Origin: Microbacterium dauci
GTDB taxonomy: Bacteria > Actinomycetota > Actinomycetes > Actinomycetales > Microbacteriaceae
Direction: 5' to 3'
NCBI RefSeq assembly: GCF_030065535.1
Contig: NZ_JASJND010000005.1
Span: forward strand, 62,001-126,000
Length of the DNA: 64,000 bases
Every line of letters starts with the position of its first letter. The first letter of the stretch is position 1. The notes under the pieces were generated by a model. That model made no database searches, was not told where the DNA came from, and saw only the letters and a program-made list of their open reading frames with translations. The position numbers and the translations under genes are program-made. Shown here piece after piece: positions 1 to 64,000 of this stretch.

Positions 1-170
1 GTGTCATCGATCTCGCGAGCCTCACCCGCGCGGTCGTCGACACCGGGTACCGCGGCGACATCGAGGTCGAGATCTTCAATGCCGACGTGTGGGCCACCGA
101 CCCCGCCGAGACCGTCCGCCACACGGCGGCGGCGTTCGCGGCATCGGTCACGCCTTCGCTCCGCGGCTGA
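1..170 (+). CDS. sugar phosphate isomerase/epimerase, C-terminal end (partial)
   Basis: The third forward frame is open from the window edge to a TGA at 168-170 and encodes about 55 residues ending in SVTPSLRG. The stretch GYRGDIEVEIFNADVWATDP resembles the C-terminal strand of xylose-isomerase-like TIM-barrel sugar phosphate isomerases/epimerases, where a Glu of the EVEIFN segment is a metal ligand. The gene begins before the window. The next gene is a LacI regulator that starts 23 bases later with its own promoter, followed by glycerate kinase, so the three may belong to one sugar or glycerate catabolic locus. The family call rests on the short C-terminal signature only; the other two forward frames here read as low-complexity Arg/Ser/Pro shadow. 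Confidence 0.65.
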   Translation, partial: VIDLASLTRAVVDTGYRGDIEVEIFNADVWATDPAETVRHTAAAFAASVTPSLRG

Positions 171-193
171 GGGACCCGCTTAGACTCTCGACC

Positions 194-1228
194 ATGGCCG
201 ACCCGACCTCCCCGCGCCGCACCGTCGCGGCCGTCACGCTCGACGACGTCGCCCGAGAGGCGGGAGTGTCGCTTGCGACCGCGTCACGCGCGTTGAACGG
301 CTCAACCCGCAAGGTGGCGGACGCCTACCGCGAGCGGGTCGAGGCCGCCGCGGCACGGCTCGGGTACACCGCGAACCTGTCGGCGCAGGCGACCGCACGG
401 GGGACATCCGCGATCATCGCGCTGCTCGTCGCCGACATCGCCGACCCCTATTTCGGGCTCATCGCCTCGGGTGTCGCGCGCGGCGCCGACGAGGCGGGCC
501 TCGTCGTCACCGTTGCGATCACCGAGCGCGACGCGGATCGCGAAGTGCGCCTCGTCCGTGCGTTGCGTGGACAACGGCCGCGCGGGCTGATCCTCGCGGC
601 GTCACGCCCCTCGGGCGAGTTCGACGCGACGCTGCTGCAAGAGCTCGACCAGCTGCGCGCCGTCGGCGGACAGGTGGTCGCGTTCGGTGCCGACACCGAG
701 GGCGTGCGTGGTGTGCGGATCGACAACCATGGCGGCGCCGCTGCGCTCGGCGCTGCGCTCGCCGAGCGAGGGTACACGCGGGCGATCGTCCTCGCCGCGG
801 CAGAGGGCATCGTGACGAGCGACAACCGCGTCGCCGGGTTCACTGACGGGTTCACCGGAGCGGGTGGCGAAGCGCCCCGCATCTACCGCGGCGGCTTCTC
901 ACGCGAAGCTGGACGCGCCGCGATGGCTGAGGCACTCGCAGACGGTGTCGCGACCGGCACCGTCGTCTTCGGGATCAGCGACGTCGTCGCGATCGGTGCG
1001 CTGTCGGCCGCACGCGATGCGGGACGAGAGCCCGGCGGCGACATCGCCTTCGCAGGCTTCGACGACATCCCCACCGGCCGCGACGTGACCCCGGCGCTCA
1101 CGACGGTCCGAGTTCCGCTCGAGGAGGTCGGCTATCAGGCGTTCCGTGCCGCGACCGACCTCGAGTGGGCGCCCGCGCCGATCGGGTTCGACGTGCTGCT
1201 CCGAGACAGCACGCCGGCACTCGCGTGA
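194..1228 (+). CDS. LacI family transcriptional regulator
   Basis: This 344-residue protein has the LacI layout: an N-terminal helix-turn-helix at about residues 15-36 (TLDDVAREAGVSLATASRALNG), a hinge near residue 60, and a periplasmic-binding-like effector domain from about 70 to the end. ATG 194 is preferred to an earlier in-frame start at 89 because the HTH begins a few residues after it and because a TAGACT -10 hexamer at 181-186 lies 7 bases upstream, which predicts a leaderless mRNA. The stop codon overlaps the GTG of the glycerate kinase gene (GTGA), so the two are translationally coupled and the regulator probably senses a sugar acid or related compound. The effector cannot be read from the sequence. 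Confidence 0.9.
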   Translation: MADPTSPRRTVAAVTLDDVAREAGVSLATASRALNGSTRKVADAYRERVEAAAARLGYTANLSAQATARGTSAIIALLVADIADPYFGLIASGVARGADEAGLVVTVAITERDADREVRLVRALRGQRPRGLILAASRPSGEFDATLLQELDQLRAVGGQVVAFGADTEGVRGVRIDNHGGAAALGAALAERGYTRAIVLAAAEGIVTSDNRVAGFTDGFTGAGGEAPRIYRGGFSREAGRAAMAEALADGVATGTVVFGISDVVAIGALSAARDAGREPGGDIAFAGFDDIPTGRDVTPALTTVRVPLEEVGYQAFRAATDLEWAPAPIGFDVLLRDSTPALA

Positions 1229-2328
1229 GCGTTCCGCGCCGCGTCGTCATCGCCGTCGACAGCTTCAAAGGCTCCATCGCCGCCGCGGCCGCGGCCGAGG
1301 CGCTCGCTGCCGGATGGCACGAGACCGACCCGCACGCCGAGATCGTGCTGCGGCCGATGGCCGACGGCGGTGAGGGCACGCTCGACGCCTTCGCCGCGGC
1401 AGTGCCGGGTGCCGTGCGGCATCCGGTGCGCGTCCATGGTCCTCGCGGTGATCTGGTGGATGCCGCATGGCTCGAGCTGCCCGACGGGACGGGTGTCGTC
1501 GAACTGGCGTCCACGAGCGGCATCGAACTGCTCGGCGAGACCCGCCTGCCGTGGGACGCCGACACGACCGGCTTCGGCGAAGCGATCGCGGCCGCGCTCG
1601 ACGCAGGCGTCCGCCGCCTCGTGCTCGGGATCGGCTCCTCCGCGTCGACCGACGGCGGCAGCGGGATGCTGCGCGCCCTCGGCGCCCGCTTCCGCGACGC
1701 CGATGGCGTCGATACCGGCCGGGGCGCCCGCGGGCTCGCCGCCGTCGCGGCCGTCGACCGGTCGCGGCTTCGCGCCCTGCCCGCGGACGGGGTGCTCGTC
1801 CTCAGCGACGTCACCAACCCGCTGACGGGATCGAACGGCGCGGCATCCGTCTTCGGGCCCCAGAAGGGGCTCACGAATACGGACATCCCCGCAGCGGATG
1901 CCGCGCTGCGGCGCTTCGGCCGACTGTTGGCGCCCGAGCTCGATCCTGAGCTTCCAGGTGCGGGCGCCGCCGGCGGCACCGGCTTCGCGCTCGCCGCCTG
2001 GGGCGCGGTGCTGCGGCCCGGGGCGGGCGAGGTGGCGGAACTCATCGATCTCGCGGGTGCCGCGTCGGCGGCATCCGTCGTCGTGACCGGCGAGGGATCG
2101 TTCGACACCCAGTCGGCAGCCGGCAAAGTGCCGACGTTCGTGCAGGGCGCGGCCTCGATCGCCGGCGTGCCGGTCGCGTTGGTCGCCGGACGCATCGCGC
2201 CGGATGCCGATGTGTCGGCGTTCGCGCATGCTGTGTCGCTCACCGACCTCGCCGGGGCTGCCGAAGCGTCGCTCGCCGACCCCGTGCGCTGGCTCCGCGC
2301 CGCGGGCCGGGAGCTCGCCGCGCGCTAA
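1225..2328 (+). CDS. glxK: glycerate kinase (GarK/GlxK family)
   Basis: The 367-residue product carries the N-terminal VIAVDSFKGS signature and the RPMADGGEGTLDAF segment of the glycerate kinase family, and its length matches the usual 370-380 residues. The enzyme phosphorylates D-glycerate with ATP to 2- or 3-phosphoglycerate, feeding lower glycolysis from glyoxylate, hydroxypyruvate or glucarate-type substrates. The GTG start at 1225 overlaps the TGA of the LacI regulator, which argues for an operon and for control by that regulator. A longer reading from 1165 is rejected because it would run deep into the upstream gene. Which phosphoglycerate isomer is formed cannot be decided from sequence. 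Confidence 0.92.
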   Translation: MSVPRRVVIAVDSFKGSIAAAAAAEALAAGWHETDPHAEIVLRPMADGGEGTLDAFAAAVPGAVRHPVRVHGPRGDLVDAAWLELPDGTGVVELASTSGIELLGETRLPWDADTTGFGEAIAAALDAGVRRLVLGIGSSASTDGGSGMLRALGARFRDADGVDTGRGARGLAAVAAVDRSRLRALPADGVLVLSDVTNPLTGSNGAASVFGPQKGLTNTDIPAADAALRRFGRLLAPELDPELPGAGAAGGTGFALAAWGAVLRPGAGEVAELIDLAGAASAASVVVTGEGSFDTQSAAGKVPTFVQGAASIAGVPVALVAGRIAPDADVSAFAHAVSLTDLAGAAEASLADPVRWLRAAGRELAAR

Positions 2329-2424
2329 GCCCGGCAATCCGGCAATCCGATCGCCGCGCACCTCCGAACACTCTGTGCAGGATGGCGCGCCCGCGGCATC
2401 CACCGCAGCACAAGGAGGATTCCC

Positions 2425-2835
2425 ATGCGCACCTCACCCAACCGCCTCGTCGCCACGATCTTCGGCGCCGTCTACCTGCTCGTCGGTCTGCTCGGCTTCA
2501 CCGCGACCTCAGGTGTCGGCTTCGTCTCGACCGACGGTGGCCTGCTCCTCGGCATCTTCGAGGTCAACCCGCTCCACAACGTGGCCCACCTGCTGATCGG
2601 CGCCGCGCTGCTCATCGGCGGCCTTTCGAACGTGAAGGCCGCGAAGGGCGTCAACATCGTCGTCGGAGCCGCGTACCTGCTGCTCGGCATCGTCGGATTC
2701 TTCATCGCCGACACCGCCGCCAACGTGCTCGCCCTGAACACGAACGACCACTTCCTGCACCTCGCCAGCGCGCTCGTGCTTCTCGGTACCGGCATCGCCG
2801 CCGACAAGCAGGTCTCGCCCCGTCAGGCGGTCTGA
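2425..2835 (+). CDS. DUF4383 family membrane protein
   Basis: The 136-residue protein has four hydrophobic segments (about residues 10-30, 50-68, 75-95 and 110-128) separated by short loops, including NPLHNVAHLLIGAAL, which is typical of the DUF4383 family. It is expected to sit in the cytoplasmic membrane; no biochemical role is known. A strong Shine-Dalgarno (AAGGAGG, 2412-2418) lies 6 bases before ATG 2425. The next gene starts 3 bases after its stop, so they form a two-gene unit. Confidence 0.85.
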   Translation: MRTSPNRLVATIFGAVYLLVGLLGFTATSGVGFVSTDGGLLLGIFEVNPLHNVAHLLIGAALLIGGLSNVKAAKGVNIVVGAAYLLLGIVGFFIADTAANVLALNTNDHFLHLASALVLLGTGIAADKQVSPRQAV

Positions 2836-2838
2836 ACC

Positions 2839-3393
2839 ATGACCGCATCCGCACTGACCCGCTCCTGGCCGGCGCTCGCCGCCTGGGGTGCGGGCCTGCT
2901 CGACCTCGGGCTCGGTGCGGGTGCGGTCACCCAGGGCGCCGACCCCGCCTCGCGCGGCGTCGGCGTCCTGCTCGTCTTCGTGGGGACCGCGACGCTGGCC
3001 TGGGGCGTCGCGGCCCTCGCGACCGGTCGCCTCGTCCTGCCGCGCCTGACGACGGGCGGCTCGCTGGTCGCGATCGCTGCGGTCGTCGCGGCGCTCGCGC
3101 TCGATCCCCAGGGAGTCAGCGCGCTCGCCGTCGCCAGCGCGCTGCTGCTCACGCTGGTGGTCGGCATCGCGGCGGCACTGACGGTGCGCCGTGCGGCACG
3201 TTCCGAAGCGGATGCCACGCCCGCGGCATCCGCTGCTCGAGAGCCACGCCGCACGAGCATGATCGGCCTCATCGCCGGTTGCATCGTCGTCGCCGGGCTC
3301 GTCACTCCGTCACTCGGGTCGACCGCCGTCGGCAGCGACGCGCCGAGCCACTCCGACCACGAGCTGGTACTCCCGGGCCACGGCGGCCACTGA
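2839..3393 (+). CDS. hypothetical multi-spanning membrane protein
   Basis: This 184-residue protein is almost entirely Ala/Val/Leu-rich, with about five predicted membrane segments (roughly 10-30, 40-62, 72-90, 95-115 and 140-160). After the fourth comes a short charged loop, and the protein ends in a histidine-rich tail (SHSDHELVLPGHGGH). I do not recognise a family. It begins 3 bases after the DUF4383 gene and is probably co-transcribed with it. The histidine tail could bind a metal, but that is only a guess from composition. Confidence 0.7.
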   Translation: MTASALTRSWPALAAWGAGLLDLGLGAGAVTQGADPASRGVGVLLVFVGTATLAWGVAALATGRLVLPRLTTGGSLVAIAAVVAALALDPQGVSALAVASALLLTLVVGIAAALTVRRAARSEADATPAASAAREPRRTSMIGLIAGCIVVAGLVTPSLGSTAVGSDAPSHSDHELVLPGHGGH

Positions 3394-3399
3394 CCCGCT

Positions 3400-3454
3400 C
3401 AGGTGGCAGTACTTGCCGCTTCGCGGGGCGCGTAGCGGCGTGTCCTGCCACCTG
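3400..3454. repeat. palindromic intergenic element, family A copy 1
   Basis: An inverted repeat with arms CAGGTGGCAG (3400-3409) and CTGCCACCTG (3445-3454) encloses about 35 bases. The right part, GCGGCGTGTCCTGCCACCTGAAGC, matches the two tandem copies near 53.3 kb with one mismatch over 24 bases, so this is a dispersed repeat and not a simple terminator. It lies between the convergent ends of a membrane-protein gene and araA. Confidence 0.75.
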
Positions 3455-3486
3455 AAGCAGGATCAAGGGCTTGACGCACAAGCGAC

Positions 3487-3515
3487 GAGCGGATGCCGCC
3501 CCGCGGCATCCGCTC
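3487..3515. terminator. hairpin downstream of araA, GGATGCC type
   Basis: A near-perfect hairpin pairs GAGCGGATGCCGC with GCGGCATCCGCTC around a 3-base loop, ending 5 bases from the araA stop codon on the minus strand. It has no T-run, as is common in actinobacteria. An almost identical hairpin sits at 43825-43853, again between gene ends. Confidence 0.65.
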
Positions 3516-3519
3516 CCAC

Positions 3520-5022
3520 TCACACTCCGCGGGCGAGGCGGTAGTACGCCTGGTTCCAGCGGAGCTCCTTCTGGAACCCGCGCACCGTGGTGTCGTCGTC
3601 GATGACGAGGAGCTCGGTGCCGGCGATCTCGGCGAAGTCGCGGAACACCTCGATGCCGACCGCGGTCGTCATGACCGTGTGGTGTGCGGCTCCCGCGGCG
3701 AGCCAGCACGCGGCCGAGGTCGCGAAGTCGGGCTGCGGCTTCCACACCGCACGTCCCACCGGCAGTTTCGGCAGGTCGGGGGCGTCGACGTTCTCGACCA
3801 CGTTCGCGACGAGGCGGAACCGGTCGCGCATGTCGCTCATCGCGACGACGAGCGCCGGCCCCGGGTCGGCGGTGAAGACGAGGCGCACCGGGTCGGACTT
3901 GCCGCCGATACCAAGCTCGTGCACCTCGAGCCGTGGCTTCGCGCTCGACAGCGAGGGCGAGACCTCGAGCATGTGCGCGCCGAGGATCCGCTCGTTGCCG
4001 GGCACGAGGTCGTACGTGTAGTCCTCCATGAGGCTCGCGCCGCCGGGGAGGCCCGCGCCCATGACGTTCGCGACGCGGACGAGGATCGCGGTCTTCCAGT
4101 CGCCCTCGGCGCCGAAGCCGTAGCCGTCGGCCATGAGGCGCTGCACCGCGAGCCCGGGCAGCTGCGTGAGCGCGCCGAGATCCTCGAACGACGTGGTGAA
4201 CGCGCCGAATCCGCCCGCCTCGAGGAACGAGCGGAGGCCGATCTCGATCGCGGCGCCGTCGCGGAGCGACTGGTGGCGGTCGGCACCCGGGAGTAGCTCG
4301 TCGGCGACGTCGTAGGTGGCGACGTACTCCTCGACGAGGGCGTCGATCTGCGCGTCGGTGGCCTGCGCCACGGCATCCGCCAGCTCGTTCACGCCCCACG
4401 TGTTGACCTGCACGCCGAACTGCAGCTCGGCCTCGGTCTTGTCGCCTTCGGTGACGGCGACGTAGCGCATGTTGTCGCCGAAGCGGGCGAGCTTGAGGGT
4501 GCGGGCGGCCTGCCAGCCGGCGGCGGCGCGCTGCCAGTCGTCGATCTGCTGCACGACGACCGGGTTCGAGACGTGCCCGACGACGGTCTTGCGCGAGACG
4601 CCGAGGCGCGTCTGGATGTACCCGAACTCGCGGTCGCCGTGCGCGGCCTGGTTGAGGTTCATGAAGTCGAAGTCGATGTCGTTCCACGGCAGCTCGACGT
4701 TGGCCTGCGTGTGCAGGTGCAGCAACGGCTTGCGCAGCGCGTCGAGGCCGGCGATCCACATCTTCGCGGGGCTGAAGGTGTGCATCCACGCGATGACGCC
4801 GATGACCGAGTCGTCGGCGTTCGCGTCGAGCGCGAGCCGGCGGATCGAGTCGGCATCCTTCAACACCGGCTTCCATTCGACCTTCACCGGGAGTCCGGAA
4901 AGTCCCGCGGCGACGGCCTGCGACTGCTCGGCGACCTGCCGCAGCGTCTCTTCGCCGTAGAGGTTCTGGCTGCCGGTGACGAACCAGACGGTGTACTGCT
5001 CGAGGCTGGTGGAGAGGGTCAT
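3520..5022 (-). CDS. araA: L-arabinose isomerase
   Basis: The 500-residue protein matches the full length of AraA, the cytoplasmic Mn-dependent enzyme that interconverts L-arabinose and L-ribulose. It opens with the family signature [14 protein letters not shown]. The expected metal ligands are present as Glu in EGDWKTAI, Glu in [11 protein letters not shown], His in LGAHMLEV and His in [12 protein letters not shown] 5022 overlaps the stop of araB by four bases (ATGA), which fixes the start; upstream in-frame extensions belong to araB DNA. It is the last gene of araD-araB-araA and is followed by a hairpin. Confidence 0.97.
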
Positions 5023-6683
5023 GCGGTTCCTTCGTTCGATGAGCGGATGCCGCGCACGGGCAGTGCGGCGACGGCTGCGGCCTCGGCGGCGAGGCCGGCG
5101 CGGTAGCGGGTGAGGTAGTCGGCGAACCCGGCGACGTCGGCCGGGTCGGGGTCGGCGGTGACGGATGCCGCCCCCGCGAACACGTGGTCGGTGAGGTACG
5201 TCGCGAGGGTTTCCAGCGCTTCGCCGGCGCCGATGTGCGGGTCGGATGCCGCGGCATCCGCGATTCGGGGCTGGTGAACGGCGAACGCGGCGAGCACCGC
5301 CATGCCCCATGCCCCGCCCTCGGCGGCGGTGTCGCCCACGGTGACGGGTGCGTCGAGCGCCGCGGCGAGGAAGCGCTGCGCGACGCCGGCGGTGCGGAAC
5401 ACCCCGCCGTGCGCGAACATCTGCTCGAGCGCGACGCCCTCCCCGGCGAGCGTCTGCATGCCGAGCGCGAGCGTCGCGAAGACGCCGTACACGTGCGCGC
5501 GCATCGTGTTCGCGAGCGTGAAGTCGGCGTCGGGCGTGCGCACGAACAGCGGTCGGCCCTCGTCGAGCCCGGCGATCGGCTCACCCGAGAGGTGGTTGTA
5601 CGCGAGCAGTCCGCCGGCGTCGGGGGCGCCGTCGAGCGCGGCCCGCAGCAGCGTTTCGAACACCGCATCGGCAGGCATCGCAGAACCGGATGCCGCCGCG
5701 AACGCCCCGAACAATCCCGCCCAGGCGCCGAGCTCGCTGGCGCCGTTGTTGCAGTGCACCATCGCGACGGGGTCGCCCGCGGGCGTCGTCACGAGGTCGA
5801 TCTCGGTGTGGACCCGCTCGAGCGGACGCTCCAGGACGACCATCGCGAAGATGCTCGTGCCGGCGCTGACGTTGCCGGTGCGCGGTGACACCGCGTTCGT
5901 GGCGACCATGCCGGTGCCGGCGTCACCCTCCGGCGGGGCGGCGACCGCGCCGGGCTGCAGTGTGCCGCTCGGGTCGAGGAGGGCCGCACCGGCGGCGGTG
6001 AGGGCGCCGGCATCCGCTCCCGCAGGGAGCACCTCGGGAAGCAGGTCGGCGAGGGGCCGGTGAAGCCCGGCATGCGCGTCATACGTCGCGATGCGCTCGC
6101 GGTCGTAGTCGCCGTCCGCGCCGATCGGGAACATGCCCGATGCGTCGCCGACGCCGAGCACGAAGCGGCCGGTCAGCCGCTCGTGCACCCACCCGGCGAG
6201 GGTGTTGATGCGGGCGAGCGACGCGAGGTGGGCCTCGTCGTCGAGCACGGCCTGATGCAGGTGCGCGATCGACCAGCGCAGCGGGATGTTCACCCGCAGC
6301 AGCTCGGTGAGCTCGGCGGCAGCCGGCCCGGTCGAGGTGTTGCGCCACGTGCGGAACGGCACGAGCAGGGTGCCGTCCGCGTCGAACGCGAGGTAGCCGT
6401 GCATCATCGCCGAGACACCGATGCCGGCGAGGGTCTCGATCCGGGCGCCATATTGCCGCTTAACCTCGGCGGCGAGGTCGGCGTACGCGGCCTGCAGCCC
6501 CGACCAGACGGCGTCCTCCGGGTACGTCCAGACGCCGTCCTCGAACGCGTTCTCCCACGCGTGCGCACCGGTCGCGAGCACGACGGTGGGGTCGGCGGCA
6601 TCCACGAGGCATGCCTTGATACGCGTCGAGCCGAGCTCGATGCCCAGCGCTGCCCTGCCTTGACTGATCAGCTCCGCACTCAT
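5019..6683 (-). CDS. araB: ribulokinase, FGGY family
   Basis: The 554-residue product is an FGGY carbohydrate kinase. It has the N-terminal ATPase-fold motif [16 protein letters not shown] near residue 13 and the C-terminal FGGY region with the glycine-rich [17 protein letters not shown] segment. Its place between araD and araA identifies the substrate as L-ribulose, which it phosphorylates at C5 with ATP. The start at 6683 overlaps the araD stop (ATGA), and its own stop overlaps araA in the same way, so all three genes are translationally coupled. Confidence 0.93.
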
Positions 6684-7399
6684 CGACGGTCGTCCGAGCT
6701 CTGGCCGTAGACGTTCTGGTAGCGGTTGTAGAGGGCGTCGATCTTGTCCTGCGGGATCGGGATGACCTCGCCGCCCTGCCGCGCGAAGTGCACGGTGCGG
6801 GCTGCGTCCTCGCACATGACGGCCGCCTTCACGGCATCCTTCGCGCTGACGCCGATCGTGAACGGACCGTGATTCTGCATGAGGACGGCGCGCGAGCGGT
6901 GGCCGCTCAGCGTCTCGACGATGCCGCGGCCGATCGAGTCGTCGCCGATGATCGCGAACGGCCCGATCGGGATCGGCCCGCCGAACTCGTCGGCCATACC
7001 GGTGATGACACAGGGGATCTCTTCGCCGCGCGCGGCCCAAGCGACGGCATAGGGGGAGTGGGTGTGCACGACGCCGCCGACAGTGGGCATGTTCCGGTAC
7101 ACGTAGGCGTGCGCGGCGGTGTCGCTCGAAGGCGACCGCTCGCTGCCGGGGCTGCCGGCGACGACGTTGCCGTCGAGGTCGCAGAGGATCATGTTCTCGG
7201 GAGCGAGGTCGTCGTACGAGACGCCGGAGGGCTTGATGACGAAGAGGTCCGCGCCCGGCACGCGGCCCGAGACGTTCCCGCCGGTCCAGATGACGAGGCC
7301 GTAGCGGACGAGTTCGGCGTGCAGGGCGGCGACGTCGGCGCGGATGGCGTCGATCGCGCGCTGCACCTCGGGGCTGATCGCCTCATTGGGATCGGTCAT
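6680..7399 (-). CDS. araD: L-ribulose-5-phosphate 4-epimerase
   Basis: The 239-residue protein belongs to the class II aldolase/adducin family. Zinc-binding histidines are visible in VHTHSPYAVAW and MQNHGPF, and the phosphate-binding TGGNVSGR and KPSGVSYDDL segments are intact. It converts L-ribulose 5-phosphate to D-xylulose 5-phosphate, the last step of arabinose entry into the pentose phosphate pathway. It is the first gene of the operon. ATG 7399 lies 6 bases after a TAACAT hexamer that is part of a LacI-type operator, and there is no Shine-Dalgarno, so the transcript is probably leaderless. Confidence 0.95.
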   Translation of the reverse strand: MTDPNEAISPEVQRAIDAIRADVAALHAELVRYGLVIWTGGNVSGRVPGADLFVIKPSGVSYDDLAPENMILCDLDGNVVAGSPGSERSPSSDTAAHAYVYRNMPTVGGVVHTHSPYAVAWAARGEEIPCVITGMADEFGGPIPIGPFAIIGDDSIGRGIVETLSGHRSRAVLMQNHGPFTIGVSAKDAVKAAVMCEDAARTVHFARQGGEVIPIPQDKIDALYNRYQNVYGQSSDDRR

Positions 7400-7405
7400 G
7401 CTGCG

Positions 7406-7420
7406 ATGTTACCGATAACA
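7406..7420 (-). promoter_or_regulatory. araDBA operator overlapping the -10 element
   Basis: TGTTACCGATAACA (7407-7420) is a near-perfect LacI-family palindrome with TGTTA/TAACA half-sites. Read on the minus strand, TAACAT at 7411-7406 is a -10 hexamer placed 6 bases before the araD ATG. Binding of the neighbouring LacI protein here would block RNA polymerase directly. Confidence 0.75.
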
Positions 7421-7424
7421 CGGC

Positions 7425-7492
7425 GCGGATGCCACCGGTTGTTGGGCCACCGCCGATGTCGGCGGCCGCTGCTCGTGCCGCGTGGCATCCGC
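7425..7492. repeat. GCGGATGCCAC / GTGGCATCCGC inverted pair
   Basis: Perfect 11-base inverted arms at 7425-7435 and 7482-7492 lie just upstream of the ara operator, in the promoter region of araD and not at a gene end. The arms are the same GGATGCC word seen in terminator-like hairpins elsewhere in the window. Confidence 0.55.
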
Positions 7493-7497
7493 TCGCC

Positions 7498-7583
7498 GTT
7501 CACAACTCCTCAAAAGCCGCATCGAACAGCCCGAATCTGGCCGGTTCGGGCAGAACTGCCGCCGAAGTTGAGGAGTTACGAAC
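7498..7583. repeat. palindromic intergenic element with AACTCCTCAA arms
   Basis: GTTCACAACTCCTCAA (7498-7513) pairs with TTGAGGAGTTACGAAC (7568-7583), 14 of 16 positions complementary, around a 54-base interior. It is placed end to end with a second, different palindromic element (7590-7676) between the ara regulator and araD. Confidence 0.6.
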
Positions 7584-7589
7584 GTGGGC

Positions 7590-7676
7590 GCGGCAACAAC
7601 TCCGGAGAAACCGACCCCGCACGCCCGTAACAACGGCTGGGGGCGGCGCGGCAGCGGGAAACTCCGGAGTTGTTGC
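7590..7676. repeat. palindromic intergenic element, family B copy 1
   Basis: GCAACAACTCCGGAG (7593-7607) and CTCCGGAGTTGTTGC (7662-7676) are exact 15-base inverted arms. The 18-mer GCGGCAACAACTCCGGAG at 7590-7607 recurs, in inverse orientation, at 41094-41111 as the right arm of a second element. The element ends 14 bases from the stop of the LacI gene. Confidence 0.7.
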
Positions 7677-7689
7677 AGGAGGACGCGGC

Positions 7690-8676
7690 TCAGCGGGCGG
7701 CGGTCGAGGCGCGCGCCACGAGCACGGGAGCGGACGCCGGTGTGGCGTCGCCCAACCCGAGGACCTCGGCGACGACGCGGCGGGCCTCGCCGGCGGTGTC
7801 GACGCGGACGGTCGTCAGTGCCGGCGTGTAGAAGGCGGCATCCGCGTTGTCGTCGAATCCGGTGACGCTGACGTCGCCCGGCACGGCGATGCCGGCGCGC
7901 TGCAGCCCCGCGATGAGGCCGAGCGCCATCTGGTCGTTGGCGACCGCGACGGCCGTCGGCCCGCTGGGCGCGCGCACCGCGGCGGCCACCTCGTCGGCGA
8001 CGGCCGCGCCGGCCGCGGCGCTCCAGTCGCCGTGCCACACCGGTGCGGCCTCCGCGCCCGCCGCTTCCAGCACCGCCGCGGCACCCGCGTCGCGCTCGAT
8101 CGCCTCGAGCCAGTCTGTCGGCCCCGCGAGCCGCGCGATGCGCCGGTGCCCGAGCTCGAGCAGATGCGAGACCGCGAGCCCCGCCGCGCGCCGCTGCACC
8201 TCGCCGCCCGCGCCGGAGTGCAGCGCACCGAGCGGGGTCTCACCGATCGTGCCGCGTAGCGCGGGCAGCGTCGCGGTGTGCGGCGCGACGACGATGAGCG
8301 CGTCCACCCCCTGTGCGAGCAGACGGGATGCCGCGGCCGTCACGGCGACCGGGTCGGCGGCGTCGGCGTACGCGGTCGCGATCCAACGGTCCACGTCCTG
8401 GGCGGCCGCATCGAGCGCGGCGATCCCGGCGGAGGGGCCGGAGAGGGTGGCATCCGAGGCGATGACGCCGACCGTCCGCGTGGTCGAGGTGCCGAGTGCG
8501 CGAGCGGCGTTGTTCACCCGGTAGCCGAGCTCGGCCATCGCCGCCTCGACCCGGGCTCGGGTGTCGGGGCGCACCTTCGGGCTGTCGTTGATGACGCGCG
8601 AGACGGTCTGCGTCGAGACCCCGGCGCGGGCGGCGACGTCGCGCACGCCGGCTCGTGTCGTCCCCGCTCGTCCCAT
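7690..8676 (-). CDS. LacI family regulator, probable arabinose operon repressor
   Basis: The 328-residue protein has a LacI HTH at about residues 11-31 (VRDVAARAGVSTQTVSRVIN) and a sugar-binding effector domain. ATG 8676 is chosen over an ATG/GTG 26 codons earlier because the HTH begins about 10 residues in, as usual, and because TACAGT (8688-8683 on the minus strand) is 6 bases upstream, predicting a leaderless mRNA. It lies directly upstream of araDBA in the same direction, and a LacI palindrome covers the araD promoter, so it is very likely the arabinose repressor. The effector is inferred, not shown. Two palindromic elements separate it from araD, so the operon has its own promoter. Confidence 0.88.
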   Translation of the reverse strand: MGRAGTTRAGVRDVAARAGVSTQTVSRVINDSPKVRPDTRARVEAAMAELGYRVNNAARALGTSTTRTVGVIASDATLSGPSAGIAALDAAAQDVDRWIATAYADAADPVAVTAAASRLLAQGVDALIVVAPHTATLPALRGTIGETPLGALHSGAGGEVQRRAAGLAVSHLLELGHRRIARLAGPTDWLEAIERDAGAAAVLEAAGAEAAPVWHGDWSAAAGAAVADEVAAAVRAPSGPTAVAVANDQMALGLIAGLQRAGIAVPGDVSVTGFDDNADAAFYTPALTTVRVDTAGEARRVVAEVLGLGDATPASAPVLVARASTAAR

Positions 8677-8704
8677 GCCGCCACTGTATCCGCGCACCCG
8701 CCCA

Positions 8705-8772
8705 GTCCGTTTACGCGCGATTTCGGGCGTAACGACGCACGGTTTCACACCCAAACCCGTGCGTAAACGGAC
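8705..8772. repeat. palindromic intergenic element with GTCCGTTTACGC arms
   Basis: Perfect 12-base inverted arms GTCCGTTTACGC (8705-8716) and GCGTAAACGGAC (8761-8772) enclose 44 bases, which contain a further inverted pair (ACGCACGGTTT with AAACCCGTGCGT). It sits between two divergently transcribed genes, upstream of the LacI gene. Confidence 0.65.
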
Positions 8773-8880
8773 AGGGCTTGCATCCCGGCGCTGGAATGTC
8801 GAGGCCTCCGCACCGATCCGGCACCCCGACTACGGTGGGGAACCCCGAGACCGGAGACCCGAACCCGCCGGAGGTGACCG

Positions 8881-10662
8881 ATGCGGATATTGCAGCGTCT
8901 CGCGTTGGCGCGCCTCCACGCCCGCATGCCCGAGTGGGTGCGCATCGTCGTCGCGATCGCGGCGCTCGTGCTCGGCGTCGTGATCGTGATCCGGCCGACG
9001 ACGGCGCTCGACGTTCTCGCGTGGCTCATCGGTGGCGGCATGGTGCTGACCGGCGTCCTCGACCTCACCGGCCGAGCCGACGAGTCGGAGCGGCCGCGGT
9101 GGCGCACGCTGACCGGCCTCGCGTGGCTCATCGCCGGCCTCATCGTGCTGCTCGCACCGGGCCTCACCGTGCGAGCGCTCGCGAGCGTCGTCGGCGTGCT
9201 GCTGTTCGCGGCGGGCGCGCTCGGGTTCGCCGCAGCGTTCGGTCGCGGTCGCACGATCGACGCGCGGATCGCGGATGCCGCGTTCGGCGCCTCGGGCGTG
9301 ATCTTCGGCGTGCTCGCGTTGTTCTGGCCCGACATCACGCTCCTCGTGGTCGCGGTCGTGTTCGGTGCGCGACTCATCATGAGCGGCGTCGTCGACCTCT
9401 GGACGCGCATCCGCCGTCGCAACGATGCCGCCAAGGCCCCCGCGGTACGGCCCCGCCGCTGGGGTCGCACGGTGATCGCGCTCGCGTCGGTGGCGCTCGC
9501 CGTCACGACGACGGTCGTCACGGTGCCGCTGCGCGAAGGATCGACGGTCGTCGACGAGTTCTACGCGGCGCCCCGAGACATGCCCGATGAGCCGGGGCGG
9601 CTCATTCGCGCCGAGCCGTTCACCGGTGGCATCCCGGCGACGGCGAACGCCTGGCGCATCCTCTACACGACCACCGGTGTCGACGGTGAGGTCCGCGAGG
9701 CGAGCGGCATCGTCGCGGTGCCGAAGGACGGCGACGGCCAGTGGCCGGTCATCGACTGGAACCACGGCACGACCGGGTACGCGCAGCACTGCGCTCCGTC
9801 GCTGCAGCCGCGCGGCATGTGGTCGGGGGCGATGTACATCCTGCCGACACTCATCCGCGAGGGGTGGGCGGTGGTGTCGACCGACTACATCGGCCTCGGC
9901 ACCGAGGGGCCGCATCCGTACCTCATCGGCCCGCCCAGCGCCTACGCGTCGCTCGACGCGGTGCGCGCCGCGAAGGAGCTCGAAGACGCCGACCTCGGCG
10001 CCCGCACCGTCGTCTGGGGGCACTCGCAGGGCGGCGGCGCGGCGCTGTGGACCGGCGCGCTCGCGCGCGAGTACGCGCCGGACGTCTGGGTGCAGGGCGT
10101 CGCCGCGCTCGCGCCGGCGAGCGACCCGGCCACGCTCGTGCAGAACATCTCGAGCGTGACCGGCGGCAGCATCTTCGCCTCGTACGCGTTCGCGTCGTTC
10201 TCGGACATCTACCCCGAAATCGAGTACCGCGACTATGTACGCCCCGGCGCCGAGACGAGCCTGCGCCAGATGTCGGAGCGCTGTCTCAGCGACCCGGCCA
10301 TCATCGTGTCGGTCGCCGCCGCGCTCGGGATGAGCACCGATCCGCGGCTGTTCTCGACGTCGCCGGCGACGGGTGACCTGGGCGTGCGCCTGCGCGAGAA
10401 CACCGCGCCGATGCTGCAGACCGCGCCGCTACTGGTCGGGCAGGGTGGTTCGGACAGCGTGATCTCGGCCGGGTCGCAAGCCGACTTCGTCGACCGGATG
10501 TGCGCCGCCGGGCAGGACGTCGACTTCCGCATCTACGACGGCTACGAGCATGCCGGTGTGGTGGAACGTCCGTCGCCGCTGCTCACCGAGCTCGTCGAGT
10601 GGACGCGCGACCGATTCGCGGGCGTCCCCGCCGCCGAGGGCTGCGAGACCACCCGCCAGTGA
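8881..10662 (+). CDS. membrane-anchored lipase: HdeD/DUF308 domain fused to secretory lipase
   Basis: The 593-residue protein joins two parts. Residues about 15-185 contain six hydrophobic segments with the repeated pattern of DUF308 (HdeD-like) membrane proteins. After another membrane segment near 200-220, residues about 235-585 form an alpha/beta hydrolase of the secretory (LIP) lipase type. The nucleophile elbow GHSQG places Ser at 382, and the likely partners are Asp525 (GGSDSV) and His557 (YEHAG). The hydrolase is probably exposed outside the membrane, but its lipid or ester substrate is unknown. The gene has a leader of about 38 bases, a TACGGT -10 at 8831-8836 and a strong GGAGGTG ribosome site. 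The fusion is the unusual point. Confidence 0.85.
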   Translation: MRILQRLALARLHARMPEWVRIVVAIAALVLGVVIVIRPTTALDVLAWLIGGGMVLTGVLDLTGRADESERPRWRTLTGLAWLIAGLIVLLAPGLTVRALASVVGVLLFAAGALGFAAAFGRGRTIDARIADAAFGASGVIFGVLALFWPDITLLVVAVVFGARLIMSGVVDLWTRIRRRNDAAKAPAVRPRRWGRTVIALASVALAVTTTVVTVPLREGSTVVDEFYAAPRDMPDEPGRLIRAEPFTGGIPATANAWRILYTTTGVDGEVREASGIVAVPKDGDGQWPVIDWNHGTTGYAQHCAPSLQPRGMWSGAMYILPTLIREGWAVVSTDYIGLGTEGPHPYLIGPPSAYASLDAVRAAKELEDADLGARTVVWGHSQGGGAALWTGALAREYAPDVWVQGVAALAPASDPATLVQNISSVTGGSIFASYAFASFSDIYPEIEYRDYVRPGAETSLRQMSERCLSDPAIIVSVAAALGMSTDPRLFSTSPATGDLGVRLRENTAPMLQTAPLLVGQGGSDSVISAGSQADFVDRMCAAGQDVDFRIYDGYEHAGVVERPSPLLTELVEWTRDRFAGVPAAEGCETTRQ

Positions 10663-10719
10663 ACCGGGGGAAGTCAAGCGGATGCCCCCCCGCCGCCGCC
10701 CGCATTTAGGGTGGGACGC

Positions 10720-12702
10720 ATGACCGAGAAGACCCTGCCCTCCGGCATCCACCTCGATGAACTGAGCGCCACCGTCCGCCCGCAGGACGACCTGTACCGG
10801 CACGTGAACGGCTCGTGGCTCGACCGCACCGAGATCCCCGAAGACAAGGCGCGGTGGGGGTCGTTCCATCTCATCGCCGAGCAGGCCGAGCACGACGTCA
10901 AGGTCATCATCGAAGAGGCGCAGACCGCCGAGCCCGACACCGAGGCGCGCAAGATCGGCGACCTCTACACGAGCTTCATGGACACCGACGCGATCGAGGC
11001 GGCGGGTGCCGACGCGATCGCCCCGCAGCTGACGTTCGTCGACCAGGTGACCGACGTCGCGGGCCTGCTCCACACCGTCGGTGTGCTGGAGCGCGAGGGT
11101 GTCGGCGGTGTCTTCGGCACGTACATCGAGCCCGATCCCGGCAACCCGCAGCGGTACGTGACCTTCATCGTGCAGGGCGGACTGTCGCTGCCCGACGAGA
11201 GCTACTACCGCCTCGACAACTTCGAGGGCACGCGCGCCGCGTTCCGTACGTATGTCGCGACGATGCTGACGCTGGCGGGCGTCGCCGACGCCGAGGCGCA
11301 GGCCGACCGGGTGCTCGCGCTCGAGACCGAGCTCGCCTCGCACCACTGGGACAACGTCCGCAGCCGTGACGCGGTCGCGACCTACAACCTGATGTCGTGG
11401 GATGCCGCAGTGCAGCTCGCCGGCGTCGACCTGGCGCCGTGGCGCGACGCGGTCGCCCCGGGTCGTGCCGACGCGATCACCGAGGTGAACGTGTACCAGC
11501 CGAGCTTCCTCGAGGGGCTCGGGTCGCTGCTGACCGAGGAGCGGCTCGAGGACTGGAAGGCGTGGCTGCGGCTGCACGTGATCCGCGCGTCGGCGCCGTT
11601 CCTGTCGCAGGCGTTCGTCGATGCGAACTTCGCGTTCTACGGCACCGAGCTCACCGGCGTCCCCGTCAATCGCGAGCGCTGGAAGCGCGGCGTCTCGCTC
11701 GTCGAGGCCGCGCTCGGCGAGGCGGTCGGCAAGGTGTACGTCGAGCGGCACTTCCCGCCGCAGGCGAAGACCGAGATGGACGAGCTCGTCGCGAACCTCG
11801 TCGAGGCCTACCGGCAGTCGATCACCGGCCTCGAGTGGATGACGCCCGCCACCCGCGAGCGCGCCCTCGAGAAGCTCGACAGCTTCACGCCGAAGGTCGG
11901 ATACCCGGTGGCGTGGAAGGACTACAGCGACCTCGAGATCGCGGCATCCGATCTCACGGGAAACGTGCGCCGCTCGAACGCGTGGGAGCACGACCGCCAG
12001 CTCGCCAAGCTCGGTGCGCCGATCGACCGCGACGAGTGGTTCATGACCCCGCAGACGGTGAACGCGTACTACAACCCGCTCATGAACGAGATCGTGTTCC
12101 CGGCTGCGATCCTGCAGTTCCCGTTCTTCGACCTCGAGCGGGATGCCGCGGCGAACTACGGCGGCATCGGCGCGGTCATCGGCCACGAGATCGGCCACGG
12201 CTTCGATGACCAGGGCAGCGCGTTCGACGGCACCGGCGCGCTCAACGACTGGTGGACCGACGAGGACCGCGCCGCGTTCACCGAACGCACGAGCGCCCTC
12301 ATCGAGCAGTACAACGCGTTGGTGCCGGAGGGCCTCGCGGCCGATCACACCGTCAACGGCGCGCTCACGATCGGCGAGAACATCGGCGACCTCGGCGGAC
12401 TCGGCATCGCGATCAAGGCGTACCGCCTCCATCTGAAGGCGATCGGGTCGACCGACCCCGACGGACCCGTGGTCGACGGGTTCACCGGCATCCAGCGCCT
12501 GCTGCTGAGCTGGGGACAGATCTGGCAGCAGAAGGGTCGCGACGCCGAGATCATCCGGCTGCTGACGATCGATCCGCACTCGCCGAACGAGTTCCGCTGC
12601 AACCAGATCGTCCGCAACGTCGACGAATTCTACACGGCGTTCGGGGTCACGGAGTCCGACGCCCTGTGGCTCGACGAGGACCAGCGCGTCACCATCTGGT
12701 GA
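10720..12702 (+). CDS. M13 family zinc metallopeptidase (PepO/neprilysin-like)
   Basis: The 660-residue protein has the full M13 architecture. The zinc motif HEIGH is at residues 489-493, the third ligand is Glu553 in GENIGDLGG, and NAYYNPLMNEIVFPAAILQ-type substrate-binding sequence precedes them. No signal peptide is present, so it is a cytoplasmic oligopeptidase as in other actinobacterial members; it cleaves short peptides. ATG 10720 lies 7 bases after TAGGGT (10707-10712), suggesting a leaderless mRNA; a GTG at 10711 is the alternative start. The next gene begins within the stop region and is probably co-transcribed. Confidence 0.93.
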   Translation: MTEKTLPSGIHLDELSATVRPQDDLYRHVNGSWLDRTEIPEDKARWGSFHLIAEQAEHDVKVIIEEAQTAEPDTEARKIGDLYTSFMDTDAIEAAGADAIAPQLTFVDQVTDVAGLLHTVGVLEREGVGGVFGTYIEPDPGNPQRYVTFIVQGGLSLPDESYYRLDNFEGTRAAFRTYVATMLTLAGVADAEAQADRVLALETELASHHWDNVRSRDAVATYNLMSWDAAVQLAGVDLAPWRDAVAPGRADAITEVNVYQPSFLEGLGSLLTEERLEDWKAWLRLHVIRASAPFLSQAFVDANFAFYGTELTGVPVNRERWKRGVSLVEAALGEAVGKVYVERHFPPQAKTEMDELVANLVEAYRQSITGLEWMTPATRERALEKLDSFTPKVGYPVAWKDYSDLEIAASDLTGNVRRSNAWEHDRQLAKLGAPIDRDEWFMTPQTVNAYYNPLMNEIVFPAAILQFPFFDLERDAAANYGGIGAVIGHEIGHGFDDQGSAFDGTGALNDWWTDEDRAAFTERTSALIEQYNALVPEGLAADHTVNGALTIGENIGDLGGLGIAIKAYRLHLKAIGSTDPDGPVVDGFTGIQRLLLSWGQIWQQKGRDAEIIRLLTIDPHSPNEFRCNQIVRNVDEFYTAFGVTESDALWLDEDQRVTIW

Positions 12703-12704
12703 GC

Positions 12705-13220
12705 ATGCGCGGCGCGCCGGTCGTCAGCATCGAGCTGCTGCTCGACGACGACACCGAGCGCGCCGTGCGCGCGGAGTGGGATGCGCTCGCCGCGGCGGGC
12801 CTGTCGAGCCTCGCCGCGCACACCGCGCCGAGCAACCGGCCGCACGTGACGCTGCTGGTGCGGCCCGAGCTGGGCCCGTTCGCCGTCGCCGAGCGTGCGG
12901 CGTTCCCTGTCGTACTCGGCGCCCCGCTGCTGTTCGGCTCCGGTGACCGCCGGGTGCTCGCGCGGTCGGTGTTGCCGTCTGCGGCGTTGCTCGAGCTCCA
13001 CGCCGCGGTGCACGGCGCGGCCGGTCCGGGCGAGAACGCCCCGCATTCCGCTCCCGGCGAGTGGATGCCGCACGTCACCCTCGCCCGCCGCCTCAAGGTC
13101 GCCGACCTCGACCGCGCGCTGCCGCTGGTCGGCGGTGACCTGCACGGCCGCGCCCGCGCGCTGCGGCGGTGGGACGCGGCATCCGCCACCGTCACCGACC
13201 TCGGTGGGTTCCGCGACTGA
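12705..13220 (+). CDS. 2'-5' RNA ligase (2H phosphoesterase) family protein
   Basis: The 171-residue protein has the two HxT motifs that define the 2H phosphoesterase superfamily, RPHVTLLV in the N-terminal half and MPHVTLAR in the C-terminal half, about 80 residues apart. Members act on 2'-5' or cyclic phosphodiester bonds in RNA or nucleotides; the actual substrate is not evident. The gene starts at ATG 12705, or at a GTG two codons earlier that overlaps the stop of the M13 peptidase gene (GTGA), so the two are probably translationally coupled. No functional link between the two is known. Confidence 0.8.
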   Translation: MRGAPVVSIELLLDDDTERAVRAEWDALAAAGLSSLAAHTAPSNRPHVTLLVRPELGPFAVAERAAFPVVLGAPLLFGSGDRRVLARSVLPSAALLELHAAVHGAAGPGENAPHSAPGEWMPHVTLARRLKVADLDRALPLVGGDLHGRARALRRWDAASATVTDLGGFRD

Positions 13221-13285
13221 GCCGGCGTCGACCCGACGCGAATCGTCGCATTCGCGGCGTCCGCGTGACCGATTGCGTCGGCTCG
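13219..13285. repeat. possible palindromic element with GAGCCG arms
   Basis: GAGCCGGCG (13219-13227) and CGTCGGCTC (13277-13285) are complementary at 8 of 9 positions and enclose a CG-rich interior with further short palindromes. It resembles the other elements in size and placement (right after a stop codon), but the arms are short and it overlaps the stop of the 2H gene. Confidence 0.35.
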
Positions 13286-13357
13286 GCGAGCGCGCTCGGC
13301 GGATTCCGCCTCATCGCTTGACCCTCACACGGTGTCAGACTGTGGCCTGGGATCACC

Positions 13358-14161
13358 ATGTTGAGTATCGGAGAATTCGCTCGCCTCGCCGGCGTCTCGG
13401 TGCGGATGCTGCGTCACTACGACCAGCTCGGTCTGCTGCGCCCGCAGCGGGTCGACCCCTTCTCGGGGTACCGCTCATACACGGCGGCGCAGCTGGATCG
13501 CGCCAACCGGCTCGTCGCTCTGAAGGACCTCGGGTTCACGCTCGAGCAGGTCGGCGCCATGCTGGACGACGCGACGCCGGGTGCATCGGTGGCCGACCTG
13601 CTGCGCACGCGCCGCGGGGAGCTCGCGGCGCAAATCGACGCCGATCGGCAGCGCCTGCGCGAGATCGAGACGAGACTCCGATCGATCGAGAAGGAGCATC
13701 CCATGTCCGCATTCATCGAAACCGCACTCCCCGAGCTGCGCGTCGTCCAGTTGGCCGTGAAGGTCAGCGAGATGGCGCAGATCGAAGAGGAGATCAGCGG
13801 CATGTTCGACCGGGTCAACGCGTTGATCCGCGAGTCCGGCGCCGCCTACGTCGGTCCCGGTGTCGCCGTCTACACGACGGTCGACGACGGCGTGATCGCC
13901 GCGGCCGCCGAGCAGATCGGCGACGCACCCGTCCCCGACGGGCTCGAGGCGGCCATCGTCGCCGCGCACCCGAGGGCCCTCACCGTGCGCCTCGAGGCCG
14001 ACGACCTCGCAGGTATCCAGGCCGCGTGGCAGGGGCTCGTCGGCGAGATCGAGCGTCGCGGGCTCCGCTTCGACGGACCGGCCCGCGAGATCTACGAGCA
14101 GACCCCGTTCGACGGCCCCGGCACCCGCTGGATCGTCGACCTGCAGCAGCCCGTCGCCTGA
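13358..14161 (+). CDS. MerR family regulator with GyrI-like effector domain
   Basis: The 267-residue protein begins with a MerR HTH and wing (residues 1-70, MLSIGEFARLAGVSVRMLRHYDQLGLL), followed by a coiled-coil linker at about 75-115. The C-terminal GyrI-like ligand-binding domain occupies about 120-267. This is the BmrR/TipA plan, in which small hydrophobic or cationic compounds activate transcription by twisting the promoter. Its start is ATG 13358; a CAGACT hexamer 15 bases upstream is a candidate -10. No obvious target gene is adjacent: the downstream genes run toward it from the other strand. Confidence 0.88.
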   Translation: MLSIGEFARLAGVSVRMLRHYDQLGLLRPQRVDPFSGYRSYTAAQLDRANRLVALKDLGFTLEQVGAMLDDATPGASVADLLRTRRGELAAQIDADRQRLREIETRLRSIEKEHPMSAFIETALPELRVVQLAVKVSEMAQIEEEISGMFDRVNALIRESGAAYVGPGVAVYTTVDDGVIAAAAEQIGDAPVPDGLEAAIVAAHPRALTVRLEADDLAGIQAAWQGLVGEIERRGLRFDGPAREIYEQTPFDGPGTRWIVDLQQPVA

Positions 14162-14178
14162 CCGGCGAGGCACGGCCG

Positions 14179-14266
14179 CGTGCACAGCGTCTCCAATCGG
14201 GGCGCTGTGCGCCGGTTCGGGCCGCTTCCGCGCCTCGGCGTCGCCGAAACGGAGACGTTGTGCACG
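14179..14266. repeat. palindromic intergenic element with CGTGCACAGCGTCTCC arms
   Basis: CGTGCACAGCGTCTCC (14179-14194) pairs with GGAGACGTTGTGCACG (14251-14266) at 15 of 16 positions around a 56-base interior. It occupies the gap between two convergent genes (MerR and ECF42 sigma), where a bidirectional terminator would be expected. Confidence 0.65.
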
Positions 14267-14288
14267 CCCGGGCGGCGTCACTGCGGCG

Positions 14289-15500
14289 CTACTCCGCGGC
14301 GCGGGCCTCGAGCCAGCGTCGCTCGGCGCCGTTGCCGGCCAGCCCCGCCGCCTCGCGGTACGCCGCGGCGGCGGGGCGACCGGCGCGGGTGAGCAGATGC
14401 GCGCGCACGGCGCCGACCCGCACCGCGGGCGTCCGCGGCGCGAGGTCGTCGAGCAGCCGCAGCGCGGCATCCGCCCCGTGCACCTCGGCGAACGGGACGA
14501 GTCTCGCGAGTTCGACGACCGGACCGGGGTCGATGACCCGCAGCAGGTCGTAGAGCGCGAGGAGCTCCTGCCAGTCGGTGTCGGCGAAGCTCGTCGCGGC
14601 ATCGTGGAGCCCTGCGATCGCGGCGCGGAGCTGGAACGGGCCGAGCGGATGCCGCGACAGTGCGACGGTCAGCAGGTCGTCGGCCTCGGCGATGAGGTCC
14701 CGCCGCCAGAGCGAGCGGACTTGGTCGGCGAGGGCGACGAGCGACCCGTCGGCGGCGATCCGTGCCGGGGTGCGGGCGCTCGTGAAGAGCATGAGTGCGA
14801 CGAGGCCGCGCACCTCGCCGTGCCATGGCGCCGACGACGGTGTCACGGCAAGGAGCTGTCGCGCGAGCCGCAGCGCCTCGACCGCGAGCTCCGGCCGGGT
14901 GATGGCGTCGCCCTCGGCGGCGCTGTGCGACTCGGTGTGGACGAGCCCGAGGACGTCGAGGATCGTCGGGATGCGATCGGCGAGGTCTGCGTCGTCGAAG
15001 CGCGCGTCGGCGGCGCGCAGTGTCGCCTTCGCGCGGGAGATCCGCTGGGCCACCGTCGCCTCGCTGAGCAGCAGTCCGCGCGCGATCTCCCGGGTGCTGA
15101 GCCCGGCGACCGCGCGGAGCGTGAGAGGCACCTGCGCAGTGCGGGGGAGCGCCGGGTGGCAGCACAGCGCGTAGAGCGCGAGCGTGTCGTCGACGGTCGA
15201 GACGGCGGCGGGTGCCGGGTCGAGCATCGTGATCCGCAGCTCTCGCTCGCGGCGCGCGGCATCCGACCGCACCTGATCGATCGCGCGACGCACGGCGACC
15301 GTGGTGAGCCACGCCGCGGGTTCGTCGGGGATGCCGTCCTGCGGCCACTGCCGGGCGGCCGCGACGAGGGCTTCCTGCACCGCGTCCTCGGCGTCGTCGA
15401 AGTCACCGATGCGGCGCGTGACAGCGGCAACCGCGCGCGGCACGGCCTGCCGCAGGGCGGCGACGAGCGCGGCCTGCGGAGCCGGCCGACGCGGTGTCAC
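14289..15500 (-). CDS. ECF sigma factor, ECF42 type with C-terminal TPR-like extension
   Basis: The 403-residue protein has sigma region 2 at about residues 15-80 (DFDDAEDAVQEALVAAARQW), region 4 at about 115-165 (LRAVAGLSTREIARGLLLSEATVAQRISRAK) and a long helical C-terminal extension of about 230 residues, the hallmark of the ECF42 group. In that group the extension replaces an anti-sigma factor, and the sigma factor is encoded next to DGPF/YciI-like proteins, as here. The GTG at 15500 overlaps the stop of the upstream YciI-like gene (GTGA), so translation is coupled. The inducing condition is unknown. Confidence 0.92.
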   Translation of the reverse strand: MTPRRPAPQAALVAALRQAVPRAVAAVTRRIGDFDDAEDAVQEALVAAARQWPQDGIPDEPAAWLTTVAVRRAIDQVRSDAARRERELRITMLDPAPAAVSTVDDTLALYALCCHPALPRTAQVPLTLRAVAGLSTREIARGLLLSEATVAQRISRAKATLRAADARFDDADLADRIPTILDVLGLVHTESHSAAEGDAITRPELAVEALRLARQLLAVTPSSAPWHGEVRGLVALMLFTSARTPARIAADGSLVALADQVRSLWRRDLIAEADDLLTVALSRHPLGPFQLRAAIAGLHDAATSFADTDWQELLALYDLLRVIDPGPVVELARLVPFAEVHGADAALRLLDDLAPRTPAVRVGAVRAHLLTRAGRPAAAAYREAAGLAGNGAERRWLEARAAE

Positions 15501-15871
15501 ATGAAGCCCGCGGCCTGGAAGTCCTCCGCGGTCAGCGTCCGCGCGACGCGGATGCCGCCCACCGCGGCTTCGGGGAACCGCGCCGCGATCTCGTGGGCCC
15601 GCTCGGGGCCGGCGACGTCGACGAGGTAGAAGCCGCTGACGACCTCGGTCGTCTCGGGGAGCGGCGCGTCGGTGACGACATCGCCGGTGCGGGTGACGAC
15701 GCGCTGGCCGCGCTCGTCGAGGGCCTTCGACTCGACGAGTTCGCCCGAGGCCTCGAGGTCGCTCTCGATCGACCAGTACAGCTCGTAGGCGGCGCTGCGC
15801 TGCTCGTCGGTCATTGCGGCGAACATGTCGGCCACGGCGGCGTTGCTCTGGATCAGGATGAGGTACTTCAT
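15497..15871 (-). CDS. YciI/DGPF family protein, partner of the ECF42 sigma factor
   Basis: The 124-residue protein starts with MKYLILIQSNAA and has the ferredoxin-like YCII fold with the conserved SGFYLVDVAGPERAHEIA segment. Such proteins are the usual genomic partners and targets of ECF42 sigma factors; their biochemical role is not settled. The gene is the first of a two-gene unit, with its stop overlapping the start of the sigma factor gene. A Shine-Dalgarno-like GAAGGAG lies shortly upstream of ATG 15871 on the minus strand. Confidence 0.88.
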   Translation of the reverse strand: MKYLILIQSNAAVADMFAAMTDEQRSAAYELYWSIESDLEASGELVESKALDERGQRVVTRTGDVVTDAPLPETTEVVSGFYLVDVAGPERAHEIAARFPEAAVGGIRVARTLTAEDFQAAGFM

Positions 15872-15952
15872 GTCCGGTGCTCCTTCTCGGCCGCGTCTCG
15901 GCCGTTCCAGTGTGTCGGAGCCGGTCGTCGATTCTCGACAGGATGCCGCGAA

Positions 15953-16426
15953 TCAGGCGGGCCGCCATCCACGGTCGCCGTCGAGGGCGGCGAGGATCTT
16001 GCGGGTGTGGCCGCCGAGCTGCCGTGCCTGCGCGTCGGTGAGTGCGCCGAAGACGACCCGCTGGACGAGTTCCACGTGCCCGGGCGCGGCCGCGCGCTGC
16101 GCGTCGGCACCGGCGTCCGTCAGCACGGCGAGCGTGTACCGGCCGTCGGACGGGTCGGTCTCGCGCCGCAGGAGCCCGCGTGCCTCGAGGCGGGTCGCCG
16201 CTCGCGACAGGCGCGAGAGCGTGCTGTGCGCGTACCCGGCGAGGACGCTCATCCGGAGCGTCCGGTCGTCGGCGTGCGCGAGCGCGTAAAGCACGCCGTA
16301 CTCGAAGTGAGTGAGGCCCGCGTCGCGTTGCAGCTGCGCGTCGAGCGCGGCCGGGAGCCACTCGAGCAGCGTCGCGAGTGACGCCCAGGTCTCGAGTTCG
16401 GCGGGTTCGAGTGCGTGGCTGGGCAT
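15953..16426 (-). CDS. MarR family transcriptional regulator
   Basis: The 157-residue protein has the winged-helix MarR core: THFEYGVLYALAHAD, then LAGYAHSTLSRLSRAATRLEARGLL and the wing ETDPSDGRYTLAVLTDAG. It is divergently transcribed from an SDR oxidoreductase gene, and the space between them holds two ACTTGCT-type palindromes, so it probably represses itself and the SDR in the absence of a small ligand. ATG 16426 is chosen because TACACT (16438-16433, minus strand) lies 6 bases upstream; a start 11 codons earlier would run into the operator. Confidence 0.88.
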   Translation of the reverse strand: MPSHALEPAELETWASLATLLEWLPAALDAQLQRDAGLTHFEYGVLYALAHADDRTLRMSVLAGYAHSTLSRLSRAATRLEARGLLRRETDPSDGRYTLAVLTDAGADAQRAAAPGHVELVQRVVFGALTDAQARQLGGHTRKILAALDGDRGWRPA

Positions 16427-16445
16427 GCCTTCAGTGTACGACATG

Positions 16446-16493
16446 ACTTGCTCAAGCAAGTGAATGGACGTAGCCTGACTTTCCTAAGCAAGT
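16446..16493. promoter_or_regulatory. MarR operators between marR-like gene and SDR gene
   Basis: ACTTGCTCAAGCAAGT (16446-16461) is a palindrome with 7-base arms, and ACTTTCCTAAGCAAGT (16478-16493) is an imperfect second copy 32 bases away, three helical turns centre to centre. The second covers the expected start of SDR transcription, just after the -10 candidate TAGCCT (16471-16476). Confidence 0.75.
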
Positions 16494-16510
16494 CAACGGA
16501 GGGAGAAGAC

Positions 16511-17284
16511 GTGGATCTCCAGCTGCGCCACAAGCGCTCGTTCATCAGCGGATCGACACAGGGCATCGGCTTCGCGATCGCCACCGCGCTCGCGGCCGAA
16601 GGCGCCGCCGTCGTGCTCAACGGTCGCGACCAGGGTCGGACGGATGCCGCGGCCCTGCGCATCCGCGACGAGGTGCCGGACGCCGACGTCTCGGCCGTCG
16701 TCGGCGACGTCTCGGGCGTCATCGGCGAGCTGGGCGAGGTCGACATCCTCGTGAACAACGCGGGCCTGTTCGAGCTCACCGACTTCGCGGCCCTCGGCGA
16801 CGACGAGTGGCAGCGGTACCTCGACGTGAACCTCATGAGCGCCGTGCGGCTCTCGCGCGAGGTGCTGCCGGGCATGCTCGAGCGCGGCTGGGGACGCATC
16901 GTCAACATCGCGAGCGAGTCCGGCGTCAACGTGCCCGCCGACATGATCCCCTACGGCGTCACGAAGGCCGCGATGATCGCGCTCGGCAACGGGCTCGCGA
17001 AGCTCACCCGTGGCACCGCGGTCACCGTCAACACGGTGCTCGGCGGACCGACGTACTCCGACGGCGTGGCATCCGTCGTCGAATCCATCGCCGAAGCGCA
17101 GGGAGCTCCCGCGGAGGCGACCAAAGCCGCCGTCATCGGGCAGAACCGCACGAGCCTGCTCGAGCGGTTCATCGAGCCCGCCGAGATCGCGAGTCTCGTC
17201 GCCTACCTCGCCAGCCCGCTCGCCTCGGCCACGAACGGCGCAGCGCTCCGCGCCGACGGCGGCGTGCTCACGACGACGCTCTAG
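16511..17284 (+). CDS. SDR family oxidoreductase
   Basis: The 257-residue protein is a classical short-chain dehydrogenase/reductase. Its Rossmann motif is GSTQGIG near residue 15, NNAG lies near residue 84, and the catalytic Ser, Tyr and Lys are seen in ASESGVNVPADMIPYGVTK. It uses NAD(P)H on an unknown carbonyl or alcohol. GTG 16511 is preferred to an upstream GTG because it follows a GGAGGG ribosome site and the Rossmann strand starts 8 residues later. MarR-type operators upstream predict induction by a compound sensed by the divergent regulator. Confidence 0.88.
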   Translation: MDLQLRHKRSFISGSTQGIGFAIATALAAEGAAVVLNGRDQGRTDAAALRIRDEVPDADVSAVVGDVSGVIGELGEVDILVNNAGLFELTDFAALGDDEWQRYLDVNLMSAVRLSREVLPGMLERGWGRIVNIASESGVNVPADMIPYGVTKAAMIALGNGLAKLTRGTAVTVNTVLGGPTYSDGVASVVESIAEAQGAPAEATKAAVIGQNRTSLLERFIEPAEIASLVAYLASPLASATNGAALRADGGVLTTTL

Positions 17285-17293
17285 CGCCCCGCG

Positions 17294-18172
17294 TCAGAAG
17301 ACGATCGTGTGGTTCCCGTGGCGGATGACGCGGTCGTCGGCGTGCCAGCGCACCGCGCGCGAGAGCACCTGACGCTCGACGTCGGCACCGCGGCGGACGA
17401 GCTCCTCGACCGTGTCGCCGTGGGTCACGCGGATGGTGTCCTGCTCGATGATCGGCCCCTCGTCGAGGTCGCCGGTCACGTAGTGACTCGTCGCGCCGAT
17501 GAGCTTCACGCCGCGCTCCTTCGCCTTGCGGTACGGCTCGGCGCCGATGAACGCGGGCAGGAAGGAGTGGTGGATGTTGATGACCGGCACGCCGAGCTCT
17601 TCGAGGAACGCCGGCGACAGGATCTGCATATAGCGGGCGAGCACGACGAAGTCGACGTTGCCCTTCAGCAGCTCGAGGATCTTCGCCTCGGATGCCGACT
17701 TGTCGGGGCCGGGCACCGACGGCACGTGGAAGAACGGCACACCGAACGAGCGAACGTCCTCGGCAGAGGTCGTGTGGTTCGAGATGACCATCGGGATCGT
17801 GGTCGGCAGCTCGCCGCGGCGGTTGCGCCACAAGAGGTCGAGCAGGCAGTGGTCCTGCTTCGACGCGAGGATCGCCATGCGCTTGGGTACCGACTGGTCG
17901 GTCAGCGACCACTCCAGCTCGAACGGCTCGAGCGTCGTCGCGATCTCGGCCTCGATCTGCGGGCGCGCGGCCGCGAAGTCGGGGCGGTGGAACACGACCC
18001 GCTGGAAGTACGCCCCGCCCCGCGGGTCGTCGGAGTACTGGTCGAACGCGACGATGTTGCCGCCGATGCGGGTGATCATCGCCGACACGGCCGCGATGAT
18101 CCCCGGGGTGTCCTTGCCGTGCACGATCAGGCAGGCGTGGGCGGGGTGCAGCTGCGGCGCAGGCGACGTCAT
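17294..18172 (-). CDS. purU: formyltetrahydrofolate deformylase
   Basis: The 292-residue protein has an N-terminal ACT domain (about residues 10-85, HACLIVHGKDTPGIIAAVSAMI) and a C-terminal formyl-transferase-like hydrolase domain. The catalytic His of INIHHSFLPAF and the Asp of TGDLDEGPII, together with the NHT of VISNHTT, are in place. It hydrolyses 10-formyl-THF to formate and THF, balancing one-carbon pools and supplying formate for purine synthesis. A CAGAAT hexamer 6 bases upstream of ATG 18172 hints at a leaderless start. It converges on the SDR gene with 9 bases between the stops. Confidence 0.95.
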   Translation of the reverse strand: MTSPAPQLHPAHACLIVHGKDTPGIIAAVSAMITRIGGNIVAFDQYSDDPRGGAYFQRVVFHRPDFAAARPQIEAEIATTLEPFELEWSLTDQSVPKRMAILASKQDHCLLDLLWRNRRGELPTTIPMVISNHTTSAEDVRSFGVPFFHVPSVPGPDKSASEAKILELLKGNVDFVVLARYMQILSPAFLEELGVPVINIHHSFLPAFIGAEPYRKAKERGVKLIGATSHYVTGDLDEGPIIEQDTIRVTHGDTVEELVRRGADVERQVLSRAVRWHADDRVIRHGNHTIVF

Positions 18173-18191
18173 CCCTCGATTCTGCCCTGAA

Positions 18192-18272
18192 CGAGCGGAT
18201 GCCGCCGACCGCAGCAGCCGCACCGCGGCTGTGTCGCCGGATGACGGCGGCGGCCCGGGCGGCATCCGCTCG
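18192..18272. repeat. 15-base inverted pair CGAGCGGATGCCGCC between divergent genes
   Basis: CGAGCGGATGCCGCC (18192-18206) and GGCGGCATCCGCTCG (18258-18272) are perfect inverted arms. They lie in the promoter space between purU and the AhpD-like gene, the right arm ending 4 bases before a TAGGGT -10 candidate (18277-18282). Because both genes read away from it, a terminator role is unlikely. Confidence 0.6.
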
Positions 18273-18306
18273 TCCCTAGGGTCGGAACGGGCGCCCTGTG
18301 CCCGCC

Positions 18307-18336
18307 ATGACCACCGACACCGAGGAGCACTCGTGA
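18307..18336 (+). other. possible nine-codon upstream ORF (MTTDTEEHS)
   Basis: ATG 18307 opens a nine-codon frame that ends at a TGA overlapping the GTG start of the AhpD-like gene (GTGA). It lies inside the leader expected from the TAGGGT -10 at 18277-18282, and its GAGGAG codons double as the ribosome site of the next gene. It could couple translation or be chance. Confidence 0.25.
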
Positions 18337-18680
18337 CCGACTTCTTCGACCGCACCGGCGACGCCGCGTACACCCGCGTCTACAAGGAGGAGACCCCCGA
18401 CATCCTGCAGACGTGGGCGGCGTTCAATGGCGCCGTCTTCGCGACGGAGGGCCGCGAGATCCCGCTGAAGTACCGCGAGCTCATCGCGCTCGCCGTCGGC
18501 GTGACCACGCAGTGCGCGTATTGCATCGACAGCCACACGCAGGCGGCACTGCGCGCCGGGGCGACGAAGGCCGAGCTCGCAGAGACCTCGTGGGTCGCGA
18601 CCGCGATCCGCGCCGGCGGCGGCTTCACGCATGGCCGACTCGCCTTCAAGCTGGCCGAGAACCCGCCGCACCAGCACTGA
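18333..18680 (+). CDS. carboxymuconolactone decarboxylase/AhpD family protein
   Basis: The 115-residue protein carries the redox motif CAYCIDSH, the CxxCxxxH signature of AhpD-type alkylhydroperoxidase proteins, in the helical CMD fold. The two cysteines would cycle between thiol and disulfide in peroxide reduction. GTG 18333 is chosen because GAGGAG sits 6-11 bases upstream and the family begins with a short DFFDRTGD-like tail. The upstream leader contains a possible nine-codon ORF. Confidence 0.88.
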   Translation: MTDFFDRTGDAAYTRVYKEETPDILQTWAAFNGAVFATEGREIPLKYRELIALAVGVTTQCAYCIDSHTQAALRAGATKAELAETSWVATAIRAGGGFTHGRLAFKLAENPPHQH

Positions 18681-18710
18681 CACGCTGCGCAGTGTTCAGG
18701 GCGACTGGGC

Positions 18711-19565
18711 TCAGGCCGAGACGGTGACGTCCCACGGCCCGGGCCCGGTCGCCACCGGCTGTCCGCTGGTGCGCGACCACTGGCTCCACGACCCGGTGTA
18801 GACCCGCGCGTCGACGCCGGCGAGCTCGTAGGCGAGCGCGGAGTGCGCCGACGCGACGGCCGAGCCGCAGTACACCGCGACGGGTGTGCCGGGGCGGATA
18901 CCGTGCGCTTCGAGCGTCGCGGCGATCTCGGCCGGCGCCCGCAGGCGGCCGTCCGGCAGCATGTGCGAGACCGCCGGCAGGTTGATCGCGCCGGGGATGT
19001 GACCGCCGACCGGGTCGAGCGCCGCGGCCCGGCCCCGATACTGCTCGGGGCTCCGCACGTCGACGAGTACCCCGTGGCGGGGCAGGCGGGCGACATCGGT
19101 AAGCGAGATCTCGCCGGGGTCCGCGTCGATCACGTCGGCGTTCCCCGGTGCGACGGCGACGTCGCCGGTCTGCAGCGGGAGCCCCGCCGCGATCCACGCG
19201 CCGATCCCGCCGTCGAGCACGCGGATGTCGATACCGCGCCGCCGTAGCAGCCACCAGGCACGCGCGGCCGCGACACCGTCGTTGTCGTCGTACGCGACGA
19301 CAAGGTCGCCGCGGTCGATGCCCCACCGGCGCACCGAGGCGCGGAGGTCATCGACGTCGGGGAGCGGATGCCGCCCGAGCTCGGGGTGCCCCGGACTCGC
19401 CAGCTCTCGCTCGAGGTCGACGTACACCGCGCCGGGCAGGTGCCCCGCAACGTAGGCCGGGCGCCCCTCCGGCAGATCGAGCCGCCAGCGCACGTCGAGC
19501 AGCCGCACCGTCCGCCCGGACGCGCGGGCGACGTCGATGTCGTCGACCGAGAGGAGGGATGCCAC
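18711..19565 (-). CDS. sulfurtransferase with two rhodanese domains
   Basis: The 284-residue protein has tandem rhodanese domains, an inactive N-terminal one (about 10-130, VRLLDVRWRLDLPEG and AGHLPGAVYVDLE) and a catalytic C-terminal one (about 150-284). The persulfide cysteine is Cys233 in VYCGSAVAS; the active-site loop CGSAVA resembles thiosulfate sulfurtransferases (CRxGx[RT]) less than mercaptopyruvate sulfurtransferases (CGSGVTA). It therefore probably transfers sulfur from 3-mercaptopyruvate or thiosulfate. GTG 19565 is used; another GTG ten codons upstream has a better GGGAGG site and is a possible alternative. Confidence 0.88.
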   Translation of the reverse strand: MASLLSVDDIDVARASGRTVRLLDVRWRLDLPEGRPAYVAGHLPGAVYVDLERELASPGHPELGRHPLPDVDDLRASVRRWGIDRGDLVVAYDDNDGVAAARAWWLLRRRGIDIRVLDGGIGAWIAAGLPLQTGDVAVAPGNADVIDADPGEISLTDVARLPRHGVLVDVRSPEQYRGRAAALDPVGGHIPGAINLPAVSHMLPDGRLRAPAEIAATLEAHGIRPGTPVAVYCGSAVASAHSALAYELAGVDARVYTGSWSQWSRTSGQPVATGPGPWDVTVSA

Positions 19566-19709
19566 GGGTCGAGCCTCACGTCGATCCCGCAGCACCGCCT
19601 CCCGTGAGGAAACATGCCGAAACGCACGCCGTCATACGGCGCAACAGTCGTGCGTGGCGCGGGGAGGGTGCGACAGCCAGGGTGTCCGTGCTGCGGGTAC
19701 GGTGGCGGC

Positions 19710-20402
19710 ATGGTCGACCTCGACATCCGCGAACTGCACACGATCGAGGACATCGTCCTCGCGAGCCGGGTCTTCGGCGCGGTGTGGGGGTCGCCCGACG
19801 GCGGCATGCCGCCGAATCTCCTCCGTGCGCTGGAGCACTCCGGCAACTACGTCGTCGGCGTCTTCGAGGGCGAGCGTATGGTTGCGGCATCCGCTGCGTT
19901 CTTCGGTCCACCTGCGGCGCGCAGCATGCACTCGCACGTCACCGGGGTGCTGCCCGGGTTCCAGGCGCGGGGCATCGGCCGCGCGCTGAAGCAGCACCAG
20001 CGCGAGTGGGCGTTCGCGCGCGACGTCGGCACGATCACGTGGACGTTCGACCCGCTCATCGCGCGGAACGCGCACTTCAACCTCGAGGTGCTCGGCGCCC
20101 GCGTCACCGACTACCTCGTGCACCACTACGGCGCGATGGACGACGGTGTCAACGCAGGCGAAGAGAGCGACCGCCTGCACGTCGCGTGGCACCTCGCGTC
20201 GCCGCAGCGGAACCCTGAGCCCGCCGACGTCGTCGCGGTCGTCGAGCTGCCGCACGACATCGAAGCGCTGCGGGTGTCGGACCCGCAGGAGGCGGCCGCG
20301 TGGCGGCTACGCGTGCGCGACGCCTTCCGCGCGCAGCACGACGCCGGGCTCGTGGTCGGCGGCTTCCGCTCCGGCGAGGGCTATCTCTTCACCCGGCCCT
20401 GA
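19710..20402 (+). CDS. GNAT acyltransferase, COG3375 type (possible amino acid N-succinyltransferase)
   Basis: The 230-residue protein has the GNAT acyl-CoA binding motif VLPGFQARGIGRALKQHQREWA and the characteristic second-half segment HHYGAMDDGVNAGEESDRLHV of the COG3375 family. In Geobacillus a member of this family N-succinylates D-amino acids and works with N-succinylamino acid racemase; here an NSAR/OSBS-like gene begins 23 bases downstream in the same direction. The role is inferred from that pairing. ATG 19710 lies 6 bases after TACGGT (19698-19703), so the mRNA is probably leaderless. Confidence 0.8.
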   Translation: MVDLDIRELHTIEDIVLASRVFGAVWGSPDGGMPPNLLRALEHSGNYVVGVFEGERMVAASAAFFGPPAARSMHSHVTGVLPGFQARGIGRALKQHQREWAFARDVGTITWTFDPLIARNAHFNLEVLGARVTDYLVHHYGAMDDGVNAGEESDRLHVAWHLASPQRNPEPADVVAVVELPHDIEALRVSDPQEAAAWRLRVRDAFRAQHDAGLVVGGFRSGEGYLFTRP

Positions 20403-20425
20403 CAGCGACCCCGTAGCCTGGCGCC

Positions 20426-21562
20426 ATGCCGATCGACGCGCCCGCAGCATCCGTCCGTCTCGAGCAGGTCGAACTGCGGGTGCTGCACATCCCGCTGGTC
20501 AGTCCCTTCACGACGTCGTTCGGCACCGAGACGGTCCGCGAGGTCATCGTGGTCCGCGCCGACACGGCCGACGGTGTCTCGGGCTGGGGCGAGATCGTCA
20601 CGCAGCACATGCCCTCGTACTCGAGCGAGTACACGCACGGCGCGTGGGACGTCGCGAGGCGGTGGCTCGCCCCGGCGCTCCTCGCGTGCGACGCGATCGC
20701 TCCCGAGGAGGTCGCGGGTGCACTCGAGCACGTCGTCGGGCACCGGATGGCGAAGGCGGGGCTGGAGCTGGCGGTGCTGGATGCCGCGCTCCGCACCGAG
20801 GGTCGCTCGTTCGCGTCGTACCTGGGCGCTGTGCGCGAGACGGTGCCGTCGGGGGTGAGCGTCGGCATCCAGGCCGATCCCGAAGCGCTCGTCGAGACCG
20901 TCCGCGGCTACCTCGACGAGGGGTACGTGCGCATCAAGATCAAGATCCGCCCCGGGCGCGACATCGACGACACCGCGGCGGTGCGGGCGGCGTTCCCCGA
21001 CATCCCGCTGCAGGTCGACGCGAACTCCGCGTACACACTCGCCGACGCCGACCTGCTCGCCCGCCTCGACCGGTTCGGACTGCTGCTCATCGAACAGCCG
21101 CTGCAGGAGGACGACATCGTCGACCACGCCGCGCTCGCGCAGCAGCTGCGGACGCCCATCTGCCTCGACGAGTCGATCACCTCCGCGAAGGCCGCGCGCG
21201 ACGCGCTCGCCCTCGGCTCGACCACCGTCATCAATGTGAAGGCCGGTCGCGTGGGCGGGTATCTCGAAGCCGTCCGCATCGCGGACCTGTGCGAGGCGGC
21301 CGGCGTACCGGTGTGGTGCGGCGGCATGCTCGAGACCGGCGTCGGCCGGGCCGCGAACGCCGCGCTCGCGGCGCTGCCCGCGTTCACGCTGCCGGGTGAC
21401 GTGTCGGCATCCGATCGGTTCTATGCCCGCGACATCGTGACCGAGCCCGCCGTCCTCGAAGACGGCCACGTCCGCGTGCCGACCGGACCGGGACTCGGCG
21501 TCGAGATCGACCGCGACGCGCTCGACGCGTTCACAGTCGAGAGTCTCACGCTGCGGCGCTGA
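20426..21562 (+). CDS. N-succinylamino acid racemase / o-succinylbenzoate synthase family enolase
   Basis: The 378-residue protein belongs to the muconate lactonising subgroup of enolases. The KxK motif is Lys171-Ile-Lys173, metal ligands are in LQVDANSAY, LIEQPLQ and CLDESIT, and the opposite base is Lys272 in NVKAGRVGG. The closest type is NSAR/OSBS (menC-like). No other menaquinone genes are nearby, whereas a COG3375 acyltransferase lies directly upstream, so N-acylamino acid racemisation is more likely than menaquinone synthesis, though dual activity is common in this group. ATG 20426 follows TAGCCT (20414-20419) by 6 bases; the gene has its own leaderless promoter. Confidence 0.85.
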   Translation: MPIDAPAASVRLEQVELRVLHIPLVSPFTTSFGTETVREVIVVRADTADGVSGWGEIVTQHMPSYSSEYTHGAWDVARRWLAPALLACDAIAPEEVAGALEHVVGHRMAKAGLELAVLDAALRTEGRSFASYLGAVRETVPSGVSVGIQADPEALVETVRGYLDEGYVRIKIKIRPGRDIDDTAAVRAAFPDIPLQVDANSAYTLADADLLARLDRFGLLLIEQPLQEDDIVDHAALAQQLRTPICLDESITSAKAARDALALGSTTVINVKAGRVGGYLEAVRIADLCEAAGVPVWCGGMLETGVGRAANAALAALPAFTLPGDVSASDRFYARDIVTEPAVLEDGHVRVPTGPGLGVEIDRDALDAFTVESLTLRR

Positions 21563-21574
21563 GCGCCGCGGCGG

Positions 21575-21844
21575 TCACCACCAGATGCCGCCGCCGACCG
21601 AGATGCCGCCCCACGTGAGCAGGACGAAGATGCCCGCGAACACCACCGGGGCGATGCCCTTGCCGCGGCGCGCAAGGCCCTTCAAGAGGGCGATCACGAC
21701 GAGCACCGCGGCGACGAGCGACAGCCCGCCACCGAGGAAGAAGCCGATGAACGCGGGGATCGGCATGAGCAGCAGGCCGACGAGTCCCACCCAGAAGGCG
21801 GCCCAAGCGGTCGGGTTGCGGCGGGGTTCGGTCGCGTAGGTCAT
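21575..21844 (-). CDS. small hydrophobic membrane protein
   Basis: The 89-residue protein has two to three membrane segments (about residues 13-35, 37-55 and 65-85) with a basic loop ALLKGLARRGKG between them and ends in GGGIWW. It resembles small DUF4190-like proteins but no family is certain. It converges on the racemase gene, 12 bases away, and a GACAAT hexamer 6 bases upstream of ATG 21844 is a weak -10 candidate. Confidence 0.65.
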   Translation of the reverse strand: MTYATEPRRNPTAWAAFWVGLVGLLLMPIPAFIGFFLGGGLSLVAAVLVVIALLKGLARRGKGIAPVVFAGIFVLLTWGGISVGGGIWW

Positions 21845-21915
21845 GCACCCATTGTCGGGGCCCGGCGGCGGTCGCGTCGAGCGGATGCCACGCCTGCAGC
21901 ATCCGTGCTACAGGA

Positions 21916-23355
21916 TCAGTGCGGCAGTGACGGGTGCGCTTCGTGCGGGTCGCGATTGCGGGGGATGAAGAACGCGATCGTCAGCGCGACGACAGCCGCG
22001 ACCAGGCCGAACACGAACGAGAGTTGGAACGCCTGCGGCGTCGGCACGGCGACCCCGTCGCGCGTGACGGCGAACGTCGCGAGCACAGCGCCGATGACCG
22101 CGGACGCGGTCGAGGTGCCGAGCGACCGGAACAGGGCGTTGAGGCCGTTCGAGGCGCCCGTCTCCTCACGGGGGACGGACCGCATGATGAGCATTGGCAT
22201 CGCGGCGAAGCCGAAGCCGATGCCCACACCGATGAGGAGGTTCGCGACGAGCACGTGCCACACCTCGCTCGTCCACAGCAGCGAGAACGCGTACGCCGAC
22301 ATGATGCCGCAGGCGCCGAGGATGAGCAGCAGCTTCGGACCGACGGTGCGCGCCATCCGTGCGGAGAACGGCGACATCACCATCATCACGAGGCCGGCCG
22401 GCATGACGACCAGGCTGGCGGCGATCAGCGACAGCCCGAATCCGCCGGCCGCGGTCGGCAGCTCGAGCAGCTGCGGGTACGAGACGTTCGACGAGAACAG
22501 TGCGAAGCCCATCGCCACCGAGGTGAGGTTCGTGAACAGCACGGCGGGGCGTGCAGCGACCCGCAGGTCGAGGAGCGGGTCGGTGGTGCGCAACTGGTAC
22601 CAGCCCCACAGCAGCAGCACGCCGATGCCGCCGAGCCCGCACAGCAGGGTCGCCGGCGACAGCCAGCCCCACTCGTTGCCGCGCGAGATCGCGAGCAGGA
22701 TGCCGGTGAGTCCGACCGCGAGGCCCACGACACCGGGGACATCGAAGCGTCCCGGTGCGCGCAGCGTGCTGACCGGCACGATCTTCAGGACCGCGACGAA
22801 GACGACGGCGCCGAGGGCGGCCGACGCCCAGAACAGCATGTGCCAGTCGCTCGTCTCGGTGATGAGCGCGCTGATCGGCATGCCGAGCGCGCCGCCGACA
22901 CCGAGTGTCGCCGACATCAGCGCGATCGCGGTGTCGACACGGGCTTCGTGGAGCACATCGCGCATGATCGCGATGCCGAGTGGGACGACACCGACCACGG
23001 CGCCCTGGAGGGCGCGGCCGATGATGACGCCGACGATGCCGGTCGAGACCGCCGCGATGATCGAGCCGGCGACGAGGAGCGCGAGCAGGGCGAGGATGAT
23101 GCGGCGCTTGCCGTACATGTCACCGAGCCGCCCGGCGATGGGGGTGAACACGGCGGATGCCAGCAGGGTCGCCGTGACCACCCAGGCGGTGTCCTCGCGG
23201 CTGGCGTTCAGGAGCTCCGGGAGCTTCGACTGGATCGGGACGACCAGCGTGAACATGAACGACGAGCAGAGTCCCGCGATCGACAAGACGGCGACGATGA
23301 CCCCTTGTCGTGGCATCCGGGAGAGTCTGCGTCTGTCATCGTCTCCATCGGGCAT
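21916..23355 (-). CDS. MFS transporter, DHA2 (14-TMS EmrB/QacA) family
   Basis: The 479-residue protein has about 14 hydrophobic segments and the MFS loop 2-3 motif GRLGDMYGKRRI, plus motif C-like GVGGALGMPISALITE in segment 5, which marks drug/H+ antiporters of the DHA2 family. It probably exports hydrophobic or cationic compounds using the proton gradient. ATG 23355 lies 6 bases after TAGCCT (23367-23362, minus strand), so translation is probably leaderless. No regulator is adjacent. Confidence 0.9.
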   Translation of the reverse strand: MPDGDDDRRRLSRMPRQGVIVAVLSIAGLCSSFMFTLVVPIQSKLPELLNASREDTAWVVTATLLASAVFTPIAGRLGDMYGKRRIILALLALLVAGSIIAAVSTGIVGVIIGRALQGAVVGVVPLGIAIMRDVLHEARVDTAIALMSATLGVGGALGMPISALITETSDWHMLFWASAALGAVVFVAVLKIVPVSTLRAPGRFDVPGVVGLAVGLTGILLAISRGNEWGWLSPATLLCGLGGIGVLLLWGWYQLRTTDPLLDLRVAARPAVLFTNLTSVAMGFALFSSNVSYPQLLELPTAAGGFGLSLIAASLVVMPAGLVMMVMSPFSARMARTVGPKLLLILGACGIMSAYAFSLLWTSEVWHVLVANLLIGVGIGFGFAAMPMLIMRSVPREETGASNGLNALFRSLGTSTASAVIGAVLATFAVTRDGVAVPTPQAFQLSFVFGLVAAVVALTIAFFIPRNRDPHEAHPSLPH

Positions 23356-23407
23356 CCGATCAGGCTATCGCCGTCCGAGTAGGTCGAGGGCGTCGGCTCG
23401 AGGTGGG

Positions 23408-23911
23408 TCAGACGCGCGCGGCGGCGATGCGGTCTCGGAGTCGGGCGAGCTCCTGGTCGGGGAAAAGGATCCTCGGCAGCACCGGCACGCCGGTGCCACG
23501 GGACCGCGTCGTCAGCAGCACCGCGTCGCCGACCGTGATGGCGTCGCGGAAGGCCGAGAAGCGGATGCTGCTCGTGCCGAGCGGCGACGTCATGTGGAGC
23601 TCGTCATCGCCGACGCGGACGCCGATCGTCGACCCGACCGGGTAGGCGCGGCGGATGTTCGAGCGGGTCAGCAGGTATGTCCAGAGCAAGATCCCCAGGA
23701 CGAGCACGTCCCAGAGCGCGACCAAGACGAGGAGCGTCGCATCGCTTGTGGCGACCGCGAGCCCAGCTGCAACGAAGAGCAGGATCACCGCGGCCGCCTC
23801 GATCACGAGCCACACCGGCCTGCGCAGCATCCACCGCAGATAGGCGCCCGCGAGCCGCGAGGAGAGGGCGGCGTCTGCGACGACCTCCCGCTCCTCGCCG
23901 GCGTCGGTCAT
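23408..23911 (-). CDS. YcxB-like membrane protein
   Basis: The 167-residue protein has two adjacent membrane segments (about residues 33-52 and 58-78) and a soluble C-terminal half with the pattern VGDDELHMTSPLGTSSIRFSAF, which resembles the PH-like YcxB domain. Function is unknown. Its start overlaps the stop of the flotillin-like gene upstream (ATGA at 23908-23911), so the two are translationally coupled and probably act at the same membrane site. Confidence 0.7.
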   Translation of the reverse strand: MTDAGEEREVVADAALSSRLAGAYLRWMLRRPVWLVIEAAAVILLFVAAGLAVATSDATLLVLVALWDVLVLGILLWTYLLTRSNIRRAYPVGSTIGVRVGDDELHMTSPLGTSSIRFSAFRDAITVGDAVLLTTRSRGTGVPVLPRILFPDQELARLRDRIAAARV

Positions 23912-25341
23912 ACCTCGTCCGGCGAGGGTGCTGCGATGTCGGGCGTGCTGGCCGGAGCGGATGCCGCGGTCGCCGCCGGTGCCGGAGCAGCCGGGCTGTC
24001 ACTCTGCAGGCCCTGCGCCATGCCGCGGCCGGTCGCCTGGCCCTGGATGATCTGCCGCAGGTCGAGGCCGGTGGCGGCCTGCACGGCGTCGAACGTGGCG
24101 CGCATGCTCGAGGCGCTCTCGCCGGCGATGTGGCTCGACGCGCCCTCGCCGCCGAGGACGGTGATCGAGCCGACCTTGTCGAAGCCGCGGGCGAACTCGG
24201 TCATGAGGGGCACGAGCGCCTCGATGGCGCGCTGGGCGAGCAGCGCCTCCTGGTTCTGCGCGATGGCCGCGGCCTCGGCCTGGATGGCACCGGCGCGGGC
24301 CTCACCCTCGACGCGGACGGCGTCGGCGTCGGCCTGGGCGCGAAGGCGCGTGGCCTCGGCCTCCTGAGCCGCGATCTGCGCGCGGGCCTCGGCCGCCTTG
24401 ACCTGCGTGTACGCGTCGGCGTCGGCAGCGCGCTGCCGCTCGTAGAGCGACGCGTCGGCGACCTTCTTGACGTCGGCGTCGAGCTGCGCCTGGCGGTTCT
24501 CGGCTTGCTGCAGCAGCACCGCCTGCTCGCGCTCGGCGCGGGCGAGGGCCTCGGCCTGCTCGGCCTCGGCGCGGGCGCGACCGACCTGGGCCGAGGCCTC
24601 TGCAGTGTTGCGGTCGTACGCGGTCTGCTCGATGAGGTTGGCCTCGTCGGTGGCGATCTGGCGGGCCTTGACCTCGCGGGCCGCGTTGATGCGGGCGACC
24701 TCGGCCTCGCGGCGGACGCGCTCGACCTCGGTCGCGCCGAGGGCGTCGATATAGCCGTTCTTGTCGGTGATGCCCTGGATCTGGAACGAGTCGAGGATGA
24801 GGCCCTGCGAGAGCAGGTCGCTCTTGATGCCCTCGGCGATCTGGTCCGACAGCTTCTGTCGGTCCTTCATCAGCTGCTCGACGGTCAGCGTCGCGACGAC
24901 GCCGCGGAGCGCACCCTCGAGCTGCTCGGTGGTGAACTGCTCGATCGCGCCGTCCTGCGACAGGAAGCGCTCGGCCGCGCGGCGGACGAATTCGGGGTCG
25001 GAGCCGATCTTCACGAGCGCGACGCCCGCGACCATGACCGTGACGCCGTTGGATGCCTGTGCCGTCGGCTCCATCTTGATCTGGCGTGCGCGTAGCGAGA
25101 TCATCTCGGCGCGCTGGGTGAGGGGGTTCACGAGCGAGCCGCCGCCGGTGATGACGGAGATGCGCGACGAGTCGCCGGCCGCATTCTTCTGGCTCTTACC
25201 GACGACGACGAGCGCCTGGTCGGCCTTCGCGACCTTGTACCAGGCCCGGAGTACCACCATCAGGATGATGATGAAGATGATGATGGCGACGATGACGATC
25301 GCGCCGATCACGAGTGCTCCGCCGGCGATGAGTGCGTCCAT
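23908..25341 (-). CDS. flotillin-like SPFH domain protein
   Basis: The 477-residue protein starts with a long hydrophobic anchor (residues 5-30), followed by an SPFH/band-7 domain (about 35-190) and a long Ala/Glu-rich coiled coil (about 195-400) with EA repeats. A Pro/Ala-rich tail follows. This is the flotillin/YqiK plan. Such proteins oligomerise on the inner face of the membrane and organise lipid microdomains. ATG 25341 is preceded by GGGGGAA; longer readings upstream are shadow of glyS. The YcxB-like gene overlaps its end. Confidence 0.92.
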   Translation of the reverse strand: MDALIAGGALVIGAIVIVAIIIFIIILMVVLRAWYKVAKADQALVVVGKSQKNAAGDSSRISVITGGGSLVNPLTQRAEMISLRARQIKMEPTAQASNGVTVMVAGVALVKIGSDPEFVRRAAERFLSQDGAIEQFTTEQLEGALRGVVATLTVEQLMKDRQKLSDQIAEGIKSDLLSQGLILDSFQIQGITDKNGYIDALGATEVERVRREAEVARINAAREVKARQIATDEANLIEQTAYDRNTAEASAQVGRARAEAEQAEALARAEREQAVLLQQAENRQAQLDADVKKVADASLYERQRAADADAYTQVKAAEARAQIAAQEAEATRLRAQADADAVRVEGEARAGAIQAEAAAIAQNQEALLAQRAIEALVPLMTEFARGFDKVGSITVLGGEGASSHIAGESASSMRATFDAVQAATGLDLRQIIQGQATGRGMAQGLQSDSPAAPAPAATAASAPASTPDIAAPSPDEV

Positions 25342-25461
25342 GAAGGTTCCCCCGAAGTTCCGATGTCTACCGTGACGATGTCGTCCTTCGACCGTAGCCG
25401 CTCGGATGCCGCTGCGGCGAGGGAGGACTCCCCATCGCGCGCACGCCCTACGCTGGGCGGC

Positions 25462-25836
25462 ATGACGACGCCTCCGCCGCCCGGACACCCGGTCTACGCC
25501 CCGACCCCGCCGATGAGCCCCGCCGACGAGCGACTCTGGGCGACGCTCACCCACGTGAGCGGCATCGTGCTGTCGTGGCTCGGACCGCTCGTGGCGTACC
25601 TCGTCCTCCGCGACCGTGGGCCGTTCATTCGCGCGCACGCGGCGGGCGCGTTGAACTTCCAGCTGACGGTGCTGATCGCGATCGCCGTCTCCGTCCCGCT
25701 CATGTTCGTCGGGATCGGCTTCCTCACTGCTCCGGCCGTCGGGATCTTCGCCCTCGTCGTGGAGATCATCGCGGCGATGAAGGCGAATCGCGGGGAGTGG
25801 TACACGCCGCCACTGTCGATCCGCTTCGTCTCGTAA
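25462..25836 (+). CDS. DUF4870 family membrane protein
   Basis: The 124-residue protein has a proline-rich N-terminus (about 1-20) and the DUF4870 core: ERLWATLTHVSGIVLSWLGPLVAYLVLRD, then FIRAHAAGALNFQLT and two further membrane segments. Its function is unknown. ATG 25462 lies 7 bases after TACGCT (25449-25454), predicting a leaderless mRNA. The gene stands alone between the divergent flotillin gene and glyS. Confidence 0.88.
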   Translation: MTTPPPPGHPVYAPTPPMSPADERLWATLTHVSGIVLSWLGPLVAYLVLRDRGPFIRAHAAGALNFQLTVLIAIAVSVPLMFVGIGFLTAPAVGIFALVVEIIAAMKANRGEWYTPPLSIRFVS

Positions 25837-25876
25837 GCACCCTCGCGAGCACGCGCAACGCTGACCTCGCCGCGAA

Positions 25877-25935
25877 AGAACATCTCCGCGCCGAGGGGAC
25901 GGGGCGCAGCCGTGCCCTCGGCGCGTGGTTGTTCT
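25877..25935. repeat. stem-loop upstream of glyS
   Basis: CGCGCCGAGGG (25887-25897) pairs exactly with CCCTCGGCGCG (25915-25925), and AGAACA (25877-25882) pairs with TGTTCT (25930-25935) outside it. It follows the DUF4870 stop by 40 bases and precedes the glyS -10, so it may be the terminator of the former or another palindromic element. Confidence 0.5.
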
Positions 25936-26034
25936 CTCGGTGGCTGAGGGCCGGGGGACCCGTCGCAGCCCTCGGTAGGATGGATGCCGCGCCATTCGGC
26001 GACAACATCCCCTCGAACGACCATTGGAGCCACC

Positions 26035-27423
26035 GTGGCCGAGCAGTCCCGCCTCGACAAAGTCATCGCCCTCGCCCGCCACCGCGGGTTCGTGTTCCAG
26101 GCGGGCGAGATCTACGGCGGATCGCGGTCGGCGTGGGACTACGGCCCCCTCGGTACGGAGCTCAAGGAGAACATCCGTCGTCAGTGGTGGCAGACCTTCG
26201 TGCGCGGTCGCGGCGACATGGTCGGCCTCGACTCGTCGGTGATCCTGCCCAAGCGCGTCTGGGAGGCGTCGGGCCACGTCGCGACCTTCGTCGACCCGCT
26301 CGTCGAGTGCCTGCAGTGCCACAAGCGCTTCCGCGAGGACACCCTCATCGAGGACTACGAGGCGCGCAAGGGTCGCAAGGCAGAGAACGGTCTCGCCGAC
26401 GTGCCGTGCCCCAACTGCGGCACGAAGGGCAACTACACCGAGCCGAAGTCGTTCTCGGGACTCGTGAAGACGTATCTCGGCGTCACCGGCGACGAGAGCG
26501 GCCTGCACTTCCTGCGTCCCGAGACCGCGCAGGGCATCTTCGTGAACTTCTCGAACGTGCTCACCGCGTCGCGCAAGAAGCCGCCGTTCGGCATCGGCCA
26601 GGTCGGCAAGGCGTTCCGCAACGAGATCACCCCCGGCAACTTCATCTTCCGCACGCGCGAGTTCGAGCAGATGGAGATCGAGTTCTTCACGCCGCCGGCT
26701 GAGGCCGCACAGTGGTTCGAGCACTGGGTGCAGGCGTGCTGGGACTGGTTCATCGACCTCGGCATCGACCCCGAGAACATGCGCCAGTTCGACGTGCCCG
26801 AAGAGGACCGCGCCCACTACTCGGCCGGCACCATCGACGTCGAGTACCGCTTCGGCTTCACCGGCAAGGAGTGGGGCGAGCTCATGGGCGTCGCCAACCG
26901 CACCGACTACGACCTGTCGTCGCACATCGAGGCATCCGGCACGAAGCTCACGTATTTCGACCAGGCCTCGGGCGAGACGTACGTGCCGTACGTCATCGAG
27001 CCGTCCTTCGGCCTCACCCGCGCCATGATGGCGTTCCTCGTCGACGCGTACCGCGAAGAGGAGGTGCCGAACGCCAAGGGCGGCACCGACACCCGCACGG
27101 TGCTCGGCCTCGACCCGCGACTCGCCCCGGTCAAGGTCGCCGTCCTGCCGCTGAGCCGCAACGAGCGCCTCTCGCCGCTGGCGCGTCAGGTCGCCGACGA
27201 ACTCCGTGCGAGCGGCTGGAACGTCGACTTCGACGACGCCGGCGCCATCGGTCGCCGGTACCGCCGTCAGGACGAGATCGGCACCCCGTTCTGCGTCACG
27301 GTCGACTTCGACTCGCTCGACGACAACGCGGTCACCATCCGCGACCGCGACTCGATGGCCCAGGAGCGCGTGTCGCTCGACGGGCTGCAGGCCTGGCTCG
27401 CCCCCAAGCTCCGCGGCGTCTGA
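26035..27423 (+). CDS. glyS: glycine--tRNA ligase, homodimeric type
   Basis: The 462-residue protein is the single-chain class II glycyl-tRNA synthetase. It has the N-terminal [16 protein letters not shown] signature, motif 2 [21 protein letters not shown], motif 3 with GLTRAM, and a C-terminal anticodon-binding domain from about 355. A zinc-ribbon-like insertion with CLQCHKRF and CPNCG is also present. It charges tRNA-Gly. The start is GTG 26035 with GGAGC just upstream, because the family begins near [18 protein letters not shown]; a -10 candidate TAGGAT is at 25976-25981. It is followed by a strong hairpin. Confidence 0.97.
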
Positions 27424-27428
27424 CCCGA

Positions 27429-27455
27429 GTGGATGCCGCGCAGCGCGGCATCCAC
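27429..27455. terminator. hairpin between convergent glyS and DUF1801 gene
   Basis: GTGGATGCCGCG (27429-27440) and CGCGGCATCCAC (27444-27455) form a perfect 12-base stem with a 3-base loop, 5 bases after the glyS stop. It can act for both converging genes. There is no T-run. Confidence 0.7.
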
Positions 27456-27474
27456 CTCAGCGCGTGACCGTGCC

Positions 27475-27897
27475 TTAGCGCGTGACCGTGATGGCGGCGT
27501 AGTCGTCGCCGCCGGCGAGGGTCCAGGCGTAGGTCTGCTCGAGGATTCCGCGGAGCACGTCGAGATCGACGAGCTCGAGGTCCTTGATGTACAGGCAGCC
27601 GACGCTCGAGGTGTGCGGACCGAGGCGCTCGAGCGCTTCGGTGTGGGCGGCGACCTGGTCGAGGTAGATGGTCGACGACGCCTTGCGCGGTGCGAACGCG
27701 AGCAGCGGCATGTCGCCCTCGTTGCCCGTCGGGTAGCGGTAGTGGCAGCTGCCGAAGCCGATGATCGTGCCCCAGAGCTCGGCCTCGCGGCCGGTGATCT
27801 CGGCCATCAGCGCCACGAGCGTCTCGGCGTCGCGCTGCCGCTTCGCGGGCGTCACCGCGGCGATGAACGCGCCGACGCTCCCGCCGGTCGGCTTCAC
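27475..27897 (-). CDS. DUF1801 domain protein
   Basis: The 140-residue protein matches the DUF1801 family: FIAAVTPAKRQRDAETLVALMAEITG at the start, then GFGSCHYRYPTGNEGDMPLLAFAPRK, and the YIKDLELVDLDVLRGIL segment near the end. Function is unknown. It starts with GTG 27897, one base after the stop of the HhH-GPD gene, so the two form an operon. The last 18 bases of the gene are duplicated in frame just after its stop. Confidence 0.85.
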   Translation of the reverse strand: MKPTGGSVGAFIAAVTPAKRQRDAETLVALMAEITGREAELWGTIIGFGSCHYRYPTGNEGDMPLLAFAPRKASSTIYLDQVAAHTEALERLGPHTSSVGCLYIKDLELVDLDVLRGILEQTYAWTLAGGDDYAAITVTR

Positions 27898-27898
27898 G

Positions 27899-28474
27899 TC
27901 AGGCCCTCGCTTCTTTGGCAGCGGCCTTGGCGGCGCGCTTGTGCTCGCGGACCTTCGCGAGCGACTCCGGCGAGACGATGTCGGCGACCGACCGGAACGA
28001 TCCCTCCTCGCCGTAGGCGCCGGCTGCTTCGCGCCATCCGGCGCCGGTGAAGCCGTACTGCTTGCCGAGGAGTGCGACGAAGATCCGCGCCTTCTGATCG
28101 CCGAACCCCGGCAGCGCCTTCAACCGCTTGAGCACGGTCGCCCCGTCGGGGTCGCCCTGCGTCCACAGCGCGGCGGCGTTGCCGCCCCAATCATCGACGA
28201 GCGCCTGGCACAGCGCCTGCACGCGGCCCGCCATCGAGCCGGGGAAGCGGTGCACCGCGGGCGTCTGACTGAACGCCGCCGTGAACGCCTCGGGGTCGGC
28301 GGCGGCGATGCCCGCGGCATCCAAACCGCCGGTGCGGTCCCGGATCTTCAGCGGCCCTGCGAAGGCCGTCTCCATCGCGATCTGCTGGTCCAGCAGCATC
28401 CCGATGAGCAGGGCCAGGGGTTCGTCGGTGAGGAGCGCGTCGGCAGCGGCGTCGCCGGTGATGTGCAGTGCCAT
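27899..28474 (-). CDS. HhH-GPD-type base excision DNA repair family protein
   Basis: The 191-residue protein has an HhH-GPD-like core: LLIGMLLDQQIAMETAFAGP, and the helix-hairpin-helix LKALPGFGDQKARIFVALLGKQYG near residue 115. The C-terminal tail is Lys/Ala-rich. It is the short actinobacterial type, without an iron-sulfur cluster, and the usual catalytic Lys of the hairpin is not evident, so glycosylase activity is uncertain. ATG 28474 is chosen because the upstream in-frame extension is Arg/His-rich shadow of the divergent gene. Confidence 0.82.
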   Translation of the reverse strand: MALHITGDAAADALLTDEPLALLIGMLLDQQIAMETAFAGPLKIRDRTGGLDAAGIAAADPEAFTAAFSQTPAVHRFPGSMAGRVQALCQALVDDWGGNAAALWTQGDPDGATVLKRLKALPGFGDQKARIFVALLGKQYGFTGAGWREAAGAYGEEGSFRSVADIVSPESLAKVREHKRAAKAAAKEARA

Positions 28475-28524
28475 GCGTCCATGTTCCCATCCGGGCCGCA
28501 GGGCGTGTGGGGGAGGATGGAACC

Positions 28525-29934
28525 ATGACCTCGGATGCCGCCGCCGACCTCGTCTCGCATGCCACACACACCCGCGTGGTGGTCGTCGGCGGTGGGCTCG
28601 CGGGGCTCGTCGCCGCGCTCGAGTGCGCGCGGGTCGGCATGGCCGTCACCGTGCTCGAAGCGGACGCGCGCGTCGGCGGTCTCGTGGGCAGCGCCGATCT
28701 CGACGGTGTCGTCGTCGACACGGTCGCCGACGGGTACCGCGTGACGCAGGGGGTGCTCGCGGATCTCATCGCGGACCTCGGGCTCAGCGAGCACGTGGTC
28801 CCCGCTCGTGATGCCGACACGTGGGTCGCCGGCCCGTTCGGGGTCGCCCCGATGCCCGCCGAAGCGATCCTCGGCATCCCGTCGAATCCGTTCGACGAAC
28901 GCACCCGCCGGATCATCGGCTGGGCAGGGGCCTGGCGGGCCTACCTCGACCGGCTCCGCCCGCCGCTCACGATCGGTGCGGAGCGCAGCCTCGGCGCGCT
29001 CGTTCGCTCCCGGCTCGGCGCGCGCGTCGTCGACCGGATGGTCGCGCCCCTCACCTTCGGCGTCCACGGGGTCGACCCCGACGAGGTCGACGTCGACGCC
29101 GCCGCACGTGGGCTCAACCAAGCACTCACGCGCACCGGGTCGCTGACCGGTGCGGTCGCGCAACTGGGAACGGATGCCGCGCCGGCACGCGCGACGCTCC
29201 GCGGCGGCATGTCGACGCTCATCACCGCCCTCGTCACGCGGCTCATCGAACTCGGCGCGGAGGTGCGGGTCGGTGTCGAGGTGACGGAACTCGCCGCGAG
29301 TGACGACGGATGGACCGTCACCGCTGCGACCGAGGACGGGCCCGAACGCATCGACGCGACCGCCGTCGTCGTGGCGACGCCCGAGGCGCCCGCGCGTCGA
29401 TTGCTCGCCGCACACGTTCCCGAGGCCGACGGCTCGCCGCTGTCACCGGACGACGTGGACGTCGTCACCCTGCTCGTCGATGGGCCCGCGTTGGATGCCG
29501 CACCGCGCGGGCATGCCGTGTACGCCGTGCCCGGCACCGCTGCGGCGTTGTCGGTCGTCCACGCCACGGCGACCTGGCCGCACGCGTCGGGTGACCCGCA
29601 CGTGATCCGCGTCACACTTCCGGCGTCCGGGCGGAGCGACATCGAGGTGATCGCCCTCGCGCGGGCCGCGGCCGCCGAGCTGTTGGGTGCCGATCTTTCC
29701 GCCGTGCGGGGCGGCCATCGCGTCGTCGCTCCCCGCGCGCTCCCCTCATCGGCCACATCGCCGGCTCGAGACGCGCTCCGCGAGGCGACCCGGTCGCTGG
29801 CCGCGCTGGCGGTCGTCGGGGCGTGGGTCGGCGGCAACGGTCTCGCGCGCGTCGCGGCCGGCGCGATGGCCGAGTCGGAGCGGCTCCGGTCGGCACTGCT
29901 CTGGGGCTCGAGCGACGAGGGTGCCTCGCGCTGA
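28525..29934 (+). CDS. hemY: protoporphyrinogen/coproporphyrinogen III oxidase
   Basis: The 469-residue flavoprotein has the FAD dinucleotide motif VVVVGGGLAGLVAALECAR at about residues 17-36, the GG doublet region VLEADARVGGLVGS, and the family segment APMPAEAILGIPSNPF. The C-terminal flavin-contact motif is VGAWVGGNGLARVAAGA. In Gram-positive and actinobacterial heme synthesis this enzyme oxidises coproporphyrinogen III to coproporphyrin III. ATG 28525 follows a GGGGGAGG site. The hemE, hemQ and hemC neighbours usual in actinobacteria are absent, but a hemD-like gene follows after an unrelated cassette. Confidence 0.9.
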   Translation: MTSDAAADLVSHATHTRVVVVGGGLAGLVAALECARVGMAVTVLEADARVGGLVGSADLDGVVVDTVADGYRVTQGVLADLIADLGLSEHVVPARDADTWVAGPFGVAPMPAEAILGIPSNPFDERTRRIIGWAGAWRAYLDRLRPPLTIGAERSLGALVRSRLGARVVDRMVAPLTFGVHGVDPDEVDVDAAARGLNQALTRTGSLTGAVAQLGTDAAPARATLRGGMSTLITALVTRLIELGAEVRVGVEVTELAASDDGWTVTAATEDGPERIDATAVVVATPEAPARRLLAAHVPEADGSPLSPDDVDVVTLLVDGPALDAAPRGHAVYAVPGTAAALSVVHATATWPHASGDPHVIRVTLPASGRSDIEVIALARAAAAELLGADLSAVRGGHRVVAPRALPSSATSPARDALREATRSLAALAVVGAWVGGNGLARVAAGAMAESERLRSALLWGSSDEGASR

Positions 29935-30022
29935 GACGGATGTCAAGGGGAGTATGCCGACATCGGCATGCCGACTACGCTGAACACTCGGCACCACATC
30001 GCTTTCAACGTGAGGAATCGCC

Positions 30023-30457
30023 ATGAAGGGCAAGATCGGAATCGTCGTCGGGCTCGCAGCGGGCTACGTGCTCGGCGCCCGCGCCGGACGCGAACGCTAC
30101 GAGCAGATCAAGGACGCGTACCTCAAGCTCTACAACACCCCAGCGGTGCAGAAGCAGGTCGACAAGGTGTCCGAACTCGGCAAGTCGGCCGCATTCGCGG
30201 TCCCCGGCGTGCTGTGGGACGGTGCCGTCAAGGTCACCCGCGCGGTCACCACGAAGGGCACGCCCGGGCAGAAGCTCGATGCTGCTCTCGACGCCGCCGG
30301 TGACACCGCCGATGACGTGAAGGATGCCGCCGAGGCGACGTCGTCAGCTGCGAAGCGCACGACGACCGCGTCGAAGAGCACCACCGCTTCGAAGACCACG
30401 ACGGCGCGGAAGCCCGCTGCCAGCCGCGCCAAGAAGCCGTCGGCCTCGGGCTCATGA
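30023..30457 (+). CDS. YtxH-like protein
   Basis: The 144-residue protein has an N-terminal short hydrophobic helix with glycine motif (MKGKIGIVVGLAAGYVLGARAGRERYEQIKD) characteristic of YtxH-like proteins. A helical middle part follows, and the tail from about 105 is a Lys/Thr/Ala-rich low-complexity stretch (TTTASKSTTASKTTTARKPA) resembling histone-H1-like tails. A TACGCT -10 candidate is at 29976-29981 and GAGGAA precedes the ATG. Its stop overlaps the start of the holin-like gene (ATGA). Function is unknown; a membrane-proximal structural role is inferred. Confidence 0.78.
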   Translation: MKGKIGIVVGLAAGYVLGARAGRERYEQIKDAYLKLYNTPAVQKQVDKVSELGKSAAFAVPGVLWDGAVKVTRAVTTKGTPGQKLDAALDAAGDTADDVKDAAEATSSAAKRTTTASKSTTASKTTTARKPAASRAKKPSASGS

Positions 30458-30864
30458 GCACGCCTCGCGGATTCCGTGACCGAGGCGACGACGGACTGCT
30501 GTCGCTCATCGGCGACCTGCCGGAGCTGATCCGCAACCTGATCGTCGCCGAGATCGATGCCGCGAAGGCGTGGGCGGTGCGGACGGGCAAAGATGCCGGG
30601 GTCGTCGGCCTCTGGTTCGTCCTCGCGCTGTTCGTCTTGTTCTGGACGATTCCCGCGATCGGTGCGTTCACCATCATCGGGCTGTCCTCCTGGATGGCGC
30701 CGTGGCTGGCCGCACTGATCCTCGTCGGCATCGGACTCGTGCTCGTCGCAGTGCTGGCGCTGCTGGGTCTCGCCCGCGTGAAGAAGATGTCGAACCGCGA
30801 GAACCCCGTGTCGGCGGCCAAGACCGACGCGGGTATCGTCAAGGAGGTCACCGATGAGTTCTGA
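30454..30864 (+). CDS. phage-holin-superfamily III (DUF1469) membrane protein
   Basis: The 136-residue protein has an amphipathic N-terminal part (LLSLIGDLPELIRNLIVAEIDAAK), two membrane segments at about residues 47-72 and 80-105, and a charged C-terminus. This is the Actinobacteria_holin/DUF1469 plan. Despite the name these are chromosomal housekeeping proteins and no other phage genes are near. The gene overlaps YtxH by four bases and overlaps the DUF3618 gene by eleven bases, so three proteins are made together. Confidence 0.82.
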   Translation: MSTPRGFRDRGDDGLLSLIGDLPELIRNLIVAEIDAAKAWAVRTGKDAGVVGLWFVLALFVLFWTIPAIGAFTIIGLSSWMAPWLAALILVGIGLVLVAVLALLGLARVKKMSNRENPVSAAKTDAGIVKEVTDEF

Positions 30865-31120
30865 GCTGCCCCGGACCGCCGTGCCCTACGGCATCACCGA
30901 CCCGGTCGAGCGTGCCCGCGCCGAACTCAAGGCCGCGCTGCACGCGATCGAGCACAAGGCCAACTTCCCGAAACGCGCTGCCAAGGCGACCGAGCGCGCG
31001 AGCGCGCAGGCCCGGTTGTTCGCAGACCGTAACCCGACCGGTGCGGCACTCGCCGCCGTCGGCGTGGCCGTCGCGGTCGGTGCGCTCGTGTGGGGTGCAG
31101 TCCGCCTGTACACGCGCTGA
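30854..31120 (+). CDS. DUF3618 family protein
   Basis: The 88-residue protein has the DUF3618 pattern: DPVERARAELKAALHAIEHKANFPKRA, then the Asp-Arg-Asn-Pro segment FADRNPTGAALAAVGVAVAVGALVWG ending in a single membrane helix and a short basic tail. AAGGAGG lies 7 bases upstream of ATG 30854, inside the end of the holin-like gene. It is the last of the three-gene cassette. Function is unknown. Confidence 0.85.
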   Translation: MSSELPRTAVPYGITDPVERARAELKAALHAIEHKANFPKRAAKATERASAQARLFADRNPTGAALAAVGVAVAVGALVWGAVRLYTR

Positions 31121-31295
31121 CGAGGCCTGCGTCCGACCCTCGCGAGCGCGGGGGTATGCTCAAGGCAGGCAGCGGCGATGATGCGTATGCTGCCGGCGAT
31201 TCGGTCCCGAGCCCGCGCACCCGCGTGGCGGCAACCCCGTACCCGTCGGCCGTCCGCAATCCGGGGTGGCCGATTGCCTACACGAGAGTCGAACC

Positions 31296-32126
31296 ATGAA
31301 CACAGCTGCTGCGGGTTCCGCGCCGAAGCCTCTGAAGGGGCGACGTGTGCTGGTCCCTCGTGGTGGCCCGTGGGGCGACAGCGTGGCCGCGGAACTTCGC
31401 GCACAGGGCGCGACACCGGTCATCGCGCCGCTCGTGAACTTCGCTCCGTCCGAAGACCCGACGAGCCTCGAGGCCGCACTCCGCGACCTCGCAGAGGGCG
31501 CCTTCGACTGGGTGACCCTCACCAGCTCGACAACGGTCGACGTCCTCCACGCGTACCGTGCCGAGATCCCGGCATCCACTCGCGTCGCAGCCGTCGGTGA
31601 GACCACGGCGGCCGCACTCACGGCTGTCGGGTACCGCGTCGACCTCGTTCCCGACGACGACAATTCCGCAGCCGGCATGGCGGCGCAGCTGCTCGCGCTC
31701 GAGCCCGAGCCGACGCGCGTGCTCACCCTCCGCAGCGAGCTGGCGAAGCCCGTGCTGACCCGGTTGCTCGAAGAAGCCGGCCACGACGTACGCAGCGTCG
31801 TCGCGTACCGAACCGTGGGCGTCCCCGTCACCGAGAAGGTCGCCGGTGACGTGCGGTCGGGGCGGATCAACGCCATTCTCGTCACGAGCGGCTCGGTCGC
31901 CGAGCAGGTGCACGAGCAGTTCCCCGACATCCCCGAGGCGACCGTGATCGCAGCGATCGGTCCGCGCACCGCGAAGGACGCGCGCCGCGCCGGACTCGCT
32001 GTCAGTGCCGTCGCCAAGGAGCAGAGCGTCCTCGGGCTCATCGCCGCAGTGTCGCAGTTCCCGGTGCCGCAGGCCGTCATCGACGCCGCACCGCCGACCG
32101 GATCGTTCCCCCGCATCGACTCCTGA
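31296..32126 (+). CDS. hemD: uroporphyrinogen-III synthase
   Basis: The 276-residue protein has the bilobed HemD fold. It opens with RRVLVPRGGPWGDSVAAELRAQGATPVIAPLV, has the interlobe WVTLTSSTTVDVL, and then VAAVGETTAAAL, VVAYRTVGVP, ILVTSGSVAEQV and AAIGPRTAKDARRAGL. The enzyme cyclises hydroxymethylbilane with inversion of ring D. The gene is separated from hemY by the three-gene membrane cassette and from it by 175 bases with two TATGCT hexamers, so it has its own promoter. hemC is not adjacent. Confidence 0.88.
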   Translation: MNTAAAGSAPKPLKGRRVLVPRGGPWGDSVAAELRAQGATPVIAPLVNFAPSEDPTSLEAALRDLAEGAFDWVTLTSSTTVDVLHAYRAEIPASTRVAAVGETTAAALTAVGYRVDLVPDDDNSAAGMAAQLLALEPEPTRVLTLRSELAKPVLTRLLEEAGHDVRSVVAYRTVGVPVTEKVAGDVRSGRINAILVTSGSVAEQVHEQFPDIPEATVIAAIGPRTAKDARRAGLAVSAVAKEQSVLGLIAAVSQFPVPQAVIDAAPPTGSFPRIDS

Positions 32127-32192
32127 CGGTCGAAATCGGATCGTTGCCGCCGGGGCATCCACGCAGCCGCGCGGGTTTGGCAGACTGATGGC

Positions 32193-32666
32193 ATGGTGAC
32201 GCTGCTGCTGGACTCGACGCGACTCGAAGTCGCGCTCACCGCCACCGAGCGCGCGCTGTCGTTCCGCCGCGAGTCGGTGCGCGTCGAGCGGTCGAGCATC
32301 ACGAAAGTGCAGCTCGTCGACGACCCGTGGACGTGGCTGCGCGGTGTGCCGTCCCCCGGCACGGTCGTGCCGCGGACGTTCGCGATGGGCCGCTGGCGGT
32401 CCGCCGGTGGCGACGACTTCGTCCTCGTGCGACGCAGTCGCGCATCGGTCGTCATCGACCTCGAGGGCGACCCGGAGTTCCAGCGGCTTGTGCTGACGAC
32501 CCGCCACGGCCTCGCCCTTGTGCAGGCGCTTCGCCTCGACGCCCGAGACGAGCCGGTCGACGTCGTCGCCCTGACGACGACCGAGATCCCGGTCGTCGGC
32601 GCACCCGATGCCGCGCGGGTACCGCGACCGGCTCGTACCCGCGCGCCCCGTCCAGCACAGGCCTGA
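32193..32666 (+). CDS. hypothetical protein with PH-like N-terminal region
   Basis: The 157-residue protein has a strand-rich core (about residues 1-115) with LEVALTATERALSFRRESVRVERSSITKVQLVDDP and RASVVIDLEGDPEFQRLVLTTRHG, which looks like the small PH-like proteins common in actinobacteria. The Pro/Arg-rich tail (about 140-157) is low complexity. I do not recognise a defined family. A CAGACT hexamer 6 bases before ATG 32193 may be a leaderless -10. It precedes the acyl-CoA hydrolase gene by 29 bases. Confidence 0.65.
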   Translation: MVTLLLDSTRLEVALTATERALSFRRESVRVERSSITKVQLVDDPWTWLRGVPSPGTVVPRTFAMGRWRSAGGDDFVLVRRSRASVVIDLEGDPEFQRLVLTTRHGLALVQALRLDARDEPVDVVALTTTEIPVVGAPDAARVPRPARTRAPRPAQA

Positions 32667-32695
32667 CCGCCTCCGCTGCCGGTAACGTTGCCGGA

Positions 32696-33760
32696 GTGAC
32701 AGGCTCCGCGGCATCCACGCTCCAGGTGCGCACCGACGGCAGCGTCGGTCACGTGACGCTCGACCGTCCGCGCGCGATCAACGCGGTCGATCACGAGATG
32801 ATCCTCGGAATCGGTGCGGCGCTCGACGCGTTCGAGCACGACGCCGACGTCGCCCTCGTGCTCCTCGACGGCGCCGGTGATCGCGGCTTCTGCGCCGGCG
32901 GCGACGTCCGCAGCCTGCGGGAGCAGGTGCTCGCCGGTGATGCAGTCGGTGCGATGACGTTCTTCCGCGACGAGTACGCGCTCAACGCGCGCATCGCTGA
33001 GTACCCGAAGCCGGTCGTCGTCTTCGCCGACGGCATCACGATGGGCGGCGGCATCGGCCTCGCCGGCCACGCCGCCGTGCGCGTCGTGACCGAGCGTTCG
33101 CAGCTGGCCATGCCCGAGGTCCGCATCGGGTTCACGCCCGACGTCGGTGGTTCGTGGCTGCTCTCCCGCGCGCCGGGCCGCGTCGGCGAGTACCTGGCGG
33201 TCACCGGCGGGACGATGGATGCCGCCGACGCGACCTACGCCGGGTTCGCCGATCACCTCGTGCCCGCCGATCGGCTCGGCGACCTGCACCACGCGCTCAT
33301 CACGCGCGCCGATCCGCACACCCCGACCGAGATCACGCTCCTGTTCGACGAGACCCCCGAGCCGTCGCGCCTCGCCGCGGCGCGGCCCTGGATCGACGAC
33401 GCGTTCGCGGGCGACACGGTGCCCGAGATCGTGGAGCGACTGCGGGCGCGGCCCGAGTCGGCGGCATCCGAGACCGCCGATCTCATCGAGTCGCTGTCGC
33501 CGACCGGCGTGACCGTCACCCTCGCGGCGGTGCGTGCAGCACGGTCGCTGCCAGATCTGCGCTCGGCGCTCGCGCAGGAGTACGCGCTCGTCGAGTGGTT
33601 CGCGACGACGCAGCCCGACCTCGTCGAGGGCATCCGGGCCCAGCTCGTCGACAAGGACCGTTCGCCACACTGGCAGCCTTCGACGCTCGCCGATGTCCCC
33701 GCGGATGCCGCCGCATCGGCGCTCGCGCACGTGCCGTCGATCCCGCTCTGGGCGGCCTGA
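32696..33760 (+). CDS. 3-hydroxyisobutyryl-CoA hydrolase
   Basis: The 354-residue protein is a crotonase-fold enzyme of the HIBCH subgroup. It has TLDRPRAINAVDHEMI, the oxyanion hole segment GFCAGGDVRSL, GITMGGGIGLAGHA and MPEVRIGFTPDVGGSWLLSR with the catalytic Glu/Asp, and the extra C-terminal segment that separates HIBCH from enoyl-CoA hydratases. It releases CoA from 3-hydroxyisobutyryl-CoA in valine breakdown. GTG 32696 lies 7 bases after TAACGT (32683-32688). The J-domain gene follows one base after its stop. Confidence 0.92.
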   Translation: MTGSAASTLQVRTDGSVGHVTLDRPRAINAVDHEMILGIGAALDAFEHDADVALVLLDGAGDRGFCAGGDVRSLREQVLAGDAVGAMTFFRDEYALNARIAEYPKPVVVFADGITMGGGIGLAGHAAVRVVTERSQLAMPEVRIGFTPDVGGSWLLSRAPGRVGEYLAVTGGTMDAADATYAGFADHLVPADRLGDLHHALITRADPHTPTEITLLFDETPEPSRLAAARPWIDDAFAGDTVPEIVERLRARPESAASETADLIESLSPTGVTVTLAAVRAARSLPDLRSALAQEYALVEWFATTQPDLVEGIRAQLVDKDRSPHWQPSTLADVPADAAASALAHVPSIPLWAA

Positions 33761-33761
33761 C

Positions 33762-34688
33762 GTGTTCGACAGTCCGCTCTCGGCATCGGCCTACGAGGTG
33801 CTGCAGGTCGCCCCGGACGTCAGCGACGACGACCTGCGGAAGGCCTATCGCCTGCGGCTGCGGCAGACCCACCCCGACACCGGCGGGGACGCCGCGCTGT
33901 TCGTGCAGGTGCAGCGGGCGTGGGAGCTCGTCGGCACACCTGATGCGCGCGCGTCGTACGACCGCGGCCACGGCTTCGGTGACGCGCAGTCGTTCGCACC
34001 CGACGCGCCGCAGTGGCGGCCGCCGTCTCGTCCCGCCGACACCCGACCCAAGGCGCGGTCGTTCGGTCAGCCCGGCGGGTGGCGGCGCGAGCGGTACCTC
34101 GGGCTCATCCGCGAGTGGGCAGGTCGCGGCGTCGATCTCGCCGACCCCTACGACCCGGCGCTCGTGCGCAGCGCCCCGCACGACGTGCGACGCCTGCTCG
34201 CCGACGCGCTCGCCGAGGAGGCGACCGCCCGCATCGTCGGCGACCTCGGCATGGGGTACACGGTGTGGCACGACGTGCTGGCCGACGCGCGCGCCCCCGA
34301 ATTGAAGCTCGACCACATCGTGCTCGGGCCGAGCGGGCTCTACGCCGTGCTGTCCGAGGACTTCGGCGGTCCGGTGCGCACCCGGCGTGGCGAGCTCATC
34401 GGCGACGTCATCTCGGGCGCCCCCGTGGCGGGGCTCGTGCTCGCCGCCCGTGGACTCGGCCGCGCGCTGAAGGTGAAGTTCAGCGGCGCGATCGTCGTGC
34501 TGCCCGACGACGACGTGGCATCCCCCATCGAGGAGCTCGGCAGGGTCAAGGGACTGCCGGTCGCGGTGGTCGGCCGCGCCGCGCTGTCGACGGTGCTGCG
34601 CCGTGGCGTCACGGGCGCGCGCGAGATCGGCGGGAACGAGCTGTTCGACGTCCGTACCCGCCTGCAGCAGGGCGTCCGCTTCGCCTGA
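33762..34688 (+). CDS. J-domain protein with degenerate NERD-like C-terminal domain
   Basis: The 308-residue protein starts with a DnaJ domain (about residues 8-68) whose HPD motif is intact at 37-39 (THPDTGGD), so it can stimulate a DnaK ATPase. A linker (about 70-110) leads to an all-helical stretch and then a NERD-like domain at about 160-275 (GYTVWHDVLADARAPELKLDHIVLGPSGLYAVLSE). The NERD catalytic E-x-K, normally in a VIETK-like strand, is replaced by LSEDFGG, so nuclease activity is doubtful. GTG 33762 is one base after the HIBCH stop. The client or partner is unknown. Confidence 0.75.
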   Translation: MFDSPLSASAYEVLQVAPDVSDDDLRKAYRLRLRQTHPDTGGDAALFVQVQRAWELVGTPDARASYDRGHGFGDAQSFAPDAPQWRPPSRPADTRPKARSFGQPGGWRRERYLGLIREWAGRGVDLADPYDPALVRSAPHDVRRLLADALAEEATARIVGDLGMGYTVWHDVLADARAPELKLDHIVLGPSGLYAVLSEDFGGPVRTRRGELIGDVISGAPVAGLVLAARGLGRALKVKFSGAIVVLPDDDVASPIEELGRVKGLPVAVVGRAALSTVLRRGVTGAREIGGNELFDVRTRLQQGVRFA

Positions 34689-34717
34689 CCGCGCGCCGGC
34701 GTGACTCGGGGCACGGC

Positions 34718-36172
34718 TCAGATGATGCCGAGCAGTTCCAGCGGGTGGCTCAGCCGCCACCACATGTCGGGGCCGGGGACGGCGTCATCGAGGACGAGCC
34801 CGACCTCGGTCGCACCGGCCGGTCCGGTGAGCGCCAGCGTGCCCGCGTCGTCGCCCGCCGCGCGCTCATCGCCGAGGTCGATGGTGGCGTCGGTCTCGGC
34901 CGATGCCGCGTTCCACAGCAGTAGCGATGCGTCGGCGTCGGTGACGATGTTCGCCGACGCGCCCCAGGCCGTCGTGACACTCGCGACGACGGTGCCTGCG
35001 GCGAGCGTCGACGGCGTCGCGGCATCCGCGGTCACCTCGTCGAGCAGCCGTGCGGCCTCTTCGACGCGCAGCGCGTCGGTGGGCTGTCCGGTCACGGCGC
35101 CGAAGATGGTGACCTCCTCGCCGCCGACCGACGCGGTGCGCGCGGCCACGAGGTTGTAATACCCGCCGTAGCTGCCCGTCTTGATGCCGACGACACCGTC
35201 GGTGCCGAGGAGTTCGTTCGTGTTCTCGAAGAACCCGGCACCCTCGAGCTCGGCCGACGGCGTCGCCACGATCTCGGCGATGACCGGGTTCGCCATGGCC
35301 TGCTTCGCGAGCGCGACGATCGCACGAGGCGTCGCCGTGTTGTCGCGGTCGAAGCCCGAGGCATCCGTCACGGTCACATCGGCGAGGCCGTTCGCATCGA
35401 GCCACGCGTTCGCCGCGTCGGTGTACGCCTCGACCGAGCCGAAGAGCTCGGTCGCGAGGCGGTCGGCGTAGTTGCTCGCCGACGCGATGAGCATGCCCTG
35501 GAGCAGCTCGTACTGGGTGAGCGATCCACCGTCGGGCACGTTGAGTGCCGACTGGTTCTCTGCGATGTACTGCCAGTACTCGCTGCGGTCGGCGAACACG
35601 AAGTCGTACGACGGGCCCTGCTCGCCGACCTCGAGCGGCGCCTCATCGAGCACCACGAGCGCGGTCACGAGCTTCGTGAGGCTGGCGAGCTGGACCGATT
35701 CGTCGGTGGATGCCGCAGTCGAGAAGCCCGACACCGACACCGCGCCTGCGCCGTCGGTCGGCCACTCCACCGAGGCAGCGCCGCCGCGCAGCGGCGTCGC
35801 TTCGGCGGTGGTGACGTTCGGTTCTACCGCGCTGAGGGGCCACAGCAGCATCCCGGCGACGTAGGCGATCGCGAGGGCGATAACGGCGACAGTCGGCACG
35901 ACGGCGATGCGCGCGTCGAACCGGCGACGCGGACGGCGCAGCGGGGGGAGGAGCTCGAACTCGGAGGTCTGCGGGCTGGGCTCCGGTCGGAGCGCGTCGT
36001 CGTCGACCCAGGTCAGGGCGATGCGACCGGTCGCGGTGAGTGGCGGGTCGGTGGGCGACGTTTCGGGCGCGTCGAGGTCGGCGGCATCCGTGTCCGAGGC
36101 GGCGGAAGGGGCGTCGCCCGCCTGGGCGCGAAGCTGCCGGCGCGTGAGCGGCGTGGCGTCTTCCATGGTCAC
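34718..36172 (-). CDS. D-alanyl-D-alanine carboxypeptidase, S11 family
   Basis: The 484-residue protein has a long Asp/Ala/Pro-rich cytoplasmic N-terminus (1-85), a single membrane anchor (about 89-113) and an extracellular S11 domain. The active-site motif is Ser164-Leu-Thr-Lys167, and KTG appears in GIKTGSYGG. The SxN motif region reads SASNYA (231-236), where SANNYA would be more usual, so its Asn is displaced or replaced by Ser. The enzyme trims terminal D-Ala from peptidoglycan pentapeptides. GTG 36172 is chosen because TACCGT (36184-36179, minus strand) is 6 bases upstream; ATG 36166 is the alternative. Confidence 0.88.
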   Translation of the reverse strand: MTMEDATPLTRRQLRAQAGDAPSAASDTDAADLDAPETSPTDPPLTATGRIALTWVDDDALRPEPSPQTSEFELLPPLRRPRRRFDARIAVVPTVAVIALAIAYVAGMLLWPLSAVEPNVTTAEATPLRGGAASVEWPTDGAGAVSVSGFSTAASTDESVQLASLTKLVTALVVLDEAPLEVGEQGPSYDFVFADRSEYWQYIAENQSALNVPDGGSLTQYELLQGMLIASASNYADRLATELFGSVEAYTDAANAWLDANGLADVTVTDASGFDRDNTATPRAIVALAKQAMANPVIAEIVATPSAELEGAGFFENTNELLGTDGVVGIKTGSYGGYYNLVAARTASVGGEEVTIFGAVTGQPTDALRVEEAARLLDEVTADAATPSTLAAGTVVASVTTAWGASANIVTDADASLLLWNAASAETDATIDLGDERAAGDDAGTLALTGPAGATEVGLVLDDAVPGPDMWWRLSHPLELLGII

Positions 36173-36216
36173 TGATCAACGGTAGCGCCCCGCGCGGGTC
36201 GGGTCTGCCGCATGGA

Positions 36217-36222
36217 TATACT
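36217..36222 (+). promoter_or_regulatory. -10 promoter element of the thiamine transporter operon
   Basis: TATACT is the best -10 hexamer in the region and would start transcription near 36229, just before the TPP riboswitch. No convincing -35 is seen. Confidence 0.6.
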
Positions 36223-36230
36223 TATCGCAC

Positions 36231-36317
36231 AACCACGGGAGTCCGGTGAGCCGGGCTGAGAGGAAGCGACCCACGCTTCGACCGTCGAACCTGATCCGGA
36301 TCATGCCGGCGCAGGGA
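36231..36317 (+). ncRNA. TPP riboswitch (THI element)
   Basis: The conserved pieces are all present in order. They are ACGGGAGTCC at 36234, the T-loop-like GGGCTGAGAGGAAGC around 36254, a variable stem, and the pyrophosphate-binding half ACCTGATCCGGATCATGCC followed by GGCGCAGGGAG. It ends on the GGGAGGAGC ribosome site of ykoE, so TPP binding would most simply hide that site and block translation. It is followed by ykoEDC, which fits. Confidence 0.95.
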
Positions 36318-36326
36318 GGAGCAACG

Positions 36327-36959
36327 ATGCACGCGTCCACGCACGCACCCACGTCCACCACCGTTTCGCAGCGCTTCCGCTGGCGGGTCGTCGACATCGT
36401 CGTCGCCGCCGTGCTGGGCGTCGCCGTCGGACTCCTGTTCTGGTTCTGGAACGGAGTCGGGTACGGCTGGTTCTCGGTGATGGATGCCGCGACTCCCGGA
36501 CTCGGCGGCCTCGCCGTCGGCATCTGGCTGATCGGCGGCGTCATCGGTGGTCTCGTCATCCGCAAACCCGGCGCGGCCCTTCTTGTCGAGGTCGTCGCGG
36601 CGATCGTGTCAATGCTGCTCGGCAACGTATGGGGCGTGTCGACCCTGCTGTCGGGGCTCGTGCAGGGGCTGGGCGCAGAGCTCATCTTCGCCATCCTGCT
36701 CTACCGCCGATTCGGGCTGTGGGTCGCGGCTGCAGCCGGCGCCGCGGCCGGAGCGGCAGCATGGATTTTCGAGCTGTTCTACGGCGACTCCCCGAACATC
36801 CTGAAGACGTTCGAGTTCAATGCCATCTACCTCGGCTGCGTCGTCATCTCCGGTGCCGTGCTCGCGGGTGTCGTGGGGTGGGTGCTCGTGCGCGCCCTCG
36901 CGAAGACCGGCGCGCTGAGCCGCTTCGCGTCGGGTCGAGAACAGGCGGACGAGGTCTGA
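36327..36959 (+). CDS. ykoE: ECF transporter S component, YkoE family (thiamine precursor)
   Basis: The 210-residue integral membrane protein has six hydrophobic segments. It carries YkoE-family sequence, such as WNGVGYGWFSVMDAATPGLGGLAVGIWLIGG and LLGNVWGVSTLLSGLVQGLGAELIF. As the substrate-binding S component it captures hydroxymethylpyrimidine or thiamine, consistent with the TPP riboswitch directly upstream. ATG 36327 has GGGAGGAG 6-13 bases upstream, part of the riboswitch 3' end. The ATPase gene overlaps its stop codon, possibly using a CTG start. Confidence 0.93.
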   Translation: MHASTHAPTSTTVSQRFRWRVVDIVVAAVLGVAVGLLFWFWNGVGYGWFSVMDAATPGLGGLAVGIWLIGGVIGGLVIRKPGAALLVEVVAAIVSMLLGNVWGVSTLLSGLVQGLGAELIFAILLYRRFGLWVAAAAGAAAGAAAWIFELFYGDSPNILKTFEFNAIYLGCVVISGAVLAGVVGWVLVRALAKTGALSRFASGREQADEV

Positions 36960-38422
36960 CTGGGGAGCGCGCGCGCCCAGCCGCGGTCCGCGCGCGAGGT
37001 TGGGGCTGGCGGTATGCCGGTCGGCGGCTGCCCGCGGTGCGCGATGTCGACCTCGATATCGCACCCGGTGAGCGTGTGCTGCTGCTCGGCGCATCTGGTG
37101 CCGGCAAGTCGACCCTCCTCGCGGGGATGGCGGGGTTGCTCGGCAGCGAGGAAGACGGTGCGGCATCCGGATCGCTGCTGATCGACGGAGAGGACCCCGC
37201 CGCCCACCGCGGCAGGGTCGGCTTGGTCCTCCAGGACCCGGATGCCGGTGTCGTGCTCTCCCGGGTCGGCGACGACGTCGCGTTCGGCTGCGAGAACCTC
37301 GGCGTCGATCCGGCGGAGATCCCGGCGCGGGTCGCGGAAGCGTTGGATGCGGTCGGGCTCGAGGTTCCAGTCGAACGCGAGACGGCTCGACTCTCGGGCG
37401 GGCAGAAGCAGCGGCTCGCCATCGCCGGGGTGCTCGCGATGCGACCGGGGCTCTTGTTGCTCGATGAGCCGACCGCGAACCTCGATCCCGAAGGCGTCGA
37501 GGAAGTGCGACAGGCGGTCGGCGAGGCTGCGCTGTCATCGGGCGCCACGCTCGTTGTGATCGAGCATCGCACCGATGTGTGGCGCGACTTGATGACCCGC
37601 GTCATCGTGTTGGACGCGGCTGGCGGACTTCTCGCCGACGGGACCCCCGCCGAGGTCTTCGAGCGTCATGCTGATGTCCTGCTGGCGGCTGGCGTCTGGT
37701 TGCCGGGGCGACCCGTCGACCTCCCTGCCCTCCCGGCGGCGCCGAGCGGTGCGGACAGCGCCCTGCGGGCGCGGGAGCTCGCGATCTCGCGGGACGGGCG
37801 CACCGCCGTGCGCGAAGGCCTCGATCTCGAGATCGCCGCCGGCGCGGCATTCGTCCTCACCGGGCCGAACGGCGCGGGCAAGTCGACCCTCGCGCTCACC
37901 CTCGCTGGGCTCCTCCCTGAGTACGCGGGGTCGGTGGAGGCGGCCTTGGTGCCCGCGGGCCGGCGCGGGAGCCGGCCGTCGAGGTGGACTTCCCGAGAGC
38001 TGCTCACGCGGATCGGCACGGTCTTCCAGGATCCCGAGCACCAGTTCCTCACGCAGACCGTCCGCGACGAGCTGGCCGTTGGCCCTCGGGCGTTGAAGAT
38101 GACGGATGCCGCGACTTCGCGCGTCGTCGATGACCTGCTCGAGCGGCTCGGCCTCGCGATGCTCGCGCGGGCGAATCCGTTCACGCTGTCGGGAGGGCAG
38201 AAGCGACGACTCTCCGTCGCAACGGTGCTCGCGACATCGCCGCAGGTGATCGTGCTCGATGAGCCGACGTTCGGGCAGGACCGGCACGGGTGGGCGGGCA
38301 TCGTGGGGCTGCTGCAGGAGCAGATCGGCGAGGGGCGCTCGGTCGTCGCCGTCACCCACGATGACGAGGTCGTCCGGTTGCTCGGCGGTCGACGCTGGGC
38401 GTTGGCCGGAGTCGCGCCGTGA
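36956..38422 (+). CDS. ykoD: ECF transporter dual ATPase, YkoD type
   Basis: The protein (488 residues with this start) fuses two ABC nucleotide-binding domains. The first has Walker A GASGAGKST at 45-53, LSGGQ at 146-150 and LLLLDEPTANLD at 166. The second has GPNGAGKST at 303-311, LSGGQ at 411-415 and VIVLDEPTFGQD. It powers YkoE/YkoC uptake. No ATG, GTG or TTG lies between the ykoE stop and the first domain. CTG 36956, overlapping that stop as CTGA and giving the N-terminus LTGERARP, is the most natural start; GTG 36878 inside ykoE would add 26 residues. The start is therefore uncertain, the gene itself is not. Confidence 0.9.
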   Translation: MTGERARPAAVRARGWGWRYAGRRLPAVRDVDLDIAPGERVLLLGASGAGKSTLLAGMAGLLGSEEDGAASGSLLIDGEDPAAHRGRVGLVLQDPDAGVVLSRVGDDVAFGCENLGVDPAEIPARVAEALDAVGLEVPVERETARLSGGQKQRLAIAGVLAMRPGLLLLDEPTANLDPEGVEEVRQAVGEAALSSGATLVVIEHRTDVWRDLMTRVIVLDAAGGLLADGTPAEVFERHADVLLAAGVWLPGRPVDLPALPAAPSGADSALRARELAISRDGRTAVREGLDLEIAAGAAFVLTGPNGAGKSTLALTLAGLLPEYAGSVEAALVPAGRRGSRPSRWTSRELLTRIGTVFQDPEHQFLTQTVRDELAVGPRALKMTDAATSRVVDDLLERLGLAMLARANPFTLSGGQKRRLSVATVLATSPQVIVLDEPTFGQDRHGWAGIVGLLQEQIGEGRSVVAVTHDDEVVRLLGGRRWALAGVAP

Positions 38423-39201
38423 CCGCGGCGACGAGGGAGGTCGGCGTCGCGTGGCTCGACGGCGTGAATCCGGCCGTCCGCATCCTGCTCGCGCTGCTCC
38501 TCTCGATTCCGCTGCTCTCGACGATCGATCCGGTGAGCGCGGGCGTGGCCGTCGCTCTCCTCATCGCCTGCATCCCGCTGACGGGGCTCAGCGCCTCGAC
38601 CGTCCTCCGCCGGATGCTGCCGATCCTGGTGCTCACGCCGATCGCCGGGCTCAGCATGCTGCTCTATGCCGAACCCGCGGGCCGCGTCTACGCCTCGTTC
38701 TGGTACGCGACGATCAGCGACGCGTCCGTCGCCTTCGCGATCGCCGTCGGCGTCCGGGTCGTCGCGCTCGCGCTGCCCACGATCCTGCTCTTCAGCCGCG
38801 TCGACCCCATCGAGCTCGCGGCAGCGCTCGCGCAGATTGTCCGACTGCCCTCGCGCCTCGTCCTCGGTGTGCTCGCAGGAACGCGCACCCTCGGGCTCTT
38901 CGTCGACGACTGGCGTGCGATGCGACTCGCGCGCCGGGCCCGCGGCGTCGGCGACCGGAACGCTGTGCGCAGGTTCTTCTCGATGGCGTTCGTGCTGCTG
39001 GTCTTCGCTGTTCGTCGAGGCACGCGGCTGGCGACGGCGATGGAGGCGCGCGGGTTCGGGGCGCCCGTCACCCGCACCTGGGCTCGACAATCGACCCTGT
39101 CGGCGCGGGATGCGGTCGCGGTCGCGGGGGCGGTCGCCATCATGGCGATCTCGATCGCCGTGGCCGTGTGGGCGGGAACGTTTCGCTTCGTCTGGTCGTG
39201 A
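38419..39201 (+). CDS. ykoC: ECF transporter transmembrane component EcfT, YkoC type
   Basis: The 260-residue protein has five to six membrane segments and the two EcfT coupling-helix signatures, ARRARGVGDRN and AMEARGFGAPV, which dock on the ATPase domains. The GTG at 38419 overlaps the ykoD stop (GTGA), so the three transporter genes are translationally coupled under one TPP riboswitch. It converges with an acetyltransferase gene, only 5 bases separating the stops. Confidence 0.92.
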   Translation: MTAATREVGVAWLDGVNPAVRILLALLLSIPLLSTIDPVSAGVAVALLIACIPLTGLSASTVLRRMLPILVLTPIAGLSMLLYAEPAGRVYASFWYATISDASVAFAIAVGVRVVALALPTILLFSRVDPIELAAALAQIVRLPSRLVLGVLAGTRTLGLFVDDWRAMRLARRARGVGDRNAVRRFFSMAFVLLVFAVRRGTRLATAMEARGFGAPVTRTWARQSTLSARDAVAVAGAVAIMAISIAVAVWAGTFRFVWS

Positions 39202-39206
39202 CCTCG

Positions 39207-39707
39207 TCAGAACGCGTACGAGAAGCAGACCGATCGCGGCATCGTCTCGGCGTACGGCTCGTACACCGGAATGCGGGTGAATCCCATCGATTCGTAGAGC
39301 GCGATGGACTCCGGCTGCGGGAGGCCGGTTTGCAGGATGACTCGTGCTGCGCCGCCACCCCGTGCACGGTCGAGTGCGGCGCGCATGAGCGCGCGCGCGA
39401 CCCCGCGGCCGCGTGCTGCGGGTGTCACGATGAGCCGTTTGATCTCCCACTCCGCATCGAGACGGCGGAGGATCACGTGGCCGACCGGTGCGTCGTCGAG
39501 GACGGCGAGGAGGGTGGCGACGATCTCGTCGGGATGCATCGCGAGCGCTCGCGCTCGGGCGGCCGCGCGTTCCGCGGGCTCGTCGCCGTGGAACCCCTCG
39601 TACCGGAAGCCGAGGTCGGCATCGAGCTCGTCGCGGAGGGAAGCCGCGCGGGTGTCGTCCCAGGCGACGTCGACGATTCGGGACTCGATGCTCGTCCGCT
39701 CGCTCAC
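39207..39707 (-). CDS. GNAT family N-acetyltransferase
   Basis: The 166-residue protein has the GNAT core: IKRLIVTPAARGRGVARALMRAALDRAR carries the acetyl-CoA pyrophosphate loop (ARGRGVA), and LPQPESIALYESMGFTRIPVY is the usual C-terminal strand and helix. The substrate is unknown. GTG 39707 lies 6 bases after TAGGCT (39719-39714, minus strand), predicting a leaderless mRNA. Confidence 0.88.
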   Translation of the reverse strand: MSERTSIESRIVDVAWDDTRAASLRDELDADLGFRYEGFHGDEPAERAAARARALAMHPDEIVATLLAVLDDAPVGHVILRRLDAEWEIKRLIVTPAARGRGVARALMRAALDRARGGGAARVILQTGLPQPESIALYESMGFTRIPVYEPYAETMPRSVCFSYAF

Positions 39708-39728
39708 CGGACGAGCCTACGTCGCGTG

Positions 39729-40045
39729 TCAGGCGCGGAGGGCCGGCAGGACGATGCGGTCGATGAGGGCGGTGATCGACTCGGCGTCGAGTGGACGACC
39801 TCGGGCCATCACGCTGCGGAACGCTGCCGCGGGGATGACCCCCGCGGCGAGTTCGACGGGCGCGCCCGGCGGCAGGTCGCCACGGTCGACCGCGCGACCG
39901 ATGACTGCTGCGATCGCCGCCGCAGGTGGACGTCCGAGGGACTCGAATGCGGCGTCGCGGAGGGCGGGGTCGCGGGATGGCGGACGAGCGCGAGGCCCGG
40001 GTCGGCGTCGTCGAACATGATCGGGTGGGTCATGTCGCGTCCCAC
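39729..40045 (-). pseudogene. TetR family regulator remnant (frameshifted, HTH lost)
   Basis: One minus-strand frame ending at 39729 reads DPALRDAAFESLGRPPAAAIAAVIGRAVDRG and then LPPGAPVELAAGVIPAAAF, ending RIVLPALRA, the C-terminal domain of a TetR regulator. The preceding piece, PIMFDDADPGLALVRHP, lies in another frame that runs out just after, so a frameshift near 39975 separates them. No TetR helix-turn-helix can be found upstream in any frame, so the DNA-binding half is gone. The remnant is divergent from the SDR gene at 40231, which retains an operator-like palindrome. Confidence 0.6.
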
Positions 40046-40152
40046 GGCGCGTGCGAAGCGGCGAGGGCGTCCGTCGCGGGGATCGACATCGCTCCATCCT
40101 GCAGTCGCGGCCTGCGGATGTCACGGACGATGCGCGGAGCGGTGGCGTGCGA

Positions 40153-40209
40153 CTACCCTGGAGTCGTATCCACTGCGTGAGACGCAGTCGCATGTGGAAT
40201 GAGACGCAA
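40153..40209 (+). promoter_or_regulatory. promoter and operator-like palindrome upstream of the SDR gene
   Basis: TACCCT (40153-40158) is a -10 candidate. Downstream lies the palindrome CTGCGTGAGACGCAG (40172-40186), and TGAGACGCA recurs at 40200-40208, a direct repeat in the leader of the SDR gene. A regulator binding here is likely; the adjacent TetR remnant may be the former one. Confidence 0.45.
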
Positions 40210-40230
40210 TCCCGTTCGAAGGAGAACGAC

Positions 40231-40992
40231 GTGGAGATCACCGGCGCAGCCGCGCTCATCACCGGTGGGGCGAGCGGCCTCGGACTCGCGACCGCCCGCC
40301 GCCTGGCCGCTGCCGGCGCCCACGTCGTGATCGTCGACCTCCCGACGTCGCCCGGTGCCGACGTGGCGGCCGAGCTTGGTGGCACGTTCGCGGCCGCCGA
40401 TGTGACGGATGCCGCGCAGGTCGCGGACGCCGTCGCTGCGGCATCCGCCGTCGCACCGCTCCGCATCGCGGTCAACTGCGCCGGCATCGCGACGCCGGCG
40501 AAGATCCTGGGCCGCGACGGGAGTCCCGGGTCGGTTGCGGATTTCGAGCGCGTCGTCCGCATCAACCTTGTCGGCACCTACGCCGTGCTCGCGCACGCGG
40601 CCGCGGCGATGGCGGCGACCGAGCCGACCGCATCGGGTGACCGCGGCGTCATCGTGAACACCGCGTCGGTCGCAGCGTTCGACGGCCAGATCGGCCAGCC
40701 TGCGTACGCGTCGAGCAAGGGCGGCGTCCACGCGCTCACCCTCCCGGCCGCGCGCGAACTGGCTCGGTACGGCATCCGCGTGTGCACCATCGCCCCCGGA
40801 ATCATGGAGACCCCGATGCTCGCCGGCCTTCCGCAGGCGGCGCAGGACTCGCTCGGCCAGCAGGTGCCGCACCCCGCACGGCTCGGCCGCCCCGACGAAT
40901 ACGCCGCGCTCGTGCAGCAGATCGTCGAGAACGGCTACCTCAACGGCGAGACGATCCGCCTCGACGGCGCGATCCGGATGGCACCGAAGTGA
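40231..40992 (+). CDS. SDR family 3-hydroxyacyl-CoA dehydrogenase-like protein
   Basis: The 253-residue protein is a classical SDR: GGASGLG near residue 12, DLPTSPG after the second strand (Asp specifies NAD), NCAG, and Ser/Tyr/Lys in [23 protein letters not shown]. The segment [14 protein letters not shown] and the C-terminal [14 protein letters not shown] match type II 3-hydroxyacyl-CoA dehydrogenases (HSD17B10-like). It would oxidise short 3-hydroxyacyl-CoAs. AAGGAG lies 8 bases upstream of GTG 40231. An enoyl-CoA hydratase and a second SDR follow, suggesting a short beta-oxidation cluster. Confidence 0.88.
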
Positions 40993-41009
40993 GCGGGGTT
41001 GTGGCCTTC

Positions 41010-41111
41010 GCGGCAGTAACTCCGGAGTTTCGCGACGCGCGGCGGCTGACACACGCGGATTTCCGGACGCGGCTCGGCTCGACGCGGCCGTATCTCCGGA
41101 GTTGTTGCCGC
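41010..41111. repeat. palindromic intergenic element, family B copy 2
   Basis: GCGGCAGTAACTCCGGAG (41010-41027) pairs with CTCCGGAGTTGTTGCCGC (41094-41111) at 16 of 18 positions around a 66-base interior. The right arm is identical, inverted, to 7590-7607. It lies between two co-directional genes of the acyl-CoA cluster, so it could affect their joint transcription. Confidence 0.7.
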
Positions 41112-41152
41112 CGAGCTGGGAACATATCCGCGCCGAGACCGAAAGAGACCCG

Positions 41153-41923
41153 ATGAGCGACACGATCCTGCTGCAGCGCGACGGTGCGCTGGCCCGCCTG
41201 ACCTTCAACCGACCGGCGTCGCTGAACGCGATGGACTTCGAGATGGGCACGCGCTGGCGCGACCTCGCACACGAGCTCACTGCCGACGACACCATCGGTG
41301 CCATCGTGCTGGATGCCGCGGGACCGGCCTTCTGCGCCGGCGGCGATGTCGTCGCCATGGCGACCACCGGGTCGGACGGTTCCGCGATCACCGCGATGGC
41401 GGACGTGATCCACGACGGCATCCGCACCTTCGTCGAGTCCTCGATCCCGATCGTCGCGGCGGTGCAGGGCGCCGTCGCGGGCGGCGGAATCGGCCTCATG
41501 CTCACGGCGGACTACGTCGTCGCCTCGCCGGCGGCGAAGTTCGTCAGCAAGTACGCGAACATCGGTCTCACCCCCGACCTCGGCGTTTCGACGCTGCTGC
41601 CGGCCGCGGTCGGTCAGCGCCGCGCGCTGCAGCTGCTGCTCACCGACACCACGATCGACGCTGAGACCGCGCTCGACTGGGGCCTGGTGACAGCGGTCGC
41701 CGACGACCCGAAGAGCGCCGCCGAGGGCATCGCCCGCGGCTGGCTCGACGGTACAACCGGCGCGTTCGGCCAGGCGAAGCGCCTCATCCGCGCCGGCGCC
41801 GACCGCAGCTTCGCCGAGAACCTCGCCGACGAGGCGCGTACGATCGGCGCCGCGTTCGACACCGACGACTCGAAGACCCGCGTGGCCGCGTTCGCCGCGG
41901 CATCCCGCACGCCCCGCCACTGA
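41153..41923 (+). CDS. enoyl-CoA hydratase/isomerase family protein
   Basis: The 256-residue protein has the crotonase fold: LTFNRPASLNAMDFEM, the oxyanion hole AFCAGGDVVAM, AVAGGGIGLMLTADYVVAS and FVSKYANIGLTPDLGVSTLLP. The second catalytic Glu of classic hydratases (GxPE) is replaced here (PDLGVS), so isomerase-type or hydrolase chemistry is equally possible. It lies between two SDR genes, with 11 bases to the next start, and likely works on short-chain acyl-CoAs. Confidence 0.88.
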   Translation: MSDTILLQRDGALARLTFNRPASLNAMDFEMGTRWRDLAHELTADDTIGAIVLDAAGPAFCAGGDVVAMATTGSDGSAITAMADVIHDGIRTFVESSIPIVAAVQGAVAGGGIGLMLTADYVVASPAAKFVSKYANIGLTPDLGVSTLLPAAVGQRRALQLLLTDTTIDAETALDWGLVTAVADDPKSAAEGIARGWLDGTTGAFGQAKRLIRAGADRSFAENLADEARTIGAAFDTDDSKTRVAAFAAASRTPRH

Positions 41924-41934
41924 CGGAGGAACCC

Positions 41935-42777
41935 ATGACAGGCACCGCACCCCTCGCCGGCAAGACCATCCTGATGTCGGGCGGCAGCCGCGGCATCGGC
42001 CTCGCGATCGCGCTGCGCGCAGCACGCGACGGCGCGAACATCGCCCTCATCGCGAAGACCGACAGCCCGCATCCGAAGCTCGAGGGCACGGTGCACAGTG
42101 CGGCTGAGCAGATCCGCGCGGCTGGCGGGAATGCGCTGCCGATCGTCGGCGACGTCCGCAATGAGGACGACATCACCGGCGCCGTCCTGCAGACCCGGGG
42201 AGAGTTCGGCGGTATCGACGTCGTCGTGAACAACGCGTCGGTCATCGACCTGTCGGGCTCGCTGGAACTCGCGACGAAGAAGTACGACCTCATGCAGGGG
42301 GTCAATGTGCGCGGCACGTTCCTGTTGTCGCGGGCTGCGCTGCCGATGCTGAAGGATGCCGCGAACCCGCACATCCTCTCGCTGTCCCCGCCGCTGAACC
42401 TGTCGCCGAAGTGGCTCGGCGCGCACACCGGCTACACGCTCGCGAAGTACGGCATGACGATGGCGACGCTCGGCTTGGCGGCCGAGTTCGCGAAGGACGG
42501 GGTCGCCGCGAACACGCTGTGGCCGCAGACGACGATCGCGACCGCGGCGGTGCAGTTCGCGCTGGGCGGCGACCGCATGATGAAGGTCAGCCGCACGCCC
42601 GAGGTTTACGCCGACGCGGCGTACGAGGTCATCACGAAGCCGGCGCGCGAGTACACCGGTCAGACGCTCATCGTCGAGGACGTGCTGCGGGATGCCGGCG
42701 TCACCGACTTCTCCGGTTACGCCGCGACGCCCGGCACACCCGACAGTGAGCTGTTCCCCGACATCTTCCTCGACTGA
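41935..42777 (+). CDS. SDR family oxidoreductase, HSDL2-like
   Basis: The 280-residue protein has MSGGSRGIGLAIALRAARDGANIALIAKTDSPHPKLEGT, the extended N-terminal signature of the hydroxysteroid-dehydrogenase-like 2 group, as well as NNAS and the catalytic Tyr/Lys in GAHTGYTLAKYGMT. The usual catalytic Ser lies in HILSLSPPLN. It ends with FSGYAATPGTPDSELFPDIFLD, typical of the group. The substrate is unknown; lipid or acyl-CoA metabolism is inferred from context. GGAGGAA precedes ATG 41935, and the gene follows the hydratase by 11 bases. Confidence 0.88.
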   Translation: MTGTAPLAGKTILMSGGSRGIGLAIALRAARDGANIALIAKTDSPHPKLEGTVHSAAEQIRAAGGNALPIVGDVRNEDDITGAVLQTRGEFGGIDVVVNNASVIDLSGSLELATKKYDLMQGVNVRGTFLLSRAALPMLKDAANPHILSLSPPLNLSPKWLGAHTGYTLAKYGMTMATLGLAAEFAKDGVAANTLWPQTTIATAAVQFALGGDRMMKVSRTPEVYADAAYEVITKPAREYTGQTLIVEDVLRDAGVTDFSGYAATPGTPDSELFPDIFLD

Positions 42778-42840
42778 GCGAGCGGGTCGGGTGTCGCCCG
42801 GCGAGCGATAGCGTGATGGAGTGATCGCCGAGCTCCCCGC

Positions 42841-43584
42841 ATGCCAGAACTGACCGCACTCGCCTGGATTGTGGTCGCGGCGGGGGCGCTCATCATCGGG
42901 CTCGCGAAGACGGCGCTGCCGGGTGCCGGCACGGTTGCCGCGGCAGCGTTCGCTGCTGTCCTTCCGGCGAAGCAGTCGACCGGAACGATCCTGCTGCTCC
43001 TCATCGTCGGCGACATGTTCGCGCTCTGGATGTATCGGCAGCACGCCGACTGGCGCTCGCTCATTCGTCTCGCGCCCGCCGTCATCGTCGGGCTGCTGGT
43101 CGGAGTCGCCTTCATGGCGTTCGCGGACGACGATTGGGTGCGCCGCGTCATCGGGGTGATCCTGCTCGCCGTTGTCGCGGTGACGCTATGGCGTCGGCGG
43201 GCACGGCCCGACGCCGTCCGGAGCGGCCGCGTCGCCGCTGCGGCCTACGGCTCGCTCGGCGGCTTCACGACGATGGTCGCCAACGCCGCAGGCCCGGTGA
43301 TGTCCATGTACTTCCTCGCGTCGCGCTTCGAGGTGAAGGCGTTCCTCGGCACCGCCGCGTGGTTCTTCGCGATCATCAACATCACGAAGGTCCCGTTCTC
43401 GGCGGGCCTCGGACTGATCACCCCGCAGGGGCTGCTGATCGATGCGGTGCTCGTGCCGCTCGTCGTCATCGGTGCGTTCGGCGGCCGCGCGATCGCGTCC
43501 CGCGTGCCGCAGCGCCTGTTCGACCGCCTCGTGATCGCCTTCACGATTGCCGGCGCGCTCTACCTGCTGCTCCCCGTCCACTGA
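42841..43584 (+). CDS. TauE/SafE family sulfite exporter-like membrane permease
   Basis: The 247-residue protein has about eight membrane segments and the paired TauE/SafE patterns IIGLAKTALPGAGTVAAAAFAAVLP in the first half and YGSLGGFTTMVANAAGPVMSMYFLAS in the second. The family moves sulfite, sulfoacetate or other organic anions across the membrane; the substrate here is unknown. The best -10, TAGCGT at 42809-42814, would start transcription 20 bases before ATG 42841, at a GTG that opens a ten-codon frame overlapping the start. Confidence 0.88.
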   Translation: MPELTALAWIVVAAGALIIGLAKTALPGAGTVAAAAFAAVLPAKQSTGTILLLLIVGDMFALWMYRQHADWRSLIRLAPAVIVGLLVGVAFMAFADDDWVRRVIGVILLAVVAVTLWRRRARPDAVRSGRVAAAAYGSLGGFTTMVANAAGPVMSMYFLASRFEVKAFLGTAAWFFAIINITKVPFSAGLGLITPQGLLIDAVLVPLVVIGAFGGRAIASRVPQRLFDRLVIAFTIAGALYLLLPVH

Positions 43585-43634
43585 GCGGATGCCGCGCCTT
43601 GCGCTTCGACGCTGGCAGGTGCGAGGCTCGCGGC

Positions 43635-43826
43635 ATGGACGACAGGTGCGATCAGTGCCGGGCGCGGCTGCGCGGCAAGGGGCAGCGAACCGCGACGCGC
43701 ACGCTGTGCGAGTCGTGCTTCCGTGAGTTCAGCGGCCTCGCCGCGGGGTACATCAGTGGCGGCACCGTGGAGAACGCGATCAGCGTCGCCGGTTGGTTCA
43801 AGAGCTTCGGGAGGAAGAAGGACTGA
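43635..43826 (+). CDS. small CxxC-containing protein (zinc-ribbon-like)
   Basis: The 63-residue protein has two CxxC pairs, CDQC at residues 5-8 and CESC near 24-27, spaced like a small zinc ribbon. A Gly/Ala-rich middle and a Lys-rich end (WFKSFGRKKD) follow. I do not recognise a family. ATG 43635 follows GAGGCT by 6 bases, a plausible leaderless arrangement. Its stop codon lies at the base of a strong hairpin. Confidence 0.6.
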   Translation: MDDRCDQCRARLRGKGQRTATRTLCESCFREFSGLAAGYISGGTVENAISVAGWFKSFGRKKD

Positions 43827-43853
43827 GCGGATGCCGCGCCGCGGCATCCGCTC
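43825..43853. terminator. bidirectional hairpin, GGATGCC type
   Basis: GAGCGGATGCCGCG and CGCGGCATCCGCTC form a perfect 14-base inverted repeat with one central base, between the convergent ends of the CxxC protein gene and the HAD gene. It is nearly identical to the hairpin after araA at 3487-3515. No T-run. Confidence 0.7.
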
Positions 43854-43856
43854 GCG

Positions 43857-44705
43857 TCAGATGAGGCCGAGCCTCACGAAGGCGTTCCAGACGCCGTCGT
43901 CGAGGACGTCCGTCGTGACGTTGCCGGCGCGCTCCTTGAGCGCGGGATCGGCGTTGCCCATCGCCACGGGGGAGCCGACGACGTCGAACATCTCGGCGTC
44001 GTTCCAGCTGTCGCCGATGCCGATCGCGTCGGCGGCGTCGAGGCCGAGCACCTCGAGCACGCGCAGGATCGCGGAGCCCTTGGTGGTGCCGCGCAGACCG
44101 ATCTCGCCGTTCGAACCGCCCGGGAGTGGGATGCTGCCGGGGATGACGTGGAAGCGGTCACCCAGGTCGGCCTGCGCACGATCGACGCTGTCGGAGCGCT
44201 TGCTGATGAACGTCGTCTTCGCGATCTGGTCGAGGTTCGCCTCGGTCAGCGGGCGATACGAGATCACGGGCTTCGGGTCGACGGGCTCCGAGAGCCCGAG
44301 GCGGCGGGCGTCCTCGAGGTGCTGGCGTCGACGGCGCTCGAAGAACCGGTCGACCATCGCGCCGACCCCAGGGCTCGCGTACACGGCCTCGTCGGACTGC
44401 AGGAAATAGTCGATGTCCTCGGCCTCGAAGTACGAGATGAGACGGTCGGTGTCCTCGCGCGGCATCGGGTCGGCGAAGATGAGCTCGTCGCCGCGCACGG
44501 CGTAGGCGCCGCCGTTGGTGATCGCGCCGTCGTAGCCGATCTCCCGCACCTTCGGGTGGATGTCGCCGGCGGCACGGCCCGTGCAGAGGTACACGAGGTG
44601 ACCGTTCTCGCGGGCGGTGCGGATGGCCGTGACCGTGGAGGGGGCGATCGCGTCACCGTGCTCCAGGATCGTGCCGTCGACGTCGAGGAAGGCGATGCGG
44701 GTCAT
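43857..44705 (-). CDS. HAD family hydrolase, Cof subfamily
   Basis: The 282-residue protein has the HAD nucleophile motif FLDVDGTI at residues 6-13, YLCTGRAAGDI as motif II, and IGIGDSWNDAEMF as the motif III/IV Asp pair. It also has the large type IIB cap of the Cof family between about 85 and 190. It dephosphorylates small phosphometabolites such as sugar phosphates; the specific substrate is unknown. A GAGAAT hexamer 6 bases before ATG 44705 is a weak leaderless -10. Confidence 0.92.
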   Translation of the reverse strand: MTRIAFLDVDGTILEHGDAIAPSTVTAIRTARENGHLVYLCTGRAAGDIHPKVREIGYDGAITNGGAYAVRGDELIFADPMPREDTDRLISYFEAEDIDYFLQSDEAVYASPGVGAMVDRFFERRRRQHLEDARRLGLSEPVDPKPVISYRPLTEANLDQIAKTTFISKRSDSVDRAQADLGDRFHVIPGSIPLPGGSNGEIGLRGTTKGSAILRVLEVLGLDAADAIGIGDSWNDAEMFDVVGSPVAMGNADPALKERAGNVTTDVLDDGVWNAFVRLGLI

Positions 44706-44765
44706 GATTCCATTCTCGGGGATGCGGACGAACGCGAGGTGTGCGCCGACTCCCGAGGGATGCCG

Positions 44766-45236
44766 TCAGTCGAGGCGCTTGCGGAGGAAGACCTGGTCGA
44801 CGCCGCCGTCGCCGGGGACGCGCTGCGTCTCGCGGTAGCCCTCGCGTTCGTACAGGCGGATGTTCGCCTCGCTGAGGGAGCCCGTGAACAGTTCGGCTTC
44901 GGTCGCGCCGGCCTGTCGCCCGGACTCTTCGACGGCGGCGAGGAGCTGGGATCCGATGCCCGCGCCCTGCTGGTCGGGTGCGATGGCGATGCGACCGATG
45001 AGCAGCAGGGTGTCGTCGAGGCGCGCTCGCGCGGCGCCGACGATCCGCGTGCCGTCGAGTGCCACGCGACCGAGGTTCTCGTGCAGTTCAGCGGTCAGCT
45101 CCTCGAGCGTCTGGGTCAGTGGCGGCATGTCGGGATCGCCATAGATGAGGGCCTCCTGCACGAACGCGGCGCGCTGCAGGGTCAGCACCTCGCCGGCGTC
45201 GTCGGTGCGGATGGGGCGGATCTGGATGTCGCTCAC
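44766..45236 (-). CDS. GNAT family N-acetyltransferase
   Basis: The 156-residue protein has the acetyl-CoA loop in IGRIAIAPDQQGAGIGSQLLAAVEE and the LFTGSLSEANIRLYEREGYRET end segment. The substrate is unknown. GTG 45236 lies 6 bases after TACCGT (45248-45243, minus strand), supporting a leaderless start; the longer frame from 45302 would begin with a Pro/Arg-rich stretch derived from a hairpin and is rejected. Confidence 0.85.
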   Translation of the reverse strand: MSDIQIRPIRTDDAGEVLTLQRAAFVQEALIYGDPDMPPLTQTLEELTAELHENLGRVALDGTRIVGAARARLDDTLLLIGRIAIAPDQQGAGIGSQLLAAVEESGRQAGATEAELFTGSLSEANIRLYEREGYRETQRVPGDGGVDQVFLRKRLD

Positions 45237-45258
45237 CTCGCCACGGTAGCGAGCGGGG

Positions 45259-45303
45259 AGTGGGGGCGGTGGGGGCTTGACGCGTGCGCGCCCCGCCCCC
45301 ACT
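45259..45303 (-). terminator. terminator of the beta-glucoside operon
   Basis: AGTGGGGGCGG (45259-45269) pairs exactly with CCGCCCCCACT (45293-45303), with a second G-rich/C-rich pairing inside. It starts 6 bases beyond the bglA stop and separates the bgl operon from the acetyltransferase promoter. Confidence 0.7.
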
Positions 45304-45308
45304 GACGC

Positions 45309-48676
<3,368 letters not shown>

Positions 48677-48751
48677 CGGGACACGCTCTTTCTCACCGCT
48701 TCGATGCGGCGCTTTCGGGAAGAGAGTGCGTCGGAGCCGTTTCCGGGCAAC

Positions 48752-48802
48752 AAAAAAACCTGAACTCGTTCACCGCCGTCTCCGGTGGTGTGAGTTCAGG
48801 TT
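48752..48802 (-). terminator. conditional intrinsic terminator in the bglF leader
   Basis: On the minus strand AACCTGAACTC (48802-48792) pairs with GAGTTCAGGTT (48767-48757), with an inner CACCGCCG-type stem, followed by seven U residues. This is the only classic U-tract terminator seen in the window. Its 5' arm overlaps the RAT element. Confidence 0.92.
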
Positions 48803-48827
48803 TTGCCTGCTGCCGCAGTAACAATCC
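48798..48827 (-). promoter_or_regulatory. RAT (ribonucleic antiterminator) site for LicT
   Basis: The minus-strand sequence from 48827 to 48798 opens GGATTGTTACTGCGGCAGCA and ends GGCAAAACCT, matching the RAT consensus of the BglG/LicT family nearly base for base. Bound LicT dimer would hold this hairpin and prevent the overlapping terminator. The -10 candidate TAGCCT is at 48870-48865, inside the licT end, placing transcription start about 30 bases upstream. Confidence 0.93.
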
Positions 48828-48862
48828 GTCGCGCTCGCGGGGCTACTTCGCCCTGCAGTCGG

Positions 48863-49768
48863 TCAGGCTAGCACGCCGCCGGCGGGGTCGCCACCGGGTC
48901 GTACGCCGACCTGTCCGGCGAGGCGCTCGACGTGGACGATCACGTACAGCAGCTCCTCGTCGGTGAGCTCCGATTCGGTCGCCGCGCGCACGTACGCCTT
49001 GACCTCCTGCGCGATCTCGAACGACCGCGGGTAGCTGTGCTTGGCGAACTCGAAGAACGACGTGTCGGCGCTGCGGAGCATCGTGCGCGAGACGAGCCGC
49101 TGCAACAGGAACTGGATGTGCAGCACGAACCGGGCGTAATCGGGACTTTCGACGTCGAGCTTCACACCCAGGGCGTTCTCGACGGTGAGCACCACGTGCT
49201 GCACGCGGCGGAACAGCAACGCGGCGGTGCCGTTCGGCTCATCGCGCGTCGCGTTCAGCAGGTGCATCGTGAGGAAGACCGCCTCCTCGGCGGGGAGCTC
49301 TCGCTCCAGCGCGGTCGAGATCGCCGCCGCCATTTTCGTCGCGGCCGCGAACTCCTGCGGGTGAAGGACCCTGAGTTCGGGCATCGCCGCGGTCGGGATG
49401 CGGATGCCCTTGTCGAGGCGCTCGAGGACGAACTGCACGTGGTCGATCACCGCGATCGTGAGCCGTCTGCCGAGGTGATGACCGAGCGACCGCTCCGCCT
49501 GATCGACGGCCCGCGAGACCGCCTCGATGACCGGGTACGGCGTGTCGATGAGCATGCGGCGTTCGCGCTCGCCGTCTTCGCCGCCCTCGAGGATGAAGGT
49601 CTTCTCGACCTTGCTGGCGTCGATCGTGTCGGACGGCTTCAGCTGGAATCCCAGCCCGCGGCCCATGAGCACGCGCTCGCGTCCCTGCTCGTCGACGGAG
49701 ATGACGACGTTGTTGTTCAGCACCTTGTGCGCAATGGTGCCGCGACGCTGCGGATGCCCCTCCGTCAT
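48863..49768 (-). CDS. licT: BglG/LicT family transcription antiterminator
   Basis: The 301-residue protein has the RNA-binding CAT domain at about residues 10-65 ([30 protein letters not shown]), followed by two PTS regulation domains. PRD1 contains [21 protein letters not shown] and PRD2 contains [19 protein letters not shown] and IVHVERL. Histidines in the PRDs are phosphorylated by the PTS to tune activity. It acts on the RAT site in the leader of bglF immediately downstream. ATG 49768 lies 7 bases after TAGAAT (49781-49776, minus strand), a good leaderless start; the longer frame from 49795 is rejected. Confidence 0.95.
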
Positions 49769-49849
49769 GGCGACGATTCTAGGGCCGCGTGGCATCCGTC
49801 ATCCCGCCACCCCAGGCGTTCCGCAGGTGCGCGCCGGTACCCTGGGAGT

Positions 49850-51109
49850 ATGACCGAGTCCACGCCCGAACGCCCCGACGGCATGTCCGCCGTGCGCACC
49901 ACGAAGCCCAAGCAGGTGCGCCCGCGGACCGAAGGGTGGACCCAGGCGAAGGACGACACCGGTCGCCCGCTCCTGCAGTTCGCGAGCCCCAAGCGCGGCA
50001 AGCCGCCCGTGCACCTCGTCGACCTCACTCGCGAGCAGCGCGTCGAGAAGCTCAAGGAGCTGGGGCTCCCCGGCTTCCGCGCCGGCCAGCTCGAGAAGCA
50101 CTACTTCCAGCACTACACCTCGGATGCCGCGAAGATGACCGACCTCCCGGCATCCGGTCGCGAGGAGCTCGTCGCGGGGCTCCTCCCGAACCTCATGACC
50201 GAGGTGCGCCGGCTCGAGACCGACGGCGGCGACACGATCAAGTTCCTCTGGAAGCTGCACGACGGCGCCCTCGTCGAGTCGGTGCTCATGCGCTACACCG
50301 GCCGCATCACGCTCTGCGTGTCGAGCCAGGCCGGCTGCGGCATGAACTGCCCGTTCTGTGCGACCGGCCAGGCGGGCCTCACCCGCAACATGTCGGCGGC
50401 CGAGATCGTCGACCAGGTCGTTCGCGCCAACCGGCTCATTGCCGATGGCGGCCTCGGCGACCCGCGCAAGGTCGGCCACAAGGACGAGCGCGTCACCAAC
50501 ATCGTCTTCATGGGCATGGGTGAGCCGCTCGCCAACTACGCCCGCGTCATGCAGGCCGTCCGCACGATGGTTGACAAGGACCACGGCCTCGGCATGAGTG
50601 CTCGCGGCATCACGGTGTCGACGGTCGGGCTCGTGCCCGCGATCCGCAAGCTCAGCGATGAGGACATCCCGGTCACGTTCGCGCTCTCGCTGCACGCCCC
50701 CGACGACCACCTGCGCGACGAACTCATCCCGGTGAACTCCCGCTGGAAGGTCGATGAGGCATTGGATGCCGCGCGCGAGTACTTCGACAAGACCGGTCGC
50801 CGCGTCTCGATCGAGTACGCCCTCATCAAGGACATGAACGACCACGCGTGGCGCGCCGACCTGCTCGCGACCAAGCTCAACGAGCGCGGCCGCGGCTGGG
50901 TGCACGTGAACCCCATCCCGCTGAACCCGACGCCGGGCTCGGTGTGGACGGCATCGGACGTCGACGTGCAGAACGAGTTCGTCCGGCGCCTCAACGAGGC
51001 CGGCATCCCGACGACCCTCCGCGACACCCGCGGCAAGGAGATCGACGGCGCCTGCGGCCAGCTCGTGGCCACCGAAGAGGACGAGGCCGCAGCCGCGGCA
51101 TCCGTCTGA
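49850..51109 (+). CDS. rlmN: 23S rRNA/tRNA dual-specificity adenine C2-methyltransferase RlmN
   Basis: The 419-residue protein is a radical SAM enzyme with the cluster-binding cysteines at 163, 167 and 170 (CGMNCPFC). GMGEPLANY and [16 protein letters not shown] are also present, as is the methyl-carrying cysteine in EIDGACGQL near the C-terminus. It methylates C2 of A2503 in 23S rRNA and A37 in some tRNAs. ATG 49850 lies 6 bases after TACCCT (49838-49843). The N-terminus has an extra 30 or so residues, Lys/Arg-rich, before the conserved part, common in actinobacteria. Confidence 0.96.
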
Positions 51110-51169
51110 CGGTTTCGCTGTCCGCGAGACACCCGCGCGAGGCATCCACCGCGGCGGTAGCGTCGGAAC

Positions 51170-52183
51170 ATGGTCAACTATCGATTCCTCGGCAACAGCG
51201 GTCTGAAGGTCTCGGAGCTCACGTACGGCAACTGGCTGACGCACGCTTCGCAGGTCGAGAACGACGCCGCCGTGGCCACCGTCCACAAGGCGCTCGACCT
51301 CGGCATCACGTCGTTCGACACCGCCGACACGTACGCGAACACCGCAGCCGAGGTCGTCCTCGGCGACGCGCTGCGCGGGCAGCGCCGCGAGTCGCTCGAG
51401 ATCTTCACGAAGGTCTACTGGCCGATCGGACCAAAGGGCCCGAACGACCACGGTCTCTCGCGCAAGCACATCTTCGAGGGCATCAACGGCTCGCTGCAGC
51501 GCCTCGGCATGGACTACGTCGACCTGTACCAGGCGCACCGGTACGACTACGAGACTCCGCTCGAAGAGACGATGCAGGCGTTCGCCGACGTCGTCCGCCA
51601 GGGCAAGGCGCTGTACATCGGCGTCAGCGAGTGGACGGCCGAGCAGCTGCGGGCCGGGCACGCGCTCTCGAAGGAGCTCGGCTTCCAGCTCATCTCGAAC
51701 CAGCCGCAGTACTCCGCGCTCTGGCGCGTGATCGAGGGCAAGGTCGTCCCGACCTCCGAAGAGCTCGGCATCTCGCAGATCGTCTGGTCGCCGCTCGCGC
51801 AGGGCGTGCTCACCGGCAAGTACGTGCCGGGCCAGCCGCTGCCCGAGGGCTCGCGCGCCACCGACGAGAAGGGAGGCTCGCAGATGATCTCGCGTTTCAT
51901 GAACGACGAGGTGCTCTCTGCGGTGCAGAAGCTGAAGCCGATCGCGGAGGAGGCCGGCATCACGATGCCGCAGCTCGCGCTCGCGTGGGTGCTGCACAAC
52001 CCGAACATCGCGGCCGCGCTCGTGGGTGCGTCGCGCCCCGAGCAGCTCGAGGACACCGTCAAGGCTTCGGGTGTCCAGCTCGACGACGCGACCTACCAGG
52101 CGGTCAACGACGCCCTGGCGTCGGTCGCGGTCACCGACCCCGAGGAGACGTACTCGGTGTCGCCGAAGGCCCGCCTGGTCTGA
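51170..52183 (+). CDS. aldo/keto reductase, potassium-channel beta-subunit-like
   Basis: The 337-residue protein has the AKR TIM-barrel signatures. The catalytic Asp and Tyr are in FDTADTYANTAAEVVLGDAL, Lys is in IFTKVYWP and His in LYQAHRYDYETPLEETMQAF. NADPH-binding residues appear near ALVGASRPEQLEDTV. It resembles the AKR6/YghZ group of K+ channel beta-like reductases. The substrate is unknown. ATG 51170 lies 6 bases after TAGCGT (51158-51163), a leaderless start. A NUDIX gene follows after 6 bases. Confidence 0.93.
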   Translation: MVNYRFLGNSGLKVSELTYGNWLTHASQVENDAAVATVHKALDLGITSFDTADTYANTAAEVVLGDALRGQRRESLEIFTKVYWPIGPKGPNDHGLSRKHIFEGINGSLQRLGMDYVDLYQAHRYDYETPLEETMQAFADVVRQGKALYIGVSEWTAEQLRAGHALSKELGFQLISNQPQYSALWRVIEGKVVPTSEELGISQIVWSPLAQGVLTGKYVPGQPLPEGSRATDEKGGSQMISRFMNDEVLSAVQKLKPIAEEAGITMPQLALAWVLHNPNIAAALVGASRPEQLEDTVKASGVQLDDATYQAVNDALASVAVTDPEETYSVSPKARLV

Positions 52184-52189
52184 TCCGTC

Positions 52190-52672
52190 GTGGCTGCGCA
52201 CAGCGCCGGCATCCTGCTCTACCGTCTCGACGGGAAGGGCGGGGTGTCGGCGCTGATCGCACACATGGGCGGGCCGTTCTGGGCGTCGAAGGACGAGGGT
52301 GCCTGGTCGATCCCCAAGGGTGAGCTCGACCCGGATGAGCCGGCGGTGGATGCCGCGAAGCGCGAGTTCCGCGAAGAGCTCGGCGTCGATGCGCCCGACG
52401 TCGACTACGCCGAGCTCGGAACCTTCGGGTACGCGTCCGGCAAGCGCGTCACGGTGTTCGTCGGCGACGGCGCGGCGTTCGCGGCATCCGACCCCGACTT
52501 CGTCTTCGGCGAGTTCGAGATGGAATGGCCGCCACGGTCGGGCAAGACGGCGTCGTTCCCCGAGGTCGACCGTGCCGAGTGGATGCCGCTCGAGCGTGCG
52601 GCCGAACTCGTCGTGAAGGGGCAGCGCCCCGCGCTCGAGCGCCTCGCCGAGCTGCTGGCCGAGGCCCGCTGA
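52190..52672 (+). CDS. NUDIX hydrolase
   Basis: The 160-residue protein contains the full Nudix box, running from GELDPDE through AAKREFREELGV near residues 43-65. It begins AHSAGILLYRLDGKGGVSALIAHMGGPFW and ends with WMPLERAAELVVKGQRPALERLAELL, matching a common actinobacterial NUDIX subgroup probably acting on nucleoside diphosphate-linked compounds. GTG 52190 lies 6 bases after the aldo-keto reductase stop, so they are likely co-transcribed. It converges with the RNase H gene with one base between the stops. Confidence 0.92.
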   Translation: MAAHSAGILLYRLDGKGGVSALIAHMGGPFWASKDEGAWSIPKGELDPDEPAVDAAKREFREELGVDAPDVDYAELGTFGYASGKRVTVFVGDGAAFAASDPDFVFGEFEMEWPPRSGKTASFPEVDRAEWMPLERAAELVVKGQRPALERLAELLAEAR

Positions 52673-52673
52673 G

Positions 52674-53207
52674 TCAGCGCGTCTTCTTCGGCGCGTCGCT
52701 CACGTCGAGGAGTTCGTGCGTGCCGCCGAGCGACGACCAGGCCGAGGCTTTCCCGGATGCCGCATGCTCCGAGGCCCGTACGGCGCGCTCGTCGGCCCAC
52801 TCGTTCAACACGTGCCCGCGGTGTCCACGGACGTGCTCGAGCACGACGTCGGGCATGCCCGACGCGCGGCGGGCCTCGCGGGCGTCGATGAGCTGTTCGA
52901 GGATGTCGCGGTTCTTGGCGGGCGCGCCGGTGGAGGTCTTCCAGCCGCGGCGGCGGTGCCCGTCCATCCACTTCTCGTAGGTGTCGATGGCGTACTTCGA
53001 GTCGGCCTGCACGACGAGTTCGCGCACGTTCGGGTGGTCGACGATCGCCTTCAGCAGCCCGAGCAGCTCGCCGATGTTGTTCGTGCCCTCGGGGAGCGAC
53101 CCTGCGGCCCAGTGCCCGTCTTCGCCGACCCACGCCCAGCCTGTGGGTCCGGGGTTGCCCTTGCAGGCGCCGTCGGTGGCCACGACATAACGGGGGATCT
53201 CGGTCAC
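52674..53207 (-). CDS. rnhA: ribonuclease HI
   Basis: The 177-residue protein has the RNase H fold with the four acidic catalytic residues Asp12 (TDGACKGNPGP), Glu47 (NNIGELLG), Asp69 (QADSKYA) and Asp139 (NEWADERA), and the HRGH loop before the last. It cleaves RNA in RNA-DNA hybrids. The C-terminal 30 residues beyond the domain are a short extension. GTG 53207 lies 6 bases after TAGCGT (53219-53214, minus strand), so the transcript is probably leaderless. Confidence 0.94.
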   Translation of the reverse strand: MTEIPRYVVATDGACKGNPGPTGWAWVGEDGHWAAGSLPEGTNNIGELLGLLKAIVDHPNVRELVVQADSKYAIDTYEKWMDGHRRRGWKTSTGAPAKNRDILEQLIDAREARRASGMPDVVLEHVRGHRGHVLNEWADERAVRASEHAASGKASAWSSLGGTHELLDVSDAPKKTR

Positions 53208-53246
53208 CCGTCCACGCTACCCGCGCCGCGGCGCCGGGCTCGCACG

Positions 53247-53322
53247 TTCAGGTGGCAGCTCTCGTCGCTTTCGCCGCTGGCATGCGGCGTGTGCTGCCAC
53301 CTGAAGCGGCGTGCGGGCCGCG
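53247..53322. repeat. palindromic intergenic element, family A copy 2
   Basis: TTCAGGTGGCAG (53247-53258) and CTGCCACCTGAA (53294-53305) are perfect 12-base arms around a 35-base interior, followed by the flank GCGGCGTGCGGGCCGCG (53306-53322). The following copy, 94 bases on, differs at only 2 of these 76 positions. Confidence 0.85.
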
Positions 53323-53340
53323 GGGTCGTCCCCTCCCTCG

Positions 53341-53416
53341 TTCAAGTGGCAGCTCTCGTCGCTTTCGCCGCTGGGATGCGGCGTGTGCTGCCACCTGAAG
53401 CGGCGTGCGGGCCGCG
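53341..53416. repeat. palindromic intergenic element, family A copy 3
   Basis: TTCAAGTGGCAG (53341-53352) and CTGCCACCTGAA (53388-53399) with the same interior and 3' flank as the preceding copy. The only differences are G to A in the left arm and C to G in the interior. The two copies form a tandem pair with a 94-base period between rnhA and the GntR gene. Confidence 0.85.
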
Positions 53417-53419
53417 CAA

Positions 53420-53486
53420 AATGTATACGCTCAGCGAGAATTCCCGACCATCCGGCGACACGACCGGCGGGAGTGCATACACTGTC
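53420..53486 (+). promoter_or_regulatory. candidate GntR operators and promoter of the prp operon
   Basis: AATGTATACGC (around 53420-53430) and GTGCATACAC (around 53473-53482) share a TGyATAC core, as expected for FadR-type GntR sites. The second overlaps the -10 hexamer TACACT (53478-53483), which is 6 bases before the GntR ATG, so autoregulation is likely. Confidence 0.5.
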
Positions 53487-53489
53487 GGC

Positions 53490-54134
53490 ATGGGTGAACC
53501 GACGCGCGCCGGCGATCGGGCGTACGCGACGCTCCTCGACGAGATCCAGCGCGGCACGCTCGCTCCGGGAGCCGTCCTCGGCGAGGTCGAGCAGGCGACG
53601 CGGCTCGGCGTGAGCCGCACGCCCCTGCGCGAGGCGCTCCGCCGCCTCTCGGCGGACGGGCTCGTCGAGCAGCAGTCCCCGCGCGTGACCGTCGTCGCGG
53701 GCATCGACGTCGACGACATCCGCGCGCTGTTCGACCTGCGCCGCGCGCTCGAAGAGACCGCCGCCCGCCTCGCGTCCCGCGCTGCCGACCGCGACGGCTT
53801 CGCAGCGCTCGCCGCCGAGTTCGCCACCATTGAACCTGTGGCATCCCATGCGGACGAGTACTACGCGCTCATCGCCCGATTCGACGCCGAGTTGGATGCC
53901 GCGGCGGCGAACGACTATCTCGCGTCGGCCCTCCGCACCGTCCGCACCCACCTCGTGCGGGTGCGCCAGTTCGCCCGCGACAAGCCCGAGCGACTCGCGG
54001 CATCCGCTCCGGAGCACCGCCTCATCGCGGAGGCCATCGCCGCCGGCGACGCCGATCTGGCGGTCCACGCCACCCACATCCACCTGCACAACGCGCTCAC
54101 GAGCATCCTCGCCTCCCTGGAAGGAACCCCATGA
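53490..54134 (+). CDS. GntR family (FCD domain) regulator of the methylcitrate operon
   Basis: The 214-residue protein has a winged HTH at about residues 8-72 ([44 protein letters not shown]) and a helical FCD ligand domain from about 80, with a metal-site-like pair of histidines in EHRLIAEAI and [11 protein letters not shown]. It overlaps prpD by four bases (ATGA) and heads the operon, so it probably controls propionate use in response to methylcitrate or a relative. ATG 53490 is 6 bases after TACACT, a leaderless start. Confidence 0.92.
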
Positions 54135-55657
54135 CCGTCACCCACCACGTCCGCGTGTACCGCAGCGACGAGGAACTGCCCCGCGAGGAGCAGCTCGCCT
54201 ACAAGATCGCCCAGGTCGCCGTCGACCCGGTCGCCGTCGAGGACGACGTCATCGACATGATCATCAACCGTGTGATCGACAACGCCGCCGTCGCCGCGGC
54301 GTCGCTCACCAGGGCGCCGATCAACGCCGCCCGCGCGCAGGCGCTGTCGCACCCCGTCTCGACGGGGGGAGCCGGCGCGACGCTCTTCGGCGCCCCGAAC
54401 GACGTGCGCACGAGCCCGGAGTGGGCGGCGTGGGCGAACGGCGTCGCCGTGCGCGAACTCGACTACCACGACACGTTCCTCGCCGCCGAGTACTCGCACC
54501 CCGGCGACAACATCCCGTCGATCCTCGCGGTCGCGCAGCATGTCGGCGCCGACGGCGCGGCGCTCGTGCGCGGCATCGCGACCGGGTACGAGATCCAGAT
54601 GGATCTCGTCCGCTCGATCTGCCTGCACAAGCACAAGATCGACCACGTCGCCCACATCGGCCCGTCGGCCGCGGCCGGCATCGGTACCCTCCTCCGGCTC
54701 GACGTCGACACCGTCTACCAAGCGGTCGGGCAGGGCCTCCACACCACCACCGCGACCCGCCAGTCGCGCAAGGGCGAGATTTCGACGTGGAAGGCGCACG
54801 CCCCCGCGTTCGCCGGCAAGATGGCCGTCGAGGCGGTCGACCGGGCGATGCGCGGCCAGACCTCGCCCAGCCCGATCTACGAAGGCGAGGACGGCGTCAT
54901 CGCCTGGATGCTCGACGGCAAGGATGCCGCGTACGAGGTGCCGCTGCCCGCTCCCGGCGAGCCCAAGCGCGCCATCCTCGACTCGTACACGAAGGAGCAT
55001 TCCGCCGAGTACCAGGCGCAGGCGTGGATCGACCTGGCCCGCAAGCTCGGCGCCGAGCGTCCCGAACTCCGCGACCCCGCGAACATCGCGTCGGTCGTGC
55101 TCCACACGAGCCACCACACCCACTACGTCATCGGCTCGGGTGCCGGCGACCCGCAGAAGTACGACCCCGCGGCATCCCGCGAGACCCTCGATCATTCGAT
55201 CCCGTACATCTTCACGGTCGCGTTGCAGGACGGCGGCTGGCACCACGTCGACTCGTACACCCCGGAACGTGCCGGTCGCGCCGACACGGTCGAGCTGTGG
55301 CAGAAGGTCACGACGGCCGAGGATGCCGAGTGGACCCGTCGCTACCACTCCGAAGACCCCGACGAGAAGGCGTTCGGCGGTCGCGTGGAAATCACGCTGA
55401 CCGACGGTTCGACGGTCGTCGACGAGATCGCCGTCGCCGATGCGCACCCCCTCGGCGCGCGGCCATTCGCCCGCGCGGACTACATCCGCAAGTTCCGCCT
55501 CCTCGCCGAACCCGTGCTCGAGGCCGCCGAGATCGAGCGGTTCCTCGACCTCGTACAGCGGCTCCCCGAGCTGACCGCCGACGAGGTGCGCCAGCTCGAC
55601 ATCGTCGCGAAGGCGGGCACGCTCGAGGCCGCGCCGGCGCCGAAGGGCCTGTTCTGA
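54131..55657 (+). CDS. prpD: 2-methylcitrate dehydratase, MmgE/PrpD family
   Basis: The 508-residue protein matches bacterial PrpD in length and in its segments [38 protein letters not shown] and [34 protein letters not shown]. It dehydrates 2-methylcitrate to 2-methyl-cis-aconitate in the methylcitrate cycle without an iron-sulfur cluster. Its start overlaps the GntR gene and its stop overlaps the prpB start (TGATG), so the operon is translationally coupled. Confidence 0.96.
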
Positions 55658-56559
55658 TGCTGTACGCCACCACGCCGGCGCACGAGAAGCGCCGCCTGTT
55701 CCGGGAGCGGCTCGCGACCGGTGAGCTGCTGCGGTTCCCCGGCGCCTTCAACCCGCTCTCGGCGCGGCTCATCGAGCAGCGGGGGTTCGAGGGCGTCTAC
55801 ATCTCGGGTGCGGTGCTCGCCGCCGACCTGGGGCTCCCCGACATCGGCCTGACGACGCTGACCGAGGTCGCCGGCCGCGGGCAGCAGATCGCCCGGATGA
55901 CCGACCTGCCGGCGATCATCGACGCCGACACCGGGTTCGGTGAGCCGATGAACGTCGCGCGTACGATCCAGTCGCTCGAGGATGCCGGCATCGCCGGCGC
56001 CCACATCGAAGACCAGGTGAACCCGAAGCGTTGCGGCCACCTCGACGGCAAGGCGGTCGTCGATCAGGACACCGCGATCAAGCGGATCCGGGCGGCCGTC
56101 GATGCGCGCCGCGACCCGAACTTCCTCGTGATGGCGCGCACCGACATCCGCGCGATCGACGGATTGGATGCCGCGATCACTCGCGCCAAGCACCTCGTCG
56201 ATGCCGGCGCCGACGCGATCTTCCCCGAAGCGATGCGCACCCTAGAAGAGTTCGCTGCGGTGCGGGCGGCAGTCGGCGTGCCGATCCTCGCGAACATGAC
56301 GGAGTTCGGGAAGAGCGACCTCTTCTCGACGTCGCAGCTGCGGGACGTCGGGGTGAACATCGTCATCTGGCCGGTGTCGCTGCTGCGGATGGCGATGGGC
56401 GCAGCCGGTCGTGCGCTGGCTACGCTGAACGACGAAGGGCACCTCACCTCGCACCTGGGGGAGATGCAGCACCGCGCCGATCTGTACGACCTCATCGACT
56501 ACGAGGGCTACAGCCACTTCGATGCGAACGTCTTCACCTTCGACCTCACAAAGGAGTGA
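55657..56559 (+). CDS. prpB: methylisocitrate lyase
   Basis: The 300-residue protein is of the isocitrate lyase/PEP mutase family. It has the catalytic loop NPKRCGHLDGK with the essential Cys, the metal-binding IIDADTGFGEPMNV and HIEDQ, and LVMARTD. It cleaves 2-methylisocitrate to pyruvate and succinate. ATG 55657 shares one base with the prpD stop. prpC follows after two bases. Confidence 0.96.
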   Translation: MLYATTPAHEKRRLFRERLATGELLRFPGAFNPLSARLIEQRGFEGVYISGAVLAADLGLPDIGLTTLTEVAGRGQQIARMTDLPAIIDADTGFGEPMNVARTIQSLEDAGIAGAHIEDQVNPKRCGHLDGKAVVDQDTAIKRIRAAVDARRDPNFLVMARTDIRAIDGLDAAITRAKHLVDAGADAIFPEAMRTLEEFAAVRAAVGVPILANMTEFGKSDLFSTSQLRDVGVNIVIWPVSLLRMAMGAAGRALATLNDEGHLTSHLGEMQHRADLYDLIDYEGYSHFDANVFTFDLTKE

Positions 56560-56560
56560 C

Positions 56561-57751
56561 ATGAGCGAACCGGACATCAAGAAGGGGCTCGCCGGCGTCT
56601 ACGCCGACGTGACCGCGATCAGCAAGGTCAACCCCGAGACGAACTCGCTGCTGTACCGCGGCTATCCCGTGCAGGAGCTCGCTGCGACGCAGTCGTTCGA
56701 GGCGGTTGCCTACCTGCTGTGGCACGGTGAGTTGCCCACCGACGACCAGCTCGCCCAGCTGCGCGCCGTGGAACGCGCGACCCGGGCGATACCGGCAAAT
56801 GTCCGCGAGTTCATCGACGCGATGCCGACGTCCGCGCACCCCATGGACGAGGTGCGGACGATCGTCAGCCTGCTCGGCGGTTTCGAGACGGCGGGCATCG
56901 ACAACGTGCTCGACGCGGCAGGCACCCCGGCCGAGAACCTCGATCGCAGCGTCCGACTGTTCGCGATCCTGCCCGCCATCGTCGCCTACGGTCAGCGCCG
57001 GCGCCACGGACTCGAGATCATCGAACCGAAGGAGGATCTCGATTACGCGGCGAACTTCCTCTGGATGACCTTCGGTGAAGAGCCCGACCCGGTCGTCGTC
57101 GACGCGTTCAACCGTTCGATGATCCTGTACGCGGAGCACTCGTTCAACGCGTCGACCTTCACGGCACGCGTGATCACTTCTACCCTCAGCGACCTGTACT
57201 CGGGGGTCGTCGGGGCCATCGGTGCGCTCAAGGGACCGCTCCACGGCGGTGCGAATGAGGCCGTGCTGCACATCTTCACCGAAATCGGATCGGCCGAGAA
57301 CGTCGTGCCGTGGCTCGACGAGGCGCTCGCCGCGAAACGCAAGATCATGGGCTTCGGGCATCGCGTCTACAAGCGCGGCGACTCGCGTGTGCCGACGATG
57401 AAGCTCGCGCTCGACGCGCTCGTCGACCACTACGACCGCCCCGATGTCGCAGCCCTGTACGACGCGCTCGAGAGCGAGTTCGTCTCCCGCAAGGGCATCT
57501 ACCCGAACCTCGACTACCCGTCGGGTCCCGCCTACAGCCTGATGGGGTTCGACACCCTCACATTCACGCCGCTGTTCATCGCGGCGCGCATCACCGGGTG
57601 GACGGCGCACATCATGGAGCAGCAGGCCGCGAACGCGCTCATCCGACCGCTGTCGGCCTACAACGGCCCGGATGAACGTCACGTCGAGGGCTACGAGCCG
57701 GATGCCGCGGAGGTCGAGGCCCTCGAGCGTCCGGAGGAAGCCGCGGGCTGA
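56561..57751 (+). CDS. prpC: 2-methylcitrate synthase
   Basis: The 396-residue protein is a type I citrate synthase-fold enzyme with KGLAGVYADVTAISKVNPETNSLLYRGY at the start. The catalytic residues are His in LHGGANEAV, His in GFGHRVYKRGD and Asp in YPNLDYPSGPAYSLMGF. Placement after prpD and prpB identifies it as the enzyme that condenses propionyl-CoA with oxaloacetate. AAGGAG precedes ATG 56561, inside the end of prpB. A weak hairpin (CCCAT/ATGGG near 57767-57780) follows the gene. Confidence 0.94.
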   Translation: MSEPDIKKGLAGVYADVTAISKVNPETNSLLYRGYPVQELAATQSFEAVAYLLWHGELPTDDQLAQLRAVERATRAIPANVREFIDAMPTSAHPMDEVRTIVSLLGGFETAGIDNVLDAAGTPAENLDRSVRLFAILPAIVAYGQRRRHGLEIIEPKEDLDYAANFLWMTFGEEPDPVVVDAFNRSMILYAEHSFNASTFTARVITSTLSDLYSGVVGAIGALKGPLHGGANEAVLHIFTEIGSAENVVPWLDEALAAKRKIMGFGHRVYKRGDSRVPTMKLALDALVDHYDRPDVAALYDALESEFVSRKGIYPNLDYPSGPAYSLMGFDTLTFTPLFIAARITGWTAHIMEQQAANALIRPLSAYNGPDERHVEGYEPDAAEVEALERPEEAAG

Positions 57752-57877
57752 CCAGCGCGGAAGCCCCATGCGAATGGGTCCGGATGAGGACTTTCTCATG
57801 TGTGGCTGTGACCGGTATGAGTAGTGTTGCCGGCACAGCATCGGGCACGCCGTCGTGCCCGGGACACAGGAGCACTC

Positions 57878-60800
57878 ATGCCGAAGTTCCCCTCGTCACG
57901 CGCCCTGGCGCCGTACCGCCGCGCCCTCGCCGCCGCGACCTCCGGCATCCTGCTCCTGAGTGCGCTCGCACTGACGGCCCCCGTCGCCGCAGCAGCCGAC
58001 GCGCGCACATTCGCCCTCGTCGGCGACCTCCAGAGCGAACTCGGGTGTTCGGCCGATTGGCAACCCGACTGTGCCGCGACCGAGCTCACGTCGACCGACA
58101 CGGCCGACGTGTTCGCCGCCGAGTTCGAGATCCCCGCAGGCTCATGGGAGTACAAAGTGGCCGTCGACGACGGCTGGGACGAGGGATACGGGCTTGACGG
58201 CGGGGGTGAGAACATTCCGCTCACCGTCGCGGGCCCGTCGACCGTGCGCGTGCTCTTCGACGACGTGCAGAAGCGCGTGGGGCTGGAGCTGCTGTCGGTC
58301 CGCGGCGATCACACCGCCGCAGATGACGCGCTCGTTGCCGAACCGGTCCGACAGGCGGGAGACGGCAAGCAGTTCTACTTCGTCATGACCGACCGATTCG
58401 CCAACGGTGACCCCGCGAACGACACCGGCGGGCTGACAGGCGACCGGCTCGTGACCGGGTTCGACCCGACGTCGACGGGCTTCTTCCAGGGCGGCGACAT
58501 CGCGGGGCTCCGCGCGAACCTCGACTACATCAAGGGGCTCGGCACGACGGCCATCTGGCTCACGCCCAGCTTCATGAACAAGCCCGTTCAGGGGGAGGGC
58601 GAGAACATCAGCGCCGGGTACCACGGGTACTGGATCACCGACTTCACTCGCATCGACCCGCATCTGGGCACCAACGCCGAGCTCGAGGCGTTCATCGACG
58701 AGGCGCACGCCGAGGGCATCGACGTCTACTTCGACATCATCACGAACCACACCGCCGACGTGATCTCGTACGAAGAAGGCGAATACGCCTACATCGACCA
58801 GGCCACGAACCCGTACCGCGACGCGAACGGCGACACGTTCGACCCGGCGGACTACGCGGGAACCGACGACTTCCCCGAGCTCGACGCGGCGACGAGCTTC
58901 CCGTACACGCCCGTCATCGCCGAAGGCGAGCAGGACGTCAAGGTGCCCGCGTGGCTGAACGACCCCACGCTGTACCACAACCGCGGTGACTCGACCTGGA
59001 CCGGCGAGTCCGTCACGTACGGCGACTTCTCGGGCCTCGACGACCTCATGACCGAGCACCCCGACGTCGTATCGGGCTTCGTCGAGGTGTACCAGGACTG
59101 GATCGACCTTGGCATCGACGGCTTCCGTATCGACACCGCGAAGCATGTGAACTTCGAGTTCTGGGAACAGTGGACCTCCGAGGTGCGGGAGTACGCGGCA
59201 TCCGTCGGCAAAGACGACTTCTTCATGTTCGGTGAGGTCTACGACGCCGACCCGGCGCTGCTCGCACCCTATGTGCGCGACAGCGACATGAACTCGGTGC
59301 TCGACTTCGGGTTCCAGGCCGCGGCGACGAGCTTCGCCAAGGGCGGCAATGTGTCGACCCTCGCCCGGCTGTTCGAGGGGGACGACCGGTACACCACACC
59401 TGACTCGTCGGCGACGGCGCTTCCCACCTTCCTCGGCAATCACGACATGGGCCGCATCGGATACTTCTTGGACGGCGCGGACGATGCGTTGCAGCGCGAC
59501 CGACTCGCCCACGATCTCATGTTCCTCTCGCGCGGCCAGCCGGTCGTCTACTACGGCGACGAGCAAGGGTTCGTCGGCGCCGGTGGCGACAAGGCCGCGC
59601 GGCAGTCGCTCTTCGGCACGCAGGTGCCTGAATACCGCGACCAGCAGCTGATCACCGGCGAGACCGTCGGCTCGGGCGACCGGTACGACACCGCCGCACC
59701 CGTGTACACGCATGTGGCCGAGCTGTCGCGGCTTCGCGCAGAGCACCCGGCGCTCGTGGACGGTGCGCAGATCGAGCGGTACGCCGCTGACGGCGTCTAC
59801 GCTTTCTCCCGTGTCGACCGCGACGAGCGCACCGAGTACCTCGTGGCGTTGAACAACACCGCAGAGGCCCAGAGTGTCACGGTCCCGACGCTGACCGCCG
59901 ATGCGGACTTCGTCCCGCTGTACGGCACCGATACCGAGCTGACGACGGATGCCGCGGCGACGGGCACCCTCGAAGTGCCCGCCCTCTCGGCGGTCGTCCT
60001 CCGCGCCGATCGTGAGGTCAGTGCCCCGACCGAGGCGGCGCCGCTGACCGTCGCGGCTCCCGTCGCCGGCGCCGGGGTGAAGGGCTCGACCGCAATCGGT
60101 GCCACGGCGGACGCCTCGTGGCGCGAGACGAGCTTCGCATGGCGGGTCGCCGGCTCCGACGAGTGGACGCCGCTCGGCACCGCCGAGGACACCACGCCGG
60201 GCGTCTTCGCCGACGTGCGCGGGCTCGCGGACGGGACGCTGCTGGAGTACCGGGCAGTGTCGACGGATGCCGCCGGTCAGCGCTCCGCGGCATCCACCTA
60301 CGCCTCCGTCGGCAACCGGGTGAACCTCGTCGTCGAAGCGGAGCCCGAACAGCCCGAAGAGCCGACGGCCTACGACGCCGTGAGCATCCCCGGCAGCCTC
60401 AACACCGAGATGGGGTGCGGATCGGATTGGGCGCCGGACTGCGACCAGGCGCAGATGGCGCTCGTCGACGGGAAGTGGCGGCTCAGCGTCGACCTGGCCG
60501 CGGGCACCTACGAGTACAAGGTCGCGGCCGAGAAGAGCTGGGACGAGAACTACGGCGCGGATGGCGTGCCGAACGGTGCCAACATCGTCGTCACCCACCC
60601 CGGCGGCCCGATCACCTTCTTCTTCGACCCGCTGACGAAGCGGGTGCAGTCCTCGTCCGAAGGTCCGGTCGTTACCCTGGCGGGCTCGTTCCAGAGCGAG
60701 CTGGGCTGTGCGGCCGACTGGGCGCCCGATTGCCTCCGCGCGCTCATGTTCGACGGTGACCGCGACGGTGTCTACGAGTTCTCGACGAACGGTCTGCCGA

Positions 60801-63800
60801 CCGGCTCGTACGAGGTGAAGGTCGCGCACGGCCTCAGCTGGGACGAGAACTACGGCGCCGACGGCGTGCGCGGCGGCGAGAACATCGCCTTCACGGCGAC
60901 CGCGGGCAAGGCCGTCGTCTTCAGCTACGACTCAGAGACGCACGTGCTCGAGATCGAGGCCGCCGACCCGCCGCTCGCCGGCACGGGTGAAGCGCGGGCG
61001 CATTGGATCGACGCAGAGACGCTCGCGTGGCCCAGCGACCTGGGCGGTGCAGACGCCGGCGCGAGCTGGTCGCTCTACGGCTCCGCAGACGCACAGCTCG
61101 CGGTCACCGACGGGACGGTGACCGGCGGTGAGGCGATCGAGCTGTCGCCCGCCGACGGCGGCCTCACCGACGAGCAGCGCGAGCGCTTCCCCGCGCTGAC
61201 GGAGTTCACCGCACTGCGACTCGAGGAGGTCGACCGGGATGCGGTGGCCGAGCTGCTGCGCGGACAGCTGCGCGTCGCCGAGCGCGACGCCGCCGGCGCA
61301 CTGACTGCGTTCACGGGCGTCCAGATCCCCGGCGTGCTCGACGACCTCTACGCCGAGGAGGTGGCGGACGACGCCCTCGGCGTCTCGTTCTCAGGCAAGG
61401 GCGCCAAGACGAAGACGACCTTCCGCCTGTGGGCGCCGACCGCGCAGTCAGCGACCCTGCTGACGTGGGACGCCGGTGCCTCCGGCGATCCCGTCCGTCA
61501 CGAGGCGTCGTTCGACGCGACATCCGGCACCTGGACCGCCGCGGGCGGGCGGGCGCTCATCGGCGACGAGTACCTCTGGGAGGTCGTCGTCTTCGCACCG
61601 AGCACCGATCAGATCGAGACGAACGTGGTGACCGATCCGGCATCCGTCGTACTGACCGAGAACTCGACGCGCTCCGTCGCGATCAGCCTCGCCGACAAGG
61701 CGTACATGCCGAAGCAGTGGCAGAAGGCCAAGCCGAAGGCGGTGGAACGGAACGTCGACCGCGCGATCTACGAGCTGCACATCCGCGACTTCTCCATCAG
61801 CGACGAGACCGTGCCCGAAGCCGAGCGGGGGACGTACGCCGCCTTCAGCCGGAAGAGTGCAGGAACGGCGCAGCTGCGACAGCTCGCCGAGGCGGGCATC
61901 AACACGGTGCACCTGCTGCCGTCGTTCGACATCGCGACGATCGAGGAGGATCGTGCGGCCCAGGCGACGCCCGACTGCGACCTCGCGGCGCTTCCGCCGG
62001 GCTCGAGCGAGCAGCAGGCCTGCATCGCCGAGGTCGCGGACACCGACGGGTTCAACTGGGGGTACGACCCGTTCCACTTCACGACCCCGGAAGGGTCGTA
62101 CGCGCTCCAGCCCGACGGCGGTGCGCGGGTGGCGGAGTTCCGTGGGATGGTGGGTGCCCTGCACGGGATGGGTCTGCAGGTGGTCCTCGACCAGGTCTTC
62201 AACCACACCGCGGCATCCGGTCAGGACGGGAAGTCCGTCCTCGATCAGGTCGTCCCCGGCTATTACCACCGGCTTAACCTGGCCGGCGCAGTCGAGACCT
62301 CGACCTGCTGTCAGAACATCGCGACCGAGCACGAGGTCGCCGAGAAGCTCATGGTCGACTCGGTCGTCACATGGGCGCGCGACTACAAGGTCGACGGATT
62401 CCGGTTCGACCTGATGGGCCACCATTCGAAGGCCAACATGCTCGCCGTGCGCGAGGCGCTCGATGAACTGACCGTGAAGCAGGACGGCGTCGACGGATCG
62501 GCCGTGTACCTGTACGGCGAAGGCTGGAACTTCGGCGAGGTCGCCGACAACGCGCTGTTCGAACAGGCGACGCAGGGGCAGCTCGGCGGCACGGGCATCG
62601 CGACCTTCAACGACCGACTCCGCGACGCCGTGCACGGCGGCAGCCCCGTCGACAGCGGCTCGACGTTCCGTCAGGGCTACGGCACCGGACTCGGGACCGA
62701 CCCCAACGGTGACCCGATCAACGGCTCGACCGACGAGGCGCTCGCCGACCTCGCCCGCCAGACCGACCTTGTGAAGCTCGGACTCATCGGCAACCTGCGC
62801 GATTACGAGCTGCCCACAGCCGACGGCTCGCTGAAGCCGGGCTCCGAACTCGACTACAACGGCCAGTCGGCCGGCTACGCCGACCAGCCTGACGAGGTGA
62901 TCAACTACGTCGACGCGCACGACAACGAGACGCTGTACGACCTGTCCGTCCTCAAGCTCCCGGTCGAGACCTCGATGGCCGACCGGGTGCGGATGAACAC
63001 GCTGTCGCTCGCCACCGTGACGCTGTCGCAGTCGCCGTCGTTCTGGCACGCGGGCACCGAGCTGCTGCGCTCGAAGTCGCTCGACCGCAACAGCTACAAC
63101 TCCGGCGACTGGTTCAACCGGATCGACTGGACGGGGCAGGAGTCGACCTTCGGCTCCGGCCTGCCGCCTGCGGCCGACAACGAGGAGAAGTGGCCGATCA
63201 TGGCGCCGCTCCTCGAGAACGCGGCGCTGAAGCCGACGGCCGACGACATCGCCGCGGCCGAGGCCTCCGCACTCGACCTGCTGCGGGTGCGCTCCGAGGT
63301 CGGGTTGCTGCGGCTCGGGTCCGCGGCGGCGATCTCCGAGAAGGTGTCGTTCCCGAAGAGCGGGCCGGACGCCGACCCGGGCGTCATCGTGATGCAGATC
63401 GACGACCTCGCAGGCGACACCGACGCCGACCGCGACCTCGACGGCGCGCTCGTCGTGTTCAACGCGTCTCCGGAGGCGACGACGCAGACGATCGACGATC
63501 TCGCCGGACGCGGGTTCGTGCTGACATCCGCACAGGCGAAGGGGTCCGACGCCGTCGTCAAGACGACGACGTGGGATGCCGCGACCGGCACCGTGACCGT
63601 GCCGGCCCGATCGGTCGCGGTCCTGGTCGATGCGGCGCCCGTTGCGACGGCGGTCGTCGCCGTGCCGACGCCGCCGGTCGCGAAGCATGGTGCGGCGGTG
63701 CGGATGACCGGCAAGGTGATCGCTGTCGACGGCAGCGCGCCGGTGGGTACGGTGACGGTGATGGAGGGATCGAAGACGCTCGCGAGCGCGGAGCTCCCGG

Positions 63801-63937
63801 CATCCGCGAAGGGGCGCATCGATCTGCCGCTCCCGAAGCTCAGCAAGGGCGTCCACGTCCTCCGCACGAGCTTCACCGGCGCGGAGGAACACGCCGATTC
63901 GCGGTCGCTCCTGCCGATTCCGCTCCTCGTCTACTGA
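57878..63937 (+). CDS. secreted amylopullulanase with two GH13 domains and X25 modules
   Basis: The 2019-residue protein has a signal peptide (1-40, cleavage after PVAAAA) and then an X25-type module (about 44-136). GH13 domain one spans about 164-712, with nucleophile Asp419 (GFRID), acid Glu453 (FGEV) and Asp523 (NHD). A fibronectin-like module (713-815) and two more X25 modules (831-925, 930-1028) follow. After a pullulanase N2-like region (1030-1160) and a CBM48 (about 1167-1270) comes GH13 domain two, with Asp1511 ([11 protein letters not shown]), Glu1548 (YGEGWNFG) and Asp1682 (DAHDNE). It ends in an Ig-like domain (about 1926-2019) with no sortase motif. Domain one looks like an alpha-amylase and domain two like a pullulanase-type alpha-1,6-glucosidase, so one enzyme could fully open branched starch outside the cell. 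ATG 57878 has AGGAG 6 bases upstream; TAGTGT at 57822-57827 is a -10 candidate. Confidence 0.93.
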
Positions 63938-64000
63938 CGCGGCTCGGCGCCCGGAGAAGCCGCGGGCTGACAACTCCGCACGACGCGCGCAGGCGCCGCG
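63938..64000. other. intergenic end of window, possible start of another palindromic element
   Basis: GACAACTCCGCACGACGCGCGC near 63979 resembles the CAACTCC-type left arms of the palindromic elements, but the window ends before a right arm could be seen. No gene is evident in these 63 bases. Confidence 0.25.

Follow-up and report, generated by a model that had tools for sequence, protein, structure and literature searches.

Dispersed palindromes in Microbacterium dauci and a matching Vsr-like nuclease gene: a probable two-part selfish or mobile system

What is a tandem pair of nearly identical palindromes doing between two divergent genes of Microbacterium dauci? The pair lies in a stretch of 64,000 nucleotides, here called the window, which covers positions 62,001 to 126,000 of contig NZ_JASJND010000005.1 (C9 below). 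An earlier note on the window had described two units with a period of 94 bases and 2 differences in 76 bases, as well as a third related copy about 50 kb away. Both descriptions hold. By eye, 2 of 76 positions distinguish 53247-53322 from 53341-53416, the start-to-start spacing is 94, the 84-base units of the pair are 95% identical, and the third palindrome was located between convergent genes. The arms quoted in the note are both found exactly in the first copy, but the second copy, with TTCAAGTGGCAG as its left arm, and the third, which starts CTCAGG, deviate from them. The features are as follows.

53247 to 53305, + strand: 59-bp palindrome, copy 1 of the tandem pair (covariance model 78.2 bits; C9:115247-115305)
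53341 to 53399, + strand: 59-bp palindrome, copy 2 of the tandem pair (covariance model 77.8 bits; C9:115341-115399)
53239 to 53416, + strand: tandem repeat of two 84-base units with period 94 (palindrome and 3' flank)
3398 to 3456, + strand: 59-bp palindrome, solo copy between convergent genes
52674 to 53207, - strand: gene left of the pair and pointing away from it, which we take from its translation to be RNase HI-like
53490 to 54134, + strand: gene right of the pair and pointing away from it (in-frame ATG start picked by eye), from its translation presumably a GntR-type regulator

In an alignment of 11 copies (A1) the palindrome is 59 bp long throughout (11/11) and consists of an outer arm TTCAGGTGGCA / TGCCACCTGAA, some 5 bases with loose pairing, an inner arm reading GYCGC / GCGRC in most copies, and a variable centre. 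Hairpin folding of the three window copies beats that of dinucleotide shuffles, with z values of -5.0, -3.4 and -6.0. The 12-base arm with up to 2 mismatches matches the window 6 times against 2.45 expected, a number reached in 1 of 100 shuffles, and all 6 matches are arms of the three copies. The note knew of no name for the repeat, and in the window no Rfam family matches it. The sole Rfam match in the window is a TPP riboswitch at 36225-36334 (+ strand, 57 bits).

Hairpins of this kind might be transcription terminators or mRNA-stabilising structures that resemble each other by chance. We consider this very unlikely: the hairpins are stable (z from -3.4 to -6.0) and many are intergenic, but by eye no T run follows any of the three window copies, the pair sits between divergent genes, other copies lie in coding sequence, and the likeness described below is specific to the resident nuclease locus and absent around control genes.

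A covariance model (R1) was built from 11 copies and used to search the genome (2.88 Mb, 13 contigs) and its relatives for the unit, as the note had suggested. At E <= 4.1e-5 the genome has 17 R1 sites, which fall at 12 places; contigs C2, C8, C9 and C10 carry all of them, and C1 has none. Within the genus, at least 61 of 366 genomes match R1 at E <= 1e-6 among the up to 15 candidates scored per genome. The window pair is indeed a near-identical tandem duplication, but a local duplication without wider meaning, with three copies only and none in relatives, is refuted by these numbers and retains practically no chance. They bear out instead a dispersed family of REP or MITE size in Microbacterium with signs of mobility, as the note had proposed. 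The pairing of such palindromes with a nuclease, described below, extends beyond this genus.

The better-scoring orientation is + at 16 of the 17 sites. In the sister genome G169 (3.12 Mb), 15 of the copies among the matches listed fall within 0.10-0.92 Mb, and another is found at 2.85 Mb. Such a skew in contig and orientation could be an origin or replication-strand bias.

Arrays hold 6 copies in G150 (L143), 7 in G120 (L151) and 5 in G243 (L141), with spacings of 72 to about 120 bp. Near the palindrome places the DNA identity between our genome (G000) and G169 is about 75-98%, mostly 80-90%, and the places are largely common to both, with unequal copy numbers: 1 in G000 against 2 in G169 at C8:385072 and at window position 3398, 2 against 1 at window position 53247, and 1 against 4 at C9:204755. 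At C8:107698, copies within one genome are by eye closer to each other than in-register copies are between the genomes, which suggests turnover within arrays, and one G169 copy is a mere degenerate remnant in G000.

Palindromes were also found inside cytochrome b561 coding sequence, two in G000, two in G067 and four in G110, with no match in the G169 gene. This cytochrome b561-type gene adjoins ETF alpha (L010:1573-3099, L139:541-2286, L162:1544-3298, L295). Its long N-terminal linker repeats the motif RRGLPRxxGGExWPP, and in 3 of 4 genomes the palindromes lie in frame in that linker.

Which protein could maintain such a family? RAYT is the REP-associated tyrosine transposase of REP/BIME repeats (PMC2817692), and according to PMC3733652 it is the dedicated enzyme of GTAG-type REP repeats, the CGTC type being apparently without one. 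A RAYT-like transposase, as suggested in the earlier note, is absent from our genome, and the Y1/HUH transposase family PF01797 matches 0 of 13 element-bearing genomes, against 5 of 14 control genomes; RAYT was therefore rejected as the mover. By inspection, rather than by a systematic scan, no GTAG tag can be made out in the A1 arms. Of the 12 places, one (C9:321403-322719, some 196 kb past the window) does bracket a gene.

C9:321597-322562, outside the window on the same contig: nuclease gene, 320 aa, bracketed by the same palindrome

The contig stops 12 bases past the palindrome at C9:322661-322719, an assembly break at the very repeat that flanks this gene.

Residues 250-315 of the protein match DUF559 (E 4.6e-5, over the Pfam cut-off) and MTES_1575 (E 2.4e-6, under the cut-off, as is the MTES_1575 score of 9 of 10 proteins scanned). 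In the wider family, C-terminal profile matches at E <= 0.1 were obtained for 29 of 30 members with MTES_1575 and for 24 of 30 with DUF559. Judged by these profiles, the protein is a nuclease with a C-terminal Vsr-like PD-(D/E)XK domain (MTES_1575/DUF559). A profile search of solved structures gave weak matches only, to the endonuclease-like 3hrl (E 0.015), PvuRts1I (E 0.59) and the mobile-intron protein 3r3p (E 0.78), and NCBIfam gave nothing informative. AbiEi profiles weakly match the N-terminal half in a minority of nucleases (at most 5 of 30 members for any one profile, best E 3.8e-6). Four residues, E237, E281, H287 and D297 (numbered on the L196 match, N-terminal extension included), show 99-100% conservation in a set of 110 proteins, which leaves out L330, the loci omitted from the 109-locus count below, stop-containing proteins and proteins under 280 aa. 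Since these residues are conserved and dN/dS is 0.18 in one pair (G000 against G169, custom counting script), the nuclease seems to be kept. A Vsr-like recognition of T:G mismatches in the stem was given no weight, as mismatches are common and not conserved in the 11-copy alignment.

The relatives of this nuclease in G169, G067, G107 and G120 also adjoin palindromes, and the five proteins make up profile A3. At E <= 1e-40, A3 detects relatives in 292 of the 361 genus genomes; of 297 genomes sampled from the order, 142 have a relative at E <= 1e-20. Many genus genomes carry several copies of the family. No viral relatives were found by the patterns used. A second nuclease of G169 (L263, G169:C1:33314-34237) has a different palindrome (GGGGACGCGAATCGTCGCG...) on either side.

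Bracketing was measured as the best local alignment of the 600 bp left of a gene with the 600 bp right of it, with a threshold of 45. A repeat shared by both sides was found in 65 of 109 nuclease loci, leaving 44 below the threshold; this count omits L207, L240, L278, L291 and L265-L268 and includes L269. With slightly different rows, omitting L196, L209, L278 (a large direct repeat) and the ungrouped L265-L269, the count is 64 of 111. Loci from other genera are bracketed in 13 of 17 cases, and no bracket was seen at the G033 locus and the second G110 locus. The controls reached the threshold in 1 of 97 cases (0/45 window genes, 1/29 rnhA loci and 0/23 sdaA loci, the latter without the 7 of 30 that have a nuclease match), giving a Fisher p of about 1e-22. 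When the left flank of one nuclease locus was aligned with the right flank of another, 1 of 300 pairs reached the threshold (L196 and L209 omitted, flank too short).

The bracketing segments are mostly palindromic, 45-70 bp long where measured and locus-specific, and the two copies are direct in 49 and inverted in 16 of the 65 loci. Likeness of the palindromes follows identity of the nucleases: a score of 45 or more is reached by 0.3% of locus pairs below 40% nuclease identity, 11.6% at 50-60% and 65% at 60-70%, the top bins being inflated by pairs with common flanks. These loci also bear on the idea that the palindromes are the miniature derivatives of some ordinary insertion sequence that has a different transposase, the nuclease gene being a passenger. 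Palindromic ends, arrays and solo copies are MITE-like, but the bracketed gene is the nuclease in each bracketed locus examined, across many sequence families, and the RAYT/Y1 transposase is absent from 13 of 13 genomes; we regard the idea as improbable.

Do the scattered copies belong with the nuclease of the same genome? Forty-five scattered palindromes from 12 genomes, hand-chosen at about one per array, were scored against both flanks of 70 nuclease loci. The locus of the same genome ranked first of 70 for 31 palindromes and among the top three for 42; several second ranks have the sister genome first (G000/G169, G243/G244), and the three misses are two palindromes of G256 (ranks 7 and 54) and one of G110 (rank 30). 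The palindromes were located with R1, which biases the set to R1-like sequences. The set excludes five scattered loci from G346, G033 and G246, genomes without a nuclease locus among the 70. In G346 the palindrome of the nuclease (L329) differs from the scattered copies (L154).

Presence of the two parts is also associated. By hand count, palindromes occur in 32 of 83 genomes with a nuclease at E <= 1e-100 and in 29 of 278 others (Fisher p 2e-8, with relatedness left in), the palindrome survey covering 366 genomes with up to 15 candidates each and the nuclease survey 361. Thus 29 of the 61 palindrome-positive genomes, counted by hand, are without a nuclease at that level.

Evidence of relocation was found in f18, a genus belonging to another family. 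There the palindrome beside the G456 nuclease recurs at 17 sites in G456, at 11 in G650 and at 6 in G651 (strands merged by hand); two sites each in G456 and G650 bracket the nuclease, and the other, scattered copies number 15 and 9. Likeness between the G456 and G650 nuclease loci is confined to the stretch bounded by the outer edges of the two palindromes (L375 3060-4170, L383 3001-4112); their 3-kb flanks reach scores of 33-40, where a single shuffle gave 30. In 12 f18 palindromes pairing covers 97.7% of stem cells, and 17 cells are changed on both sides, with 0 of 500 shuffles as high; the number of pairs that show such two-sided changes, 5, is not unusual (129 of 500 shuffles).

Within Microbacterium, the closest nuclease clade sits by sdaA in G107 and G120, by mgsA in G067 and by an ABC transporter in G000 and G169. 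The match of G067 with G107 ceases, on one side, within some 2 bp of a palindrome's outer edge. Thirty sdaA loci were fetched: 7 have a nuclease match nearby, and in 8 the insertion is absent, no nuclease is seen, and sdaA directly adjoins the gene that lies beyond the nuclease in G107 and G120. In three of these 8 (L303, L305, L324) an unrelated palindromic sequence (GTCGTTGAGCGAGC...) fills, by eye, the stretch between sdaA and its neighbour. In G107 the insert reaches beyond the palindromes, by about 30 bp on the left and by 45-60 bp on the right, so that its exact ends are not fixed. No target-site duplication was established at the insertions compared. Among the matches listed, the flanks of nucleases more than about 85% identical are mostly homologous, which speaks against frequent movement.

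The same observations have to be weighed against a regulatory function, in which the N-terminal region of the nuclease would bind the palindromes as operator sites, controlling the nuclease and a small set of genes, and the copies would be kept for regulation and not for mobility. The weak AbiEi matches (up to 5/30, best E 3.8e-6) would suit this explanation, as would the pairing of the palindromes with the resident nuclease, the position of the window pair between divergent genes and the places largely common to G000 and G169. Operators would not account for repeats on either side of the nuclease gene, for copies between convergent genes and inside coding sequence, for shifts of copy number at places common to genomes, or for a bracketed unit that relocates with palindromes at its edges. 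We hold it to be unlikely.

Other origins were set aside. No plasmid match was found, and a phage origin has one marginal match (E 0.6). By eye, 15 viral stretches with the outer arms do not have the inner arms in common, and 43 stretches with the outer arms in genome contigs are mostly unrelated palindromes, except two Microbacterium aurantiacum records. Integron attC sites were discarded for lack of core sites. In Nocardia vinacea and N. anaemiae (L046, L052, L064, L076) a longer palindrome family (GATCAAGATCAGGTGGCACTG...) surrounds the core CAGGTGGCA; no nuclease match at E 1e-5 was found near it in the DNA fetched.

With REP/RAYT, as described in the literature cited above, the present family has in common palindromes that are dispersed and also clustered in tandem, a dedicated gene set between copies of its own palindrome, and co-divergence of gene and palindrome. 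It differs in its enzyme, a putative Vsr-like PD-(D/E)XK nuclease in place of a Y1/HUH transposase, in palindrome length (about 45-70 bp, against 20-40), in the copies counted per genome (6-17, against above 100) and in orientation, as the bracketing palindromes are mostly direct (49/65) and those of RAYT are stated to be inverted.

Free-standing homing endonucleases with a Vsr-like or EDxHD fold are selfish nuclease genes. The present nuclease gene would share this selfish nature and possibly a related fold (the weak 3r3p match, E 0.78), and the sequences are compatible with homing-type cut-and-copy by repair. In contrast to homing endonucleases, the putative site here is a dispersed palindrome retained to the left and right of the gene, and no intron or intein occurs in the loci seen. 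Rickettsia palindromic elements insert within genes, and the palindromes described here can likewise sit in frame inside genes, as in the cytochrome b561 linker, but a dedicated gene is recognised here; the Rickettsia elements are mentioned in PMC3733652. The MTES_1575 REase domain is named after a Microbacterium testaceum protein and is described in PMC3710099 as part of giant multidomain proteins with HEPN, helicase and wHTH domains. The proteins described here belong to the same Pfam family but are stand-alone, about 320 aa long and bracketed by palindromes.

We therefore prefer, with a probability of roughly 0.7, to read the palindromes and the Vsr-like nuclease gene as a two-part selfish or mobile system, in which a REP-like family would be maintained and spread by a dedicated nuclease. 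The bracketing, the matching of palindrome and nuclease, the relocation with palindrome ends, the insertion-free sites and the local changes of copy number are observed in the sequences; that the nuclease moves the palindromes is what we infer. The loci without a bracket (44/109), the palindrome genomes without a matching nuclease and the locus being mostly kept in close relatives speak against this reading. To a narrower proposal we give even odds: a stand-alone Vsr-like PD-(D/E)XK nuclease, as the sole protein, would recognise its own hairpin of about 45-70 bp, spread solo copies and arrays, and move itself as a hairpin-gene-hairpin cassette of about 1.1 kb, each lineage having its own hairpin. 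Such elements would be spread over several genera and families within this actinobacterial order.

The nuclease would bind and cut its own palindrome, as a cruciform or as a single-strand hairpin. Repair would then copy palindromes beside existing ones, giving arrays with 72-120 bp spacing, or elsewhere, and at times a whole palindrome-gene-palindrome cassette would be copied into another palindrome. If the two bracketing palindromes, which are mostly direct, recombined with each other, a solo palindrome would be left behind.

In the open-access full texts searched, no report of palindromic repeats paired with DUF559/MTES_1575 genes was found. None of the known kinds tested fits the system. 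If the reading is true, it adds a second, unrelated enzyme family with its own palindromes, and such systems would have arisen more than once; it would also suggest a role for uncharacterised DUF559/MTES_1575 proteins. The many natural nuclease-palindrome pairs of differing sequence make recognition testable by pair swaps, and the arrays, unequal between close relatives, may serve as strain markers.
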